Shown here: positions 1 through 64,000 of the stretch, piece after piece
Layout of the letters: every line of letters starts with the position of its first letter
How positions within the stretch are numbered: the first letter of the stretch is position 1
DNA from: Pirellulaceae bacterium
GTDB taxonomy: Bacteria > Planctomycetota > Planctomycetia > Pirellulales > Pirellulaceae
Assembly (NCBI GenBank): GCA_018402565.1
Contig: JAGYIQ010000001.1
Location: 682,001-746,000, forward strand
Reading direction: 5' to 3'
DNA length: 64,000 bases
Made by a program: the position numbers and the translations under genes
Notes under the pieces: generated by a model
Databases searched by the model: none
The model's input: the letters and a program-made list of their open reading frames with translations, nothing else
What the model was told of the DNA's origin: nothing

Positions 1-2542
1 ATGGGTTGCGGGGCTTGGCGACCGGCTGGGGCTTTGACTTCGCCGGACGCTGGGTCGGATTTGCAGTTGGCTTCGGCGGGGTCAGCAGGGCGGTCTTGGC
101 CGCGCGACCTGACGAATTCTTTGGACCGGCGGGCTTGGCTGGCGGGTTTTTCGGCGACTTGGCTGCCGGTGTGACAACGGCGGCCGCCCTGGTCTTCACC
201 GCAGGCTGGGTCTTTGCGCTGGCCTTATCCTTCACCTTGCTCGTGGTCTCGCCTTTGATCTTCACGTCGGTCTGGGCGTTGATCTTTGCCTCCGCCTGGG
301 CGTTTGGTTTGGACTTGGACTCGGGTTTGGACTTGGGTTTGAACTTGGGCGTTGAATTGGACTTGGACTTGGGCGCTGGATTGGACTTGGCCGCGGACTT
401 TTCAGCCAGCTTCGTTTGCGATTTCGTCTGCGAGTTGCCGAGCGAAGCGGTTTTCCTGCTGGACTTGGCGGACGCTTTACCCGAGAGTTCACTCGACGAT
501 TTCTGCGGCGATTTCTGCGGCGATTTCTTCGACGATTTTGTGGAGGCCTGCGGCGGCGTCTTGCTGGGCCGAGTCGTCTTGGACTTGGCCGATCCCGTGG
601 ATTTCGTACGACTTCGGCCGCGTTTTGCTTCCTGGCGTTTCACGGCAGAGTCGGCCTTCGCTGGCGATTGTGGAACTGGCGGATCGCTGTCTTTCGCGGC
701 TGGCTCCACTGTCGGGGCGGCAAGTTCCTCATCGATCTCCGGCGTATCGTCCGTGTCCGGTTCCAGGACAGACAGATCGGAAACGTCGTCGGATGACCAA
801 TCGGGGTCGAAGTCCTGTCGTCCCACTTCGATGATCGGCGAGTAGCCGGTGGAGTCGTCCCAATCGTCGCCGTGTTCCAATCGCTTGGCCAAGGCCTCGA
901 GGGTATTTTCATGGTCGGCTCGCAATTCTGCCAAAATGCTTTGGCTCATTTCTGCGGCCAACTGATGGACATTCGGCGGCGCCGAATTTCGCGAGAGGAC
1001 CAACACGGATAGATCGCCCGCGACATGTTGAAAATCGCTGCGAAAGAATCGCTCTTCGATCTCCGCCAAAATCGCTTGTGGCTGGCCGTGGTTTCGCAGC
1101 AAGATCGGACGCAGCAAGTCGGCATCGCAGGCGGAGGCCACGGACTCGCTGATCGCATGTCTCAGCCCTTGAGTGAACATGACAAGCGTTTCAGTCTCTT
1201 GCAGCGCGCGTTCCCATTGGACGTAGGGAGTCTCCAAATCAACGCCCAGCGGCGTTTGGAACTGATCGATCGACTGGATTCCGAATGGTCCGCCCAGCAC
1301 CACGCCCCCATCACCGGCGTTGACCATTTGCACTTGATCGGTCTCAGGATCGACCAAAGCGTAGATCAACGAGGCCATCTCATCGCCTGGCGAATTGCAC
1401 CAGACTTGCTCGTTTAGCTTGGCGATCAGCGAGACGCCTGAATGTCGATAGTCGCGATGCGCCGAGAGCAAAGATCGCAGGTTGTTCAAGCTCATCGCGG
1501 CCGTCAACATTGGACCGACAACTTGCCCGATGGCCACGGATAGGTTGCCCGATGGCGTCACTGCCCAATCATGAAAGGTGCTGGCCAGATAGCCTTGTCG
1601 ATAGGTCCAACCGGCCAGTTTCCAGCCATCGATCTCAGGAGCAAAACTGGGCAGGCGAGCATCGTTGCTGCGGGCGGCCAACAGCAGCTCTTGTCGCAAG
1701 AGCGCCGAGTCCGCGTCGACTGACTCTGGGTTTTCCCGTGAATTGATTTCGCTGTACACCTGATTGCTCAAGCTTGACAGAAATTCGCTCTTCGCAGCGT
1801 CGAGCGTACGCGGCTGCGAAAAGAAGATCCACAGCGTACCCAGTGGTAGGTTCTTGGTGCCCAGCAGACAACACCAACCGAAATTGAAGGGTTGCGGAAT
1901 CCGCCATGTCTCACCCATTTCCGGCGTGTGAATGTTGACATGGTTGCCAATGAGCGACTCCAAATCGGCCAGGGCATTTTCCAGGGGCCGCACGGACTCG
2001 ACATCCGGAGCAAAAGCCGCCGGCGCGATCATCGACCGCAAACGCAGATGGGTGGTCGCGTCGTCCAACAAGTAGACCGCGGCTCCAATGGCCGACATCT
2101 CGCTTTTGGCAAACCGCAGCAGATTCGCTACTTTGTCAGCGTTGTTGGTCGGCAGAAGAGGCGAATCCTCCGTCGCATCGACGGGCGCCGACGTCGCGCG
2201 CTGTCGATCCAGTTCCATGCTCTCGATTTTCCCAACCAATCGATTGATCTGTGCCAAAAGCCGCTCGCATTCAACGCGACTGACGGCTGGCTTGCCCGGC
2301 GGCCATTTCTCGGATAGATCGGCGATTTCGAAACGACCAAAGACACTCCGCTGCGTCTCGTCCTCGGTCGGCTCCGTCACTGGAGCCGCGGATCGATAGC
2401 TCAACAACCAACCGGTGGTGGCTTCAAATTGGTCGGCCAACCCTTTGGCCTCCGGCAAGCAGACGTGCAGGCGCTGCTGCCAGCGATGTTCGCGGGCCAA
2501 GTCTTCTTCAACATGTAAGCGCAATTTTGGGTTCTGTTCCAT
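1..2542 (-). CDS. GAF plus SpoIIE/RsbU-type phosphatase-like protein, probably catalytically dead; 3' end beyond window
   Basis: About 847 codons are visible on the minus strand from an ATG at 2542, and the gene runs off the window at base 1. Residues about 190-300 look like a GAF domain, and about 305-500 follow the SpoIIE/RsbU phosphatase fold, including NAGDGG near 407. The family's metal-binding aspartates are missing. The GGDYYD position reads RQGYLAS (near 316), the GDVxG position reads GQVVG (near 337), and the TDG position reads FTQGL (near 458). From about residue 565 the protein becomes a low-complexity tail rich in Lys, Ser, Ala and Pro. A partner-switching or scaffold role is inferred from the family. 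A TTG start 7 codons upstream is possible, since an in-frame stop lies only 14 codons upstream of the ATG. The fold call is sound; the loss of activity is inference. Confidence 0.8.
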   Translation of the reverse strand, partial: MEQNPKLRLHVEEDLAREHRWQQRLHVCLPEAKGLADQFEATTGWLLSYRSAAPVTEPTEDETQRSVFGRFEIADLSEKWPPGKPAVSRVECERLLAQINRLVGKIESMELDRQRATSAPVDATEDSPLLPTNNADKVANLLRFAKSEMSAIGAAVYLLDDATTHLRLRSMIAPAAFAPDVESVRPLENALADLESLIGNHVNIHTPEMGETWRIPQPFNFGWCCLLGTKNLPLGTLWIFFSQPRTLDAAKSEFLSSLSNQVYSEINSRENPESVDADSALLRQELLLAARSNDARLPSFAPEIDGWKLAGWTYRQGYLASTFHDWAVTPSGNLSVAIGQVVGPMLTAAMSLNNLRSLLSAHRDYRHSGVSLIAKLNEQVWCNSPGDEMASLIYALVDPETDQVQMVNAGDGGVVLGGPFGIQSIDQFQTPLGVDLETPYVQWERALQETETLVMFTQGLRHAISESVASACDADLLRPILLRNHGQPQAILAEIEERFFRSDFQHVAGDLSVLVLSRNSAPPNVHQLAAEMSQSILAELRADHENTLEALAKRLEHGDDWDDSTGYSPIIEVGRQDFDPDWSSDDVSDLSVLEPDTDDTPEIDEELAAPTVEPAAKDSDPPVPQSPAKADSAVKRQEAKRGRSRTKSTGSAKSKTTRPSKTPPQASTKSSKKSPQKSPQKSSSELSGKASAKSSRKTASLGNSQTKSQTKLAEKSAAKSNPAPKSKSNSTPKFKPKSKPESKSKPNAQAEAKINAQTDVKIKGETTSKVKDKASAKTQPAVKTRAAAVVTPAAKSPKNPPAKPAGPKNSSGRAAKTALLTPPKPTANPTQRPAKSKPQPVAKPRNP

Positions 2543-2754
2543 TTTGCGATGCCACTCAACCAACGAAGGAGCCGGGGGATTTCAATCAGTCAGAAATATC
2601 GGCAGTACATTTTTCGCAATCGCCCCATTCTCGCCATGATTCGGCAATTGCCCAGACAACGGCGATGATGAAATCACTACATCTCGTCCAAGTGGAGTAG
2701 ACGGCCCACTGTCACGATCAGTCAGGTCGGTACGGAGCGTGAAATGGCAAGAAA

Positions 2755-3009
2755 TCAGAGTCCCAGCAAAGACAATAACCAAAAGAGCGGCTCAGCGACA
2801 ATCGGGAACCGTCGTCCCAGCCAGGCTCCGATGACCGTGCCCACGAATAAGAAAACCGCTATCCCGATCCCAGGCTCTGTGGGTGCAAAAATTGACAATA
2901 TCAGCAACGCGACACCAAGTCCCAAAAAGGCTCCCGCCACCATGCCCATGAATCGATTGTACGGTCGTAAACGTTGAGCCGCGGCTTCTTGATCGTTTTC
3001 GGAGTTCAT
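2755..3009 (-). CDS. Small membrane protein with two transmembrane segments
   Basis: This 84-residue protein has a short polar N-terminus (MNSENDQEAAAQRLRPYNRF) followed by two hydrophobic segments at about residues 21-43 and 47-66, split by a short PTEPG turn. The second segment is followed by a GRR basic patch and a hydrophobic end. I do not recognise a named family. It is transcribed in the same direction as the YTV gene upstream, but a strong terminator lies between them, so it probably has its own promoter. The ATG at 3009 is the first start in the frame. Confidence 0.65.
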   Translation of the reverse strand: MNSENDQEAAAQRLRPYNRFMGMVAGAFLGLGVALLILSIFAPTEPGIGIAVFLFVGTVIGAWLGRRFPIVAEPLFWLLSLLGL

Positions 3010-3159
3010 CGATGGCCTCCAGTCAATGAGCTGATTCGGGATCGCTGGGGTGAGCGGCTTGATTTCAAGGAAAGTACCGCCACAAGGCTGAGTACAAGTA
3101 GGATGAGCAGTATTCGTATCCGCGGCCGTTTGTGGTGAAACACTGTAAGTGGATAAACG

Positions 3160-3193
3160 AAAAAAGCCACCCCTGTTACAAAGAGGGGTGGCT
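3160..3193 (-). terminator. Rho-independent terminator of the YTV gene
   Basis: A perfect 10-bp stem (3165-3174 with 3184-3193, arm AGCCACCCCT) closes a 9-base loop. Read on the minus strand it is followed directly by a run of T (3160-3165 on the plus strand is a run of A). It sits 66 bases past the stop of the YTV gene. Confidence 0.9.
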
Positions 3194-3258
3194 AGTAGCT
3201 TTTTCGATCCGTTCAGAGCCAGATTCGACTGCTGGACGATTCTGCGAGATCTTGTCGC

Positions 3259-4602
3259 TTAGTGAGCGGCATCGCAGCCAGGAGCTGCTGCACCACAACC
3301 ACTGTCGCAACCCGAACCGCAACCGTCACCGCAACCGTTACCGCATCCACTGAACAGGCCGCGTAGTCGAGAACCCAGACCTGCTACGAATGCTCGGCCC
3401 AAAGCGGGTCGGCAGCTAACCGTTACAGGAACTTCCTCACATACGACGCGGGGAACGCGGATGCAGCGGGTGTAAGGAACTTGCTCACATACTCGACGAG
3501 GGACGCAGATCTCTTTCTGCTCGGAAACCACTCGGCAGGTGACGTGAGGAACTTGGCGAGTACGAGTCTCGCACACCCAGTTGATCGTGCAAACCGGAAC
3601 TTGCTTGCTCATCTGTTCGCAAACGAAGCGGACACGCTTCACTTCACGTTGACGAGTCTCGCAAACCCAAGTGCAGGTCTTGTGGCAAACCGTACGAGTT
3701 TGAGGTTCGCAAACCCACTTGGTCGTGCAGTAGTTCACAGTCTTGGGGACTTGTTCGCACACCCAGCGAGTCACGCAGGTGGGAACTTCTTCGCAAACCA
3801 CTCGGCGGACGCACTTGGTGCCCGAGATGGTCTTGGTTTCGCAGCTCGGAACCCAAACTCGCTTGCAAACCACTCGGTCAGGAGTCGTGCAGCAAACGGT
3901 CGTCGGGCACGAGCGAACCATGCGGCAGCAACCGGTGCAAGGATCGAACTCGAAGCCGATCTGGCCACGAACTCGCTTGCTGTAGCTGCGACCTGGGATC
4001 GTCACTTGTTGCGTTTCCCATTGACCACCGCGGACGGTGACTTCACGGGTAAACGGAACTTGCTCGGTAACCACCTTGCGAACGGTACGCATCACGGTCT
4101 CTTGAACCGGCTTGCGAACGTTGACCATGACGGTCTTGGTGTGGTTCTCAGTGACGCGACGACGAACGTTCACGGTCACTTCCTTTTGGTGCGTTTCCCA
4201 AACCGGGCGACGAACCGTGTAGTTGACCATCTCAGTCTCACAAACTGGACGGCGGACGGTGTAGTTCACCGTCTTGTAAGTGGTCTCGCGGACCGGGCGA
4301 CGAACGGTGTACTCTTGCGTCGTGTACGAAACTTCGCGGACGGTGCGATTCACGTTCACCATCTGCTTCTCGTACACGGTTCGCATGACATTTCGCACGC
4401 CTTCGACTTGCTGGGTTTCCCAGACAATCCGACGGCGAGTGCGCATAACCGTGTGACTTCCGCCACAGCAATCGCTACCGGCATCGGAAGCGATCGGGCC
4501 GCAGCTGTTGTAGTTCACAGCTCCGCAGCAGTCAGCCCAAGCAGCGTTGGCCGACAAAGCGGCAATCGCCACTACCGCCAGCATACAACGTACCATTTTC
4601 AT
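3259..4602 (-). CDS. Secreted YTV-repeat, cysteine-rich cell-envelope protein
   Basis: This 447-residue protein begins with a clear signal peptide (MKMVRC then a hydrophobic core, cleavage after AWA near residue 23). Residues about 60-190 are short degenerate repeats around YTVRRPV-E-T, matching the YTV repeat known from planctomycete envelope proteins. The second half switches to VCE-x-VP-x-C units, so cysteines recur every 10-15 residues, and the protein ends in a Gly/Cys-rich string (GCGNGCGDGCGSGC). A disulfide-linked structural envelope protein is inferred. AGGAG lies 8 bases before the ATG. The message probably stands alone, with a long leader above and a strong terminator below. The opposite strand is also open for over 400 codons because of the repeats; I take that as a shadow. 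Confidence 0.88.
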   Translation of the reverse strand: MKMVRCMLAVVAIAALSANAAWADCCGAVNYNSCGPIASDAGSDCCGGSHTVMRTRRRIVWETQQVEGVRNVMRTVYEKQMVNVNRTVREVSYTTQEYTVRRPVRETTYKTVNYTVRRPVCETEMVNYTVRRPVWETHQKEVTVNVRRRVTENHTKTVMVNVRKPVQETVMRTVRKVVTEQVPFTREVTVRGGQWETQQVTIPGRSYSKRVRGQIGFEFDPCTGCCRMVRSCPTTVCCTTPDRVVCKRVWVPSCETKTISGTKCVRRVVCEEVPTCVTRWVCEQVPKTVNYCTTKWVCEPQTRTVCHKTCTWVCETRQREVKRVRFVCEQMSKQVPVCTINWVCETRTRQVPHVTCRVVSEQKEICVPRRVCEQVPYTRCIRVPRVVCEEVPVTVSCRPALGRAFVAGLGSRLRGLFSGCGNGCGDGCGSGCDSGCGAAAPGCDAAH

Positions 4603-4651
4603 TTTGTGTCTCCTACTGACAAACTAAACAGTGGATGCGGCAATCTGGCAC

Positions 4652-4666
4652 GACGAACCGTTCGTC
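4652..4666. promoter_or_regulatory. 15-bp perfect palindrome in the YTV leader
   Basis: GACGAACCGTTCGTC pairs 7 bases on either side of one central base, 50 bases upstream of the YTV start codon. It could be an operator or an mRNA hairpin; nothing else supports either reading. Confidence 0.3.
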
Positions 4667-5166
4667 ACACCGATTACTTATTTCACAACAATTGCCATCA
4701 AGGTTGTCTTTTCGGGATACCTTTCCAACAGCCGCAAGCCCAGCAGAAGCTATCCTGACTTCCACGGACTTCATGTTGTGTCCTCGCGTAGTAAATTCGG
4801 CAATCTGAGTGGCTTTGATTAATTAAGCACTTCGGGAAGTACACAAAGAATGAGCCGAACAGGCTAAATCGTTGCGGCAGTAACACCTGTAACGATTGCA
4901 CCGATTAGGCAATTTGCGCTCCCATTTACTCCATTGCCCGCTACTCTACATCACTGTTTGGAGAAGGGCGCGAGAATTCACTCGATTTGACGATCTTATG
5001 GAACAGGCAACACGTGCAATTCAGATGAAACGGACCGTCTAGGCCGTCGACTCCCCACCCAACAAGGTTGGCAGGCCAGGCCTTCTGCTGGGAAACTGAG
5101 AAATAGGACCGGCAAGTACGCCCCCCCCACACGCCCCCGGACTGACAACGGGAAACACACTTGCAA

Positions 5167-5189
5167 CTCAGCCCAACGATCGGGCTGAG
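5167..5189 (-). terminator. Possible terminator hairpin downstream of parB
   Basis: An 8-bp perfect stem (CTCAGCCC with GGGCTGAG) closes a 7-base loop about 120 bases past the parB stop. No T-run follows on either strand, so intrinsic termination is doubtful. Confidence 0.35.
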
Positions 5190-5310
5190 CCTGATCAACC
5201 GACAGGATCTGCCCAGAACTCGTGCCAGTGCCGGGCAAGGGTCGGTGCACAGCGATCAGATCAGCTGGCATCAATCGAGTCTATCGAGTCCCTGTCCCGT
5301 CACGAACGCG

Positions 5311-6558
5311 TCAGGCGACCTTGGCCAGCGCCCCGCGTTCTTGGCAGACCTGCTCGAAAATCCGTTGGAACTCGGCATCGTTCTTGAAGTGAATGATGAG
5401 ACGCCCAGCACCGCGACCATTGGCTTTGATTTGCACAGCGGTTCCCAAGGCACGTTTCGCTTGCGTCTCCAGCATCTCGATTTGGGGATTACCCACCTTG
5501 CGTTTGGGCTTGATTGTCGGGCCATCCTGTCGATTGATAAACTCAGCCACCCGGCGTTCGGCTTCGCGGACACTCCATCCCTCGGCGATAATCCGGCTGC
5601 AGAACTCCATCTGTTCGCGTTCTTCACCCAGGGGCAGAATCGCGCGGGCATGCCCAGCACTGATGCGGTTGTGGCTAACATGCTCCTGGATCACCTCGGG
5701 CAATTCCAGTATTCGCATCAAATTGGCGATCGTCGAGCGATCGATTTTCAATCGACTGGCCAACTCTTCTTGGGTCGATTGATGTTCAGTCAGGTACCTG
5801 CGGAACGACAGGGCCTTTTCAATCGCATTCAGATCTTTACGCTGCAAGTTTTCCACGATGGCCAACTCGGCCACCAACCGATCGTCTGCTTCGCGGACCC
5901 GCGCTGGAATGGTCTTCCAGCCGGCTTGGATCGCAGCTCGCAAACGTCGCTCGCCACTGATCAACTGGTATTTGCCCGACACCACGCGCACCAAGATTGG
6001 CTGCAACATGTCGTGCTCTTTGAGGCTCTCGGACAGCGAGGCAATCTCCGACTCGCTGAATACTCGCCGTGGCTGGAAAGGATTCTCTTGGATATCCAGC
6101 ACCGGTAACTGCAACATCGCGCCTTCGGGCGACTCAATCGCAGCGGCCACCGACGTGACACTGGGAGTGCTAGCACTGATCGCGACTCGAGCGGCCGCGG
6201 CGGCCGGCAGCGATGACGAGTCCCGGGGAGCGACGAGCCCTGGATCCGATAAGTTGCTGGGCGGATCGATGGGATCCAGTGGATGCCCTGCGACAGTCGC
6301 ATGGTTCGAGGCCAGCGTCGCACCAACGACGGGAGCGGCGACAGGCCCTGAGGCGACGATGGCTGGTGAGACGCTCGGCGAGGCATCGCTCGGCGAGGCA
6401 ACGTTCGGCGACGGCACATGTGAGGACGGCAGGGGTGGATCGGCCAACAGGTCGGACAAGTTGCCAACCGGACGATCCGCCGCCACGGTCGACTCACTGG
6501 TCGCACCCAACAGAGCTTCCAGACCACGACCCAGCCGACGCTTCTTCAGATTATTCAT
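5311..6558 (-). CDS. parB: Chromosome partitioning protein ParB
   Basis: This 415-residue ParB/Spo0J protein is a centromere-binding CTP switch that loads at parS. The N-terminus has the conserved LGRGLEALLG peptide (residues 9-18), which in the family contacts ParA. A long Ala/Pro/Ser/Val linker (about 20-140) separates it from the core; such a long linker is unusual. The core starts at QENPFQPRR (about 157) and contains GERRLRA (202-208), part of the nucleotide pocket, then the helix-turn-helix (about 245-300) and a C-terminal dimer domain. The start overlaps the end of parA by 8 bases, so the two genes are co-transcribed. Confidence 0.95.
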   Translation of the reverse strand: MNNLKKRRLGRGLEALLGATSESTVAADRPVGNLSDLLADPPLPSSHVPSPNVASPSDASPSVSPAIVASGPVAAPVVGATLASNHATVAGHPLDPIDPPSNLSDPGLVAPRDSSSLPAAAAARVAISASTPSVTSVAAAIESPEGAMLQLPVLDIQENPFQPRRVFSESEIASLSESLKEHDMLQPILVRVVSGKYQLISGERRLRAAIQAGWKTIPARVREADDRLVAELAIVENLQRKDLNAIEKALSFRRYLTEHQSTQEELASRLKIDRSTIANLMRILELPEVIQEHVSHNRISAGHARAILPLGEEREQMEFCSRIIAEGWSVREAERRVAEFINRQDGPTIKPKRKVGNPQIEMLETQAKRALGTAVQIKANGRGAGRLIIHFKNDAEFQRIFEQVCQERGALAKVA

Positions 6559-7297
6559 GGTTCATTACCTCCAGGCAAAGTTCGATCATCGCACGAGTCG
6601 CTCGAGCCCTTGGCGCGTAGTCCAGGACGCTCTGTCCATGGCTAACGGCTTCGGGCACCGAGACATCACGAGGGATCACGGTTTCAAAAACAATGTCGCC
6701 GAAGAATTCACGGACGTCTTCGTCGACTTCATGGGTGAGCTCTAGCGTGGGGTCGTACATGGTTAGCACGATCCCACCGAATTGCAGGTTGCGGCCTGGT
6801 TGCCGCATTACATCGCGGATGACCTCGATCATCTGCGTCAATCCCTCCATGGCGAAGTACTCGCATTGGATGGGCATGATGACTTCATGGCTGGCGGCCA
6901 GGGCCGCCCGAGTCAGGTGGCCGAGCGACGGAGGGCAGTCCAAGACAACGTAGTCGTAGATGTTGCCACAATCGGTGAGGTGTCGGACAAGCTGCTGCGA
7001 GGCGGTGGTACCGGCCGTGGCCAATTGATCGATGTCGTAAAAGGAGCGACTGCCGGGCAAAATGCGCAAACCGGGGGTGGCGCCGTCCAAGAGTCCTTCG
7101 GCCAGGGGATGGTCGGATACCAAGGGGTGTCGCGGGAGTGGCCGATGGCCCAGACCACCGGTCGCGTTGCATTGCGGGTCCAGATCCACCAAGAGCACTT
7201 CTTTGCCGGCCTTGGCCATCGCATCAGCCAAGTTCAATGCGACTGTGGTTTTGCCCACGCCGCCTTTCTGGTTCGCGATACAAAAGACGCGACCCAC
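6551..7297 (-). CDS. parA: Chromosome partitioning ATPase ParA
   Basis: This 248-residue ParA/Soj ATPase acts on nucleoid DNA with ParB to segregate replication origins. The deviant Walker A KGGVGKTT is at residues 11-18, including the signature lysine. LLVDLDPQ follows at about 35-42, and the Walker B-like VVLDCPPS at about 117-124. The length is normal for the family. It is the first gene of a two-gene operon with parB. An alternative reading as a MinD/Soj-like plasmid ParA is unlikely given the parB partner. Confidence 0.95.
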   Translation of the reverse strand: MGRVFCIANQKGGVGKTTVALNLADAMAKAGKEVLLVDLDPQCNATGGLGHRPLPRHPLVSDHPLAEGLLDGATPGLRILPGSRSFYDIDQLATAGTTASQQLVRHLTDCGNIYDYVVLDCPPSLGHLTRAALAASHEVIMPIQCEYFAMEGLTQMIEVIRDVMRQPGRNLQFGGIVLTMYDPTLELTHEVDEDVREFFGDIVFETVIPRDVSVPEAVSHGQSVLDYAPRARATRAMIELCLEVMNHE

Positions 7298-7452
7298 CGA
7301 TCGACCTCCTTGTCAATGTGAAAACACCCCGCGCCGATCCATGGCGATGGGGCCGAGCTGCGATTCTAACCGAAGCATAAAAAACGCGTAATACGAATCG
7401 GCTACCCGACTGCTACCGCTCGAAAGTCAATCTAGGCCGATCGCGCAAGCTA

Positions 7453-7468
7453 GGTTCCACGTGCCACG
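7453..7468. promoter_or_regulatory. parS: Candidate parS site 1
   Basis: GGTTCCACGTGCCACG matches 11 of 16 positions of the general parS consensus TGTTTCACGTGAAACA, including the CACGTG core. It lies 155 bases upstream of parA. ParB sites near parAB are common, but the match is imperfect. Confidence 0.35.
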
Positions 7469-7623
7469 AGTGCAAGCTGTTTCCGATCGCCAACCCCTCG
7501 GGCAGAGTAAACACAGGCTCTAGGGAGGGGTGGCCACTTACGTGAGGCGAAACACCGTTTCAATCACGGGAAGCCGCGACATCCGTCGACCGTGCACGAT
7601 CGAGGGCGGGCGCAAGTGCTAGC

Positions 7624-7639
7624 CGTGTCACGGGAAACG
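7624..7639. promoter_or_regulatory. parS: Candidate parS site 2
   Basis: CGTGTCACGGGAAACG matches 12 of 16 positions of the parS consensus, with one core change (CACGGG for CACGTG). It lies in the same intergenic gap as candidate 1. Confidence 0.35.
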
Positions 7640-7749
7640 ATAGCATCGAATAGGCAAAACCTAGCGGCACAACACCACGGCCGGCGCCCCGACTCCCACA
7701 GCCCATCGCCGGTCACCCAGACTGGGAGGGGGCTTCCGTCGAGAGGCGT

Positions 7750-9096
7750 TTACGACAGCGGATTGATCACCAACCCAGACAGCAGCTTCGGGAAGAAGTA
7801 GGTGCTCTTGGCCGGCATCCGCTCGCCGAACTGGCTGACCTCTTCAATGTGCTGGACCGTCGCCGGCATGACCAATGCGGCCAATTGGAAAGGTTGGCCG
7901 TCGCCGCTTTGCCCAGTCGCATCGCGACCGACCTCATCGCCGCGTCGCAGCCCGTCGATGACTTCGTCGATCGAATGGACGTACTTGGGCGTGGAGACTT
8001 CCTGCAACTGGAGGCAATCTTCGATCAACAGTCTGTGGAGGAGTGAAACGCCCAGGCCACGCCATTGGTCGCAGCGGTCTGCGGCAATCTCGCCCAACCG
8101 CGTCATGCCCTCGGCCGTCAGCTCCAAACGACTCCAGCAATCGTCCTTGGCCGTGTAGATCCCCAGGTTCTCCTGCGAACCATCGACCTCGATCTCTTCC
8201 CACAACCTCGCCGCGGCTTCTGGCCCCTGGCCAGCGGTAGACACTTGAAACCGATCACCGACGGAGCGAATCAAGTCGGCCTGGTCCATCGCTGGGACGC
8301 CTCGGAACAACCGATGGGTCGGCAACACGATCAGCCCAGGATCGTTCATGCCGACCAACATCATCATCACGTAATCGCAGTCCGGATGATAATCACCGGC
8401 CTGAATCCGCGCGTCACGGTAGTTGCAGGCCGTCTCGTAGCGGTGGTGCCCGTCGGCAATATAGACGGCGCGGTCCGCGATCAGCTGCGCGACTTTGGAC
8501 TGGACTTCCGTCCCCGGCAGCGGGAACAGGCGGTGGGTCACGCCCAAGTCGTCGGTCGCCTCAAGCGGTGGAATGGCTGCCACCGCCATGTCGAGTGTCA
8601 TTTGGACGGTATTGTCCGGATCTGGATACATGCCAAACACCGGGGACAAATTGGCCCGAGTGGCCGTGGTCAGCAGCAGCCGGTCTTGCTTGGCCTTCGA
8701 GTGCGTCTCTTCATGCGGAAAGATATTGCCGGTACCAAACGGCTCCAAACGAACGCGGCAGAGAAACCCGCGGCGGGTAAATGTCTGCCCGCCCCAGGTG
8801 AAGACCTGGTGATACACGTACAGCATCGGCTGATTTTCAACTGCTAGGGTCCCGTCGGACAACCAAGCCCGCAACAGTTGGCCGGCCCGATGGTACTTGG
8901 CTTCCGGGCCATCGCCTGGCTCGTCACGATTGAGAATCAACCGTACGATGTTCTTGGGGTTCCGTTGGTACAGGGCCTGTTGCTGGGCCGCGTCAATCAC
9001 GTCGTACGGCGGAGCCACGACGTCAGCCAAAGAGCCGACCACGCCCAAATCGTAACGAAACCCGCGAAAAGCTTGTATGTTTGGCACGAACCGCAT
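7750..9096 (-). CDS. DUF1015 family protein
   Basis: This 448-residue protein covers the full DUF1015 (PF06245) family. Visible hallmarks are VVAPPYDVI (residues 26-34) near the N-terminus and the strongly conserved DGHHRYET (215-222). The family is widespread, often sits near serine-biosynthesis or general metabolic genes, and has no firmly assigned reaction; the His-rich motif suggests a metal or phosphoryl-type active site (inference). No same-strand neighbour is close enough to form an operon. The ATG at 9096 gives the typical N-terminus (MRFVPNIQAFRGFRYD). Confidence 0.88.
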   Translation of the reverse strand: MRFVPNIQAFRGFRYDLGVVGSLADVVAPPYDVIDAAQQQALYQRNPKNIVRLILNRDEPGDGPEAKYHRAGQLLRAWLSDGTLAVENQPMLYVYHQVFTWGGQTFTRRGFLCRVRLEPFGTGNIFPHEETHSKAKQDRLLLTTATRANLSPVFGMYPDPDNTVQMTLDMAVAAIPPLEATDDLGVTHRLFPLPGTEVQSKVAQLIADRAVYIADGHHRYETACNYRDARIQAGDYHPDCDYVMMMLVGMNDPGLIVLPTHRLFRGVPAMDQADLIRSVGDRFQVSTAGQGPEAAARLWEEIEVDGSQENLGIYTAKDDCWSRLELTAEGMTRLGEIAADRCDQWRGLGVSLLHRLLIEDCLQLQEVSTPKYVHSIDEVIDGLRRGDEVGRDATGQSGDGQPFQLAALVMPATVQHIEEVSQFGERMPAKSTYFFPKLLSGLVINPLS

Positions 9097-9422
9097 CCAC
9101 TCCTAAACAGGCGTTTGAACCTTGAGCTACCCCAACTTGAGAATCCATTTGCCCAGTTTAAACCGCCAGGCTTGGTCCAACGAGGGGCGGTGGCGAAACA
9201 CAACGAGCGTCCATGGGTCGGCCAGCGTCGGCAAATGCACCCAGCCGACTTGACCCAAAGCACACTAATTGCCAGGACTTTGCAAGCACCTTAAATTTTC
9301 TAAATTGACCAAGCTAACAGAACCTTCACGCCGATAAGGTAGCTTAGACCGAACTGAGCAAATTGGGCAATTTGCGATAGTGCGGCAAGTATTGGCGAAC
9401 AACCCAGGGAGCCATTTTCGCG
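9097..9422. other. 326-bp divergent intergenic region
   Basis: No gene is apparent. It separates the minus-strand DUF1015 gene from the plus-strand small gene before csrA and becomes AT-richer from about 9260, as expected for promoters. It holds one perfect 18-bp inverted repeat (9358-9375). Confidence 0.55.
9358..9375. promoter_or_regulatory. 18-bp inverted repeat upstream of the csrA-linked gene
   Basis: GCAAATTG and CAATTTGC are exact complements separated by two G, about 48 bases before the next start codon. The size and place suit an operator. Confidence 0.35.
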
Positions 9423-9737
9423 ATGACGCATGCCAACGTTCAATTGAACAGTGTTGAGCAACTGCGGGACTTCGTGTTGCGGACCTTGTGCCAACAGAAC
9501 GATTTGGAGATGGATGTCTTTCCGACGACCGAGCGAGTCTTGGTGCGTCGGGAGCGTCCGGTGGGATTACAATTTTGCCTGCATGGGCCGCGGAATGTGC
9601 GGCTGATGGCAATTTGGGAGTTCGACCAGCATTCCATCTTGTTCTATGGTTCGTCCGGACAACGCTTGGGCCGAGTACAGTTGAAACGTGCTGCTCGATT
9701 GGCAGAAGAACTCAAGACCGTTGCCCTGGCTGGGTAG
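9423..9737 (+). CDS. Small conserved-looking protein upstream of csrA
   Basis: This 104-residue soluble protein is not from a family I recognise. It alternates charged and hydrophobic residues without a signal peptide or membrane segment. A basic region (VLVRRERP, about 42-49) is followed by a likely beta-rich middle (LQFCLHGPRNVRLMAIWEFD) and a basic helix at the end. It stops 29 bases before csrA and is read in the same direction, so the two are probably one transcript. A CsrA-linked role is only a guess from position. GGGAG lies about 11 bases before the ATG. Confidence 0.65.
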   Translation: MTHANVQLNSVEQLRDFVLRTLCQQNDLEMDVFPTTERVLVRRERPVGLQFCLHGPRNVRLMAIWEFDQHSILFYGSSGQRLGRVQLKRAARLAEELKTVALAG

Positions 9738-9754
9738 CGGTCATTAACATAATC

Positions 9755-9761
9755 AAGGAGG
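9755..9761 (+). promoter_or_regulatory. Strong ribosome binding site deciding the csrA start
   Basis: AAGGAGG is a near-perfect Shine-Dalgarno sequence. It is 5 bases from the second of two tandem ATG codons (9767) but only 2 from the first (9764), so the second is the better start. Confidence 0.7.
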
Positions 9762-9766
9762 GAATG

Positions 9767-9946
9767 ATGTTGGTGCTTTCCAGGAAGGAAAGTCAGAGAG
9801 TGAGGCTGGGAAACGATATTGTCTTGACAATCGTTCGAGTCTCCGGTGACAAGGTGCGGTTAGGGATCGAGGCCCCCAGTGACCTGTTGATCCTGCGTGA
9901 GGAGTTGGACTCCGGCCAGAGTCCACCCGCCAAGGCAGCCGCCTAA
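9767..9946 (+). CDS. csrA: Carbon storage regulator CsrA
   Basis: This 59-residue protein matches CsrA/RsmA, a dimeric RNA-binding protein that blocks or stabilises mRNAs by gripping GGA in hairpin loops. The family's N-terminus MLVLSRK is intact, followed by the beta-strand core (IVLTIVRV, DKVRLGIEAP), the REEL segment that contributes RNA contacts, and a short Ala/Pro-rich tail. It lies upstream of glgP and malQ, genes of glycogen breakdown, a pathway CsrA controls in enterobacteria. A terminator about 300 bases downstream ends the transcript. Confidence 0.95.
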   Translation: MLVLSRKESQRVRLGNDIVLTIVRVSGDKVRLGIEAPSDLLILREELDSGQSPPAKAAA

Positions 9947-10245
9947 GACGACCGCACTGTCAATCGCCACCGCCTCGGAAACTGCTCCATCGAATGGATT
10001 TCCCGGGAAGAGGAGGTGGCGAGAGACTGGATCACCGCCCTACAAAATACCTGCCGGTTCACGTTGAGCGACGGTTTGCCTCCAGCAAGCGTCCGCGCAG
10101 CCAGGCTCCCATAATCGGAACGGAGGACGTTATCCACCCTGCCGCCAGATCATCGGGCTAGCCAATCGTGACGGTCGTCGCACGACCGAAAGACTTGCGA
10201 GCAACGTTATTTCTGCGTTGACCGGCCACAATTCGAAATTCGCTC

Positions 10246-10280
10246 AGCCGAGTCAGCTTCAGTGCTGGCTCGGCTTTTTT
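10246..10280 (+). terminator. Rho-independent terminator after csrA
   Basis: A 12-bp stem (10246-10257 with 10264-10275, one G-T wobble, AGCCGAGTCAGC arm) closes a 6-base loop and is followed by a run of T. It ends transcription from the csrA side before glgP. Confidence 0.88.
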
Positions 10281-10414
10281 GTTAAACTTTGCGGCCTGTA
10301 CGCGACCTGGCTGGGCTATTTTTGCTGCAAACGGGGTTTTTCTACCCGAATTTCGGTGCAAGCGGGTAAGTTAAGCTCACCGGTAGACTTTGTCGGAGCG
10401 TTACTTCCGGTCGA

Positions 10415-10426
10415 CAGCTGGAGCTG
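10415..10426 (+). promoter_or_regulatory. Candidate CsrA-binding hairpin in the glgP leader
   Basis: CAGC-TGGA-GCTG forms a 4-bp perfect stem presenting GGA in the loop, the known architecture of CsrA targets. It lies about 50 bases before the glgP start, and a second single-stranded AUGGA follows at 10438. The stem is short, so this is suggestive only. Confidence 0.4.
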
Positions 10427-10474
10427 AATTCGACACAATGGAGACGGCCGCACTCACGTACCACTATCCCCTAG

Positions 10475-12958
10475 GTGACCCTGCAAATGCTCAATCCGCA
10501 TTCCGTCATTTCGGAGTCAGCTTACGATTTATTGGGAAAGCTTCCGGACGAGTTCCATCGTCATTTGTACTTTACGATGGGACACCAACTGAATAATGCC
10601 GCGAACGGCTACCTGTATTTTGCCTTGGCCCACGCGGTCCGCGACCGTTTGACCAGTCGTTGGCGAATGACTCGGCAGCGACTGCAAAATTCAACGGAAC
10701 GGCGCGTGCATTATTTCTCTCTGGAGTTTCTGCTCGGACGGTCCCTGGGCAATGCGGTGCTCAACTTGGATCTGGACGCGGACGTCAAGGAGACGCTGAC
10801 TCGCTTTGGCCTGCAGCGGGAGGAGTTGCAGGAGCAGGAGTTAGACGCCGGTTTAGGCAACGGCGGCTTGGGGCGTTTGGCGGCTTGTTTCTTGGACAGC
10901 TGTGCGACGCTGCGATTGCCGGTGACGGGCTACGGCATTCGTTACGAATACGGCATGTTCCACCAACGGATCGAGGGCGGCCGTCAAATCGAAGCCCCGG
11001 ATCACTGGCTGCGTGAAGGCAACCCGTGGGAGATCGAACGGGCCGAGGACGCTCGTACGATCAACTTCTTTGGTCATACCGAACGATACGTGGACGAGAG
11101 CGGTCGTTTCCATTCACGCTGGGTGGCCACGCAGGAAGTCTTGGCGGTCCCCTACGACATGCCAATCCCGGGCTACCGCAACGACACGGTTAATACGCTG
11201 CGTCTCTGGAAAGCGACGGCGACCGACGCGTTCAACTTGACCGAGTTCAACCAGGGGAATTATCCGGAAGCGGTGGTGCAGAAGAACCAAGCCGAGCAGA
11301 TCTCGATGGTGTTGTACCCCAACGATGCCTCGGAGAACGGCAAGGTCTTGCGTCTGAAGCAACAGTACTTCTTGGTGTCCGCCAGTCTGCAGGACGTCCT
11401 GGAGGACTGGGTGGAGCAACACGGGACCGATTTTTCTGAGTTCGGCGCCCTGAATTGCTTCCAGCTCAATGACACACATCCGGCCTGCGCGGTTCCCGAA
11501 TTGATGCGACTCTTGATGGATCGCTACGATCTTGGCTGGGAAGCCGCGTGGCGAATCACGACCAATTGCATGGCGTACACCAACCATACATTATTGCCGG
11601 AGGCCTTGGAGCGTTGGTCGGTTTCACTCTTCAGCCGCCTGCTGCCGCGGTTACTGGAGATCATCTACGAAATCAACGAACGCTTCTTGAGCGAAGTGGC
11701 CAAGAAGTTCCCTGGCCAGCCCGAGTTGCTGCAGCGTTTGTCCTTGGTCGAGGGCGGGGATCAACCGCAGATCCGTATGGCCTACCTCAGCATTGTCGGC
11801 AGCTTCTCCGTCAACGGCGTGGCTCACCTGCACACCGAGTTGCTCAAGTCGGGTCTGTTCAAGGACTTCTACCAACTGTGGCCCAACAAGTTCAACAACA
11901 AGACCAACGGTGTCACCCCGCGTCGTTGGTTGTCACACTGCAACCCGCGGCTCCGCGAATTGATCACCGAAGCCATCGGCGACACGTGGGAACGTGACAT
12001 GCTGCAACTTCGACGTCTCGCACCGCTGGCGGATGACGCCGCGTTCCGCGCACGTTGGCAAGAGGTGAAGCGGCAAAACAAGCAGCGCTTCGCAGACTAC
12101 GTTCAACAACAGACCGGCATTGCGATCACCACGGACGCGATGTTCGATGTACAAGTCAAGCGGATCCACGAGTACAAGCGGCAACTGCTGAACGTCCTGC
12201 ACGTGATTCACTTGTACGATCGGATCCGTCGAGGCGACACGGCTGGCATGGTCAATCGCTGCGTGTTGATCGGCGGCAAAGCGGCACCCGGCTACCATGT
12301 GGCGAAGCTCATCGTCAAGCTGATCAACAATGTGGCCGAAGTGATCAATCATGATCCCACCACAAAGGATCGGCTGCGTTTGGTGTTTTTGCCGAACTAT
12401 CGTGTGTCAGCCATGGAGATCCTTTGCCCGGGAACAGAATTGTCCGAGCAGATTTCGACGGCGGGCAAGGAGGCATCGGGCACCGGCAACATGAAGTTCA
12501 TGATGAACGGAGCGCTCACGATCGGCACACTGGATGGGGCCAATATCGAGATCCGCGAAAAGGCTGGTGCCGAGAACTTCTTCCTGTTTGGCTTGGATGC
12601 CAAGGGTGTGGTCGAGACGCGACAGACCTACGACCCCAACTTCATCATTGCCTCGGACGAAGATATCCGCCGCGTCATGGAGCTGTTGGAGGGTGGTCGA
12701 TTCAGCCCGAGTGAGCCGGGCATTTTTGACCTGTTGACCGCTGGCCTGCGCAGCCCCCACGACCAGTGGCTTACCATCGCGGATTTCCGCAGCTATATTG
12801 ATGCCCAAGCAGTCGCCGCTGCTACCTATGTCGACCCCGCTCGATGGAACCGAATGAGTATCCTCAATTCGGCCAACAGCGGTTGGTTTTCCAGTGATCG
12901 CACGATCCAACAATACGCCGACGAGATCTGGGGAGTTCGCCCCATGAAAGGCGAGTAA
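10475..12958 (+). CDS. glgP: Glycogen/maltodextrin phosphorylase
   Basis: This 827-residue protein is a full-length glycogen phosphorylase, releasing glucose-1-phosphate from alpha-1,4-glucans. The N-terminal half has HYFSLEFLLGRSL and LGNGGLGRLAACFLDS (substrate and phosphate region). The C-terminal half has VQVKRIHEYKRQLLN and the pyridoxal-phosphate motif SGTGNMKFMMNG, with the Schiff-base lysine near residue 674. The reading begins with GTG at 10475; an ATG at 10487 (MLNPHSV) is an alternative, and no strong Shine-Dalgarno decides between them. The stop overlaps the malQ ATG (TAATG), so the two genes are translationally coupled. The leader may be CsrA-controlled. Confidence 0.96.
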   Translation: MTLQMLNPHSVISESAYDLLGKLPDEFHRHLYFTMGHQLNNAANGYLYFALAHAVRDRLTSRWRMTRQRLQNSTERRVHYFSLEFLLGRSLGNAVLNLDLDADVKETLTRFGLQREELQEQELDAGLGNGGLGRLAACFLDSCATLRLPVTGYGIRYEYGMFHQRIEGGRQIEAPDHWLREGNPWEIERAEDARTINFFGHTERYVDESGRFHSRWVATQEVLAVPYDMPIPGYRNDTVNTLRLWKATATDAFNLTEFNQGNYPEAVVQKNQAEQISMVLYPNDASENGKVLRLKQQYFLVSASLQDVLEDWVEQHGTDFSEFGALNCFQLNDTHPACAVPELMRLLMDRYDLGWEAAWRITTNCMAYTNHTLLPEALERWSVSLFSRLLPRLLEIIYEINERFLSEVAKKFPGQPELLQRLSLVEGGDQPQIRMAYLSIVGSFSVNGVAHLHTELLKSGLFKDFYQLWPNKFNNKTNGVTPRRWLSHCNPRLRELITEAIGDTWERDMLQLRRLAPLADDAAFRARWQEVKRQNKQRFADYVQQQTGIAITTDAMFDVQVKRIHEYKRQLLNVLHVIHLYDRIRRGDTAGMVNRCVLIGGKAAPGYHVAKLIVKLINNVAEVINHDPTTKDRLRLVFLPNYRVSAMEILCPGTELSEQISTAGKEASGTGNMKFMMNGALTIGTLDGANIEIREKAGAENFFLFGLDAKGVVETRQTYDPNFIIASDEDIRRVMELLEGGRFSPSEPGIFDLLTAGLRSPHDQWLTIADFRSYIDAQAVAAATYVDPARWNRMSILNSANSGWFSSDRTIQQYADEIWGVRPMKGE

Positions 12959-14484
12959 TGCACCTACCACGCAGCAGCGGCCTCCTGTGTCATATCACCA
13001 GCCTACCCAGTCGCTATGGCATTGGCGACTTTGGGCCGGCGGCCTACGACTTCGTTGACTTTCTGGTCAAGTCCGGCCAACGGCTGTGGCAGACCTTGCC
13101 GTTGGGGCCACCCGCCTGCGAGAACTCGCCGTACAGTGCGTATTCGGCCTTCGCCGGTAATCCGCTCTTGATTAGCCCGGATTTTTTGCTGCATTCGGCC
13201 TGGGTCACGCCCGAGGACCTGCAACCCCTCCGCGAGACGCATCGCAATCCACACGCCGTCGACTTTCCCGCCGTCATGCCGCTGAAAGCGCAGTTGCTGC
13301 GGAAAGCTTGGGATGGGTTCCGTCAACAGTTGAGTGGTCTCCCCAGCGAGGCGTTCCTGCAGTTCTGCCGCCAGCATGCCCACTGGTTGGACGACTTCGC
13401 TCGCTTTGAGGCCTTGACCAAAGCCTTTGGTTTCTCCGACTGGACTCGCTGGCCGGCGGACGTGGCCCAGCGTCAGTCCTCGGCAGTGGCCTATTGGGAT
13501 CAACAACTCTCCGAGGAAATTCAGTACGTCAAGTTTCTACAATTTGTCTTCGACCAACAGTGGTCGTCGCTGAAGCAGTACGCCAACCAACGCGGCGTGC
13601 AGATCTACGGCGACATGCCCATCTTTGTCGCACATCAAAGCGCGGATGTCTGGGCCAATCGCGGCCTGTTTGAACTGGATGAAGCCGGGCAACCCACCGT
13701 TGTGGCAGGCGTTCCGCCAGACTACTTCAGTGAAACGGGCCAACGCTGGGGCAATCCGCTGTACCGTTGGTCCGCCATGCGAGCCGACGGCTATCGCTGG
13801 TGGGTGCAGCGACTGCGACACTCTTTCTTGATCTTCGATCTCCTGCGAATTGACCATTTTCGCGGTTTCGAAGCGTATTGGGAAATACCCGCCACCGAGG
13901 AGACCGCCATCCAGGGACAGTGGATGCCCGGGCCCGGTCAAGAGTTGTTCGATGCGCTCCAACATCACTTGGGCGATCTGCCTCTGATCGCCGAAGACTT
14001 GGGCCTGATCACTCCCGAAGTCAACGCCTTACTGAAGTCCACTGACCTGCCCGGTATGCGCGTCTTGCAATTTGGGTTTGGCACCGAGGTCGATGATTAC
14101 CACCGTCCGACTCAATATCCAGCCCACAGCGTCGCCTACACCGGCACCCATGACAACGACACCCTGCTGGGCTGGTATCAACATTACCGCACTGACCCGA
14201 ATCAAGTCGACGTGCTCTCGCCGTACATTTCCGAGTTGTGCGGTCAGCGACCTGGCTTGTCGGAGCGACCGCTGCATTGGCAACTGATTGCCGCGGTCAT
14301 GCAATCGGCGGCCAATACCGCAGTTGTCCCCGTGCAGGATATTCTGGCCTTGGGCAACGAGGCCCGTATGAACGTCCCGGGACTCGCCAAGGGCAATTGG
14401 TCCTGGCGATTGCACGAAGGGCAACTCTCTGCCGATCTGAGTCGCCAATTGTTCGCCTTGACCGTCGAATCCGGCCGCGGCTAG
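12958..14484 (+). CDS. malQ: 4-alpha-glucanotransferase (amylomaltase)
   Basis: This 508-residue GH77 enzyme transfers alpha-1,4-glucan segments between chains and works with glgP on glycogen and maltodextrins. It has the bacterial MalQ pattern: YGIGDFG near the N-terminus, GDMPIFVAHQSADVW (about 220-235), the nucleophile aspartate in LLRIDHFRGF (about 298), the acid/base Glu in AEDLG (346), and the stabilising aspartate in THDND (about 398-402). The length is normal. It shares one base with the glgP stop codon, so it is the second gene of the operon. Confidence 0.96.
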   Translation: MHLPRSSGLLCHITSLPSRYGIGDFGPAAYDFVDFLVKSGQRLWQTLPLGPPACENSPYSAYSAFAGNPLLISPDFLLHSAWVTPEDLQPLRETHRNPHAVDFPAVMPLKAQLLRKAWDGFRQQLSGLPSEAFLQFCRQHAHWLDDFARFEALTKAFGFSDWTRWPADVAQRQSSAVAYWDQQLSEEIQYVKFLQFVFDQQWSSLKQYANQRGVQIYGDMPIFVAHQSADVWANRGLFELDEAGQPTVVAGVPPDYFSETGQRWGNPLYRWSAMRADGYRWWVQRLRHSFLIFDLLRIDHFRGFEAYWEIPATEETAIQGQWMPGPGQELFDALQHHLGDLPLIAEDLGLITPEVNALLKSTDLPGMRVLQFGFGTEVDDYHRPTQYPAHSVAYTGTHDNDTLLGWYQHYRTDPNQVDVLSPYISELCGQRPGLSERPLHWQLIAAVMQSAANTAVVPVQDILALGNEARMNVPGLAKGNWSWRLHEGQLSADLSRQLFALTVESGRG

Positions 14485-14686
14485 ATTTTCTCACAACCGA
14501 AACCTAGTGCTTTGTCACAGCCAAAACGTGGCGTGTGGCCAAGGGGGCCGGCCTGACCCAGCCCTGAAAGGCAATGCCGGTTGTTGCCGACGGGGGCTCC
14601 ATTGAGCATAATGGAGAGGTGACGATCGCACCATAACGGCGAGGATCGTCTTCCCACCTCCCGCCCCCCTTCCCGCTGGGCTACTC

Positions 14687-17308
14687 ATGCTGACCCTGCT
14701 GCGGCGCACCGTTTTGCGTCACACTCGAGTGAAACAGTCTTGGCCGCTGAACGCGCGGGCCTGGCACGCGGTGCTCGCGGGACTGGTTTTGATCGGTTGG
14801 GCCTCGATCGCAACGGTTGGCTGGGGACAAGAACATGGGCCAATCGATTTCAACCGCCAGATTCGTCCGCTGTTGTCTGAGAACTGCTTCTACTGTCACG
14901 GCCAGGACGCCAATCACCGCGCGGCCGATCTGCGTTTGGATGTTGCTGAAGAGGCACTCGAGGCGGGCGCCATCGTGCCGGGTGACGCCGACCAGAGCGA
15001 ATTGATCGCACGAATCTTTTCGGACGACCCCGCCACCCAAATGCCGCCGCCGGACTCCAATCGACGATTGAGCGACGAGCAAAAGCAACTGATCCGTCGT
15101 TGGATTGCCCAGGGAGCCAACTACGACGTGCACTGGGCCTATCTCCCGCCCCAACGCGGCGAACTCCCGACGGTCGATCAGGATCGTTGGGGCGAACACC
15201 CCATCGATCGCTGGGTGGCCGCTCGAGCTGCTGCCGAGGGCCTTACGCTTTCCCCCCCAGCACCACGTGAGACGCTGATCAAGCGGTTGCACGCAGACTT
15301 GATCGGGCTGCCGCCAACGCCCGCCGAGGTGGAGGCGTTTGTGCGCGACGAAGAGCCCCTGGCTTACGAGCGATTGGTGGATCGCTTGTTGGCCAGCCCC
15401 CACTTTGGCCAACGACTGGCGTTGCCCTGGCTCGATGCGGCTCGCTATGCCGACAGCAACGGCTTCCAACAGGACGGAGACACCTGGCAGTGGATCTGGC
15501 GTGACTGGGTGGTGCGCGCCTTGAACGACGACATGCCGTTCGATCAATTCAGTATCTGGCAGTTGGCCGGTGATTTGTTGCCCAGCGCCACCGACGAGCA
15601 AAAGATCGCCAGTGCATTCAATCGCAATCATCTGCTCAACGGAGAGGGAGGCGCGATTGCGGAAGAGCAACGTTTTGTGGTGTTGTTCGATCGCATCGAT
15701 ACGACGTCGACCAATTGGTTGGGTTTGACCGTGGCCTGCGCGCAGTGCCACGATCACAAATACGATCCGATCACGATGCAAGATTATTACTCGTTAATGG
15801 ACGCCTTCAACCGAGTCGACGAACAAGGTGTGCCGCGGTACTTCTCCAGTCGCATCCGCGTCGATACGCCGTATTTGGAGCTGCCAAGTGAGGAGAATCA
15901 GCTTCGTATCGCCGATTACGAGACCAAGATCAACGAGGCGCGGGCTCGAGTCGAACTGGCGACCTCCGCAGCCTTTGCGGGTTGGCGTGAGGGCTTTTTG
16001 GCACATCCTGTCCGCGACGGCAACGACCAATGGCCCGAGGAAATGGAACTGCTCTTGCTGATTCCGCGAGCCGATCGGTCGTCGGAACAGCAACAACAGT
16101 TGGATGGTCTGTTGCGACAATGGTTCGATCAGCAGGTGATCGGTAGCCTCAAGGGGCAACTGCCGGCCTTCGCCGATTTGGATCGCTGGCAGAACGAGTT
16201 GAATCACTATCGCAACGATCAAATTCCACGCGTGATGATTATGAGCGACGCACGGCCACGCTCGACCCACATCCTGGATCGTGGTCAGTATCTCGTGCCG
16301 TTAGACCCAGTGACATTTCGCACGCCAGGTTTCTTGCCACCGCTGCCCGACGACTTCCCCCGCGATCGACTGGGGTTTGCCCAGTGGTTGTTTTTGCCCG
16401 AGCATCCGTTGACGGCGCGGGTGCAGGTCAATCGCTTGTGGCAACACTTCTTCGGAACGGGTCTGGTGATCACGCCGGAGGACTTTGGCGTCCAAAGCGA
16501 GTACCCCGTTCACAAGGAGCTGTTGGATTGGTTGGCGGTTGAGTTCCGCGAGAGCGGTTGGCGGTTGAAGCACTTGATCCGACTGTTAGTCACCAGTGAA
16601 ACGTATCGGCAGTCGAGTGTGGTATCGGCCGAAGCACTGGAGCGCGACCCGCGCAATGCGTACCTCACTCGTATGTCACGATTCCGTATGCCGTCGATGG
16701 TCCTGCGGGACTGGGCACTGGCGACCTCCGGGCTGTTGGAGCGAAAAATGGGCGGGGCTCCCGTTTATCCGTATCAGCCGGATGCGGTCTGGGAGTCGTT
16801 GGCCATCACGAAAGAGCGCGACTTCACCTACCCGGCGTCCAGTGGAGCGGACTTGTATCGTCAGAGCCTGTACACCTTCTGGCGGCGGACCGTGGGGCCG
16901 GCCAACATGTTCGATACGGCAGATCGGCAAGCCTGTCGCGTCGGCGTGTCGCGTACCAGCACGCCCCTGCATGCCTTGACGATGCTCAACGATGCAACCT
17001 GGGTTGAAGCCGCTCGGCAGCTGGCCCATTTGGCTCGGCGGGAGCATCCGCAGGATCCCGAGCAGCAGCTGCGTTGGGCGTTTCGCCAAGTGGTTTGCCG
17101 CGAGGCAACGGACGCCGAAGTCCAGCTCCTCATGCGGGCCTTGGAAAAACAAAGCCAACATTATGAATCCGAACCCACGGCCGCTCAGCAATGGTTGGCA
17201 GTGGGAGCTTCTGCGGTCGAAGCGACCGACGCCCCCACTGCATGGGCCGCCTTGGGCAACGTTTGCCTGGCGATATACAACCTGGACGAAGCCATGACCC
17301 GGCAGTAG
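14687..17308 (+). CDS. PSCyt1/DUF1549/DUF1553 planctomycete cytochrome-type protein
   Basis: This 873-residue protein has the common planctomycete domain order. A signal or membrane segment (about 28-47) precedes a PSCyt1 cytochrome-like domain with the haem motif CFYCH (67-71) and a distal MPPP methionine. DUF1549 follows (about 170-385) with a second CxxCH motif (CAQCHDHKYDP, near 352). DUF1553 occupies the C-terminal half (about 530-830), including LTARVQVNRLWQHFFG. The family is exported and thought to act on sulfated or other complex polysaccharides, but its chemistry is unproven. The next gene encodes its usual DUF1501 partner 7 bases downstream. Confidence 0.93.
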   Translation: MLTLLRRTVLRHTRVKQSWPLNARAWHAVLAGLVLIGWASIATVGWGQEHGPIDFNRQIRPLLSENCFYCHGQDANHRAADLRLDVAEEALEAGAIVPGDADQSELIARIFSDDPATQMPPPDSNRRLSDEQKQLIRRWIAQGANYDVHWAYLPPQRGELPTVDQDRWGEHPIDRWVAARAAAEGLTLSPPAPRETLIKRLHADLIGLPPTPAEVEAFVRDEEPLAYERLVDRLLASPHFGQRLALPWLDAARYADSNGFQQDGDTWQWIWRDWVVRALNDDMPFDQFSIWQLAGDLLPSATDEQKIASAFNRNHLLNGEGGAIAEEQRFVVLFDRIDTTSTNWLGLTVACAQCHDHKYDPITMQDYYSLMDAFNRVDEQGVPRYFSSRIRVDTPYLELPSEENQLRIADYETKINEARARVELATSAAFAGWREGFLAHPVRDGNDQWPEEMELLLLIPRADRSSEQQQQLDGLLRQWFDQQVIGSLKGQLPAFADLDRWQNELNHYRNDQIPRVMIMSDARPRSTHILDRGQYLVPLDPVTFRTPGFLPPLPDDFPRDRLGFAQWLFLPEHPLTARVQVNRLWQHFFGTGLVITPEDFGVQSEYPVHKELLDWLAVEFRESGWRLKHLIRLLVTSETYRQSSVVSAEALERDPRNAYLTRMSRFRMPSMVLRDWALATSGLLERKMGGAPVYPYQPDAVWESLAITKERDFTYPASSGADLYRQSLYTFWRRTVGPANMFDTADRQACRVGVSRTSTPLHALTMLNDATWVEAARQLAHLARREHPQDPEQQLRWAFRQVVCREATDAEVQLLMRALEKQSQHYESEPTAAQQWLAVGASAVEATDAPTAWAALGNVCLAIYNLDEAMTRQ

Positions 17309-17315
17309 CGGACCG

Positions 17316-18842
17316 ATGACTCGTAGGCAAAACATGAAATCATCACAATCGGAAAACAACATGGCAGACGACACGAGCTCCTCGATTTTCGCTCGGCAGC
17401 GACGCCGCGCCTTCCTGCAGGCCACCAGCACGGGTCTGGGAACGATGGCCTTGGCCAGCCTGCTGCCCGGCCGCGGTGTCGCCGCCCCCGCCGGTGCCGC
17501 ACAGCCAGGGTTGTCAGCGGATCGTGGCGGCTTGCCCGATTTGCCGCACTTCCCACCGACCGCCAAACGCGTCGTAGTCCTCTGGCAGGGCGGTGGTCCT
17601 TCACACGTCGACCTGTTCGATCCGAAACCTGCCTTGGCCCAGTTTGCCGGGCAGGATATTCCGGAATCGGTGCGTGGCACAACGCGGCTGTCGACCATGT
17701 CCAGCGGGTACCAGAGGTGGCCAGCGATTCCCGCGATCAAGCCATTCCGACGCTACGGACAAGCGGGCCTGGAGTTGAGCGAAATGTTGCCCAACGTCGG
17801 CTCGATCGCAGACGACTTGTGCTTGGTGCGGTCGCTACACACCGAAGCGGTCAACCACGCCCCCGGTGTGACTTACTTCTTGACGGGAGCCCAAGTTCCC
17901 GGACGCCCCAGTCTCGGCGCATGGTTGAGTTATGGATTGGGAAGCGAAACGGAAGACTTGCCGACCTTTGTGGTCATGACCTCGAGCGATCGCGGCAAGA
18001 CCTGCGGTCAACTGTTCTTCGATTATTATTGGGGCAGCGGCTTTCTCCCGAGTCGCCATCAAGGCGTGCGGTTTCGCAATACCGGCGACCTCGTTCCCTA
18101 CTTGGCCAATCCGCAGGGAGTCTCACCCGCAGCCCGACGCGACTTGCTGGATGATATCGGGGCGTTGAATGAACTCAGCTTCCAACAGTTCGGCGACCCG
18201 GAAATTGAAACGCGGATCGCGCAATACGAAATGGCGTTTCGCATGCAGACGAGCGTGCCGGACTTGGTCGATTTCGCCGACGAATCGGCCGAGACCTTGG
18301 CTAGCTACGGACCTGATGCGTTGGTCAAAGGCACCTATGCGAACAATTGCTTGATCGCGCGGCGCCTTCTCGAACGAGGCGTGCGATTTGTTCAACTGAT
18401 GCATTCCGGTTGGGATCAGCACAACAACCTGTACTCGCAATTGGAAATCCAGTGCCAGGATACCGAGGGCCCATCCGCCGCCTTGGTCAAGGACCTCAAG
18501 CAGCGCGGACTACTGGACGATACGCTGGTGGTCTGGGCAGCCGAGTTCGGCCGCACGCCGTTCGGTCAAGGTGACCCGGCCAAACCGAACGGACGCGATC
18601 ACTTCGGACGGGCCTTCAGTTGGTGGTTGGCCGGTGGTGGCGTCAAACCGGGCAGCGTCTACGGGGCCACCGATGACTTTGCCTGGAACATTACGGAAAA
18701 TCCAGTACACGTCCATGACATGCAGGCCACACTGATGCATCTGTGCGGCATCGATCACACGCGTCTAACCTACCGCTATCAGGGACGCCAATTTCGCTTG
18801 ACCGACGTGCACGGCGAGGTCGTGCAGGGGATATTGAAGTAG
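17316..18842 (+). CDS. DUF1501 family protein with Tat-type signal
   Basis: This 508-residue DUF1501 (PF07394) protein is exported by the look of its twin-arginine leader (RRRAFLQATSTGLGTMALAS, residues about 29-48). The body has LWQGGGPSHVDLFDPKP near residue 90 and an alkaline-phosphatase-like core (LVVWAAEFGRTPF, NGRDHFGRAFSWWLAGGG) that suggests a metal-dependent sulfatase or phosphatase fold (inference). It follows the PSCyt1/DUF1553 gene, its usual partner. Starts at 17316, 17334 (MKSSQSENN) and 17361 are all possible; the first is used here. Confidence 0.92.
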   Translation: MTRRQNMKSSQSENNMADDTSSSIFARQRRRAFLQATSTGLGTMALASLLPGRGVAAPAGAAQPGLSADRGGLPDLPHFPPTAKRVVVLWQGGGPSHVDLFDPKPALAQFAGQDIPESVRGTTRLSTMSSGYQRWPAIPAIKPFRRYGQAGLELSEMLPNVGSIADDLCLVRSLHTEAVNHAPGVTYFLTGAQVPGRPSLGAWLSYGLGSETEDLPTFVVMTSSDRGKTCGQLFFDYYWGSGFLPSRHQGVRFRNTGDLVPYLANPQGVSPAARRDLLDDIGALNELSFQQFGDPEIETRIAQYEMAFRMQTSVPDLVDFADESAETLASYGPDALVKGTYANNCLIARRLLERGVRFVQLMHSGWDQHNNLYSQLEIQCQDTEGPSAALVKDLKQRGLLDDTLVVWAAEFGRTPFGQGDPAKPNGRDHFGRAFSWWLAGGGVKPGSVYGATDDFAWNITENPVHVHDMQATLMHLCGIDHTRLTYRYQGRQFRLTDVHGEVVQGILK

Positions 18843-18847
18843 AGAAC

Positions 18848-18872
18848 ATCAAAGGGGTCAGGCCTCTTTGAT
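18848..18872 (-). repeat. REP-like 25-bp palindrome, inverted copy
   Basis: This is the exact reverse complement of the unit repeated at 19239, 19567, 19615 and 20053. It lies just after the DUF1501 stop codon and bounds the island on the left in opposite orientation. Confidence 0.8.
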
Positions 18873-18939
18873 GGGGGGTGGGTGACATGAATCGGTTAGC
18901 GACCACGGGGACGGATGGTCGACTCAGGCTTAAGCCGAC

Positions 18940-19174
18940 CGACAATCGATTCGCTCCGCTCGGTCGACCAACCCACGACTCAGCACTAATTGAAAGTGGT
19001 TGGGCATCCATTGAAACGGAAAGAGCTTCACCTAATAGATCTGCAAACCCTCAGAGAGGATTCCTTCAGATGCTTCGAATTCCGCATCTTTGCTAAAACA
19101 GACGCTCGCAGGTTACCGCAATTCAAAGCGTGGCACAGTCCGCCAGCCACATCAGCTCGTGGGGGTTGTGCCAT
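18940..19174 (-). pseudogene. REP-associated tyrosine transposase remnant, copy A
   Basis: Read on the minus strand from an ATG at 19174, the frame begins MAQPPRADVAGGLCHALN, the usual start of planctomycete RAYT proteins (Y1_Tnp fold). A one-base change then shifts the frame, and the MPNHFQLVLSR motif appears only in another frame near 18990. The C-terminal half with the catalytic tyrosine is absent. It cannot make an active enzyme. Confidence 0.7.
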
Positions 19175-19238
19175 CGGACCTCCTCTCCAAATCAGGCAAC
19201 CCACAGCCTACACAATCCCTACAACCGCCCGACACCAA

Positions 19239-19263
19239 ATCAAAGAGGCCTGACCCCTTTGAT
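19239..19263 (+). repeat. REP-like 25-bp palindrome
   Basis: ATCAAAG and CTTTGAT form the outer 7 bp of an imperfect hairpin around GGCCTGACC. It ends copy A of the island. Confidence 0.8.
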
Positions 19264-19294
19264 CTCGTCCAATCGATTCGCTCCGCTCGGTCGA

Positions 19295-19502
19295 CCAACC
19301 CACGACTCAGCACTAATTGAAAGTGGTTGGGCATCCATTGAAACGGAAAGAGCTTCACCTAATAGATCTACAAACCCTCAGAGAGGATTCGCTCAAATGC
19401 TTCGAATTCCGCATCTTTGCTAAACACAGACGCTCGCAGGATACCGCAATTCAAAGCGTGGTACAGTCCGCCAGCTACATCAGCTCGTGGGGGTCGTGCC
19501 AT
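19295..19502 (-). pseudogene. REP-associated tyrosine transposase remnant, copy B
   Basis: From an ATG at 19502 the frame reads MARPPRADVAGGLYHALN, then SKDAEFEAFERILSEGL, two stops (TAG) three codons apart, and VKLFPFQWMPNHFQLVLSR. This is the N-terminal half of a RAYT, in which the HUH motif would be HFH; here it is HFQ. The C-terminal half is missing. Confidence 0.75.
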
Positions 19503-19566
19503 CGGACCTCCCTTCCAAACCAGGAAATCCACAGCCTACACAATCCCTACAACAGCCCGACACCAA

Positions 19567-19591
19567 ATCAAAGAGGCCTGACCCCTTTGAT
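19567..19591 (+). repeat. REP-like 25-bp palindrome
   Basis: Identical in sequence to the unit at 19239. It ends copy B. Confidence 0.8.
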
Positions 19592-19614
19592 CTCGTGAAA
19601 CCGCCCGACACCAA

Positions 19615-19639
19615 ATCAAAGAGGCCTGACCCCTTTGAT
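19615..19639 (+). repeat. REP-like 25-bp palindrome
   Basis: Another identical copy, 48 bases after the previous one, with the same short spacer (CCGCCCGACACCAA) before it. The local duplication is very recent. Confidence 0.8.
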
Positions 19640-19671
19640 CTCGTTCAATCCCTACAACAGCCCGACACCAA

Positions 19672-19692
19672 ATCAAAGAGGCCTGACCCCTT
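19672..19692 (+). repeat. REP-like palindrome, truncated
   Basis: The first 21 bases of the unit, cut off where copy C of the transposase fragment begins. The junction marks a rearrangement or insertion point. Confidence 0.7.
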
Positions 19693-19781
19693 GGGTGACA
19701 TGAATCGGTTAGCGACCACGGGGACGGATGGTCGACTCAGGCTTAAGCCGACCGACAATCGATTCGCTCCGCTCGGTCGAC

Positions 19782-19988
19782 CAACCCACGACTCAGCACT
19801 AATTGAAAGTGGTTGGGCATCCATTGAAACGGAAGGAGCTTCACCTAATAGATCTACAAACCCTCAGAGAGGATTCGCTCAAATGCTTCGACTTCCGCAT
19901 ATTTGCTAATAACAGACGCTCTCGGGTTACCGCAATTCAAAGCGTGGTACAGTCCGCCAGATACATCAGCTCGTGGGGGTCGTGCCAT
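19782..19988 (-). pseudogene. REP-associated tyrosine transposase remnant, copy C
   Basis: From an ATG at 19988 the frame reads MARPPRADVSGGLYHALN, SKYAEVEAFERILSEGL, then the same two in-frame stops and MPNHFQLVLSR as copy B. The shared stops show that the copies arose by duplication of an already dead fragment. Confidence 0.75.
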
Positions 19989-20052
19989 CGGACCTCCCTT
20001 CCAAACCAGGAAATCCACAGCCTACACAATCCCTACAACAGCCCGACACCAA

Positions 20053-20077
20053 ATCAAAGAGGCCTGACCCCTTTGAT
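20053..20077 (+). repeat. REP-like palindrome overlapping the PIG-L gene end
   Basis: Same 25-bp unit. Read on the minus strand it encodes the last residues (IKGVRPL) and the TGA stop of the PIG-L family gene. Confidence 0.8.
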
Positions 20078-20812
20078 CTCGTTCAGTGGATCAAAATCCA
20101 ATGGGCTGAAGCCCCAATGGACTCGGCGGCGCCAGCCCTCGGCGTAGGTGTACTGTTGCGACAGTTCTCCGGCGCGTCGTGTCAAGGTCTTTAGGGTCTC
20201 CAAGTAGTGGTCCATGCCTTGACTGTCGTCCAACCATTGACGCTGGCTGGCGTGACAAGCCAATGCCGCTGCTTTCTGCTCGTAGACGGACTCCACGTCG
20301 ACCCACAGATCCGCCTTGACCCACTCGCCCGTGGGCAATTGATGCCCGTGGGGCTGGGCATGATAGATCGCGACTGGACCCGCGTAAGGGTCCACGGACG
20401 GCAAGGTGCGAAAGTTTGGCATCCCACGAGCGAACGCCGCTGACACCGCCAAGCGACTGGCGTTTTGATGGTCCTCCATGTAGTCCACCGGAGAATGAGT
20501 CAGCACGATTTGCGGCTGAGCCAGGCGAACAACCGCGGCTACCTGCCGCAGTCGTTCGGTGGTGTAGGTCAGTTCCATATCGCGTTCGATCGGTGGATAG
20601 TGGATCGCCCCGAGCAAATCCGCGGCCGCTCGAGCTTCGTGCAACCGAACCTTCCGACAGGTGGCTTCGTCCAGGGTCGTCGAGCCCAAGCAGCCATCAC
20701 AAAGATTGAAGTAGTGCAGCTGCCAGCCCCGCTCTTTCAGTCGCAAGAGCGTTCCCGCCATTAGGAATTCGATGTCGTCTGGGTGAGCAGCAATCGCAAG
20801 TACACTGGGCAT
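20054..20812 (-). CDS. PIG-L/LmbE family deacetylase
   Basis: This 252-residue zinc-dependent deacetylase of the LmbE/PIG-L family acts on N-acetylglucosaminyl compounds such as sugar conjugates; the substrate here is unknown. The zinc motif AHPDDIE is at residues 9-15, and the second metal-binding segment (SPVDYMEDHQNA) is near 107-118. The ATG at 20812 is preceded by AAAGGA at good spacing; a longer frame to 20893 lacks support. The last seven residues and the stop come from a REP-like palindrome, so the original 3' end was probably replaced. Confidence 0.9.
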   Translation of the reverse strand: MPSVLAIAAHPDDIEFLMAGTLLRLKERGWQLHYFNLCDGCLGSTTLDEATCRKVRLHEARAAADLLGAIHYPPIERDMELTYTTERLRQVAAVVRLAQPQIVLTHSPVDYMEDHQNASRLAVSAAFARGMPNFRTLPSVDPYAGPVAIYHAQPHGHQLPTGEWVKADLWVDVESVYEQKAAALACHASQRQWLDDSQGMDHYLETLKTLTRRAGELSQQYTYAEGWRRRVHWGFSPLDFDPLNEIKGVRPL

Positions 20813-20922
20813 GGTAGATCCTTTCGCATCGCCCATTGTACACCAGCGCCCTAGGCTTTGTCGTGACCAGAGTGTATTGACCGAACCAGACACCTTTGCG
20901 GGACAGCCAGCAGCGATGGCCG

Positions 20923-23481
20923 TTACTCGTTTTTATCCACACCTTCCGACTCAGCAGAGGCTGCGGAGTCCTCCGACGAGGGCGAAGGGTTGGATGGTTC
21001 GGGTGTCGACTTGGCTCCCGTTGGCGGGCCAACGTTGTCGTCGGACTCTTGTTCCACAGAACCTGGTTTGGTCGCTCCCGGTCCGGAAGATGAATTCAAC
21101 GGCTGTGGGGGAGCGTCAGCACTGCCGGTGACCATGGGCCGCATGCCGGAATCGACAACGACCTTGCCGGAAGATCCGAAAGTGGCTCTGGGGACGGTCA
21201 CAAAGTAGAGGGCACCGACAGCAACCGCCGTGAGCACGCCGCCGACCAAAAACAGACGAGTGAACAATCGCAGGGGGTCGTTGTATAGTACATCTCCCAC
21301 ACTGGGCTCGCTCTTGGTCCCCGCTGGTCCGTCCCAACGGATCTTGCCATCTTCATCGACTTGATCGAAAGCAGCCAGGGAGCTGGGCATCAACAGCAAG
21401 ACCAGGGTCAGCAGTGCCCAGGGGGCGCACAACACGTAAGTCGGATAAAACGGACACAATGCAATCGCACAGACCAAGACCACGTAGTTGTAGTTCTTCA
21501 ACTGCTGCAACTTATCGTTAACGGTAAACAGCATGATCGAAAAAATGATGGACCATGTGAAGTAACCATTTCCAAAATGACTTGAGAATGGGTTTATCAC
21601 GGTATTAGAATTAAGCAAAAATTGCGACAACGGATACGCGCCGCTGGACGAAGACACATCAATCAACGGATGCACGAGATCGCGAGCCATACCGCGCATC
21701 TTGCTGGACAAGAATACCAAGTTCAAAACGCCGCACAGCACGAACCAGAATTGTGCGGAACTGAACCTAGCAGTCACGCGTATCGGATTGACTGGCCGAT
21801 TTATCAATGAAGCAGGCAGGAACTGCGCAGCGTAATCGTAGCTCCGCAGCAAACCGGCTGACCAAGCGGGGCCAGCACCTGCCGCCTGCCATGAGGAAGG
21901 TACCGCATCGAACGAACCGCCCGCAGCGGCCGAGGGCAACTGACGTTGAATTTCAGCGGTTAACCGTTTCCCATCGCGTCGATCCACCTTCTTGATTGTC
22001 ACCGAGAAGCTGCCGCCGCTGGCCTCGGGGATGTCAGCAGTCGCAGCGATCGATGTCGCTTGGACCGTCAGCGTGTCGTTCAGCAAGCCCTCTTGGTACT
22101 TGGCTGTCGCGATATTGGCCCACGGCAATACAACGATGGTGGGTGGCTTGATGCGTTTCTGAAACACACAGTCGCGTACCTCGTATTCGATGCTAACGCC
22201 AGCCGCGATCGACTTGAGCAAGCCACTGGCGGAGGCAAAGCCCCAATTCACTTGGTCGATCGTGAACGGCACCGCCACATGGCTTACTCCGATCTGCTCG
22301 GGTGGCTGGTTGAACGGTCGAGGGTCACTGCTGGGCCAGGGGGAAGCGTAGGCCGCTGCTGCCGGCTTCGGCTGTGGCGAGGGCGGATCGAGTTCGGGAG
22401 GAGCCCCCAGCGGCGGCAAGGCGGACTGGATTGCAGGACCATTTTCGAACGCCGTGTTGGCTGGGGTGGGAGCCACCGGTGTCGCCTCAACCACGGACAG
22501 TTCCTGCATGGCGGACTTCACTTGACTGGCTTGTTGGTACCGCCGCTGTGGCTCCTTTTCGAGCGTCCGTAGCACGACTTGATCCAAGCGAGCGTCCACG
22601 GCCGACTTTTCACTAGGAACGGCGAATCGCCCCAGCGGAAGTTCACCGGTCAGCAGTTCATAGAAGACGACCCCCAGTGAATAGATGTCGGCGCGGTGGT
22701 CGATCTGGTTGCGACCTTCGATCTGTTCCGGGGCCATGTAATTGAGCGTGCCCAGGACTTGTCGAGTGCCCGTAAGCCGTCGCTCATCGGTGGGCGGTTG
22801 CATCAATTTGGCCAAGCCAAAGTCGGCGATTTTCACACGACCGCGTTTGTCCAGCAGGATGTTTTCGGGCTTGATATCTCGATGGACAACCCCCTCATCG
22901 TGTGCATATTGCAACGCGTCGCAGAGCTGAGGGACAATCGCCAGGGCCTCGGTGGTTGTCAGTTTGCCCTCCACCATCGCGTCGCGCAGGTTGACTCCAT
23001 CGACAAATTCCAACAACAAATAGTGCATGGGGCCGGCTTGGCCAAATTCAAACACCATGACAATGTTGGGATGGGCCAATCGCGCCAGCGTCCGCGCCTC
23101 GCGCATGAACCGCTGGGCGAACGCCTCGTTCCGACTCAAACGCGGCGAAAGAATCTTGAGCGCCACGGTCCGGTCCAGATGAGGTTGTCGAGCCTGGTAC
23201 ACAGCCCCCATCCCGCCGTAACCGATCAGATGCTGGAGCTCTAGGTTCGGAAAATACTGCATCAGTTGCGCCACGTCGGGCACCTCAGCAGCGACGTCTG
23301 CCGCAGAACCGTGCCCGTGTACACCAGGGGACCAATCCAGCGTCTCGGCGGCTGGCTGCAATCCCAATCCGAGCAAACAAGCCGGGCACAGCGGAGCTTC
23401 ACCGGGGTTGGCGGACAACGCTGCCAGCGGCGTTCCGCAGGCGTGGCAGCGGGGATTCGTTACTGAGTTGGTAGTTTCCAT
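20923..23481 (-). CDS. Membrane-bound Ser/Thr protein kinase with N-terminal zinc ribbon
   Basis: This 852-residue kinase has four N-terminal cysteines (12, 15, 32, 35) that form a likely zinc ribbon, then a complete Hanks-type kinase domain: GYGGMGAVY (88-95), VALK with lysine 109, HRDIKPEN (200-207) and DFG (220-222). After the kinase a Pro/Ala-rich linker leads to a cytoplasmic or sensor region (about 400-570). Several hydrophobic segments follow (about 600-780), then an acidic, Ser/Pro-rich tail. A divergent arrangement of ECF sigma factor and kinase is common in planctomycetes; here both are on the minus strand and the sigma gene lies 95 bases upstream, so they probably form one signalling unit. 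The ATG at 23481 is preferred over a TTG at 23511. Confidence 0.92.
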   Translation of the reverse strand: METTNSVTNPRCHACGTPLAALSANPGEAPLCPACLLGLGLQPAAETLDWSPGVHGHGSAADVAAEVPDVAQLMQYFPNLELQHLIGYGGMGAVYQARQPHLDRTVALKILSPRLSRNEAFAQRFMREARTLARLAHPNIVMVFEFGQAGPMHYLLLEFVDGVNLRDAMVEGKLTTTEALAIVPQLCDALQYAHDEGVVHRDIKPENILLDKRGRVKIADFGLAKLMQPPTDERRLTGTRQVLGTLNYMAPEQIEGRNQIDHRADIYSLGVVFYELLTGELPLGRFAVPSEKSAVDARLDQVVLRTLEKEPQRRYQQASQVKSAMQELSVVEATPVAPTPANTAFENGPAIQSALPPLGAPPELDPPSPQPKPAAAAYASPWPSSDPRPFNQPPEQIGVSHVAVPFTIDQVNWGFASASGLLKSIAAGVSIEYEVRDCVFQKRIKPPTIVVLPWANIATAKYQEGLLNDTLTVQATSIAATADIPEASGGSFSVTIKKVDRRDGKRLTAEIQRQLPSAAAGGSFDAVPSSWQAAGAGPAWSAGLLRSYDYAAQFLPASLINRPVNPIRVTARFSSAQFWFVLCGVLNLVFLSSKMRGMARDLVHPLIDVSSSSGAYPLSQFLLNSNTVINPFSSHFGNGYFTWSIIFSIMLFTVNDKLQQLKNYNYVVLVCAIALCPFYPTYVLCAPWALLTLVLLLMPSSLAAFDQVDEDGKIRWDGPAGTKSEPSVGDVLYNDPLRLFTRLFLVGGVLTAVAVGALYFVTVPRATFGSSGKVVVDSGMRPMVTGSADAPPQPLNSSSGPGATKPGSVEQESDDNVGPPTGAKSTPEPSNPSPSSEDSAASAESEGVDKNE

Positions 23482-23576
23482 GATGCTGGGCGCTTCCCAA
23501 AAACCGTTCAAAACTGGAGTTTCATCGCGTGGCGCGAAGTTCCGACGACCTTATTTACACGGTTCCGCGCCACTAG

Positions 23577-24377
23577 TTACAGTCGATTTTGGGAAAAGAC
23601 CTGGAACAGCTCGCGGATCTCTTCGTCCACGTGTTCCGGCGAATCGACCGTCTTGGAGATTTGCAAGCGGATTTGTTGCCCGTAACGCTCCCGCATTCGA
23701 TGCAGGGCCACTCGCACCGCACCCACTTGCATGTTCAGCTTCGCGGCAACCTCCTCCAGAGACGTGGCCTGGGTGCCGACTTGAGGATCGGCGGTCAGGA
23801 AAGGGCGGAGCTGTTCGAACAACTCCCGCTTGCCCTGCGACTCGTATTGGGCGCGAACGGCTTCCAGGGATACTTGCAGCAACTCCACGGCCCATTGGGC
23901 CTGAAACGATTGGAGAGGATCGCTGGAAACGATGGGCTCTAAGCTATAACGCCGCTCGGCCGTTGCAAAGTCCAGACTCAAGATAGCCGCTGCTCCGCCC
24001 CGCTTAACGCTGTTTTGGTCACGCCGCTGATTCGCCAGGTAGTTTTTGAGGCACGCCAGCAAGAAGGAGCGAAAACGGCCGCGTTCGGCACTCGCCCCCT
24101 CCAAAATGCCACCGGCCAGAATCCGGGTAAAAAAGCCCTGGGTCAGATCCTCGGCCTGATCGGCCGGGTAGCCCTGACGCCGGACAAACGCGTAAAGTGG
24201 GTACCAATACGCCTGGCACAACTCTTGCATAGCCAAACGGGCGACCCCCGAGTCCTCGTATCCGACGGCTTGCGACACCAGGCTCCAGGAAGTTGTGGCA
24301 AAACGTCGGTTCCGGGCAGATTCCAGCCCCGCCCCCGAATCGTCAGCCTGTTCAGAAAAGTCAATACGCTCGGTCAT
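23577..24377 (-). CDS. ECF-type RNA polymerase sigma factor (planctomycete kinase-linked group)
   Basis: This 266-residue protein has a sigma region 2 at about residues 27-105 (RFATTSWSLV, DLTQGFFTRI) and a sigma-4 helix-turn-helix near 195-240 (SLEEVAAKLNMQVGAVRVAL). These follow the planctomycete ECF pattern, in which the region 2/4 linker is long and a Ser/Thr kinase is encoded next door. It would direct RNA polymerase to a dedicated promoter set; the trigger is unknown. No anti-sigma gene is nearby, so control by phosphorylation from the adjacent kinase is likely (inference). A second ATG at 24386 is equally possible. Confidence 0.9.
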   Translation of the reverse strand: MTERIDFSEQADDSGAGLESARNRRFATTSWSLVSQAVGYEDSGVARLAMQELCQAYWYPLYAFVRRQGYPADQAEDLTQGFFTRILAGGILEGASAERGRFRSFLLACLKNYLANQRRDQNSVKRGGAAAILSLDFATAERRYSLEPIVSSDPLQSFQAQWAVELLQVSLEAVRAQYESQGKRELFEQLRPFLTADPQVGTQATSLEEVAAKLNMQVGAVRVALHRMRERYGQQIRLQISKTVDSPEHVDEEIRELFQVFSQNRL

Positions 24378-24533
24378 CAACCACATCCCCGCCCGAGGCC
24401 ATCACCCACCAGTCAACTGCCGCTCAAATCGTACCAGCAATTGCTGTTTCAAACAGTAGCGGCCACAACTGGTAGCCGCCAGTTGTGGCTCCGCCGGGCA
24501 AAGCCCGACGGAAGCCTGAGGAGCAAATTGGCG

Positions 24534-25520
24534 CTAAGTCGTGGCGTAGCCTTGCGGATGGTGCTGGTGCCAGTGCCACGCGGTGCGGACGATGTTTTCG
24601 AGGCTAGAGTGAGTGGGTCGCCAGCCCAACAGACGATTCGCCAGGCTGGGGTCGGCCACCAATTGAGGTGGGTCGCCGGCGCGTCGCTCGCCCAATACCA
24701 CGGGGATGGACCGTCCGGTGATCCGCTGACATTCGGCAATGACTTCCTGGACGCTGTAGCCCTGGCCGGTCCCCAGATTGACCTCCAGGGTGGATTGCTG
24801 CGTGAGGTGGTCCAATGCCAAGGCGTGGGCGGAGGCCAGGTCGTCGACGTGGATGTAGTCGCGGATGCAGGTACCGTCGGGTGTGGGGTAATCGGTACCG
24901 AAGACGGTGACGTGCGGTCGCTGGCCCAAGGCAACTTGCAACACCAGCGGAATCAGGTGACTCTCTGGCGTGTGATCCTCGCCGATATCGCCAGCGGCTG
25001 AAGCACCCGCGGCGTTAAAGTACCGCAAGGCGGCGTACCGCAGTCCGTAGGCGTGGTGAAAGTCGCGCAACATGCGTTCGACGACCCATTTCGTGAATCC
25101 GTACGGATTGATCGGAGCCTGCGGCTGTTGCTCGTGGATCGGCACCGATTCCGGTATGCCGTAAGTGGCACAGGTGCTGGAGAAGACCAATCGATCGACC
25201 TGGCAGGCACGCATCGCTTGGAGCAGTTGGAACGTGCCGACCACGTTGTTATCGTAGTACTTGGCTGGTTCGGCGACGGATTCTCCCACAAGTGCAAAGG
25301 CGGCAAAATGCATGACCGCATCAATGTGGAAATCGCGGAGCGTCTGCTCGACCAATGCCCGGTCTTGCAGTTCGCCAACAACCAACGGGTGGGTACCGAC
25401 TGCGCGGGCAAACCCGAGGCTGAGGTTATCGAAGATGATCGGCCGATGCCCCTGGGTGGCCAAATAGCGGACCGTGTGGCTGCCAATGTAGCCGGCCCCA
25501 CCCACAACCAAAATGTTCAT
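24534..25520 (-). CDS. galE: UDP-glucose 4-epimerase
   Basis: This 328-residue extended SDR interconverts UDP-glucose and UDP-galactose for envelope polysaccharides. The NAD-binding GGAGYIGSH is at residues 7-15, the catalytic serine region SSTCATYG at about 114-121, and the YxxxK pair is Tyr140/Lys144. CIRDYIHVDDLA, a GalE signature, follows at about 214-225. The length is typical. The ATG at 25520 follows GGAGG about 12 bases upstream. The next gene upstream on this strand is a nucleotide-sugar aminotransferase, so a shared role in glycan building blocks is plausible. Confidence 0.95.
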   Translation of the reverse strand: MNILVVGGAGYIGSHTVRYLATQGHRPIIFDNLSLGFARAVGTHPLVVGELQDRALVEQTLRDFHIDAVMHFAAFALVGESVAEPAKYYDNNVVGTFQLLQAMRACQVDRLVFSSTCATYGIPESVPIHEQQPQAPINPYGFTKWVVERMLRDFHHAYGLRYAALRYFNAAGASAAGDIGEDHTPESHLIPLVLQVALGQRPHVTVFGTDYPTPDGTCIRDYIHVDDLASAHALALDHLTQQSTLEVNLGTGQGYSVQEVIAECQRITGRSIPVVLGERRAGDPPQLVADPSLANRLLGWRPTHSSLENIVRTAWHWHQHHPQGYATT

Positions 25521-25631
25521 CTGCGTTAAACCCTCCAGCGACTCGGACAAACTTCGCTCCACAGTTTACACACCGGGCCGCCGATCGGGATCCCCAATTT
25601 TGGCCAAGTCCGAGCCGCTAAGCGTGGACCG

Positions 25632-26822
25632 TTAACCCGCGGCACGCAGGGCGGCGGGCTGATGCCAAGCGTTCTGCAGTGCAGCAACTACCCGTCGCTG
25701 TTCGCTCATGGTCAATCCCGGGAACACGGGCAAGGACAGCACTTCGCGACAGGCCTGTTCGGTGTGCGGCAGGGACCCTTCCGAGTAGCCCAAGGAGGCA
25801 AAACAGCGTTGCTGGCTGAGTGGCGTGGGGTAGTAGATCGCCGCGCCAATCTTGCGTTCGGCCAAAGCGGCTTTGACTTCATCGCGACGTCCGTCGGGCA
25901 CGCGGATGGTGAACTGATTCCAAACGTGATAACAGTCCGTAGGTTCGGTCGGCAGGATCAGATCGCGATCGAGTTGTGCTTCGGCGAACAATTGGCGGTA
26001 ACGTTCGGCGTTCTCGCGGCGTTGCTGGGCGATCTCGTCCAACTGCCGGCACTTGACCCACAGTGCGGCGGCTTGCAACGAGTCCAGCCGACTGTTGATC
26101 CCGACATATTCGTGGCGGTACGTTTCGGTCATGCCATGATTGGCAAACACACGCAGCTTGCGAGCCAATTCATCGTCGTTGGTGGTCATGAAACCGCCGT
26201 CGCCAAAACCGCCCAAGTTCTTCGACGGGTAAAAGCTGAAGCAGCCCATGTCGCCGATGGCGCCGACGAGTTGATCTTGGTACCGAGCTCCAATCGATTG
26301 GGCACAGTCCTCGATCAGCCACAAGTCTTGTTGCTCGCAGATCTCCCGGTAGGCACTCATGTCGCACGACAGACCGAACAGGTGCACGGGGATAATGGCC
26401 TTGGTGTGGTTGTTGATCAGCGAGCGGACATGGGTCGGATCCATGTTGAAGGTCACGGGATCGATGTCCGCGAATACCGGCGTGGCGCCCAGTCGCCAGA
26501 CGGCGCTGGCCGTGGCGAAGAACGTGAAGGCCGGCACAATCACCTCGTCGCCGGGTTCGACTTCCGCGGCCATCAGTGCCAAAACCAACGCATCGCTACC
26601 GGAGGCACAGGCGATCACGTGCTTCACTTGGCAGACTTCCGCCAAGCGAGCTTCCAGATTCTTGACATGCGGGCCGCCAATGAAGCCACCTTGATCGTAA
26701 ATTTCGGTCCAAAGTTGCAACACTTCATCCCGAATGGCGACGTTGCTGCGATTGATGTCCAATAGCGGGACAGGGCTGGTGGCGTTGGTATCGAACGAGA
26801 AGGCGGGGTTGATCGAGTTCAT
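25632..26822 (-). CDS. DegT/DnrJ/EryC1/StrS family aminotransferase
   Basis: This 396-residue pyridoxal-phosphate enzyme of the sugar aminotransferase family transfers an amino group to a keto-sugar nucleotide. Hallmarks are ACASGSDALVLAL (about 71-83), the cofactor aspartate in EDCAQSIGA (about 171-179) and the Schiff-base Lys201 in FYPSKNLGGFGDGG. The start at 26822 gives the normal family length; an open frame continues 67 codons further but lacks the family pattern. It lies 110 bases upstream of galE on the same strand. The exact sugar cannot be told from sequence. Confidence 0.92.
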   Translation of the reverse strand: MNSINPAFSFDTNATSPVPLLDINRSNVAIRDEVLQLWTEIYDQGGFIGGPHVKNLEARLAEVCQVKHVIACASGSDALVLALMAAEVEPGDEVIVPAFTFFATASAVWRLGATPVFADIDPVTFNMDPTHVRSLINNHTKAIIPVHLFGLSCDMSAYREICEQQDLWLIEDCAQSIGARYQDQLVGAIGDMGCFSFYPSKNLGGFGDGGFMTTNDDELARKLRVFANHGMTETYRHEYVGINSRLDSLQAAALWVKCRQLDEIAQQRRENAERYRQLFAEAQLDRDLILPTEPTDCYHVWNQFTIRVPDGRRDEVKAALAERKIGAAIYYPTPLSQQRCFASLGYSEGSLPHTEQACREVLSLPVFPGLTMSEQRRVVAALQNAWHQPAALRAAG

Positions 26823-27043
26823 GGGTTCGTCTTGCCTCCGTGCAAAACATGAGTAGGTCCGACGGAGCCCGTGGCGAGGGCACCGCAACCCGAACCAAGC
26901 GGCTATTCCGTCCAAGCGGCAAATCCGTTCGCCGCCGGGCTCCTTGGTCCGAGCGACTCCTACGGTACGCCGCCTCGAAAATTCGGTCAAGAGAATCTGA
27001 GTGACATTTTGCCCCACCACCAACGAGGGTCATACGCGAGGGC

Positions 27044-29347
27044 TTAGTGCCATTGGCGGTAGCTGGCGCGACGGATGGGAACGTTGGGCAGGGATTCGAG
27101 GAAAATGCGGCCGTAGAACTTGGTCAAGATGCGGGAATCGAGTACGACGACCTGGCCGTGATCGTGAGCCGAGCGAATCAGCCGGCCAAAACCTTGCTTG
27201 AACTTGATGACGGCCTCAGGCAGTTGGTACTCCGTGAAGGGATTGCCGCCGGCCTGGCGAATGGCATCCAGTCGGGCTTCCAGTAACGGATGGTCGGGGA
27301 CACTGAACGGCAGTTTGGGGATCATGACATGGGTCAAGGCGGAGCCGGGGACGTCGACGCCCTGCCAGAAACTGTCGGTCCCCAACAGCACGCCTTTGGG
27401 ATTGGCGCGGAAGTCTTCCACCAAGCGACTGCGCGGAATGCCGTCGGCCTGCGAATACAGCAGCAGGCCACGTTGTCGCAGCCACGGCTCCAGTTGCCGC
27501 TGCATGCGAGTCAGAGCGGCGTAGGAGGTAAACAGAATGAACGTGTGTCCCGCGTGGCGATCGATCCAATAGCGAGCGGCCTGTAGGCAGGCCTGATCGT
27601 AAGCGGCCCCCGCATCGGGCGGGGGCAGGTCGGGGGTAATAATCAGTTCGGCCTGGTCGGGATAACTGAAGGGACTACCAAGCTTCAATGGCCGGTACAT
27701 TTGCACGCCGATGCGGGACGTAAAAAAATTAAAACCCGCGCGATTGGAATCGCCGTCGTATTCGGGCAATTCGTCGCCCTGGGGCAGCCGCTCACCGCCC
27801 GTTGCCAACGTGGCAGAGGTCATGACCACGGACGGCGTCCGCGCGAACAGGATCCGTCGTAGGACGCGGCCGACATCGATCGGAGCCGCCATCAAGGCGA
27901 TCAACCACCCGCTGCGGCGCCGACGAGTCTCCAACCAGTAGACCCAACTTTCATCGCTCTGGTCGCACCAGTTGTCCAAACGCAGCGCCAAGTTGGCGAG
28001 CCCTTCCGCGGCCGATTGGAAGTTCTTCTGATTGCCAGGCTCCTGACTCTGTTCGGCGATCTGCAGCAATTGCTGGCTGAGATGCTTCAAGGGCTTGGAG
28101 AGTCGGTTGGGGACAATGTTGGCCGACCGCACTCGGAGGCAGCCGGCTTGCAGATCGTCCCACGCAGTCAGGTTCGCGTCCTCCGACATGGCAGCCGGCG
28201 CGGGAGCGGCCGCCGGCGAGCGACCACCTCCCGCCGACTTGGATGGCTGATGTTCACGGTACCAATCCAGACAGGTCTCGAAAAAGCTATCCGCCATGGA
28301 TTGAATTCGGAGCACCTCTTGCTGCAGGTTCACCAAGTCATGCTCGACCAACAGCCCTTTCTGGCTGCGTGAGTTGTAGAGGCGATTGAGCCGGTAGGAG
28401 ATCTGCCCGCTGGTGACCCCCAGTCCCAGATGATCGGCGGCCACCGCCTCCATGGTATGGGCCTCGTCCAGGATCACGGCATCGTAATCCGGCAGCACAT
28501 TCGCGCCGTCTTCGCGGAGGGCCAAATCGGTGAAAAACAGGGCGTGGTTGACGACCAACACCTGAGCTTGGGCCGCTCGGCGTCGGGCCTGGAAGTAGAA
28601 ACACTTTTCATGAGTCGGACATTTCCGCCCCAGACAATTGCTCGCGTCGCTGGCGACTTCATCCCACACCGCCGCCGAGGGCTTGAAGGAGAGGTCGGCC
28701 AACGAGCCATCTGACGTGGTCTGGGCCCAGGTACGAATCTTGCCCAACTCCATCAAGTCGGACTGGGTTTCGAACAGACCAACCGAGCGACCAAGCGCTT
28801 GCTCCAGTCGTCGGAGACTGATGTAATTGCCGCGTCCCTTGACCAATACCGCCGAGAACTCTCGCGGCAATATGCTGTTGAGGAACGGCAGGTCCTTGCT
28901 CATCAGCTGCTCTTGCAGGCTGATCGTATGCGTCGAGATAACGACTCGACCGTGCCGTTCGGCCTCCCGCTTGGGACTCTCCGCTTGGCGAAACTCAGTG
29001 TCCGTGATGGCCAAGATGGCGGGGACCAGATAGCCGAAGCTCTTGCCGACCCCGGTCCCGGCCTCGACGACCAAGTGCTCCTCTTCCATGATGGCCGCTT
29101 GGACCGCAGCGGCCATCTTGAGCTGCTGCGGGCGGCTCTCATACTGGGTGAGACGACGAGCGATCAGGCCAGCATCCCCCAGAACCGCGTCCACATCCAA
29201 CCCATCGGGCTCGTTGATACGCGACAGATCGGGAAAATCCGGATCATCGGGGTGGTGGGCATCGTCCAAGGTCAGGTTCGTTCGGATGGGGCGCCCAGAA
29301 ACGGAGCAACCAGGGAGTTGTTTGCGGGGGAAAAGCCGGTCCGACAA
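27044..29347 (-). CDS. dinG: DinG/XPD-like ATP-dependent DNA helicase
   Basis: This 767-residue superfamily 2 helicase unwinds structured DNA in a 5'-3' sense in this family. Walker A is at AGTGVGKS (about 96-103) and the DEAH box in ILDEAHTMEAV (about 295). Three cysteines with DinG spacing (C-x4-C-x5-C, CLGRKCPTHEKC) precede it, but the usual first iron-sulfur cysteine near KGRGNY is replaced (YISLRRL). The C-terminal helicase domain holds FILFTSYAAL and GRLIRSAHDHG. The start is a TTG at 29347 and is uncertain: no ATG lies in the first 75 codons. Length and layout fit DinG/YoaA. Confidence 0.88.
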   Translation of the reverse strand: MSDRLFPRKQLPGCSVSGRPIRTNLTLDDAHHPDDPDFPDLSRINEPDGLDVDAVLGDAGLIARRLTQYESRPQQLKMAAAVQAAIMEEEHLVVEAGTGVGKSFGYLVPAILAITDTEFRQAESPKREAERHGRVVISTHTISLQEQLMSKDLPFLNSILPREFSAVLVKGRGNYISLRRLEQALGRSVGLFETQSDLMELGKIRTWAQTTSDGSLADLSFKPSAAVWDEVASDASNCLGRKCPTHEKCFYFQARRRAAQAQVLVVNHALFFTDLALREDGANVLPDYDAVILDEAHTMEAVAADHLGLGVTSGQISYRLNRLYNSRSQKGLLVEHDLVNLQQEVLRIQSMADSFFETCLDWYREHQPSKSAGGGRSPAAAPAPAAMSEDANLTAWDDLQAGCLRVRSANIVPNRLSKPLKHLSQQLLQIAEQSQEPGNQKNFQSAAEGLANLALRLDNWCDQSDESWVYWLETRRRRSGWLIALMAAPIDVGRVLRRILFARTPSVVMTSATLATGGERLPQGDELPEYDGDSNRAGFNFFTSRIGVQMYRPLKLGSPFSYPDQAELIITPDLPPPDAGAAYDQACLQAARYWIDRHAGHTFILFTSYAALTRMQRQLEPWLRQRGLLLYSQADGIPRSRLVEDFRANPKGVLLGTDSFWQGVDVPGSALTHVMIPKLPFSVPDHPLLEARLDAIRQAGGNPFTEYQLPEAVIKFKQGFGRLIRSAHDHGQVVVLDSRILTKFYGRIFLESLPNVPIRRASYRQWH

Positions 29348-29556
29348 GTCCGGCAGGTCTCACATGATACCTGTCAGTATCGCCAGATCGCAAGCCGCAG
29401 TACTGGTCCTGTGCCTGACCGGGCTGACGGGGTTATGCTCCTTGCCGGGGTGCGGGGTTAACGTAGTGGGAATCGTCGTGATTCAGATTCCTGACACCCT
29501 AAGCTCAAGAACGGGAACGGCAATGACACAAGCGGCAGGCAACGGCGGCGGCAGCA

Positions 29557-30372
29557 ATGGCGGCGGCGGCAGAGCCACAGAATCCTGGAACAGATCCCGC
29601 GTCGACTGGGACCGGGCCCTGGCGCGTGGCATTGGTCACCGGCAGCGGCCGACAGCGATTGGGCAACCATATCGCTCGAGGCTTGGCGGCGGACGGCCAT
29701 CGCGTCGCCGTCCATTATAACCGTTCGTCGGAAGCAGCAATGGAATTGGTGGCCGAACTGCGGGCGGCGGGCGGAACCGCCGAGGCCTTTCAAGCAGACA
29801 TTCGCTCGGTGGCCAACATCGAGCGGTTGATCGCCAGTGTGGTCGATAAGTGGGGGCGGTTGGACGTCTTGGTCAATACAGCCAGCGTCTGGAAGCCCAT
29901 CGCCTTGGAGTCGATCACCGAGCAGGACCTGCAGGACCAATTCGACGTGGACTTGAAGGGGACGTTTTTTTGTAGTCAATTGGCCGGGTTGCAAATGGTG
30001 CGGCAACCGGAAGGTGGGGCAATCGTCAACTTTGGCGATTGGGCACTCGAGCGTCCCTACCCGCAGCACTCGGCTTATTTCGCCATCAAGGGAGCGATCC
30101 CCAGTCTCACGCGGACATTGGCGCGGGAGTTGGCCGAGCGGAACCCGCGGGTACGGGTCAACTGCGTGTTGCCGGGCCCAGTGCTCCTGCCGCCGCAGAC
30201 AGACGCAGAAGAACAAGCGGTGCTGCTGCGCTCGACGCTGGTTCGGCAAGTTGATCGACCGGACTCGATTGTCCGAGCGGTGCGGTACCTGGTTAGTGAC
30301 GACTTTATCACGGGAGTCTGCTTGCCGGTGGACGGCGGGCGGACCATATACGCGGCAGGTGAAGACCGCTGA
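29557..30372 (+). CDS. Short-chain dehydrogenase/reductase, pteridine-reductase-like
   Basis: This 271-residue classical SDR has the cofactor motif VALVTGSGRQRLG (about 24-36) and an NTAS motif near 107. The active site reads FGDWALERPYPQHSAYFAIK. The Asp in place of the usual Ser, with the YxxxK pair, is the arrangement of pteridine reductases and related NADPH enzymes, so reduction of a pteridine or similar ring is plausible (inference). An in-frame stop at 29524 leaves the ATG at 29557 as the first start; no Shine-Dalgarno is clear. It is directly followed by the next gene without a gap, opening a four-gene plus-strand run. Confidence 0.88.
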   Translation: MAAAAEPQNPGTDPASTGTGPWRVALVTGSGRQRLGNHIARGLAADGHRVAVHYNRSSEAAMELVAELRAAGGTAEAFQADIRSVANIERLIASVVDKWGRLDVLVNTASVWKPIALESITEQDLQDQFDVDLKGTFFCSQLAGLQMVRQPEGGAIVNFGDWALERPYPQHSAYFAIKGAIPSLTRTLARELAERNPRVRVNCVLPGPVLLPPQTDAEEQAVLLRSTLVRQVDRPDSIVRAVRYLVSDDFITGVCLPVDGGRTIYAAGEDR

Positions 30373-31068
30373 TTGGCGGGGAAATTGGAAAGGTTGCTCG
30401 TGGTTGGTCATTGTCTCTCAGTCGCGGTGTTGTTGTTGGTTATCGGCGGGGCGTTGGTGACCAGCAACGTGCGGGAGGCGATCGCCCTCCGTGATGCTGG
30501 GAGGCAACCCTCCCTGCCATCGTCGATTGAACCCCCGGCCAACGCGCCGGCAAACGCGCCGGCCAACGCCCCAGCCAACGCCCCGGCCCCGAACGCCGAG
30601 CCGGCCCAGAACGGCACGGCGGCAGGCACAGCGGCAGGCACAGCGGCAGGCTTGGCGGCAGGTGCGGCGTCAAAAGATGATCCGGCAGCGGACGAGTCGT
30701 CGAAGCCACAGATCGATCCGCCGGCGGGCGAGGGGACCGGTGTGGTCAACCAGATTCCGCGAGTACGCGTGGCGGCGATTGTGATGCCGCTGGGGGTGGG
30801 CTTTCTCTTGCTAGTGGCCGGAATCTTGGCTTGGGCGACCGGTTCGGCCCCAGCGGCACAGGTCGCCGCGACCCTGGCGGGAGTTGCGGGTGTTTTGATG
30901 TTTTTATTGGGTTTGGAATACATCGGCAGTCTGGTAAACTGGGGAGCAGACTCGCTGGGTGGTTCGGTGGCTGCCCTATTCGCGAGTGGCTTGGCCTGCG
31001 TCAGCTTGCCGTTACGGCTGTGGTGGTTCCGCGAAGATGTCAGCGACAGAGACGACGACAACAACTGA
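30373..31068 (+). CDS. Multi-pass membrane protein with Ala/Pro/Asn repeats
   Basis: This protein of up to 231 residues begins with a hydrophobic segment (about 9-29). An extracytoplasmic low-complexity loop follows, made of ANAP tetrapeptide repeats and TAAG repeats (about 55-100). Three more membrane segments occupy about 130-200, before an acidic tail (SDRDDDNN). I recognise no family. The TTG at 30373 abuts the stop codon of the SDR gene; a GTG at 30400 is an alternative start. The 3' end overlaps the next gene by 32 bases, so it belongs to the same transcript. Confidence 0.65.
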   Translation: MAGKLERLLVVGHCLSVAVLLLVIGGALVTSNVREAIALRDAGRQPSLPSSIEPPANAPANAPANAPANAPAPNAEPAQNGTAAGTAAGTAAGLAAGAASKDDPAADESSKPQIDPPAGEGTGVVNQIPRVRVAAIVMPLGVGFLLLVAGILAWATGSAPAAQVAATLAGVAGVLMFLLGLEYIGSLVNWGADSLGGSVAALFASGLACVSLPLRLWWFREDVSDRDDDNN

Positions 31069-32287
31069 ATTGGGGTGCCGCGGCGGAAATGACGTCGCGG
31101 GTGCGTCTGTGTCGGGGGCGTCGGTCGACAGCCAGCCCCGCCGCGAGATTCAGCCATTTTACATCGGGCCGATTCTGATCGACCCGCCGATCCTGCAGGC
31201 CCCGATGGCGGGCTTCACGAATTATGCGTATCGGCAAATTGTCCGCGAGTACGGCGGAGCGGGTTTGTTGGCCACCGAGATGGTGCATGCCACCGGAATG
31301 GCCTGGAAGCATGAGCAGCGGGCGGAGCACCCCGATCGATTGTGGGGTGTCCCTGAGGAAGCTCGGCCGCTGGCGGTCCAGATCTGGGACAACGACCCCG
31401 ACGTGATGGCCGCCGTGGGCCGACGCTTGGTCCACGAGTACGGCGTGAGCATTGTGGACATCAACTTCGGCTGCCCCGTCAAGCGAGTCACGGAGAACGC
31501 CAAGAGTGGGTCGTACCTGTTATCGGTCCCCGATCGTATGGGGCGAATCATTGAACGCTTGGTGGAGGCTTGTGCACCGACCCCCGTGACCGCCAAGATT
31601 CGCCTGGGGTGTTCACCGGCCAACATCAACGCGAATCAGATTGCCCAGGTGGTCGAGAATGCGGGAGCCGCGGCTTTGACCGTACATGGTCGCACGGCGG
31701 CAGACATGTACCGCGGCCAAGCGAATTGGGAACGCATCGCGGAGATCAAATCGTATTTGCGGCGGATTCCCTTGATTGGCAATGGGGACTTAAAGACACC
31801 GGCAGCAGTCGTGGCGGCTTTCCAAAACTATCCAGTCGATGGAGTGATGATCGCCCGAGCGTCGTTGGGTCGGCCGTGGTTGTTTCACCAAGTGGCCTGC
31901 GCGATCCGCGGCTTGCCAGTGCCGCCGGATCCGGATCTGGAGCAGCAGCGGGCCTGTCTGTTGCACCACTACGATCTGATCCAACAGCGGTTCGGTGAGC
32001 CGAAAGCGTCGATCCTGATGCGAAAGTACGCCTGTTGTTACGCCCAGGGCATGCCGGGGGCGAGAGAGTTCCGCAGCCGCGTGGCCAAGATCAACGACGC
32101 CAATGAGTTTTTCGCAGTGGTCGAGCATTACTTTCCACGCGAGGGTCAGTACGCCGCTGACGAAGCGGAGGAGATGGCCATGGAGGACGGATCGAGTCAT
32201 GCCTGCGACGGGCCCGATGCTCACGCCGTCGATTGTCAGACTTCGGCCAATCAACATGGCGACCGTCGTGACGGCGGTGACGCGTGA
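31037..32287 (+). CDS. dus: tRNA-dihydrouridine synthase (DusB-like)
   Basis: This 416-residue flavoenzyme reduces uridine to dihydrouridine in tRNA D-loops. The N-terminal 45 residues are Thr/Gly-rich and unlike the family. The TIM barrel starts at LQAPMAGFTN, carries the catalytic cysteine in INFGCPVKR (Cys146), the K-R-L-G-C segment (AKIRLG), HGRTAADMYRG and IGNGDL. The C-terminal helical domain is present, followed by an acidic tail. The ATG at 31037 overlaps the preceding gene; a start further upstream only reads through that gene. The last four bases overlap the next gene's GTG. Confidence 0.93.
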   Translation: MSATETTTTTELGCRGGNDVAGASVSGASVDSQPRREIQPFYIGPILIDPPILQAPMAGFTNYAYRQIVREYGGAGLLATEMVHATGMAWKHEQRAEHPDRLWGVPEEARPLAVQIWDNDPDVMAAVGRRLVHEYGVSIVDINFGCPVKRVTENAKSGSYLLSVPDRMGRIIERLVEACAPTPVTAKIRLGCSPANINANQIAQVVENAGAAALTVHGRTAADMYRGQANWERIAEIKSYLRRIPLIGNGDLKTPAAVVAAFQNYPVDGVMIARASLGRPWLFHQVACAIRGLPVPPDPDLEQQRACLLHHYDLIQQRFGEPKASILMRKYACCYAQGMPGAREFRSRVAKINDANEFFAVVEHYFPREGQYAADEAEEMAMEDGSSHACDGPDAHAVDCQTSANQHGDRRDGGDA

Positions 32288-33306
32288 CGGCACAAGCGAG
32301 CAAAGGTCTGAGCGCTTGGAGGAGGACTGGTCACGTCCTGTTTTGGTTGGCCTGGCTCGGGTTGCTGGGTGCCACGGTCATCTGCGGCTTGGCACCGTTT
32401 GCTTATCAGGCCGACTTGGTCAGCAATTTTCGCTGGCCGTTTTTCTGGTTGGGTGTTGGCTTGCTCATCGTGTCGACCCTGGTCCGTCGACCGCGGTGGC
32501 TCTTGCTGAGTCTCGTCGTGCTGACCCCTCACGCGATGCACGTGTTGCCCTATTACTTTCCGCCGCGCTGGCTGACGTCTGGGTTGGAGTATCGTGCTCC
32601 CACGGACGCTGCTTTGCCAAGGCTCTCCGCCACTGATCGATTTCGCTTGGTGAACTTGAACTTATTGTATTCGAACAGGCAACACCAAGCGGTTTTGGAT
32701 TGGGTTCAAGAAGTGTCGCCCGACGTTCTGGTCGTTCACGAGTGCACCGATGGATGGTTCCCGGCATTGGTTGACGGCTTGCGAGCAACACACCCTTATC
32801 ACTCGGGGGACGTCTTCCCAACTTGGACCGGTACACGAGTCTTCTCGCGTTTCCCTCTGCGGATGGCCCGCAAGTTGGAGTCGTTCCGAGACGTGCCATT
32901 GGCCGATTCGTGCCTGGCCGTCACTCTGGATTGGGGCGGACGCTCGTTGATCGTCATCGCGGATCATCCGCCGTCGCCGACCAATCGCCAGCGGTTCGAA
33001 CGAAGAAATCAACGACTGGTCGATTTGGAGCAGATTGGTGTTATGACAAGTATCCCTTGGATCATCGCGGGCGACTTCAACTGTTCGTCGGGATCGCCCT
33101 ACTTTATCTCGCGGCCGGAGTTGCATGACACGCGGTGGGGATTCGGTTGGCAACCTTCTTGGCCCACCTGGGCACCGTCGTTTCTGCGAGTGCCGATCGA
33201 CCACATTTTTGTCAGTTCGAATTGGCGGGTTATCGACCGCCGTTTGGGGCCGATGGTGGGCTCGGATCATTTACCCGTGTTGGTCGACTTGCAGTGGTCG
33301 GAGTGA
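32284..33306 (+). CDS. Membrane-anchored endonuclease/exonuclease/phosphatase family protein
   Basis: This 340-residue protein has three N-terminal hydrophobic segments (about 15-90), then an EEP-fold domain with HECTDGWF (about 155-162), AGDFNCS (about 264-270), IDHIFVSS and GSDHLPV (about 320-330), the metal and phosphate residues of this superfamily. Such proteins cleave phosphodiesters in nucleic acids or lipids; the membrane anchor suggests an exported or membrane substrate (inference). It starts with GTG, sharing four bases with the dus stop. Its last 77 bases overlap tail to tail with fhcB. Confidence 0.88.
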   Translation: MTAQASKGLSAWRRTGHVLFWLAWLGLLGATVICGLAPFAYQADLVSNFRWPFFWLGVGLLIVSTLVRRPRWLLLSLVVLTPHAMHVLPYYFPPRWLTSGLEYRAPTDAALPRLSATDRFRLVNLNLLYSNRQHQAVLDWVQEVSPDVLVVHECTDGWFPALVDGLRATHPYHSGDVFPTWTGTRVFSRFPLRMARKLESFRDVPLADSCLAVTLDWGGRSLIVIADHPPSPTNRQRFERRNQRLVDLEQIGVMTSIPWIIAGDFNCSSGSPYFISRPELHDTRWGFGWQPSWPTWAPSFLRVPIDHIFVSSNWRVIDRRLGPMVGSDHLPVLVDLQWSE

Positions 33307-34759
33307 CCAGTCGCTCCCACAGTTGCTGCAGCAAGTGGGCTTGGCAATTGACGGCCCCACCGGGTGGCAGGCGATGCGGCAACCACACGCCGTCGGGTCG
33401 ACCGACAATGGCACAAGGAGCATCGTCGGCCAAAGAACCCGCGGTGCCAATGAAGCGAGCCGGGGCGCCGAGAACGGGTTGCCGGCCCAGCTCCCAGACG
33501 GGGTGCGTTTGGCTCCACTCCCGCAGTCGCTGGTAGGCAGCCGACCATGCTGACGCGGTGTCTCTCGGGGGAGCAACTGCGTCGAGCCGGGCCGAATCTT
33601 CGGAGGCCTCTGTATCAATGGGTGGATGGCCGTCGCCCAGCAAGACGACCAGATCGACTTCGTCGCGATTGAGGGACGTCTCCCAGTGATAAGCCAAGGC
33701 ATCGTAACGCGGTTGGCCGGTAGAGAAATCGACAGCCATCGGGTAACCCGTCCGCCAGGTCAACACCGCTTGAGCGACGTGGCCCTGATCCGCGGAACTG
33801 GGGAAGGGCACGGCCACACAGCGTCGGACCGTGTTCTGGGAAGCCACCCATTGCTGGAGGCATTGGTAGGCCACCGCCACAGCTGCTGGGTCTGCGGCCG
33901 GAAGCACCGGATCCTCGCCAGCGACCAACCCGGCCTCTGGTGCGCTGGACGCCGTGTCTTGTGCGTCCGTCAACGACGAGACCCGCAGTTGGCCGACGAC
34001 CACGGCGATGTACGTGGCCTGCTGCATGGCTGCCAGGAGCGGTTGCCAAGCCGCGGGCAGGGAGTCGATCGCGGCGGGACTCTCGCTCGTGGCTCGGGCC
34101 AAGGCCTCGAAGGTGAACGGGTCGTGATCCTCCAGACGGATAAACTGTTCGGCGGCGAGGGACTCCCAAGCAGCGGGGTCGGGCGCTCGATCCAAAACGA
34201 ACACTTGTCGGCGGTCGGGCCGCACAAAATGCCCCTCGGCCAGGTCGCCATAGCGTTGCCGGAAGCGCGGGGCGTCGTGGGGCTGGCAGCGCCAATAGAT
34301 GATCAAGTCGGCCCGATTCTTGACCTCGCCCCAGGTCGCTGAAACATCGCCCCCCTGCTGGAATGCCAAGGTTTTGCCGCGGGCGGCGGTCGAGAGGAAT
34401 GGATCGATGCGGCCGCGACAGAGATCGGCCACGGCCACGGCCCAGCGGTGCGTGTCGACGTCGCTGTGATGCAGGCCCGTAAACAATGGGCAGCGAGCTC
34501 GTCGCAAGGCGGCCACCAAGGCGTCCACGCTCGCCTCGTCGTTCGCCGCTGGCGAGGACTGACGTTGTGCCTGAAAATAAGCTTGGCCCCGCGAGCAGGC
34601 GTTGAGGAAGATAGCGGGTTGGCCGGGTTGCGTGCGAATGTCGTCACACCAGCAGCCGCAGCCGCCACAAACCAACGTAGAAGCGTCGGATAAGGACTCG
34701 ACCGAGCCGGACAGAGTCGGACGGCCAGGCGAGCTGTCGGAGGTCGCGGCATCAATCAT
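33230..34759 (-). CDS. fhcB: Formylmethanofuran dehydrogenase subunit B (C1-transfer complex)
   Basis: This 509-residue protein resembles subunit B of the formyltransferase/hydrolase complex, part of the tetrahydromethanopterin-linked C1 oxidation route that planctomycetes share with methylotrophs and methanogens. The N-terminus has VCGGCGCWCDDI (about 31-42), the family's cysteine motif. ATWGEVKNRADLIIYWRCQP (about 155-174) matches the conserved core. No fhcA, fhcC or fhcD is present in this window, so the complex must be encoded elsewhere. The ATG at 34759 is used; the longer open frame upstream is only the shadow of the neighbouring gene. Downstream it overlaps the EEP gene convergently. 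Confidence 0.85.
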   Translation of the reverse strand: MIDAATSDSSPGRPTLSGSVESLSDASTLVCGGCGCWCDDIRTQPGQPAIFLNACSRGQAYFQAQRQSSPAANDEASVDALVAALRRARCPLFTGLHHSDVDTHRWAVAVADLCRGRIDPFLSTAARGKTLAFQQGGDVSATWGEVKNRADLIIYWRCQPHDAPRFRQRYGDLAEGHFVRPDRRQVFVLDRAPDPAAWESLAAEQFIRLEDHDPFTFEALARATSESPAAIDSLPAAWQPLLAAMQQATYIAVVVGQLRVSSLTDAQDTASSAPEAGLVAGEDPVLPAADPAAVAVAYQCLQQWVASQNTVRRCVAVPFPSSADQGHVAQAVLTWRTGYPMAVDFSTGQPRYDALAYHWETSLNRDEVDLVVLLGDGHPPIDTEASEDSARLDAVAPPRDTASAWSAAYQRLREWSQTHPVWELGRQPVLGAPARFIGTAGSLADDAPCAIVGRPDGVWLPHRLPPGGAVNCQAHLLQQLWERLVTPTTASRPTRVNDPSPPSAPNGGR

Positions 34760-34820
34760 GGGCGAGTCGATTTCTCGAGGCTTGCAACGGACGGTTCGGG
34801 CGCGGCCAACGGCTGGACGA

Positions 34821-35339
34821 TCACTCGCGAGTTTCGCGGAGTGGGGCCAGGTCGACGTTGAGCCAATCGCCGGAGGGAATGCAGCGGGGATCGCTGACCG
34901 GTTGATTGTACACGTAAGTCCAAGCCCATAAATCGGTCCCATTGGATAACGACACGGGCACCAGCTGACGGACGTACAGCCCATGTCCAAAGGCAATATC
35001 GCCTGGCACGGGCTGTCCCTGCGCGTCCAGACCGAGGTCGGCGGCCAGGCAGCCCTCCTCGTCATCCAGTATCGCGCTGGCCCCAGCCAAGTCGGGGACC
35101 TCGATGAGCTGCCCATGAACCAGCGGAGAGATTTCTGCAGCCGATGGCGGCGACATTCCCCGGCACTCCCACCAGCCCTGGGTGACCAGACCGGGGTAGT
35201 CCCCCAGATGCAAGAGCCAACCGAATGTGGTCGCCGCACCGAGCGAACGAGCGGAGAGAGCGGCGATAAATCGAGCCCGACATTGGCCGGGCAAGAGCGT
35301 GCCGTAGATAAAGAACAAGCGACAGTTTGGAGTGGGCAT
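34821..35339 (-). CDS. Gamma-glutamylcyclotransferase-like protein
   Basis: This 172-residue protein shows the GGCT/AIG2 fold. FFIYGTLLPGQ is at residues 9-19 with the conserved YGTL loop, and an acidic site (LDDEEG, 91-96) stands where the family keeps its catalytic glutamate. WAWTYVYN follows at about 139-146. Such enzymes release 5-oxoproline from gamma-glutamyl peptides; the substrate here is unknown. It lies 61 bases before fhcB and 17 bases after the gene upstream, within a minus-strand run. Confidence 0.82.
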   Translation of the reverse strand: MPTPNCRLFFIYGTLLPGQCRARFIAALSARSLGAATTFGWLLHLGDYPGLVTQGWWECRGMSPPSAAEISPLVHGQLIEVPDLAGASAILDDEEGCLAADLGLDAQGQPVPGDIAFGHGLYVRQLVPVSLSNGTDLWAWTYVYNQPVSDPRCIPSGDWLNVDLAPLRETRE

Positions 35340-35356
35340 GTTCGGCCGTCACCTGA

Positions 35357-35755
35357 TCATTCGGGCATGGCGGTCGGATCCATCGTCTCGGGCAACGGTT
35401 GATCGATGTCGTCATCTCGGAACCAGAGGTTCATAACGCGATTGACCGTGTAGTAGTTGGAACGTTCCTTCAGGCCTGGGTTGACGCGTTGATCAACCCC
35501 TCGTTTGGCTAGCTTGACGACAAGCTTCTCGCTGTCGGCGGCCGGAACGTAGAACGACGCTTGTGAGCCGATTTCGGTCACTCGGGCACTGTAGGCGATG
35601 CGACGGGTGCCGACGCCTTGGTCGCGGCGGAGCATCGCGATCCGCCAACCTTCATAGATCAGCTCTTTAAATTTCCGCACGCCCGCCACTTTTGGCTGGG
35701 ACTTCTGATACGGCAGCCGCGTGTCGGCTCGGTTGGATGGCCCAGAACCGCGCAT
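35357..35755 (-). CDS. Small basic protein of unknown function
   Basis: This 132-residue protein is soluble and rich in Arg and Lys in the first half (PKVAGVRKFKELIYEGWRIA, then MLRRDQGVGTRRIAY). A likely beta region follows, and the C-terminus is acidic (FRDDDIDQPLPE). I do not recognise a family; the fold may be a small nucleic-acid or protein binder. It is read with the cyclotransferase-like gene at a 17-base spacing, so the two are probably co-transcribed. Confidence 0.6.
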   Translation of the reverse strand: MRGSGPSNRADTRLPYQKSQPKVAGVRKFKELIYEGWRIAMLRRDQGVGTRRIAYSARVTEIGSQASFYVPAADSEKLVVKLAKRGVDQRVNPGLKERSNYYTVNRVMNLWFRDDDIDQPLPETMDPTAMPE

Positions 35756-35846
35756 GATATTTCCTCTGGAAACTGTCCTGTTCGCGGCTCCCTGCGATGC
35801 ACCGCTATCAGGGTTATCGAATCAGGCCAGAGGAAAACTTGATCTG

Positions 35847-37091
35847 CTAGCGGGCCCGACCGCGTTGCAAAATGTAATTGATCAGCCGGCAGTAGCCGGC
35901 GATGGCTTGCGAGAACTGCTTCTTGCCGTCCCAGACTTGCAGTTGATTGACGTCGGCATCGATCGTGGGCCAGTCCATCACCCAGACCTCGCGTTTGGCC
36001 AGTTCCAGCAGTTCGATGGCGACGTCGCGGAGTTTGTCGGTCACTTCGATCGATGCGACCCCCGAGCTATGCGTGTAGGGTGCCTTGCCCCGCGGCGACG
36101 GTTGCTTGGCGGTACCGACGCTCGAATGCCGAGCGGTGAACCAAACTGCGACAATGAAAGCGACCAAGGCTGCAACGCCCGGTACAACGGCGTTCATCCA
36201 ATCGGTCAGCAGCCCGAGGACCACGGCGAGGATCACCAGGGCGCCGCAAGTGAGCCAAGAAGCCAACAAGCCGAGCGACCCGCCGGCGGCACCCGCCCCC
36301 AAGCCATCGCTCGTGATGTTGGGGAAAGGCTGGACGTACTTGGCCACAATCACCGTAATGTTGTCGGGGCCACCGCGGAGATTGGCCAGATTAACGAGCG
36401 ACTCGCAGACTTCAGCCGGTGGCAAGGCGGCCAGAATCTGAGCGATCTCGCGATCTTCGACGGGGCCCGTCAATCCGTCGCTGCAGAGGAGGAAAGTATC
36501 GCCGGGCTCCAGGGCAAAGGGGCCCTCGATGTCCACGTTGACATCGGGGTTCGGCCCCAAAGAGCGCATGATGCGATTTTTAAAGACTTCGGCCGAAGCA
36601 TCATTGATGCCCGCCGCCTTCATCTCCCAAGTGTAGCTGTGATCAAACGTCAGCTGCTCCAAGCGTTTGCCTCGCAGCCGGTAGAGCCGGCTGTCGCCCA
36701 CATGCCCCGCCCAGAGCCCCTGAGTTGTCAGCAAAAAGCCGGTGCAAGTCGTGCCCATGTTGCGAAATTCAGGATTGGCGATCCCCCGGCGGTGGATCTC
36801 CGCATTCGCTCGCTCGATGTTCTTCTTCAGGCGTTCATCAAAGGGATCTTCCGTCGAGCGTTTGTGCAGGTGCGAGAGGTGGTCGGCGGCCAATTGACTG
36901 GCCAACTCCCCAGCAGCGTGCCCGCCCATGCCATCGCAAACGACCAACAAGTGTCCGTATTTGGCCCACTGATCCCAGGTGCCGGCCAACGAGATACAGA
37001 GATTGTCCTGGTTGTTGTTTCGGCGCATGCCGATGTCGCTCTTGGAGGCGACCACCAGGTATTCGTCCCAATTGACAATCTCGTCGTCCAT
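35847..37091 (-). CDS. PP2C-type Ser/Thr protein phosphatase with membrane segment
   Basis: This 414-residue PPM phosphatase keeps the metal-binding motifs: SDIGMRRNNNQDN (about 18-30), VCDGMGGHAAGE (about 51-62), HVGDSRLY (about 128-135), CSDGL near 202 and GGPDN near 240. Two hydrophobic segments follow (about 275-325). The C-terminal domain (about 345-414) is unfamiliar. It reverses Ser/Thr phosphorylation, so it is a natural counterpart to the kinase at 20.9-23.5 kb, though there is no direct link. It has no close neighbour in its own direction. Unlike the SpoIIE-like protein at the left end, this one looks fully active. Confidence 0.92.
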   Translation of the reverse strand: MDDEIVNWDEYLVVASKSDIGMRRNNNQDNLCISLAGTWDQWAKYGHLLVVCDGMGGHAAGELASQLAADHLSHLHKRSTEDPFDERLKKNIERANAEIHRRGIANPEFRNMGTTCTGFLLTTQGLWAGHVGDSRLYRLRGKRLEQLTFDHSYTWEMKAAGINDASAEVFKNRIMRSLGPNPDVNVDIEGPFALEPGDTFLLCSDGLTGPVEDREIAQILAALPPAEVCESLVNLANLRGGPDNITVIVAKYVQPFPNITSDGLGAGAAGGSLGLLASWLTCGALVILAVVLGLLTDWMNAVVPGVAALVAFIVAVWFTARHSSVGTAKQPSPRGKAPYTHSSGVASIEVTDKLRDVAIELLELAKREVWVMDWPTIDADVNQLQVWDGKKQFSQAIAGYCRLINYILQRGRAR

Positions 37092-37493
37092 TAGCCGCCA
37101 ACTTACTGTAAATCGCCTAAACTTCCCAATCGCTCTTACCGCCGCAATGACTCGTCTCGGGGACTCGTCTCGGGGACTCGTCTCGGGGCGTCACGAAAAT
37201 AGTAACGGAGTTCCCCGACGACAGGCTGGTGGACCGTCTCGATTCAGCGCACGATCCCGAGATGAGTCTCTCCCGTAAGGTGGGGTATCGGCAACGTATT
37301 GCAAGTCAGTCAAACGAAGTTCCCCAACGTACAGTCTAGCTCAAGCGGGGGGCTTCCGTCTATGAGAAATATTCCGGCCGAAATCGGCCTTGGCGGATTG
37401 TGCCGGATTTTCCTACACTCCCGACCACGCTGGCCCGTGCCCGTCCGCCTGCGGTTGGGGGCGGATTCCAGCGGGACGACGAGGGGGCTGACT
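37092..37493. other. 402-bp divergent intergenic region
   Basis: No gene was found. It separates the minus-strand phosphatase from the plus-strand PEGA lipoprotein and must hold both promoters. It includes a 13-bp triplet repeat (37150-37188). Confidence 0.55.
37150..37188. repeat. Three perfect 13-bp tandem repeats
   Basis: ACTCGTCTCGGGG occurs three times head to tail, about 60 bases upstream of the phosphatase start. Slippage is likely to change the copy number. Confidence 0.75.
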
Positions 37494-37997
37494 ATGGCGG
37501 ACCGATACATGAGCTTTTGGGCCTGGGCCAACACCATTCGACTATCACGACAACCGAGCCGACTCGGGGTGTTGGCCGTTGGGTTGTGCTTGGTCGCCGG
37601 CGGCTGCGTCCGGCGGCAGATCCAGATCAACAGTTTCCCCGAGGGCGCCGCCGTTTCGATCGACCATCAACCGATCGGCTACACGCCCGTCGCCGTCCCC
37701 TTTCACTACAACGGGACGCGCGAAATTGTCGTCGAGAAGGATGGGTTCAAGACCGTGCGGGTCAAGGAGCCCATTCGCGGCCCGTGGTATTTGTACCCAC
37801 CGTTCAGTTTCTTCACCGAGCACTTCTCCACCCGCGAGGTCCGCGACCCGCATCGATTCAATTTCCAGCTGGACCCGGTGGGCCAGATCAACGATCAACA
37901 GTTGACCGATCGGGCCGAAAATCTTCGCAGCCAAGTCTTGCAGGGCGCCATCACGCCTTCCATGCAACGCGATCAATACGTCTGGGAAAACCGCTGA
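37494..37997 (+). CDS. PEGA-domain lipoprotein
   Basis: This 167-residue protein has a lipoprotein signal peptide ending in VAGGC (Cys about 39). A PEGA domain follows (about 42-95), recognised by INSFPEGAAVSID, IGYTPVAVPFHYNGTREI and the GF(K)T turn. The rest (about 96-167) is unfamiliar. PEGA domains are found in surface-anchored proteins that bind the envelope or polysaccharide. GAGGGGG precedes the ATG at 37494. It starts the run toward the exonuclease gene 151 bases later. Confidence 0.88.
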   Translation: MADRYMSFWAWANTIRLSRQPSRLGVLAVGLCLVAGGCVRRQIQINSFPEGAAVSIDHQPIGYTPVAVPFHYNGTREIVVEKDGFKTVRVKEPIRGPWYLYPPFSFFTEHFSTREVRDPHRFNFQLDPVGQINDQQLTDRAENLRSQVLQGAITPSMQRDQYVWENR

Positions 37998-38148
37998 CAC
38001 CGGCGGCCCCAACTTCCCCCGGCTCGGTGACCTGGCCTCCCCTCGCGGTGCTTGGCTTGGCAGACGGAGGCGGTTATCGTGAAGCGTCGGTCCGCAGCGG
38101 TCGGTCCCATGCATTTTTTAAAGCAGGTGTTTGCGAGAGGTTGACGCG

Positions 38149-38964
38149 ATGGCCAAAGCAGCCGTGAAGTACTTGGTGTTCGATATCGAAAGCGTGGCGG
38201 ACGGTGACTTGATTGCAAAGGTGATCTACGGGGGCGAGGAGGGTTTGACAGGCGACGAAGCGTTGCAACGGTACCGAGCGGAATTGATGGCCAAGCACGG
38301 CAACGATTTTGTGCCCCACACCTTTCATATTCCCGTCTCGGTGGTCGTCGGCAAGTTGGACGAGCACTTGAACTTGTTGGACGTGGTGGCTTTGGACGAA
38401 CCGCAGTACCGACCGCACGTGATTACGGACCACTTCTGGCGTGGTTGGGTCGGCTATCAGAAGCCGACATTGGTGAGCTTCAACGGTCGGTCGTTCGACC
38501 TGCCTGTGATGGAACTGGCAGCGTTTCGCTACGGCCTGAGCCTGCCGGCCTGGTTCAATCTGGCGGACAAGTCCTACCAACAAAATCGCAATCGGTACAA
38601 CTTGGAATCGCACTTGGACCTGCACGACGTGCTCACCAACTATTCCGCCTGTCGCTTCAATGGCGGGCTGAACCTGGTGGCTCAATTGTTGGGAAAGCCC
38701 GGCAAAATGGATGTCTCGGGCTTCATGGTGCAGGACCTGTACATCGAAAATCGTTTGGCGGAGATCAACAATTACTGCCGCTGTGACGTCTTGGATACTT
38801 ACTTTGTCTTTCTGCGGACGGCCCTGTTGATGGGTTGGATCGATCTGAAACGCGAGAAAGAACTGGTGACCGCAACGCGCGAGTGGCTGGAGCAGCGAGC
38901 CACAGACGTGCCGGCTTTTGCATCGTATCTGGCGCAGTGGCAGGATTGGACCGATCCCTGGTAA
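38149..38964 (+). CDS. PolB-like 3'-5' exonuclease
   Basis: This 271-residue protein matches the predicted 3'-5' exonuclease family related to the PolB proofreading domain (PF10108). The DEDD aspartate and glutamate are in YLVFDIESVADGD (about 8-20). SFNGRSFDLPVMELAAFRYG (about 111-130) holds the second aspartate motif and HLDLHDVL the third; CRCDVLDTYFVFLR supplies the final aspartate near 217. It probably trims DNA or RNA 3' ends. GAGAGG precedes the ATG at 38149, so I prefer it to a TTG 18 bases upstream. The large inverted repeat after the stop may end its message. Confidence 0.9.
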   Translation: MAKAAVKYLVFDIESVADGDLIAKVIYGGEEGLTGDEALQRYRAELMAKHGNDFVPHTFHIPVSVVVGKLDEHLNLLDVVALDEPQYRPHVITDHFWRGWVGYQKPTLVSFNGRSFDLPVMELAAFRYGLSLPAWFNLADKSYQQNRNRYNLESHLDLHDVLTNYSACRFNGGLNLVAQLLGKPGKMDVSGFMVQDLYIENRLAEINNYCRCDVLDTYFVFLRTALLMGWIDLKREKELVTATREWLEQRATDVPAFASYLAQWQDWTDPW

Positions 38965-39399
38965 ATAACGGAGTGAGCGCCGAGTGCTTTGTCACCGTTT
39001 CGTTGGGGAAATCGGTGTGGTAAAGGGGGCAGGAGTCAATTGCCGGAACGGCCCTACGGGTGCTTCGCACAATTGACTCCTGACCCCTTTACCACTCCTG
39101 ACCCCTCTACCACTCAACTGGTTAAGAAATAACGAGGCCACTCGACTGGCGTGCGGCCGGGAAATAAACTAGCGAGCGTTGGCAGGCCGAGTGCCGCGGG
39201 GTCAGGGTGCTGAGAGATTTTCACGGGAACTTGTTTCCTCCCCGACAGAGCTCGACCAAGAAAGTGCCACATGATCGCGGATCGCCCTCGTTTTTCTGCT
39301 CATGCATCTTCGTTCCACCGGGCCGCTTCCACTCCAACCAGTCTGACTTCGTCCCCAGATAAGCTCGCTGACGCTGACCTTTTGCCGCGAACTGCCGAA
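38965..39399. other. 435-bp gap with a large inverted repeat
   Basis: The first part carries the 79-bp inverted repeat (39017-39095) plus a partial third arm near 39093-39113. The rest is the leader of the PEP-CTERM gene; an open frame from 39271 reads into that gene but shows no signal pattern before 39400. Confidence 0.6.
39017..39095. repeat. REP-like 26-bp inverted repeat (BIME-type)
   Basis: Two 26-base arms (39017-39042 and 39070-39095) are complementary at 25 of 26 positions around a 27-base loop. A partial copy of the right arm follows. The arms contain GGGGTCAGG or its complement, as do the palindromes at 18.8-20.1 kb, so they look like one repeat family. It could also serve as a terminator. 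Confidence 0.8.
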
Positions 39400-40254
39400 A
39401 TGAACGTTCGTTTGAATCGCGCTGGGTCGGTTGCTTACGCCACGACTGGCCGCTGCGTCCTGCAGGCCGCAGTCGTCGTTCTGAGCTTTCTGGCCGCCAG
39501 CGGTGGCTGGGGGACTCTGTCCAGCGCGCGAGCCAGTTTGGTTGCCTACGAGAGCTTCGCCTACGTGGACGGTAATTTAGCAGGTAACAATGGTGGCTTC
39601 GGGGACTGGAGTTCGGCTTGGAACACCCCGCTTGGTCCCGCAGCAACGGTGAATGGTGGACAAGCCAGGCTTCAGGTCTTCAACGGCGGCACGACTGGCT
39701 CGATTCGTCGTTTCTGGACACCAACGCTGGGTGGCAATGGAACGACCACATGGCTACGCTGGTCGGGAGCTTACACGACCACAACGACTACAGCCAACGC
39801 GACCGGCGGTATCAGTTTTATTGATGACAACTTAAACGAAGTGTTTCGAGTCGGTAAGTTTGTTGACGGAAACCGTTGGAGTGTCGGCAAGGGCACAACG
39901 ATTGCTGAATCCAATGTGGATCTGACTGTGGGAGCCGATTTGTGGGTGCGAATCCAGCATCTCGCCGGCAATGATGCGATTCGGTTTTGGGTCAATCCGA
40001 CCGATACCACGACGGAAGCAGCGTTGGACAGCGGTGGGTTCCACGATTTGTCGGGGCTGGATCTGGCAGGAATCCGTGGGCTGCGTTTGACTGCCGATCC
40101 CAGTTCGCAGGGGATTGGTACCCAAACCTGGACGTTTGACGATCTTCGCGTCGGCTCGAGCTTTGGTGCGATGTCGGCGGTGCCGGAACCGTCGAGTGGT
40201 TTGTTGGTGGCGGGAGCGGCCGTTGTCATGTTGGTCCGTCGCCGTCGCGGCTGA
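39400..40254 (+). CDS. PEP-CTERM surface protein
   Basis: This 284-residue protein has an N-terminal signal peptide (hydrophobic core about 22-36), then a beta-rich domain rich in Gly, Thr and Trp resembling a concanavalin-like sandwich. It ends in the PEP-CTERM sorting signal: AVPEPSSGLLVAGAAVVML followed by RRRRG. Such proteins are exported, sorted by an exosortase and usually bound to the outer surface or extracellular matrix. No exosortase is in this window. The ATG at 39400 gives a normal signal peptide; an upstream ATG at 39271 would bury it behind 43 polar residues. Confidence 0.88.
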   Translation: MNVRLNRAGSVAYATTGRCVLQAAVVVLSFLAASGGWGTLSSARASLVAYESFAYVDGNLAGNNGGFGDWSSAWNTPLGPAATVNGGQARLQVFNGGTTGSIRRFWTPTLGGNGTTTWLRWSGAYTTTTTTANATGGISFIDDNLNEVFRVGKFVDGNRWSVGKGTTIAESNVDLTVGADLWVRIQHLAGNDAIRFWVNPTDTTTEAALDSGGFHDLSGLDLAGIRGLRLTADPSSQGIGTQTWTFDDLRVGSSFGAMSAVPEPSSGLLVAGAAVVMLVRRRRG

Positions 40255-40289
40255 TGCCGAGCCGGAGTTACCACAGCGGGTTCAGCCGT

Positions 40290-40508
40290 TTAGCCAGTCT
40301 TTTCGTCGGTGACGGACGCCTGTTTGGCGGGCGTTTCCGAATCGGATAGCTCCGACCGCGGCTTGACCTCCACGTCATCGTAGAGGACCCGTTGGGGCGG
40401 CGTCTCCAAGTCATCGAACTGGCCGCTGCGGGCCGCCAGGATAAAGGCCGTGACCGCGGCGGCCCCCAGGAGCAAGGCCACAGGCAAGGCGACGAACAGG
40501 ACATCCAT
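40290..40508 (-). CDS. ccoS: cbb3-type cytochrome oxidase assembly protein CcoS
   Basis: This 72-residue single-pass protein reads MDVLFVALPVALLLGAAAVT, followed by FILAARSGQFDDLETPPQRV, the hallmark of CcoS. CcoS is needed for cofactor insertion into cbb3 oxidase, and its family signature is a short membrane helix followed by SGQFDDL. The tail is acidic and non-conserved. Other cco genes are not in this window. It follows prpD by 53 bases on the same strand and may ride on the prp transcript. Confidence 0.9.
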   Translation of the reverse strand: MDVLFVALPVALLLGAAAVTAFILAARSGQFDDLETPPQRVLYDDVEVKPRSELSDSETPAKQASVTDEKTG

Positions 40509-40560
40509 CTTCAGTCTCCATTTCCCTCGCAGCGACACCCGCAGTCACACTCGCGGCCGC

Positions 40561-41997
40561 TTACGCTCGCACGACCCACTGATCGACGAACTGACGAACG
40601 GACATTTGCCGTAGTTGCTCCAAGTCGTCAAAAGTGCCGACCAGCGACTCGGCTTGAGCAGCCGAGAAGTGCTGCTGGATGGCGGCCCGATACTTCTGTT
40701 GCATCAACGGCAGGCCTTCCTCTCGGCGACGACGATGCCCGACAGGGAAGTGGACTTCGACTTTGTCGGTCGACGACCCGTCGCTAAAGAAGACCTGGAT
40801 GCTATTGGGAATCGACCGCAGTTCCAAGTCGTAGTAGTCACGCGAGAAGCTCTCGTTTTCGCGGACGTTCATCTTGTCACGCAGGGCATCGATGCGAGGA
40901 TCCCCCGCCACATCATCCTCGTAGTCCTCAGCCACCAAGCGACCAAAGACCAGCGGCACGGCGATCATGTATTGGAGGCAGTGGTCGCGGTCGGCGGGGT
41001 TCTTCAAGGGGCCCCGCTTGTCGATGATCCGCACGCCGGGCTCCTGAGTTTCGATCTCGATCCTGTCGATCTGGTCCAACCGATCGGCGACCTGCGGGTG
41101 CAGGGTCAGGGCCGCTTCCACCGCCGTTTGGGCGTGGAACTCGGCGGGGAACGAGATCTTGAACAGGACGTGTTCCATCACGTAGGACTCGAGGGGTCGC
41201 GCCAGAGTGACCGGTTGCTGCCGGAACAGGACATCTTGGAAGCCCCACTTGGGCGAGGACAGCGCCAAGGGGTAGCCCATTTCGCCGGTCAGACTGATGA
41301 GAGCCAAACGCACCGCGCGGCTGGTGGCATCCCCGGCCGCCCAGCTCTTGCGGGAACCGGTACTGGGGGCGTGTCGGTAGGTTCGCAACGCACCGCCGTC
41401 GATCCAGGCCAGGCTGAGGGCGTTGAGGGCCTGTTGCCGCGACGCGCCCAACAGCTTGGCTGCGACGGCGGTCGAAGCGATGCGGACCAAGAGCACGTGA
41501 TCCAGGCCAACGCGGTTAAAGCCGTTGTTGATGGCCAAAATGCCTTGAATCTCGTGGGCTCGGATCATGGCCTCCAAGACAGCCTCCATCGTCAGATCCG
41601 CTTGGCCCTGCCCGGCGCGGTAATCGGCACACGCCAGAATGGCGCCCAGGTTATCGGAGGGGTGCCCCCACTCCGCAGCCAACCACGTGTCGTTGTAATC
41701 CAGCCACCGCACCATCGCCCCCAAGTTGAACGCCGCCATGACCGGCTCCAGACTGAAGGCGGTGCCAGGGACTCGGGCCCCCTGCGGCAGGGTCGCGCCT
41801 GGCACGACAGGTCCCAGCAGCTTGGTGCAGGCGGGAAACTTGAGGGCCATCATGGCGCAACCCAGCGAATCCATCAGGCACCATCGCGCCGTATCCCAGG
41901 CCAATTCGCTCTGAATCGGCGGGCCGTAGACGTAGTCGATGATCTCGGTCAACAAGGGATCGGTCTGCGTAGGGGCAACGTCGGCGTGTGCGCTCAT
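40561..41997 (-). CDS. prpD: 2-methylcitrate dehydratase (MmgE/PrpD family)
   Basis: This 478-residue protein is a full-length PrpD, which dehydrates 2-methylcitrate in propionate breakdown. Family segments are [20 protein letters not shown] (about 98-117), [15 protein letters not shown] (about 218-232) and [16 protein letters not shown] (about 273-288). It is the last of three prp genes in one direction, with prpC 69 bases upstream. The operon order here is prpB, prpC, prpD after a DUF5658 gene. Confidence 0.94.
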
Positions 41998-42066
41998 AGG
42001 ACAGGGGACTCGCGAGGAAAACTGGTTAGTTTGTCTTTACTGCACTATCTTTGTGTTTCTCAAAAT

Positions 42067-43203
42067 CTACGACCGCTGTTCCAGCGGCAGGTAGTCGCGG
42101 GATTCCGGTCCGATGTAGTCGGCGGCCGGTCGAATCAAGCGGTTGTTGGCTCGTTGTTCGAGGACATGGGCCGCCCAGCCCGTGATTCGCGAACAAACAA
42201 AGATCGGCGTGAACAGCGGCGTGGGGATCCCCATGAAGTGGTACGCCGAGGCGCTGTAGAAGTCCAAGTTCGGGAACAGCTTCTTTTCACGCCACATCAC
42301 GGCCTCGATCCGCTCCGATACCGGATAAAGTACCTGATCGCCGACTTCCTCCGCCAGGCGTTTGGCCCACTGCTTGATCACGACGTTGCGGGGATCGGAT
42401 TCGCGGTAGACGCGGTGCCCGAAACCCATGATCAAAGCTTTGGTGGCCAGGGCCTGCATGATGCCGGCTTCGGCTGCGTCGGGGTTAGCGAAGCGTTCGA
42501 TCAACTCCATGGCCGCCTCGTTGGCTCCACCGTGCAGCGGGCCTCGGAGGGTACCAATGGCCGCCGTGATCGCCGAATGCATGTCCGAGAGCGTCGCAGT
42601 ACAGACACGAGCGGCAAAGGTCGAGGCATTGAATTCGTGCTCGGCGTAGAGCGTCAACGACACGTCCATCGCCCGCTCGTGCGTGGCACTGGGTTGGCGA
42701 CCGTGCAGCAACTCCAGAAAGTAACCCGCCAGAGTCCGCTGTTGGCCCTGCAACGAAATCTCGACTCCGGCATGATGGTAGCGATGCCAGAACAACAGCA
42801 TGCCGGGGAAACACGCCAGCAACCGGATCGCGACCGCGCGACCTTGCTCCGCCGTGGGCTGAGCCGGTTCGGGCTCGAGGCAGCCCAACAGCGAGCAGCC
42901 GGTGCGAAGCACATCCATCGGATGGGTCGTGGCAGGAATGGACTTGAGGGTTTGCTTGAGCTCCGCGGGGAGCTCGCGGAGCGAGATCAGTCGATCGGTG
43001 AAGGCCTCCAGTTGCCCGGCGGTGGGCAATTCTCCCTCGAGCAGCAGGTAGGCGACCTCCTCGAAGGTGGCTTTTTCGGCCAGGTCGTAGATTGAGTAGC
43101 CGCGGTAGTTGAGCCCGGCGCCCTCTTTACCAACGGTCGCGATCGCGGTTTCGCCCGCGGTGACACCCGCCAAGCCGCCGGTCTTCCTCTTGGTTTCGCT
43201 CAT
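42067..43203 (-). CDS. prpC: 2-methylcitrate synthase/citrate synthase
   Basis: This 378-residue enzyme of the citrate synthase family condenses propionyl-CoA or acetyl-CoA with oxaloacetate. The histidine and aspartate motifs are [10 protein letters not shown] (about 216-225), [13 protein letters not shown] (about 256-268) and the aspartate in [16 protein letters not shown]. Its place directly between prpB and prpD makes 2-methylcitrate synthase the better reading. The start overlaps the prpB stop by four bases (ATGA). Confidence 0.94.
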
Positions 43204-44183
43204 GAGTTTCCCTGTTCGAAGAGTTGGTCCAGCTTTTGTTCGAAAGCGTGGTAATTCAAGTACTGATACAGTTGTTCGCGGGTCTGCATCCGCCCGAGCA
43301 GCGATTGCTGCGTACCGGTCTGACGCAGCGTCGCATAGACTTCGACGGCCGCTTGATTCATGGCTCGGAAAGCGGACAACGGGTACAGCGCCAGTGCAAT
43401 GCCGGCCGCCTGCAACTGCTCCACCGTCCAAAGCGGCGTTTTACCAAATTCGGTGATATTCGCCAGGACGGGCGCGGGGACCTGTTGGGCGAATTTCGCG
43501 GCATCGTCGAGCGTCTGCAGGGCTTCAGCAAAGACCATGTCCGCGCCCGCCTCCACGTACCGCTGGGATCGCTCGATCGCCTCCTCCACCCCCAGTTCGG
43601 CGAGCGCATCGGTCCGCGCCATGATGACGAACTGCGGGTCCGTCCGAGCGTCGACGGCGGCCTTGATGCGGTCGACCATTTCGGCGGTGGTCGCCAGGGC
43701 TTTGTTCGGTCGATGGCCACAACGTTTCGCCCCCTGCTGGTCCTCCATATGCAGACCAGCGGCACCGGCGGCCGTGAATTGCCGGACCGTGCGAGCAATC
43801 GTGAAGGCGTGCCCCCAGCCCGTGTCGGCATCGACCAACAGCGGACGATCCGTCACCGCGGTTATCCGCCGAATCTCCTCCACAACTTCCGTGGCCGAAG
43901 TCATCCCCAAGTCCGGCAAGCCGAAACTCGCGTTGGCCACACCGGCTCCCGAAAGATACAACGCTCGGTAGCCGGCCTGGGTCGCCAGCATCGCGCAGTA
44001 AGCGTTGATCGTGCCGACGACTTGCAGCGGGCGCTCCTGTTGCACCGCCATCCGCAAGCGAGCTCCAGGACTGGTCGATGCGGACGTAGGAGCAACGGAG
44101 CCGCCCCCTGTTGGGATCGCACTGGAATCCGAGGTTCCGGGACTCGTGGCTGATGTCCGGTCGGCGTCAGGATGGGGGACCAT
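43200..44183 (-). CDS. prpB: 2-methylisocitrate lyase
   Basis: This 327-residue member of the isocitrate lyase/PEP mutase family cleaves 2-methylisocitrate to pyruvate and succinate. The strict PrpB signature [11 protein letters not shown] (about 155-165) and the metal site [12 protein letters not shown] (about 115-126) are intact. The N-terminal 40 residues are an unusual Ser/Thr/Pro-rich stretch before the barrel. It overlaps the DUF5658 gene by 17 bases and prpC by four, so it sits inside a tight operon. Confidence 0.94.
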
Positions 44184-44571
44184 TTTCCGCTCCTAGAAGG
44201 AAATGCTGGGCGAAGAGCCCGGCACTGTACACCACGACCGCCGTCACGATCAAGATGCCGACCCAGATCAGCCGCGTCGCAGCCGCCAGATTCCGCCAGG
44301 CCAACATTTGAATCACAATGCAGACGAAGGCCACGATCGCCATCTTGAAGTAGATCATGGCGGCAAAGCCGTAATGCTGCAGGAAATAGTTGGCGACCGG
44401 ATTGGATTCGATGGCCCCGAATCGGATCAAGATGTAAGTCATGAAGACGTCCAGGCAGTTGACCAGAATGAACCACACGGTGGCGTCCTGCAGCGGCAGC
44501 GGTCGCGAGATAAAATGCAGCCAGCTGATCGCAGGCGGGGCATCCCGAGTGTCGGGAGGCGGTGGGGCCAT
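44167..44571 (-). CDS. DUF5658 membrane protein at the head of the prp operon
   Basis: This 134-residue protein has four hydrophobic segments and the DUF5658 pattern. [17 protein letters not shown] (about 36-52) is followed by [14 protein letters not shown] (about 55-68), a conserved loop, then [17 protein letters not shown]. The function of the family is unknown; the Asp and Asn within the membrane region suggest a small transporter or sensor (inference). It overlaps prpB by 17 bases and would be the first gene of the operon. Confidence 0.75.
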
Positions 44572-44794
44572 GGCGTTTGCTCCTCATTAGTCGCCCCCGC
44601 CCCAGTGTAACACACCGCCCCTTTCCCCGCGTCCTGGACGATCAGCACCCCACAGGCGCATAATGGCGGCCCCGCGAGACCGGAGTCTGGCACGCGTGCG
44701 ACCACCCCACAACTGACCCCACCTGCCCCCTCGCGTGCGTCTCCCCGCCCCTATGTCTCGAGCGAAAAATCTGACCTGTGAACAAGAGGCTCGA

Positions 44795-46552
44795 ATGCAT
44801 CCAACGATGACCCTGGATCAGCTGCGACAAACCATCGAACAGTGGTGGACAGCCGAGGTCCCACTGGCCAGTTCAGGCAACGTCTCCTCGAGCCAATGGT
44901 GGACCTTGGAGTTGGCCCTGAAGCAACTGCCGGGCCCCGCAGTGGCCGAGGTGCTGCTGGATTGGTGGGAGACCGCAGGCCGGATGTCTACTGAGCGACC
45001 GACCACAGGATCCGCGGACCAAGAACCAGCAACCCCGGAGCAGGCGGGCCTGGCCACGGCGCTCAAGAAGCGTCGCGCCCTGCTGGAGGCCTGGGTCCGC
45101 AGCGCCGAGCGACAAGCGATGGCGGCAGACACGGACGCAGGGGACACGGACGCAGGCGACACGGACGCAGGGGACACGGACGCAGGGGAAACGGCGATCG
45201 CGGTGGCCGAGGCGACGCGTGGCACGGAGGACGTCCGTGCGTTGTCGAACGCGACACTCACACGAATCGAAGCCGCCTATCGGGACCTGGTGGCTGACGC
45301 GCCCGAGCGTTGCCTGCTGTTGGCGCGGTTGGCCTGGGGCGACGAGGCCGCGCTGCGTTGTTTCGTACGATTGCTGGCGGCCGACCCGCCCTGCTACGAA
45401 GAGGGGTTGCGACAAGTGCTGACGCCGCTGCTGCGTCGGTCCGACTTGCCGGTGGAGGTCCTGTTCCCCGAGCTGTTGGGGGCGATGTCCGAGTTGGGCC
45501 TGGCCACTGCCATCTTGGATTTCGCCAACTACTTGTACCGCGAGCGAGGCGTACGGCCACATCCCGCCAGCCCTCGCCTACAGCCGCTGGCCCAACTATT
45601 GGCGGACGTCACACAACAATTGCTCCGCATCGAGGATGCCCCGCTGTCCGCAGGTATTCCGGTGGATCGCATCAGCCAAGTCATCAACGATTCGGTCGGG
45701 CTGATCAGTGCACTCTGTGATTTTTTGGCCTTGCATGGCGACCCGGCAGTCGCGGCCAAACTGTTTCCCTGCTTGGAGATGCGGCATCGCCGGGTGCAAA
45801 CCGAGGCGGCCTACGCGTTGGCGGCCTTGGGGCAAGAGCTGGGCCGCGATCGGCTGGTTGCCTTGGCGGCCGAGCCCCTGGTGCGACGACGGGTGCTGGC
45901 CTATGCCCAACCGCTGGGGTTGACCGAGCGGATCGACGCCGACTTCCAAACTGCGGCAGCTATGGCGGAAAGCGAACTCGTATTGTACCTGGCCCACCCA
46001 CAGAACATGGGATTGGCCCCGAAGAACACGACCCTCTTGGACGAGCGCCGATTGAGCTGGCCGGGCTACGAGCAGCCGGTCGATTGCTTTCTGTTCCAGT
46101 TCGAGTACCCGTTTTCCGAGCGTCCCTACCGCAACATCGGCCTTGTCGGTCCGGTGACTCAGACGTTTTCCATCGACCTTTCGGAACTGGCCAGCGACGA
46201 CTTGTACTCGGTGTTCGCCGGCTGGCACGTGTCTCATCCAGAGATCTATCCCTTGCTTGCGGCCGATTTTGGGCCGCAGCAAAGCGGCACGGTGGCCCGC
46301 TTGCAGCGGCGGTTGCACGACCAGCAGGTCGAATCCCTCGAACCCGAACTGTTGGGACGGTGTCTGGAACAGTGGATCCTCGTCGCCCGCGGTCGCCGGG
46401 GCTCGGATGTGGGCTGGGCCGTCGCGTCGGAGACCGAGCCGCTCTGGCTGCCGGACGACGCGGGCTGGGCCAACTTGGATGCGACCTCCATCTGGTACTT
46501 TTGGCTGGGAAGAACACTGCTGCAGCAGTTTAATCCTGGGTGGGGTACCTGA
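44795..46552 (+). CDS. Helical-repeat (HEAT-like) protein of unknown function
   Basis: This 585-residue protein is mostly short helices with Leu/Ala spacing. The C-terminal 200 residues are less repetitive and Trp-rich (LPDDAGWANLDATSIWYFWL). The helical middle (about 180-390) resembles HEAT repeats, which usually mediate protein contacts. A DTDAG pentapeptide repeated four times (about 111-130) is encoded by 15-bp tandem DNA repeats. The ATG at 44795 is preceded by AAGAGG, so I prefer it to an upstream ATG at 44753. It lies 222 bases before the tRNA gene. Confidence 0.65.
   Translation: MHPTMTLDQLRQTIEQWWTAEVPLASSGNVSSSQWWTLELALKQLPGPAVAEVLLDWWETAGRMSTERPTTGSADQEPATPEQAGLATALKKRRALLEAWVRSAERQAMAADTDAGDTDAGDTDAGDTDAGETAIAVAEATRGTEDVRALSNATLTRIEAAYRDLVADAPERCLLLARLAWGDEAALRCFVRLLAADPPCYEEGLRQVLTPLLRRSDLPVEVLFPELLGAMSELGLATAILDFANYLYRERGVRPHPASPRLQPLAQLLADVTQQLLRIEDAPLSAGIPVDRISQVINDSVGLISALCDFLALHGDPAVAAKLFPCLEMRHRRVQTEAAYALAALGQELGRDRLVALAAEPLVRRRVLAYAQPLGLTERIDADFQTAAAMAESELVLYLAHPQNMGLAPKNTTLLDERRLSWPGYEQPVDCFLFQFEYPFSERPYRNIGLVGPVTQTFSIDLSELASDDLYSVFAGWHVSHPEIYPLLAADFGPQQSGTVARLQRRLHDQQVESLEPELLGRCLEQWILVARGRRGSDVGWAVASETEPLWLPDDAGWANLDATSIWYFWLGRTLLQQFNPGWGT
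45128..45187 (+). repeat. 15-bp tandem repeat inside the HEAT-like gene
   Basis: GACACGGACGCAGGG occurs four times with one base change, encoding DTDAG repeats. Copy-number change would not break the frame. Confidence 0.8.
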
Positions 46553-46773
46553 CCCGGCGGCGGGGACAAGATCTTGACTCCCCGGCGGGATGGCTCAAGG
46601 TTCGGTTCAGCGCGACTTGCGCTGCCGAAATCGCTAGAAACCGCTCCTCTAGCGGTCTTCCCAAGAGCGGAGATCAACGCTAAACTTGATCGTCCAAATG
46701 CGATCGGTCTCGAGCGGCAACCGCTGCGAGATTGGTCCAACAGGATTGGTCGCGAGAGATCAATTCAAATTGT

Positions 46774-46848
46774 GGTGGGTGTAGCTCAGTTGGTTAGAGC
46801 GCCAGATTGTGGTTCTGGATGTCGGGGGTTCGAGTCCCCTCTCCCACC
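46774..46848 (+). tRNA. trnH: tRNA-His (GTG anticodon)
   Basis: Cloverleaf parts are all visible: D-arm GTAGCTCAGTTGGTTAGAGC, anticodon stem CCAGA/TCTGG around the loop TTGTGGT (GTG at 46809-46811), and the T-arm GGGGGTTCGAGTCCCC. The 5' end carries the extra G typical of tRNA-His opposite C at the discriminator position. One acceptor-stem pair (6-67) is T-T. The 3' end lacks an encoded CCA. Confidence 0.95.
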
Positions 46849-46908
46849 CTAAGACTTAAGAGGGTCTGACCGACAGATCCGAACTTCTAACCGAAGGATT
46901 GCTGTACC

Positions 46909-47925
46909 ATGCCTCTTGTTCCTCTACGTGCTGTGTTGGATTTTGCGGCTGAAAACGATTTTGGCGTGGCCGCCTTCAACGTGAATAACATGGAGCAGAT
47001 CCAGTCCATCATGGAAGCTGCGAAAGAGACCGATTCGCCGGTTATCGTACAGGCCTCCCGTGGTGCTCGTAGCTACTCGCAGGACAATTACCTACGCCAC
47101 TTGATGCTGGCTGCCGCCGAACTGTACCCAGAGATTCCGATCGTGATGCACCAGGATCACGGCAACAGCCCGGAGACCTGCTTGAGCGCCATCGAAAATG
47201 GCTTCACCTCGGTCATGATGGACGGCTCCTTAAAAGAAGACGGCAAGACGCCAGCCGATTACGAATACAACGTAAATGTGACCAAGCAAGTCGTGGACCT
47301 GGCTCATGCCCGCGGCGTGAGCGTCGAAGGTGAACTGGGGTGCCTGGGTTCGCTGGAATCGGGCGAAGGCGAAGCCGAAGACGGTCATGGTGCTGAAGGG
47401 AAGCTGTCCCACGATCAGCTGTTGACCGACCCCGAAGAAGCGGCTCGGTTCGTCGCAGCCACCAATGTCGATGCCCTGGCCGTCGCGATTGGCACCAGCC
47501 ACGGCGCCTACAAATTCACTCGTAAGCCCGACGGCGACGTCTTGGCCATGGATCGCATCGAGGCCATCCACAAGCTGTTGCCCAACACCCACTTGGTGAT
47601 GCACGGCAGCAGCAGCGTACCGCAAGAACTGCAGGACCTGATCAACAAGTACGGTGGTAACATCCGCCAGACCTACGGTGTGCCGGTCGAAGAAATCCAA
47701 CGAGGTATCAAGTCGGGCGTCCGCAAGATCAACGTCGACACCGATAATCGCTTGGCGATCACGGCTGCCATCCGCCAAGTGCTGATGACCTCGCCCGAGA
47801 AGTTCGATCCACGCGATTACCTCAAGCCGGCTCGTGACGCGATGAAGCAAGTTTGCGTCGCCCGCATGGTATCGTTCGGTCAAGCGGGTTTCGCCAGCAA
47901 GATGCGGCAACTGTCGCTGGCATAA
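46909..47925 (+). CDS. fba: Class II fructose-bisphosphate aldolase
   Basis: This 338-residue zinc aldolase cleaves fructose-1,6-bisphosphate in glycolysis and works in reverse in gluconeogenesis or the Calvin cycle. The first zinc histidine and acidic residue are in MHQDHG (80-85). GELG (about 141-144) and GTSHGAYKF hold further active-site residues, and VMHGSSSVP (about 226-234) the next histidine. KINVDTDNR is the phosphate site. [25 protein letters not shown] is close to the Calvin-type CbbA group. Translation starts 60 bases after tRNA-His. Confidence 0.96.
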
Positions 47926-47935
47926 ACGCCATCTA

Positions 47936-49062
47936 CTGAGCTAACGCGTTCCACTGAGCTAACGCGTTCCACTGGAGTGAGCGGCAAGGCGCTAGCCGCC
48001 GGTCTACCCTAGCAACGCTATCCACCGCGCTAACGCGTTCCACTGAGCTAACGCGTCCACTGGAGTGAGCGGCAAGGCGTTAGCCGCCGGTCTACTCAGC
48101 AACGCTATCCACGCGCGCAACGCGCTCCACTGAGCTGACGCTATCCATTGCGGAGTGGTAGGGCGCAGCCGCCGTTCACTCGCAACGCATCCACCGCGCA
48201 GCGCGTTCCACTGGAGTGAGCGGCAGAAGCGCCGCCGGTCTCCCCTAGCAACGCCATCCACCGCGCTAACGCCATCCACTGGAGTGAGCGGCAAGGCGCC
48301 AACCGCCGGTCTACCCTAGCAACGCTATCCACCGCGCTAACGCTATCCACCGCGCTAACGCTATCCACTGGAGTGAGCGGCAAGGCGCTAGCCGCCGGTC
48401 TACCCTAGCAACGCCATCCACCGCGCTAACGCCATCCACCGCGCTAGCGCGTTCCATTGGAGTGAGCGGCAAGGCGCCAACCGCCGGTCTACCCTAGCAA
48501 CGCCATCCACCGCGCTAACGCTATCCACTGGAGTGAGCGGCAAGGCGCTAGCCGCCGGTCTACCCTAGCAACGCCATCCACCGCGCTAACGCCATCCACT
48601 GCGCTAACGCTATCCACTGGAGTGAGCTGGCAGGCGGCCGCCGGTCTACCTAGCAACGCCATCCACCGCGGCTTTAGCGCGTTCCACTGGAGTGAGCGGC
48701 AAGGCGCTAGCCGCCGGTCTACCCTAGCAACGCTATCCACCGCGCTAACGCCGTTCCACTGGAGTGAGCGGCAAGGCGCTAGCCGCCGGTCTACCCTAGC
48801 AACGCCATCCACCGCGCAGCTCGCGCTCGTATCCACTGGAGTGAGCGGCAGAGGCGGCTACAGCCGCCGGTCTACCCTAACAGCGCCATCCACCACCGCT
48901 CTGCGCTATCCACTGGAGTGAGCGGCAAGGTGCAGCGCCGGTCTACCTAGCAACGCCATCCACCGCGCTAACGCTATCCACTGAGCTAACGCGTTCCACT
49001 GGAGTGGGCGGCATAAACGCCAACCGCCGGTCTCCCCTAGCAACGCTATCCACCGCGTCAGC
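47936..49062. repeat. Array of 14 degenerate tandem repeats, about 70 bp each
   Basis: A unit of about 71 bp (CACTGGAGTGAGCGGCAAGG and onward, ending CTAACGCTATC) occurs 14 times with variants. Short inserts of an 18-bp sub-unit (CACCGCGCTAACGC) sit between some copies. Units start near 47971, 48059, 48147, 48210, 48279, 48367, 48457, 48527, 48617, 48687, 48758, 48836, 48912 and 48995. Each unit contains the near-palindrome GGCGCTAGCCGCC. No protein gene is supported. Confidence 0.9.
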
Positions 49063-49091
49063 AACACGGCACCGACCGCTCACGAAACGGA

Positions 49092-49874
49092 TTAGGACGG
49101 CGATTCGGGCTGCTCACGCTCGTGACGGAGCTGCAGGCGGCGCACGAGCCGCTCGAGGAGCTGACTTTGCAGCGGCTCATTGGGCTTCATGCCATAATGC
49201 TCCAACAGCTGCAGGACGGTGGTATCGATGTTGGGCCCCAACAGCGGGTCGTCAAAAGCCAGAAAGAACGCCAGCTCACTGGGATTGTCCAGACCCCGCA
49301 GAAACTGCATGACACGGTTGTCCGCCGAGCGTCGTTGGTGCCGTTCGGCGACCAACACCGCCAATTTCTGAGATGCAGAGGGCCCCTTTTCGCCGACCGC
49401 CTCGCGTTGCGGACGGGTCATTGGCTGAGGTTCAACGGCCACCGATTCCCTGCGTCGAGGCTGAGAATCCGCTGCCGTCGGCGCCGCGATTTCAAGTTGC
49501 TGGACCAGGCCCAAAATAACTGGGCAACGAGCGATCGTCGCGTTGGCTGATACCGTGGACGATGCTGCTAGAGAACTGCTCGAACCAATGATGGGTTCAT
49601 TCGCTGGGACAGATAAGGCCATCGCCTGCTGGATGAAGACCCTGTCGATGTTGCCGTCATGAATTCGATAGTCAAGACTCGCTTGATTACACGCATCTTG
49701 AACTTGCAGAAACGTGTCGCGGTGATGGCACAACAACAGCGTCAACGCGGCACGTCGACGATCGGGCAGCCAGCCAACCAAGTTCTGGTTCAGCTGGCTG
49801 CGCGACATCAGATACGTATCCGCGAACTCGCGAACCTTGGGCCGCCACGAAAACAGCCAGGAAAACAGGCCCAT
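49092..49874 (-). CDS. Unknown protein at the end of the PilMNO-like cluster
   Basis: This 260-residue protein has an amphipathic N-terminus (MGLFSWLFSWRPKV), then alpha-rich sequence and a low-complexity middle. The C-terminal domain (about 170-260) is helical and acidic with QQLEI and LQLLEHYG motifs. I do not recognise a family. It starts 20 bases after the stop of the large low-complexity gene and is read in the same direction, so it is probably its partner in the same transcript. No membrane anchor is evident. Confidence 0.65.
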   Translation of the reverse strand: MGLFSWLFSWRPKVREFADTYLMSRSQLNQNLVGWLPDRRRAALTLLLCHHRDTFLQVQDACNQASLDYRIHDGNIDRVFIQQAMALSVPANEPIIGSSSSLAASSTVSANATIARCPVILGLVQQLEIAAPTAADSQPRRRESVAVEPQPMTRPQREAVGEKGPSASQKLAVLVAERHQRRSADNRVMQFLRGLDNPSELAFFLAFDDPLLGPNIDTTVLQLLEHYGMKPNEPLQSQLLERLVRRLQLRHEREQPESPS

Positions 49875-49894
49875 AGGGGGAGGGAGTTCCGCGA

Positions 49895-52267
49895 CTAGTT
49901 ATTACCGCCTGGTCGACCCGAGCGTCCGGCTCCGCCACCCATACCGCTACGCCCAGACCGGCCCGCGTCTCCCGGAGGGCCGTTGTTGCCGGGAGGGCCA
50001 CCACCGCCCGGGAAGCCGCTGCGTCCGGAGCGACCACCCGCGGCACCACGACCGCGACCTTCGCGTTCATCACCCGCATCGCCTTGGTTCTGATCTGCCT
50101 CGGCTAATTTATCAATCAAGCCATCTTCGCGGAGAACTTCACCGCTGAGCCAAGTGAAATCCCGAGCATTGGCGTTCGCCGAGCGAACTTGCAATTGCCC
50201 AGCGGAATCCAACACAAGCGCCTCGGTGGGTACCATGAACTTGGTCTTGGAGTCGGAACCACCGGTGATCTCACGTCCACCGAGGAAGTCGACCAGCACC
50301 ATACCGCTATTGCCTGTATAGCCGGGGGCCGTGGTGCGGGCAGCGACGGGCATGCCGTCGTTGTTCTCCAACTTGCGGTACTCGCGAGTGATGGGATCCA
50401 GGACCTTGGTCACGGCCGTCCCGCCCAGCAAAGAGCCCGGGTAGACGGTCTCGTTGACCAACGGGACCTTGATCCCGAATGTGCTGTCCCAGATCGCCGC
50501 CAGCATGCGGACAGAACCCTCACGGACGCTGAACCTGACTTCCTGGTTGCCGACGGTCGACTTGACCGGCGACGGTATCGACGCCGTGCCGACCAGCGCA
50601 TCGCCGCGAATCTCGCTCACGCGAAGCGGCGGTGTGGGTTCACTCCAAGCACTGGGGCGACAATTGGTCAGGACCGGCATCGGACGCTTCAGGCTGCTCT
50701 CCAAAGTCAATCGTTCGCGGACCTCGGGGGACAAGTGATCCAGCTTGACGTTGGATTGGATCACCTCGTTCTCCAATTCGTCCTCGTCCTGGACTTCGGA
50801 CTCCCGCTCATCATCCGAGGCGGTTGCCGACATGGCCATGGCTTGGCGCTTGGGGGCAGTGTCAACAAATCCAGCCATCTTGATCGGATTGTTAGGATCG
50901 TAGACCCAGTAACGGACCCGGTACTCGTACTCGTTGCCCGGCAGCACCGTCGGGTCGCTGAATCGCACCAGCTTGTAGTCGACCAAATCCAGGGGCTCCT
51001 CAACCGCCATGCTGGCCATCCCCGATTGCCCAGAACGGCCCGACATACCGGACATACCCGAGCGACCTGACATGCCACCTGACATTCCCGACCGGCCTGA
51101 CATTCCCGACTGTCCTGACATGATGCCGGATCGACCTGACATTCCCGACTGTCCTGACATGCCGGATCGACCGGACATACCTGACATCCCTGACCGACCT
51201 GACATACCACTACGGCCCGATTGTGCCCCACCATCACGGCCTCCACCATCACGGCCTCCACCATCACGGCCCGTGGGTGTCGTAGCCGCCAGAGCCGGGT
51301 CCTCCGGCAATTCAAAGGCCGGCAGCTGTAGGTGCGTGGCGGCATCGTAATAATCGTTTAACAGAAAGGGCGGGAACGGACGGGTCAAGGCTCGATTGGC
51401 GTACTTGTCATCAAACGGATCTGGCGCGGAGACCACATAGGTCTTCTCCTGTTCCTTGATCGCGTCAGTGTAGTCCTCCCATTCGCCGCCATTGACTCGC
51501 CGCTGGATTTCCAGATGACGCACCAAGAATCGATCATTCGCGGGATTGTATCCCACTGCGTTACGGAAGGCGTTGCGGAAGTTGAGATAGTTCTCTTTGA
51601 ACGGGAACAGGTACTTGACCGTGGCTACGTACCGATCGACAGGTGCCGGGTTCTGCAGATCTGGCAGACCCGCTTTGACCGGGTCGATCCCCGGTGCAGC
51701 GACAACCGCACCCAAATCAGCCGTGGGACCTGTATTGGTGCGACGTCCGCTGCCGTCGTCCATTGCCGGCCCGCCCTGGCGACCGCCCGAGGCGGCAGCC
51801 TCCGCGATCTCCAGCGGGGTCAACAGGCCCAAGGGATGCCGACCGGACGCCGTATCCGCCAAGCTGACTCGATCGACGTTGACTTCCGGAGAAGTTACGG
51901 GCGCCAATGTCGGATCGGACCGCAGCGCAGCCGCTGCCGAGCGGCGTGCCAGGAGATAATCGAAGGTAAAGTCCGATGCAGCAACCTGCACTTTGCTGGA
52001 ATCCAGCTTATCGACCGTTCCGGAGATGGCCAAGCGTTGCGGACGCAGCGTCTCCCAGCGACCATTCTTGATGTGATTTTCGGCTGAGGTGACCGTGGCC
52101 TCCAACGAGGTCGGGGTTCGCCCCTGCAGGTCAGGACTGAGTCCCATCCCCAGATACGCGAACGTCCCCAACAGCCCAGCCGCCACGCCCAAGCCGACTT
52201 TTTCCCCATGCCGAACGAAAAAGGCCTTGGCCTTGTTCTCGTTCAATTCCATTTCAAACTTATTCAT
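49895..52267 (-). CDS. Large inner-membrane protein with Ser/Gly/Met and collagen-like repeats
   Basis: This 790-residue protein has one N-terminal membrane segment (about 24-43) and a large extracytoplasmic part. Two low-complexity stretches stand out. SGMSGRSG-type repeats fill about 347-420. The C-terminus (about 735-790) is RSGRSG with GPPGNNGPPGD, which is collagen-like. Between them is a mixed alpha/beta region containing YEYRVRYWVYDPNNP. Position after the pilMN-like and pilO-like genes suggests a PilP or GspC-like role, but I see no sequence match (inference). GGAG precedes the ATG. Confidence 0.75.
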   Translation of the reverse strand: MNKFEMELNENKAKAFFVRHGEKVGLGVAAGLLGTFAYLGMGLSPDLQGRTPTSLEATVTSAENHIKNGRWETLRPQRLAISGTVDKLDSSKVQVAASDFTFDYLLARRSAAAALRSDPTLAPVTSPEVNVDRVSLADTASGRHPLGLLTPLEIAEAAASGGRQGGPAMDDGSGRRTNTGPTADLGAVVAAPGIDPVKAGLPDLQNPAPVDRYVATVKYLFPFKENYLNFRNAFRNAVGYNPANDRFLVRHLEIQRRVNGGEWEDYTDAIKEQEKTYVVSAPDPFDDKYANRALTRPFPPFLLNDYYDAATHLQLPAFELPEDPALAATTPTGRDGGGRDGGGRDGGAQSGRSGMSGRSGMSGMSGRSGMSGQSGMSGRSGIMSGQSGMSGRSGMSGGMSGRSGMSGMSGRSGQSGMASMAVEEPLDLVDYKLVRFSDPTVLPGNEYEYRVRYWVYDPNNPIKMAGFVDTAPKRQAMAMSATASDDERESEVQDEDELENEVIQSNVKLDHLSPEVRERLTLESSLKRPMPVLTNCRPSAWSEPTPPLRVSEIRGDALVGTASIPSPVKSTVGNQEVRFSVREGSVRMLAAIWDSTFGIKVPLVNETVYPGSLLGGTAVTKVLDPITREYRKLENNDGMPVAARTTAPGYTGNSGMVLVDFLGGREITGGSDSKTKFMVPTEALVLDSAGQLQVRSANANARDFTWLSGEVLREDGLIDKLAEADQNQGDAGDEREGRGRGAAGGRSGRSGFPGGGGPPGNNGPPGDAGRSGRSGMGGGAGRSGRPGGNN

Positions 52268-52406
52268 CTTCCAACTCCTTCAAGTGGTTCAACCTCGGCC
52301 ATGGCCGTGGCGACTTGTTCGGTGGTCAAATTTCCAGGCGGCGTTTGTTCGGGCGGCGTCTGCCACAGTCCGCTACATGCGGGTTGCCGAACTGAAATCC
52401 CTTGTC

Positions 52407-53960
52407 CTACAGTGTCGGCGAAGCAGCCGGCGTCTTGCCGATCGCTTCCGGAGACGGCTGACTGTAGAACTTGATCACCCCGTAAATCTCCAACGGCACC
52501 AAAAAGTGCGAATTGAACTCGGGGCTCTTGAAGTTCTTCTCCCCATCGCTGCCCCCGACGGGGCCGCCGTCCATCGCCGCACCCTGCCCGCCACGATCCG
52601 CGTCCTCGTCGATAGTCGCCGACTCCCCCGACCCGGCAACCGAAGGATTCCGCGAATTTGTCGGTCCGCCGGTCCTGCCTGCCGCCGCGGCACCGGCCGG
52701 AGCCGCGGGCAGTTCACCGCCGATAATGGTGACCTGACGCACCTCCAATGGCAACTTGGCGTTGGCGCACTTCTCGAGGATCTCGGCAATACGTCGCTCG
52801 TCGACCCGCAGACGCAAACGCACCGGCACGATTTTCACCACCGACATCCAAGAATCGGCGGACAGTTGATTGGCGGAGGTCGATGTCCGGTACTGAGCTG
52901 CTGGAATCGGATTGAAGTCTTTGTCGACATAACGCAGGTGGGCCGGATCCAACAACTCGATGTCGGAAGCCGAGATCTCGGTCTTTTCTGTTTTGCCACC
53001 ACCCAGAATATTCTGCATGGCATCCCGCATCATTCTCATGCGATTGTCCATTTCCCCCGCAAACCCACCGGCTCCACCGCCGTCCATGCCGCCAGCATCC
53101 AGCGGTTCGGCCTCATGGGCTTCTTTGCCGATCATGATGCTGCCAATTTCGCGAATGGCTGCTTGCGAAGGAACCATCGCGTCCCGGTTCGCCTCTTTGA
53201 TGATCTCCAAGACGCCGTTGAGCAAGACCAAATTTTCCTTCAGGTACAGGACCTGCACGGTGGTCGGGGTGCCATCGGGAGCTTGATTGCCGTTCAGCCC
53301 CTTAAAGTTGGTCATCCGACCATACCAATCGATTTGGTCCGCGACCGACCAATCGACAATCGGTTGATCGAACATCAACCGCTCCATGTCATCTTTAGCC
53401 TCGGCGCTGGCCACCACACTGGGAGTCTTCGGGGGCTCGCCCGTCACCTCTTCCTCGTTCCATTTGGCACGAACCGAATTGACCAATTCAGGCATCAAAC
53501 GTGGAAAAAACGTACGGATCTGTTTGCGGCGTGGCTCCAACACTTCGCCTTTGGTCGAGTTCGGGTCGAATACGAATTGATCGGCTCGCAGCGCGTCGAA
53601 AGGGGCCGAGACCACGGGATCGATCACGTTGCCCGGCCAGCCCAACAGGTCTTTTTGTTCGGTGTACAGCCTGTCCCAGCCGGCCAGCAATTCGTCTTTG
53701 CCCGCATCGATCTCCTGCTTCATCCCTTGGATCGTCTCATCATTGGGATGGACACTCACACCGGCCGATGGATCGACATCGGCTTTGACAGACGTCACGC
53801 TCTTGGCCTTGGATTCCGCCCCAACAATATCGGTTTTCTGGCGATTGATCACGTCTCCCAACGTCATCCAAGACCAGATCCCGACACCGATCGTGGCCAG
53901 CATCACCGCGGTGCAAGCAATCCAAAAGTGGTATTTAAGCAGGGGCTTCAGTTTGTCCAT
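52407..53960 (-). CDS. PilO-like inner-membrane protein
   Basis: This 517-residue protein has one membrane helix (about 12-33) after a short basic N-terminus (MDKLKPLLKYHFW), then a coiled region, a Gly-rich linker and a C-terminal alpha/beta domain. VPVRLRLRVDERRIAEILEK, then CANAKLPLEVRQVTI, and the final LVPLEIYGVIKFYS, look like the two halves of the ferredoxin-like PilO/GspM fold. This reading depends on position and fold shape, not on strong similarity. An AAAAGGA precedes the ATG. It is longer than a typical PilO (about 200 residues), with large inserts. Confidence 0.7.
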   Translation of the reverse strand: MDKLKPLLKYHFWIACTAVMLATIGVGIWSWMTLGDVINRQKTDIVGAESKAKSVTSVKADVDPSAGVSVHPNDETIQGMKQEIDAGKDELLAGWDRLYTEQKDLLGWPGNVIDPVVSAPFDALRADQFVFDPNSTKGEVLEPRRKQIRTFFPRLMPELVNSVRAKWNEEEVTGEPPKTPSVVASAEAKDDMERLMFDQPIVDWSVADQIDWYGRMTNFKGLNGNQAPDGTPTTVQVLYLKENLVLLNGVLEIIKEANRDAMVPSQAAIREIGSIMIGKEAHEAEPLDAGGMDGGGAGGFAGEMDNRMRMMRDAMQNILGGGKTEKTEISASDIELLDPAHLRYVDKDFNPIPAAQYRTSTSANQLSADSWMSVVKIVPVRLRLRVDERRIAEILEKCANAKLPLEVRQVTIIGGELPAAPAGAAAAGRTGGPTNSRNPSVAGSGESATIDEDADRGGQGAAMDGGPVGGSDGEKNFKSPEFNSHFLVPLEIYGVIKFYSQPSPEAIGKTPAASPTL

Positions 53961-54064
53961 CGTTCCAGTCCTTTTCGCAAATCGCTCACAAGGTAGCGTT
54001 CGATATTGTTCAATCTTTCAGGCGAGTCCAACGTGACAGGCGACCGAGCGGCTTTTCACCGATC

Positions 54065-56326
54065 TCAGCCACCCTCGGCCGGCGTGGTCCCATCTTCGGC
54101 GGCGGCCGCCGCAGCTTCCGCCGCTTGCTTCTCTCGCTCCAATCGTGCCAACTTCCGGGCTTTGACTTCTTCTTCCGTCTTTGGCATCCAAGCCGCCATC
54201 AGGATAAAGGTCGTGCGAATCGCCTCCACGCCATCGGTGACTTCCGCCGCCGCGGACTGGCCGCTGCCGCTGCCGCCCATTTTGCCCATGCCGGATTTCA
54301 TTCCCGCCCCCATCGCGTCCTGCATCTTGCGAAATTGGTCGGCTTCCGACAACTCGTCGTCTTCCAAGATGGCGTTGGGGTCCGCTGCTTCGTCCTCTTT
54401 GGGCTTGGCGCCGGGAACCATGGTTGGAGTCGGCGGCGAGGCCATCATGATGGTTGGCTTGACGATCCCCAGATCCTCCAACAGATAGGCCTCGCCCGCC
54501 ACAATCACCTCTTGGTTCAACAGGTTGTTCAGCAGCGATTCGCGGATAAAGGCTCGGCCGGTGGGCAAACCAGCCTCCGCCCGAGCCGTACTGTTCACAT
54601 AATGGTGACCGCTCAAGCGAATCGACCAACCTTTGCCCTGCGGCGCATTGGGATCTTCCGCAGACGCGGCCGCTGCCTCAACCTCTTCGCCAGGCTTCCG
54701 CAAACCCAGCACCAGTTCCAACTCGCGTAGGTCTTCCTCAAACTGTAGCTTCACCTCTTCACCAAACCACTCGGCCAAGTCCTCGACTTGATCCTGCGTA
54801 AAACCGTCGATGAAGATCTCTTCCCGATCCACAAACGGCAGAGTTTCCGGATCAACCTGCATGTCTTGCGAACGTGGGTCTTTCGGAATCACTTGACTGA
54901 TGGCCGACAACACACGCATCAACTGGGTGCGAGAAGTCGTGCCGCTGATCAATTCGCCACCCAAGGCATTCACGTGCCCCAGTTCCGTCTTGAGCTTATC
55001 GTCTTCCGACTTGAACTGGCCGCTACGACTGCTGACCGCGGTCGCCTTGCTCTTCACACCGCCCCAAGTCTTGTTGTTGGCGTCCGTGTACCCGTCGCTG
55101 GTGGCGTAACTGTACCAACTACCCATCGCGTGCTGCACTGCCAAACCGACCATGACCATGGCGACCGCACCCAACACCCACGGCTTCTTGGCCCGCACGA
55201 TTTTCTCGACCACAAACTCTTCAGGCAGCAGATTGGTCGTCATGGCCGACTTGTCCAAGGCCTGAACACACAGGCCATAACACGGCGCGAACGCACGCAA
55301 GTGCTCCGAAAACGTCTTCTGGCCAACCACCTCAGCACCCGCCAAATTTTCGAACTTCTCAAAGCGGCTGATCGGCTGCTCCAGCTGCTGTTCCAGGTAC
55401 TGTCGCAAGCCCGGCAGTTTGCTGGCATTGCCCAGCAAAATCGTGTTGCTAAAGGTGGCATTGCGGTCGATCGACCGGAAGTAGTTCAGCGAACGAACCA
55501 ACTCATCGCTCAGATCGGCGAAGACCGGACGCATGGCCGAGAAAACCGCTTTCGGATCCTCCGCCTGGCGTGAATTCAACTTCAGGTGCTCCGCCTTGGC
55601 GTGGGTCAACTTCATCTCCCGCGCCAACTGCTTGGTGAAGTGATTGCCACCAATAGCGATGTTACGCAGCCACAGCCGCAACCCGTTCGAGATCACGACG
55701 TCCGTCGACTCGGTACCGATCGAAATCACCATCGTGTACGGTGGCGGGTTTTCCGGATCGACCGATTCCGGGGCAGGCAATTCACCCAGGACATCGTGGC
55801 AGATCATGTTGTAGGTCGCGATCGGAGACAACTGAATGATATCGACTTCAACACCCGCGTCCAAAAACGGCTGCATGGCCCGATACACCGCCTCACGCTT
55901 CATCGCCAACAAACCGACTTCCGCATCGGTCAGTTGGCCATCATCCAAGTAGCCGCCCAATTGTTGCCAATCCCACACCACTTCATCGATTTGGAACGGG
56001 ATCTGCTGCTTGGCTTCGTACTTGACGATGCTGGGCAACAACTTGGGTTCGGTGGCCGGCGGCCGAAAGAATCGCGCCAAACCCGATTGCCCCGAAACCG
56101 AGATCGCCACCTTGTCACCACGGACCTTGTTTCGCGAGAGAAACTGCTCCAATGCCTCGCGGACCGTCTCCTCGGGCCGAGCATCCGGTTGACTCAGCGG
56201 CTTCGGGTACTCGATGTAGTCAAAGCCCAAAGCCGTGACTTGCCCGTCGGCTCCGACCGTACAACGCAGGGCCTTGAGGGCGCACTGCCCAATGTCGACT
56301 CCCCATGCTGCCTGTTGTTTCGCCAT
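54065..56326 (-). CDS. PilM-PilN fusion (GspL-like) of a type IV pilus or secretion machine
   Basis: Residues 1-375 of this 753-residue protein are PilM-like: the actin-type phosphate loop GVDIGQCALKALR (9-21), GTESTDVVISNGLRLWL (about 204-220) and the adenosine loop ILLGNASKLPGLRQYL (about 296-311). A membrane helix follows (about 382-402), then a coiled segment (about 420-460) and a PilN-like periplasmic region that includes TQLMRVLSAISQVIPKD (about 467-483). The C-terminal 190 residues are Gly/Ala/Met-rich, with a charged tail. Joining PilM and PilN in one chain is the layout of GspL. It is first in a four-gene minus-strand cluster. Confidence 0.85.
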   Translation of the reverse strand: MAKQQAAWGVDIGQCALKALRCTVGADGQVTALGFDYIEYPKPLSQPDARPEETVREALEQFLSRNKVRGDKVAISVSGQSGLARFFRPPATEPKLLPSIVKYEAKQQIPFQIDEVVWDWQQLGGYLDDGQLTDAEVGLLAMKREAVYRAMQPFLDAGVEVDIIQLSPIATYNMICHDVLGELPAPESVDPENPPPYTMVISIGTESTDVVISNGLRLWLRNIAIGGNHFTKQLAREMKLTHAKAEHLKLNSRQAEDPKAVFSAMRPVFADLSDELVRSLNYFRSIDRNATFSNTILLGNASKLPGLRQYLEQQLEQPISRFEKFENLAGAEVVGQKTFSEHLRAFAPCYGLCVQALDKSAMTTNLLPEEFVVEKIVRAKKPWVLGAVAMVMVGLAVQHAMGSWYSYATSDGYTDANNKTWGGVKSKATAVSSRSGQFKSEDDKLKTELGHVNALGGELISGTTSRTQLMRVLSAISQVIPKDPRSQDMQVDPETLPFVDREEIFIDGFTQDQVEDLAEWFGEEVKLQFEEDLRELELVLGLRKPGEEVEAAAASAEDPNAPQGKGWSIRLSGHHYVNSTARAEAGLPTGRAFIRESLLNNLLNQEVIVAGEAYLLEDLGIVKPTIMMASPPTPTMVPGAKPKEDEAADPNAILEDDELSEADQFRKMQDAMGAGMKSGMGKMGGSGSGQSAAAEVTDGVEAIRTTFILMAAWMPKTEEEVKARKLARLEREKQAAEAAAAAAEDGTTPAEGG

Positions 56327-56683
56327 TGCTCCGTCGTTCCTCTACTAGTTGTGCGTGGTCGCATACTCTTTGACGCGGGGCCCCGGTGGGAAAGTTCCCA
56401 AAATTCTGGGATTCCGGCCTAATCATTCGCCGGCCCCACTCCCAACGGGTACACGGGTCCCCCTGCTCGAGCCGCCTCGGTCCCATTCAGTATATACAAA
56501 ACCCCGTTCATTTCGCTCTAGCACTTCCCAACTTCTCGATTTAATTATCATGTTCGCTCTCCCAGGATTGCCGGTTGTGCCGCTCATGACCGGTAGGGAA
56601 TCGCCCGCTCACGGGGTAGAATTGACGCCTCCGGCCACCCCTTGCGACCCGATCCGCTCGGTTCTGGAAAGTACCCGCCCACA
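56327..56683. other. 357-bp divergent intergenic region
   Basis: It separates the pilMN-like gene from the GH38-like gene and must hold both promoters. It is AT-richer near 56490-56560 (TATATAC at about 56492). No gene or repeat was found. Confidence 0.5.
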
Positions 56684-59600
56684 ATGATCCACTCGCTCCG
56701 CCTGTTGCTGCCCTGCCATAGCCTGGAGGATTTCCCGACCTACCACACCGGCGAAGACGCGGAAAATCTACTGGTGGCCTGGACCCTGCCCTGGCACCCC
56801 ACCTGGTTGGAACGCGCCGGAAAACTGCCCGAATGGACACGTGTCGAGAATATTCCCGACTCCTGCGCCGGCGTCGGTTTCCTGGTCCCACGCGTCTCCC
56901 AAGCCAGACTCCCCAGCGGATTTCGAGATCGCTGCCAACAACAAGGCGGCCTGCTCTTCGATGTCCCCACCGATCGTGAAGAAGCCTTCACGCAACTCCT
57001 CGCCCGCGTCAACCTACTCGAGCAGGAACCGCCACAAGAACGAATCGCCCCAATATCGGACTCGACACAGGTAGCTACCCCACAGGCAAATACCCCAGAA
57101 GCGAGCGACCATGACGCGGGTGACCCTAACACCGTTGACCCTGAGGCGGGCGTTTCCATCGGAGCCGACGCGAGGAGATCGCTCGTTCCCGGCCCACTGG
57201 GGACCTGCTCGCCAGCCGTCGCCCAACGGTTCTTTGCCCTGGGCTATACCTACCTGCAGGTCGAGCTGCTGACGCGGCAACTCCGCTACACCAGCAACCT
57301 GGACCAGGCCCATTTCCAGACACTGGTCTTGCAAGCCGCCAACGCGGCCCTGCGTTCCGATACCGCGGCATTGGACGAGACCTTGGGGCGTTGCTTCGAC
57401 CTGCTGTCCGAGGAACGCCACCGCTACTACCCCATGCCCTCGCTGCTCTGCGACCTGACTCTGCTGGCCCCCTCCACCTTGAGCAGCGTGACCGCAACGC
57501 CACCGGTCCCCGTCCAAGTCGATCAGCGGCTGCCGGTAAATTGGCTGATTTCGGCCGATCTGCTCTGCCGTCTCCGAGCCCTGCAGCCCAGCCGTTGGGC
57601 CGAGCTCCAAGCGGCCGTGGCCGCCGGCGACATCCACCTGGTCAGCTGCGGCTACAATCAAGCGCCCACGGGCCTACTCTCGCACGAAACCCTCCGCCGC
57701 AACCTGGCTTGGGGGCAGGCCGCTCTGAGTCACTTGGTCGGCCAACCGGCTCGCGTGTTCGGTCGACGCCTGCCTGGCCTCGAGCTGACCTTGCCCGGTT
57801 TGCTGCCGCGATACGGCTTTCGCTCGGCCTTGCATCAGGCCCTGGACGGCGAACGCTTGCCGCAGACCTCGCATACCTACCTCCGCTGGCAAGGACTCGA
57901 CGGCGAAACCCTGCCGGCATTAACCAAGACGATCTACGACTCCGCCGAGGCCAACACGTTTTTGAAATTGGGCGTCCGCATCGGGGAGTCGTTGGATGTC
58001 GACCACGTCGCGGCCAGCCAGTTCGTGCATTGGCCTGGCCCCAGTTCCGTCGGTTACCGCGACTTGTTGCTCGCAGCCCAAGAGGGCGATGCCTTGGGTC
58101 GCTGGTGCCATATCGAGGACCTGATCGGCCAGATCAACGACCCTGGATACAGCCCGTCGCTGTCCAGCTACGATTACCAGGCCAGTTATCTCAAGCAGTT
58201 TTTGGCCGAGCTGCCTCAATCCGCCGATGTCGCGGAGCCTCTGGCCAAAGTCAGGGAGCTGATTCACCGCGAGTCGCAACTGCGGAGAGTCTCCCTGCTG
58301 TCTGGGCTCACGCAGCTCGCGATGGCCGATCGAACTCCGGCAAAAACCACCGAAACGGTCGACCCGGTCGAGCCCTGGACGGCGAACGACGACGACCGAG
58401 CCGCACTGGCGACCGCCGAGCACGGCCTAGCGATGTGGCAACAGCTACTGGGCCCGGCGGAACGAGTATTGACTCGCGAGCGGCTGGAAGCGACCACGGT
58501 GGTGCAGACGCTCACGGAAGCCGGTGACCAATGCCGGTTGCTGGTCAACCCCGAAGCTCACAGCCGGCGTGTCCTCCTGTCGCCCGCCGACTTGGGACGC
58601 TGTCACCCCGGGGCCTTGCCACCCGATCAAGTCTACGCCACGTACCGGGATCGGCAGGGATGGTGGGCCGTGGTCGATGTCCCGCCGCTGGGCTACCTGC
58701 ACTTCAACAACGCGGCCGGCCCCAAGCAGAAAATTGGCCGACAACCTCGCGTTAAGTTGGTGGCCGGCGGCACCACGCTCCGCAATGAGTTCTTGTCGGC
58801 CAGTATCGACCCGCAGACCGGGGCCCTGCGTTCGATTCACGACTATCAGAGTCGCGGCAACCTGTGTTCGCTGCAGTTGGCTTGGTTCGATCAATCGATC
58901 AAGTCGACCATCGAGAAGCTCTGGCGGAAACCGACTGGATTGGACTGGAAAGCGGGTCTGTCCCAGCTCCTGGGCGGCGGTGACCCCGACGGCTTGCGAC
59001 GGCAATTGGCTCCACACGCCGAAGGCTACTCAGCCATGCAGGCCCAGAAAGTCGAAGTGGTCACCAACCATCCGTTGCACGGGCACATTCGCACGCAGGG
59101 GCAGTTGCACCTGGCCGGCAAGGTGATCGCCAAGTTTGTGATCGACTACAAGTTGACCCTCGGCAGCCGCTTCCTGGAGATCACCTGCCAATTGACACCC
59201 ACCTCCAAGCCGAAAACGGTTCCCTGGACCGAGGAGCAGAGCTACGAATTCCCGCCGACCGACGACGTGACCGGCAGCGGTTTTCGTCGCTACTTCGCCT
59301 GGCGTTTCGCCCAAGCACACCCCAGTGCGGAGGTGTACCGCGACATGAACTCGATGGCGGTAGAAGCCACGCGGCCAACCACAATCGCCCCACGCTGGTT
59401 GGAGTTCCGAGGCGTGGATCAATCGCTGGCATGGCTGACCGGCGGCTCGGCGTTTCATCGCTTTCCGGCCGATGGCCGAGTCGATACGCTGGTGGGTCTG
59501 TCCCCTACCACTCCCGCAACGTCAACGGTCGCCATTGGACTCAGCCCCCCCAATCTGACGGCAGCGGCGGAGAGCCAACTGCTGCCACCGATCTGTTTGC

Positions 59601-59923
59601 CCAGCGGCCCATTGCGGACGGGACTGCCCACGGGCGCCTGGTTGTTCCGCTGCAGCTCACGGAATATTGTGGTCACGCATTGGGAGAATCGGTACGCCGA
59701 CGAACGCTGGATTGGCGTCCGCCTGAGGTTGCTGGAGACCAGCGGACGTTCGCGCAAGTTCAAGCTGGAGTTTGCCGGCCGACCGACCGCGGTTCGTGTC
59801 GCGTTGCCGCCCGGGGCAGAGCCGTCCTTGGAGCAATCGCGGCCCGACTGCCAGCTCGTGGGGGAACAGATCGAGTGCCGCTTGAGCCCCTGCGAGCACG
59901 CTGAACTGGAAGTGGACTTTTAG
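56684..59923 (+). CDS. GH38-like carbohydrate-active protein, degenerate catalytic region
   Basis: This 1079-residue protein has the layout of GH38 alpha-mannosidases. A family-like helical region (AELQAAVAAGDIHLVSCGYN, then SHETLRRNLAWGQ, residues about 305-345) is followed at about 690-830 by a C-terminal beta-domain recognised by TLRNEFLSASIDPQTGALRS. The usual zinc HxD and nucleophile Asp (WLPD) signatures are not visible: where WLPDxFG would be, the sequence reads GRRLPGLELTLPG. It may be an inactive or very divergent enzyme. The ATG at 56684 is chosen; the first residues MIHSLRLLLPCH show no signal peptide. It is followed 8 bases later by cmk. Confidence 0.65.
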   Translation: MIHSLRLLLPCHSLEDFPTYHTGEDAENLLVAWTLPWHPTWLERAGKLPEWTRVENIPDSCAGVGFLVPRVSQARLPSGFRDRCQQQGGLLFDVPTDREEAFTQLLARVNLLEQEPPQERIAPISDSTQVATPQANTPEASDHDAGDPNTVDPEAGVSIGADARRSLVPGPLGTCSPAVAQRFFALGYTYLQVELLTRQLRYTSNLDQAHFQTLVLQAANAALRSDTAALDETLGRCFDLLSEERHRYYPMPSLLCDLTLLAPSTLSSVTATPPVPVQVDQRLPVNWLISADLLCRLRALQPSRWAELQAAVAAGDIHLVSCGYNQAPTGLLSHETLRRNLAWGQAALSHLVGQPARVFGRRLPGLELTLPGLLPRYGFRSALHQALDGERLPQTSHTYLRWQGLDGETLPALTKTIYDSAEANTFLKLGVRIGESLDVDHVAASQFVHWPGPSSVGYRDLLLAAQEGDALGRWCHIEDLIGQINDPGYSPSLSSYDYQASYLKQFLAELPQSADVAEPLAKVRELIHRESQLRRVSLLSGLTQLAMADRTPAKTTETVDPVEPWTANDDDRAALATAEHGLAMWQQLLGPAERVLTRERLEATTVVQTLTEAGDQCRLLVNPEAHSRRVLLSPADLGRCHPGALPPDQVYATYRDRQGWWAVVDVPPLGYLHFNNAAGPKQKIGRQPRVKLVAGGTTLRNEFLSASIDPQTGALRSIHDYQSRGNLCSLQLAWFDQSIKSTIEKLWRKPTGLDWKAGLSQLLGGGDPDGLRRQLAPHAEGYSAMQAQKVEVVTNHPLHGHIRTQGQLHLAGKVIAKFVIDYKLTLGSRFLEITCQLTPTSKPKTVPWTEEQSYEFPPTDDVTGSGFRRYFAWRFAQAHPSAEVYRDMNSMAVEATRPTTIAPRWLEFRGVDQSLAWLTGGSAFHRFPADGRVDTLVGLSPTTPATSTVAIGLSPPNLTAAAESQLLPPICLPSGPLRTGLPTGAWLFRCSSRNIVVTHWENRYADERWIGVRLRLLETSGRSRKFKLEFAGRPTAVRVALPPGAEPSLEQSRPDCQLVGEQIECRLSPCEHAELEVDF

Positions 59924-59931
59924 ATCGCCCT

Positions 59932-60606
59932 ATGATCGTCACCATCGATGGACCGGCCGGTGCCGGAAAAAGTACGATTGCCAAGCTGCTGGCGGTGGAA
60001 TTGGATTTTCAGTTCCTCGACACCGGCGCCATGTATCGCGTGCTGACCTGGGATGCGCAAACCGCTGGCTTGGACCTGTCGGCCACGGATCGCTTGACGG
60101 CGCACTGTTTGGTTAGGCCCATGGAAATGCGGGCCGGGCACCTGTACCTGGCCGGACGTCTGGTCGGACCCGAAATTCGCACGCCTGACGTGGCTCGCGA
60201 CATCCACTTCGTCGCCGACAATCCAGTCATTCGGCAACACTTGGTGAACTTACAACGGCGGTGGGTAGACGACCAAAATTTCGTAAGCGAAGGTCGCGAT
60301 CAGGGCACCATCGCTTTTCCGCAGGCGTTCTGCAAGTTCTTTTTGACGGCCTCACCGGAAACCCGCGCTCGTCGGCGGCAAGCCCAACTGCAACAGCAAG
60401 GCGTCGATTCGGTCTTTGAAGAGATCCTGGCGGCCCAATTGGAGCGAGACCGACGGGACCAATCGCGGCCCACCGGCCGACTATTGAAGGCACTTGATGC
60501 CATCACTATCGAGACGGACACGTTGGCCATCACCGAAGTGGTGGCACGACTCAAGCACATCGCCTTGGCCCGTCGCCCCGGGCCGCAGTCGGACTCGTCA
60601 TGCTAG
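59932..60606 (+). CDS. cmk: Cytidylate kinase
   Basis: This 224-residue enzyme phosphorylates CMP and dCMP with ATP. The P-loop GPAGAGKST is at residues 7-15. FLDTGAMYR (about 27-35) is the CMP-binding loop, and EGRDQGT (about 122-128) and ETRARRR the lid residues. The length matches the family. It starts 8 bases after the GH38-like gene and overlaps the ClC gene by 7 bases, so all three may share a transcript. Confidence 0.95.
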   Translation: MIVTIDGPAGAGKSTIAKLLAVELDFQFLDTGAMYRVLTWDAQTAGLDLSATDRLTAHCLVRPMEMRAGHLYLAGRLVGPEIRTPDVARDIHFVADNPVIRQHLVNLQRRWVDDQNFVSEGRDQGTIAFPQAFCKFFLTASPETRARRRQAQLQQQGVDSVFEEILAAQLERDRRDQSRPTGRLLKALDAITIETDTLAITEVVARLKHIALARRPGPQSDSSC

Positions 60607-61976
60607 ACCCGGCGCCGCCGCCCCCCCCAAGCAGCGATGGACGAGCGGACACACGGCAGCCGTCGGGCCAATCGCTCTCGCGTGGTGCGGCTTGGCGGCT
60701 CTGGCTCCGGCACCAACGCCGACCCCCGCGGCACAGCCGTCCCTCGGCCGCGCGTCACGCGGTTTCGTTCGTGATGTGGGCGGCCTTGGCGGTGGCGATC
60801 GGCGCGGTCGCGGGACTGCTGTCGGCCGGGTTTCTCTGGGCCTTGGATCAAGTCACGCAGCAATACGGCCAGACGCCTCAGCTTTTATGGGGACTTCCTC
60901 TGATCGGCTTTGCAGTCGGCTGGGTATACCATCGTTACGGCGGAGCGGCCAACGCGGGCACGGAAGCCGTTGTCGCCGAATTGCGCCACCCGCGAGCACG
61001 CTTGCCCTGGCAAATGGCTCCTCTGGTTCTGCTCGGGACCCTGGTAACTCATCTCTGCGGCGGGTCGGTTGGTCGAGAAGGGACCGCGATCCAAATGAGT
61101 GCGGCTTTGTCGGATCGCTGGACCGCGTGGCTGGGGCTGCGGGGTTGGGACCGCAGCACGGTGCTGACCATGGGGATCAGCGCTGGATTTGCCGGACTGT
61201 TCGGCACCCCTTGGGCCGCCGCGATCTTTGCATTGGAATTCCCAGCCGCCGGCAAACCGGGAAATGCCCGCCGTGCCGGCTCGACGATTCCTCGCGCTAT
61301 CGTCGGATTGGCTGCAGCATTGATCGCCGACGCGGTCTGCCGAGCCACTGGGGTACCGCACGCGCACTACGAACTGGGCCCCGTGACGCCGTGGGGGCCG
61401 ACCAACGGAGGATTGGCCAATCTCGGCTGGGCGGCCGCGTTTGGCCTGCTGTGTGGGATCGCCGCAATCGCCTACCGCTGGCTCTACGCAACGTTTAAAT
61501 CGCTATTCCGCACGTGGATTTCTTACCCCCCGCTGCGTCCACTCTGCGGTGGTTGTGTGGTGATCGTGTTGGTCGCGTTGCTGGGGACCACACGCTACAA
61601 CGGGCTGGGATTGCCCGTGATCGAGCAAGCGTTTGTCGAACCGATCGAAGGGACCGCGTTTTTGTGGAAAACCGTCCTAACTTCGCTGACGTTGGGGGCC
61701 GGATTCAAAGGAGGCGAAGTCACTCCCCTGTTTTTTATCGGCGCCACACTGGGCAACGCAGCCCACGCGTTTCTGCCCTTGCCATTGGGACTCTTGGCCG
61801 GCATGGGATTCGTGGCAGTCTTCGCCGGCGTGACCCGCACGCCCTGGGCTTGCACCCTGATGGGCTGCGAATTGTTCGGCGTCAAAGCCGCACCGTTTCT
61901 GACCATCGGCTGCTTTGCTGCCGCCCACGCCTCACGCGTTATCAAGTCGCTGACCAACGTATCGATTTGGCGTTAG
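60600..61976 (+). CDS. ClC family anion transporter with CLC-F-like motif
   Basis: This 458-residue membrane protein is a ClC transporter after a Pro-rich, basic N-terminus of about 55 residues. GSVGREGTAIQMSAAL (about 155-170) holds the gating glutamate (E160). The GREGTA form, the preceding APLVLLGTLVTHL segment and the GGEVTPLFF motif near 375 resemble the fluoride-exporting CLC-F branch more than chloride ClC. The selectivity loop (GAANAGTEAVV) lacks the branch's usual GNNLI. Fluoride/proton antiport is a reasonable but unproven guess. It overlaps cmk by 7 bases. Confidence 0.85.
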   Translation: MLDPAPPPPPSSDGRADTRQPSGQSLSRGAAWRLWLRHQRRPPRHSRPSAARHAVSFVMWAALAVAIGAVAGLLSAGFLWALDQVTQQYGQTPQLLWGLPLIGFAVGWVYHRYGGAANAGTEAVVAELRHPRARLPWQMAPLVLLGTLVTHLCGGSVGREGTAIQMSAALSDRWTAWLGLRGWDRSTVLTMGISAGFAGLFGTPWAAAIFALEFPAAGKPGNARRAGSTIPRAIVGLAAALIADAVCRATGVPHAHYELGPVTPWGPTNGGLANLGWAAAFGLLCGIAAIAYRWLYATFKSLFRTWISYPPLRPLCGGCVVIVLVALLGTTRYNGLGLPVIEQAFVEPIEGTAFLWKTVLTSLTLGAGFKGGEVTPLFFIGATLGNAAHAFLPLPLGLLAGMGFVAVFAGVTRTPWACTLMGCELFGVKAAPFLTIGCFAAAHASRVIKSLTNVSIWR

Positions 61977-62041
61977 CGGAATCCGACGTTCTCGACTCGG
62001 GCGGCGCTTTCGTGAGCCCGTCCGGGTACATCAACCAGCCA

Positions 62042-64000
62042 TCACGCGTTCCGGCTGTTTTCGTAACCGTGACTCAACAGGCTCAGGAACTCGCGTTGTT
62101 GGACATCCTCCACCTTGCTCAAGTGCAAGGTGATGCGATCCACCGCCCCGGCCGTGACCATGCGTCCAGGCGTGTTTAGCTCCGCCAACCGATCAGCGGA
62201 GATGACATCGTTGGGGACATTCCAGGTGATGCGGACGGAGGGTCGCTCCTTGGTCTCGATCGTCATCCATGGGATTTTTTCGTTGCCCAGGCGGAGACAG
62301 ACCTGGCGTTCGCGCTGGTAATCCAAGGGTACGTCCGGCATCGTCTCTTCCAAGACCTGCAGGAACTGTTCCAGGACATCCGCCGGCCATTGCACTTGAT
62401 CGGGCTCTTTGAAGCCGCAGCGTGACACGTGCCACTGCTTCGTCCCCCGCGGGACGGCCTCTGCCAGGAAGACTTGATGATCGCCGCCGTGGATGTTCAG
62501 CTCTTTGGCGACGGCCGTTTCCGTGTAGTAGCGATCGTCATCGGCATCTTTGGCCGCTTCAAAGGCCTCTTGCTCGGCGGCCATTTGGTCGCGCCGCCGC
62601 TCGGCCGCCTGATACGAAGCCAATTGGGCGGCCGTCATCAAAGTCGTATCCACCGCAGGTCCGGTCGACTCGATCGTTTTGTGGAACAGCGCAAACCCGC
62701 TCTCGATGGCCGTGCGGAGAAACTTTTGAAAGCCCGGAGATTGCAGTTCTTGCGAGGAGTACAAGCGAATCTCGACCTCCTGGCTGGGGCCACGAGCTCG
62801 ACTGACCTTGACGCGGCTCTCGGTTTTCTCCTTGCCACCCGCCGCAGCAAGAGGCGCCACGCTCAGAGCCAAAGACGCCACCAGGTCGGCCGGCAAGAAG
62901 GTCTTGGGTCGCACGCGGAACTGGACCACCAGACAGTTCGAGTGGGTGGTGAAGGCTCGGAAGAACCAACCACGCGTCTTGTTGAGGAATGGCACCTCGA
63001 CCACCAATTGGTGATTCCAAAAGGTCTCGCCATACTTGCGGCTGGTCTCGATCGCATCCACCAGCGTCGTCAACATCGAGCCATCCCAACGACAGACCTG
63101 CCCCTCCCGATCCAGACGGTTGGTGGTATGCCACACGCGTCCATCGACTTCCCAGGGCATCGGTGTGGCGGCACCGACATCCTCCAGCGACAAATCCCCA
63201 TCCCCCAACAATGTGTCCGGCGTGTGAAAATAAGTCGGGCGTTCCCGATAGGGACCCTCGGCCAACGCCTCGGCCAACGCCAGCCCCGTGTGACTGCGCG
63301 GCCACCCCTGCATGAGGTTGCCCGCGGCTTTGTCTACGGCTGCGATTGGATCATCGTCGTCCCATGCCCCATCGCTGGGTAAGGCCCGCGTTTGCGACGT
63401 ACCGGCACTCGGACCGCCTACCGAATTGCCCGCCACTTTCGTCTTGCTGCGGCTGGTTTTTGTGGATTTTGTCGCGCTACCCGCAACGGTCTGCAGCGAC
63501 TTCTTGCCCCGCGTCTTCGGACGGGACGCCGCCACCAAGGGATCTTCGCCCCGAGCGTGAGCTTCCGCCATCTGGGCGTAACGCACCACATCCTCGGGTG
63601 TGCCGGCCACGACCACTTGCCCCCCGTCGACCCCGGCGTCCGGCCCCAAGTCGATCACCCAGTCGGCACACTTGATCACATCCACATTGTGTTCGATCAC
63701 AATCACAGTATTGCCCAAATCGACCAAGCGTTGCAGCACCTCCAACAGTTTGGCGATGTCGTCGAAGTGCAAACCAGTCGTCGGTTCGTCCAACAGATAC
63801 AGCGTGTTGCCGGTATCGGGACGCGACAACTCGGTCGCCAACTTCACCCGCTGAGCCTCACCACCGGAGAGCGTGGTTGCACTTTGCCCCAGTTGCAAAT
63901 AGTCCAAACCCACGTCGACCAGCGTCTGAATCACTTGGCGAATTTTGGGGATCTGCCGGAACAACTGGGCCGCTTGGCCGCAGGTTAGATTCAGGACATC
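62042..64000 (-). CDS. uvrA: Excinuclease ABC subunit A, C-terminal part with a long extension; 5' end beyond window
   Basis: Only the C-terminal 652 residues are visible, starting mid-gene at base 64000. They include the second ABC ATPase: signature [19 protein letters not shown], Walker [16 protein letters not shown], and [13 protein letters not shown]. Normal UvrA ends shortly after GTPEDVV and SHTG. Here a Lys/Ser-rich insert of about 95 residues separates those two (GTPEDVV near 63595, SHTG near 63290), and about 400 more residues follow SHTG. The extension includes a likely alpha/beta domain ([29 protein letters not shown]). UvrA finds bulky DNA lesions with UvrB. Confidence 0.92.

Follow-up and report, generated by a model that had tools for sequence, protein, structure and literature searches.

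We report a four-gene module on the minus strand of a 64,000-nucleotide stretch of planctomycete DNA (hereafter the window, contig C1:682001-746000 of a 7.2-Mb draft genome), and consider it highly probable that its genes encode a PilM-PilN fusion (M), a protein with a predicted PilO/Amuc_1100-like fold (O), an occupant of the PilP slot (X) and a SecA mini-protein devoid of ATPase motifs (S), the first three likely forming an alignment platform in the inner membrane for an enlarged type IV pilus machine of planctomycetes. The case for the platform is strong; a place for S as its partner is speculative. An inner-membrane platform had been proposed in a sequence-only reading of the window and is upheld by the fused M, the PilO-like O and the machine genes found elsewhere in the genome. 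The set is not the isolated oddity that it then appeared to be: the module is conserved through the order, with M-O-X in 51 of 55 loci, and is related to the Akkermansia pilus cluster Amuc_1098-1101.

Results

The four open frames were confirmed at the positions claimed for them and succeed one another on the minus strand as M, O, X and S. All four are real genes: M was matched in 58 of 59 genomes, and among the 55 loci read O was present in 54 and X in 51, the complete M-O-X set likewise in 51, the other four loci ending at a contig edge. These 55 loci were read from the 58 M-matching genomes, the window's own included, leaving out G019, G046 and G052 in which M lies at a contig end. A set of 80 named loci yielded 79 calls of M, 72 of O and 62 of X; loci without O or X (18 without X) run off the end of the sequence, with the exception of L200, which has X but gave no call for M or O. 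Among named relatives, the nearest are two isolates of 'Planctomycetaceae bacterium', new MAG-46 and MAG-47, with M proteins showing 77 and 75 % identity over the best segment. Promoter and terminator scans of the locus performed no better than chance. On the plus strand, pointing away from M, is a gene (56642-59923) for a 1093-aa protein that weakly matches Glyco_hydro_38N (E 5e-5, under the cut-off); its family occurs in 38 of the 55 loci, mostly immediately adjoining M. On the other side, the end of S is separated from an open frame at 46909-47925 by a 1.07-kb array (47935-49001) made up of 18-base units, with periods of 71-160 bases.

M (54065-56326, 753 aa) fits the succession of PilM-like fold, putative membrane helix and putative PilN-like part, as in GspL, that the sequence-only reading ascribed to it. 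Pfam PilM_2 matches residues 9-354 with 94.4 bits (cut-off 27; E 8.3e-27), which identifies the PilM actin-like domain, NCBIfam pilM (TIGR01175) scores 133.5 bits against a cut-off of 133, and the solved structures 3jc8, 2ych and 5eou are matched as well. The alignment with 5eou, a solved PilM with an attached piece of PilN, reaches residue 368 and ends in NLLP (residues 365-368), the cytoplasmic peptide by which PilN binds PilM. A TNLLP-type motif ([TI]N[LM]xP) is present in 37 of the 39 rows of alignment A4, which holds 39 of the 55 M proteins. E370, K380, P382 and W383 are invariant among the M members; a hydrophobic stretch comes next, at about residues 383-405 as read from the sequence, and is followed by the part in the PilN position. 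The Pfam PilN model (PF05137) found no match in M. Amuc_1101_fam (NF045709) gave 182.7 bits, under its curated cut-off of 650, and M is therefore below equivalog level; both NCBIfam models match all 39 members of A4. On these homologies M is classified as a PilM-PilN fusion with a GspL-like plan. Second M-type proteins, about 30-32 % identical, occur in several genomes (e.g. G049:C414, G026:C180 and G034:C117) and perhaps belong to a second platform.

O (52407-53960, 517 aa) carries a predicted membrane helix, and the solved folds ranked highest for its predicted structure were those of Amuc_1100 and then PilO, with PilO itself not outscoring unrelated rows; in Foldseek searches alone, neither O nor X had a match with E below 0.001. 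Among the O members of alignment A2 (50 of 54 O proteins), Amuc_1100_fam (NF038287) was the commonest model, with six matches and a best E of 0.0035, and it did not match the window's own O. The profile comparison advised for O and X in the sequence-only reading yielded no meaningful match to solved structures for either; O is kept as putatively PilO-like on the ranking of its predicted fold, and X is left without a family. A wider O alignment (A6) took in the O frames longer than 480 aa, which make up 56 of 58, together with 17 of 29 P proteins and the copy in the window.

X (49895-52267, 790 aa) is predicted to begin with a hydrophobic helix and to end in a part rich in beta structure, with pLDDT under 50 at residues 330-420 and 726-790. 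The repeats described earlier for this protein are borne out by tandem arrays (TRF) at 51039-51271, which encode an insert of Gly, Ser, Met and Arg. X was aligned as 49 of 51 X proteins (A3) and, in a wider set (A5), as the frames longer than 600 aa, which make up 53 of 62, with the addition of 9 of 11 close P proteins and of the copy in the window. By gene position it occupies the PilP/Amuc_1099 slot. It could be a true PilP or GspC homologue that has diverged past recognition, a possibility that we are inclined to doubt: the gene lies between O and the secretin, the N-terminal helix and beta-rich end would suit such a protein, and Amuc_1099_fam weakly matches one of the 49 X members, whereas the sequence of X gave no match to PilP or GspC. 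Both were also absent from its listed structural rows, which were filled by an FNIII-like part, the C-terminal part being barely probed. Matches to tolA_full (8.5e-5) and gly_rich_SclB (0.0011) were limited to one member each, look like low-complexity matches to the repeats and were rejected as signs of kinship.

A giant secretin (Q) follows X within 3 kb in 11 of 43 loci with room for it in a first set and in 16 of 49 in a second, the two sets sharing genomes and not being additive, and the Pfam Secretin domain was present in both X-linked giant proteins tested. A small protein family (cluster c5) comes after the giant secretin in six loci, including L053:3563-4054, and the one member tested is a DUF423 protein. 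The window's own genome has a close, full-length relative of the X-linked secretin about 0.6 Mb from the window genes (C1:121529-125101, 1191 aa). Its best four BLAST matches to operon-linked secretins show 38.7-40.6 % identity over 1171-1241 positions, while the genome's two other giant secretins match the operon-linked ones over 58-378 positions only, among the matches listed. By similarity, C1:121529-125101 is thus the probable orthologue of the operon-linked giant secretin. The other two (1295 aa at G000:C112, L244, and 1226 aa at C1:55.6-59.3 kb, L245) are 33 % identical to each other, contain five and six Secretin_N stretches, respectively, and are distinct from the pilus-type one.

As the sequence-only reading stated, the window itself holds no ATPase, prepilin or secretin gene; genome profile searches for T2SSE, Secretin, N_methyl and Peptidase_A24 placed all their matches outside C1:682001-746000. 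The genome search that it recommended located ATPases, PilC-type proteins, secretins and prepilins outside the window: 12 T2SSE matches of which 10 were over the cut-off, 13 T2SSF stretches, 58 matches to the prepilin family N_methyl and three stretches of the prepilin peptidase family Peptidase_A24 in two frames. Since ATPases and secretins exist elsewhere in the genome, the objection that a platform would have no machine to serve falls away. Frames of 469, 572, 369 and 578 aa with T2SSF and T2SSE matches are grouped on a single strand at C147:74820-81158, and their families and lengths suggest a PilC/PilB/PilT/PilB-like group. A second set at C147:257-269 kb has an ATPase and a secretin of 599 aa, and its PilM-like (367 aa, short of the cut-off), PilN (207 aa) and PilO (190 aa) proteins are separate, the normal-sized counterparts within the same genome.

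S (49092-49874, 260 aa) had been taken for an unknown component of the platform and is instead, by descent, a SecA fragment and not a pilus protein. NCBIfam secA matches it at 3.2e-6 and the solved SecA structure 3iqm at 5.3e-5, aligning S residues 168-252 with SecA 502-586. The close S family alone (15 sequences) gave 94.8 % over 88 C-terminal columns in profile comparison with SecA, a comparison in which the standalone set comprised 17 of 20 sequences. The profile of 29 minis (alignment A7, 29 of 35 S-type sequences, leaving out P0002, P0007, P0015, L135, L138 and L140) spans the whole of NBD2 in its match to SecA, at a probability of 98.7 %, and for the wider mini family the values over the domain are 98.7-98.8 %. 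As controls, the O, X and M profiles reached 0.0-0.3 % against SecA, five column-shuffled versions no more than 0.1 % and the alignment read in reverse 0.2 %. TIGR00963 matches 27 of the 29 minis. The DEAD-box domain is absent, and the patterns that we took to define DEAD, motif V and motif VI match none of the 29 minis versus eight of eight SecA sequences; a loose G[KR]T pattern matches one mini. The sequence evidence identifies S as a descendant of SecA NBD2 that lacks NBD1 (Walker A and DEAD), motif V and motif VI. Many minis begin with a short aromatic-hydrophobic stretch such as MGLFSWLF, and such a start may contact the membrane.

Mini-type matches were found in at least 39 of 396 genomes of the order, including those of the window and one congener; the counts are lower bounds, as at most seven first-look candidates were scored per genome. 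The 39 matches, at E 1.1e-41 or better, consist of 38 frames between 131 and 311 aa long and a single frame of 570 aa, two of the matches covering the C-terminal half only; below them comes a drop in score to long SecA frames, with E of 4e-25 or weaker. Among 246 genomes of the phylum three, the window's own included, had a mini at E 1e-30. That S is a hitch-hiking gene placed behind X by chance and has no part in the platform, a reading that we lean only slightly against, agrees with its position behind X in just three of 55 loci, all in the window genus, and with 20 other mini-SecA loci in which no M, O, X or Q gene was found over the 7.4-14.0 kb read. Conversely, 44 invariant columns are retained across 14 S relatives that are 40-85 % identical, S starts just 20 bases past X, and four of the 14 close relatives come from genomes whose longest contig equals in length that of an O relative's genome, three of these four also that of an X relative's. 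A shared genomic partner for the distant minis was sought and rejected, their neighbours being varied; the ten tested with Pfam include an Nramp transporter, a kinase and a thioredoxin-like gene.

Discussion

M-O-X probably represents a PVC-type variant of the type IV pilus platform, with S as a SecA-derived mini-protein beside it. With the giant secretin included, the gene order M(N)-O-X-Q equals the usual pilM-N-O-P-Q order given in the available text of PMC3724824, and also that of the Akkermansia cluster, which spans Amuc_1098 to 1102 in the available text of PMC10688800, when the latter is read backwards. Amuc_1098-1101 of Akkermansia muciniphila (Verrucomicrobiota) shares with the planctomycete module a long PilM-type protein, a large secretin and the same relative gene order, and the Amuc_1100-like fold is predicted for O. 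The planctomycete O, X and Q are long in comparison, with medians of 555, 740 and 1317 aa (partial frames counted), the last against 907 aa for the Akkermansia PilQ in the part of PMC4960237 available. The Amuc_1101 and Amuc_1100 models are moreover weak or below cut-off here, and the Amuc_1099 model is confined to the single X member. The PilM domain, the NLLP peptide of PilN and an order ending in a secretin are shared with type IVa PilMNOPQ systems, as the predicted PilO-like fold of O may be; the module differs from these systems in the fusion of PilM with PilN, in the lack of a recognised PilP and in O and X being several times the usual size; the normal-sized PilO of the same genome has 190 aa.

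The one-chain plan of M is that of GspL, as the available text of PMC3724824 describes it, and a platform serving type II secretion (GspL-GspM-GspC-GspD) instead of a pilus would account for this plan and for single matches among O members to T2SSM (E 0.082) and GspM_XpsM (0.014) and two to T2SS_GspB (0.001). We nevertheless judge a secretion platform very unlikely, since Amuc_1101_fam and pilM match every aligned M, Amuc_1100_fam is the commonest model among O members, the best solved folds for O are Amuc_1100 and PilO, and the separate PilM/PilN/PilO-ATPase-secretin cluster on C147 could serve secretion. The best-matching families and folds are mainly pilus ones.

In the pilus platform that we propose, M would sit at the cytoplasmic face and contact the extension and retraction ATPases as PilM does, while its PilM groove would take up the NLLP peptide tethered to it in the same chain and its periplasmic part would pair with O. 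O and X would reach through the periplasm to the giant secretin in the outer membrane. The machine would be completed by pilins, a prepilin peptidase and proteins of the PilC and PilB/PilT types, all with genes at other places in the genome. An enlarged periplasm is described for planctomycetes in the portions of PMC11958385 and PMC11131199 available, and the length of O, X and Q would fit it, the extra length serving to span this compartment. More speculatively, S could work from the cytoplasm, at the inner membrane, as a partner that is no ATPase, possibly as a look-alike of SecA NBD2 that binds SecA or the Sec channel near sites of pilus assembly.

S derives from the NBD2 domain of SecA. 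The secondary SecA_DEAD proteins of planctomycetes, as covered by the available part of PMC4452313, keep the DEAD domain and lose the wing, whereas in S the first nucleotide-binding domain is missing altogether, as are motifs V and VI. The window genome also encodes a protein similar to that secondary kind, a SecA_DEAD protein of 637 aa (G000:C2:39729-41639, L243). The texts available through an open-access literature search described neither an NBD2-only SecA nor a PilM-PilN fusion in planctomycetes.

Crateriform structures of planctomycetes and their fibres have been seen by microscopy, according to the available text of PMC5394234, and three putative pilQ genes of Planctopirus limnophila are deletable, according to that of PMC11958385; neither text names an inner-membrane platform. 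That M-O-X with Q makes up these crateriform structures, as press-stud membrane connections and source of the pili-like fibres, and that S is a domesticated SecA pseudo-motor coupling the Sec export channel to the machine, is a joint proposal that we regard as unlikely. As a pilus platform, the module supplies testable platform genes and ties them to the Amuc_1100 cluster of Akkermansia, and S shows the domain of an export motor shrunk to a mini-protein without ATPase motifs.
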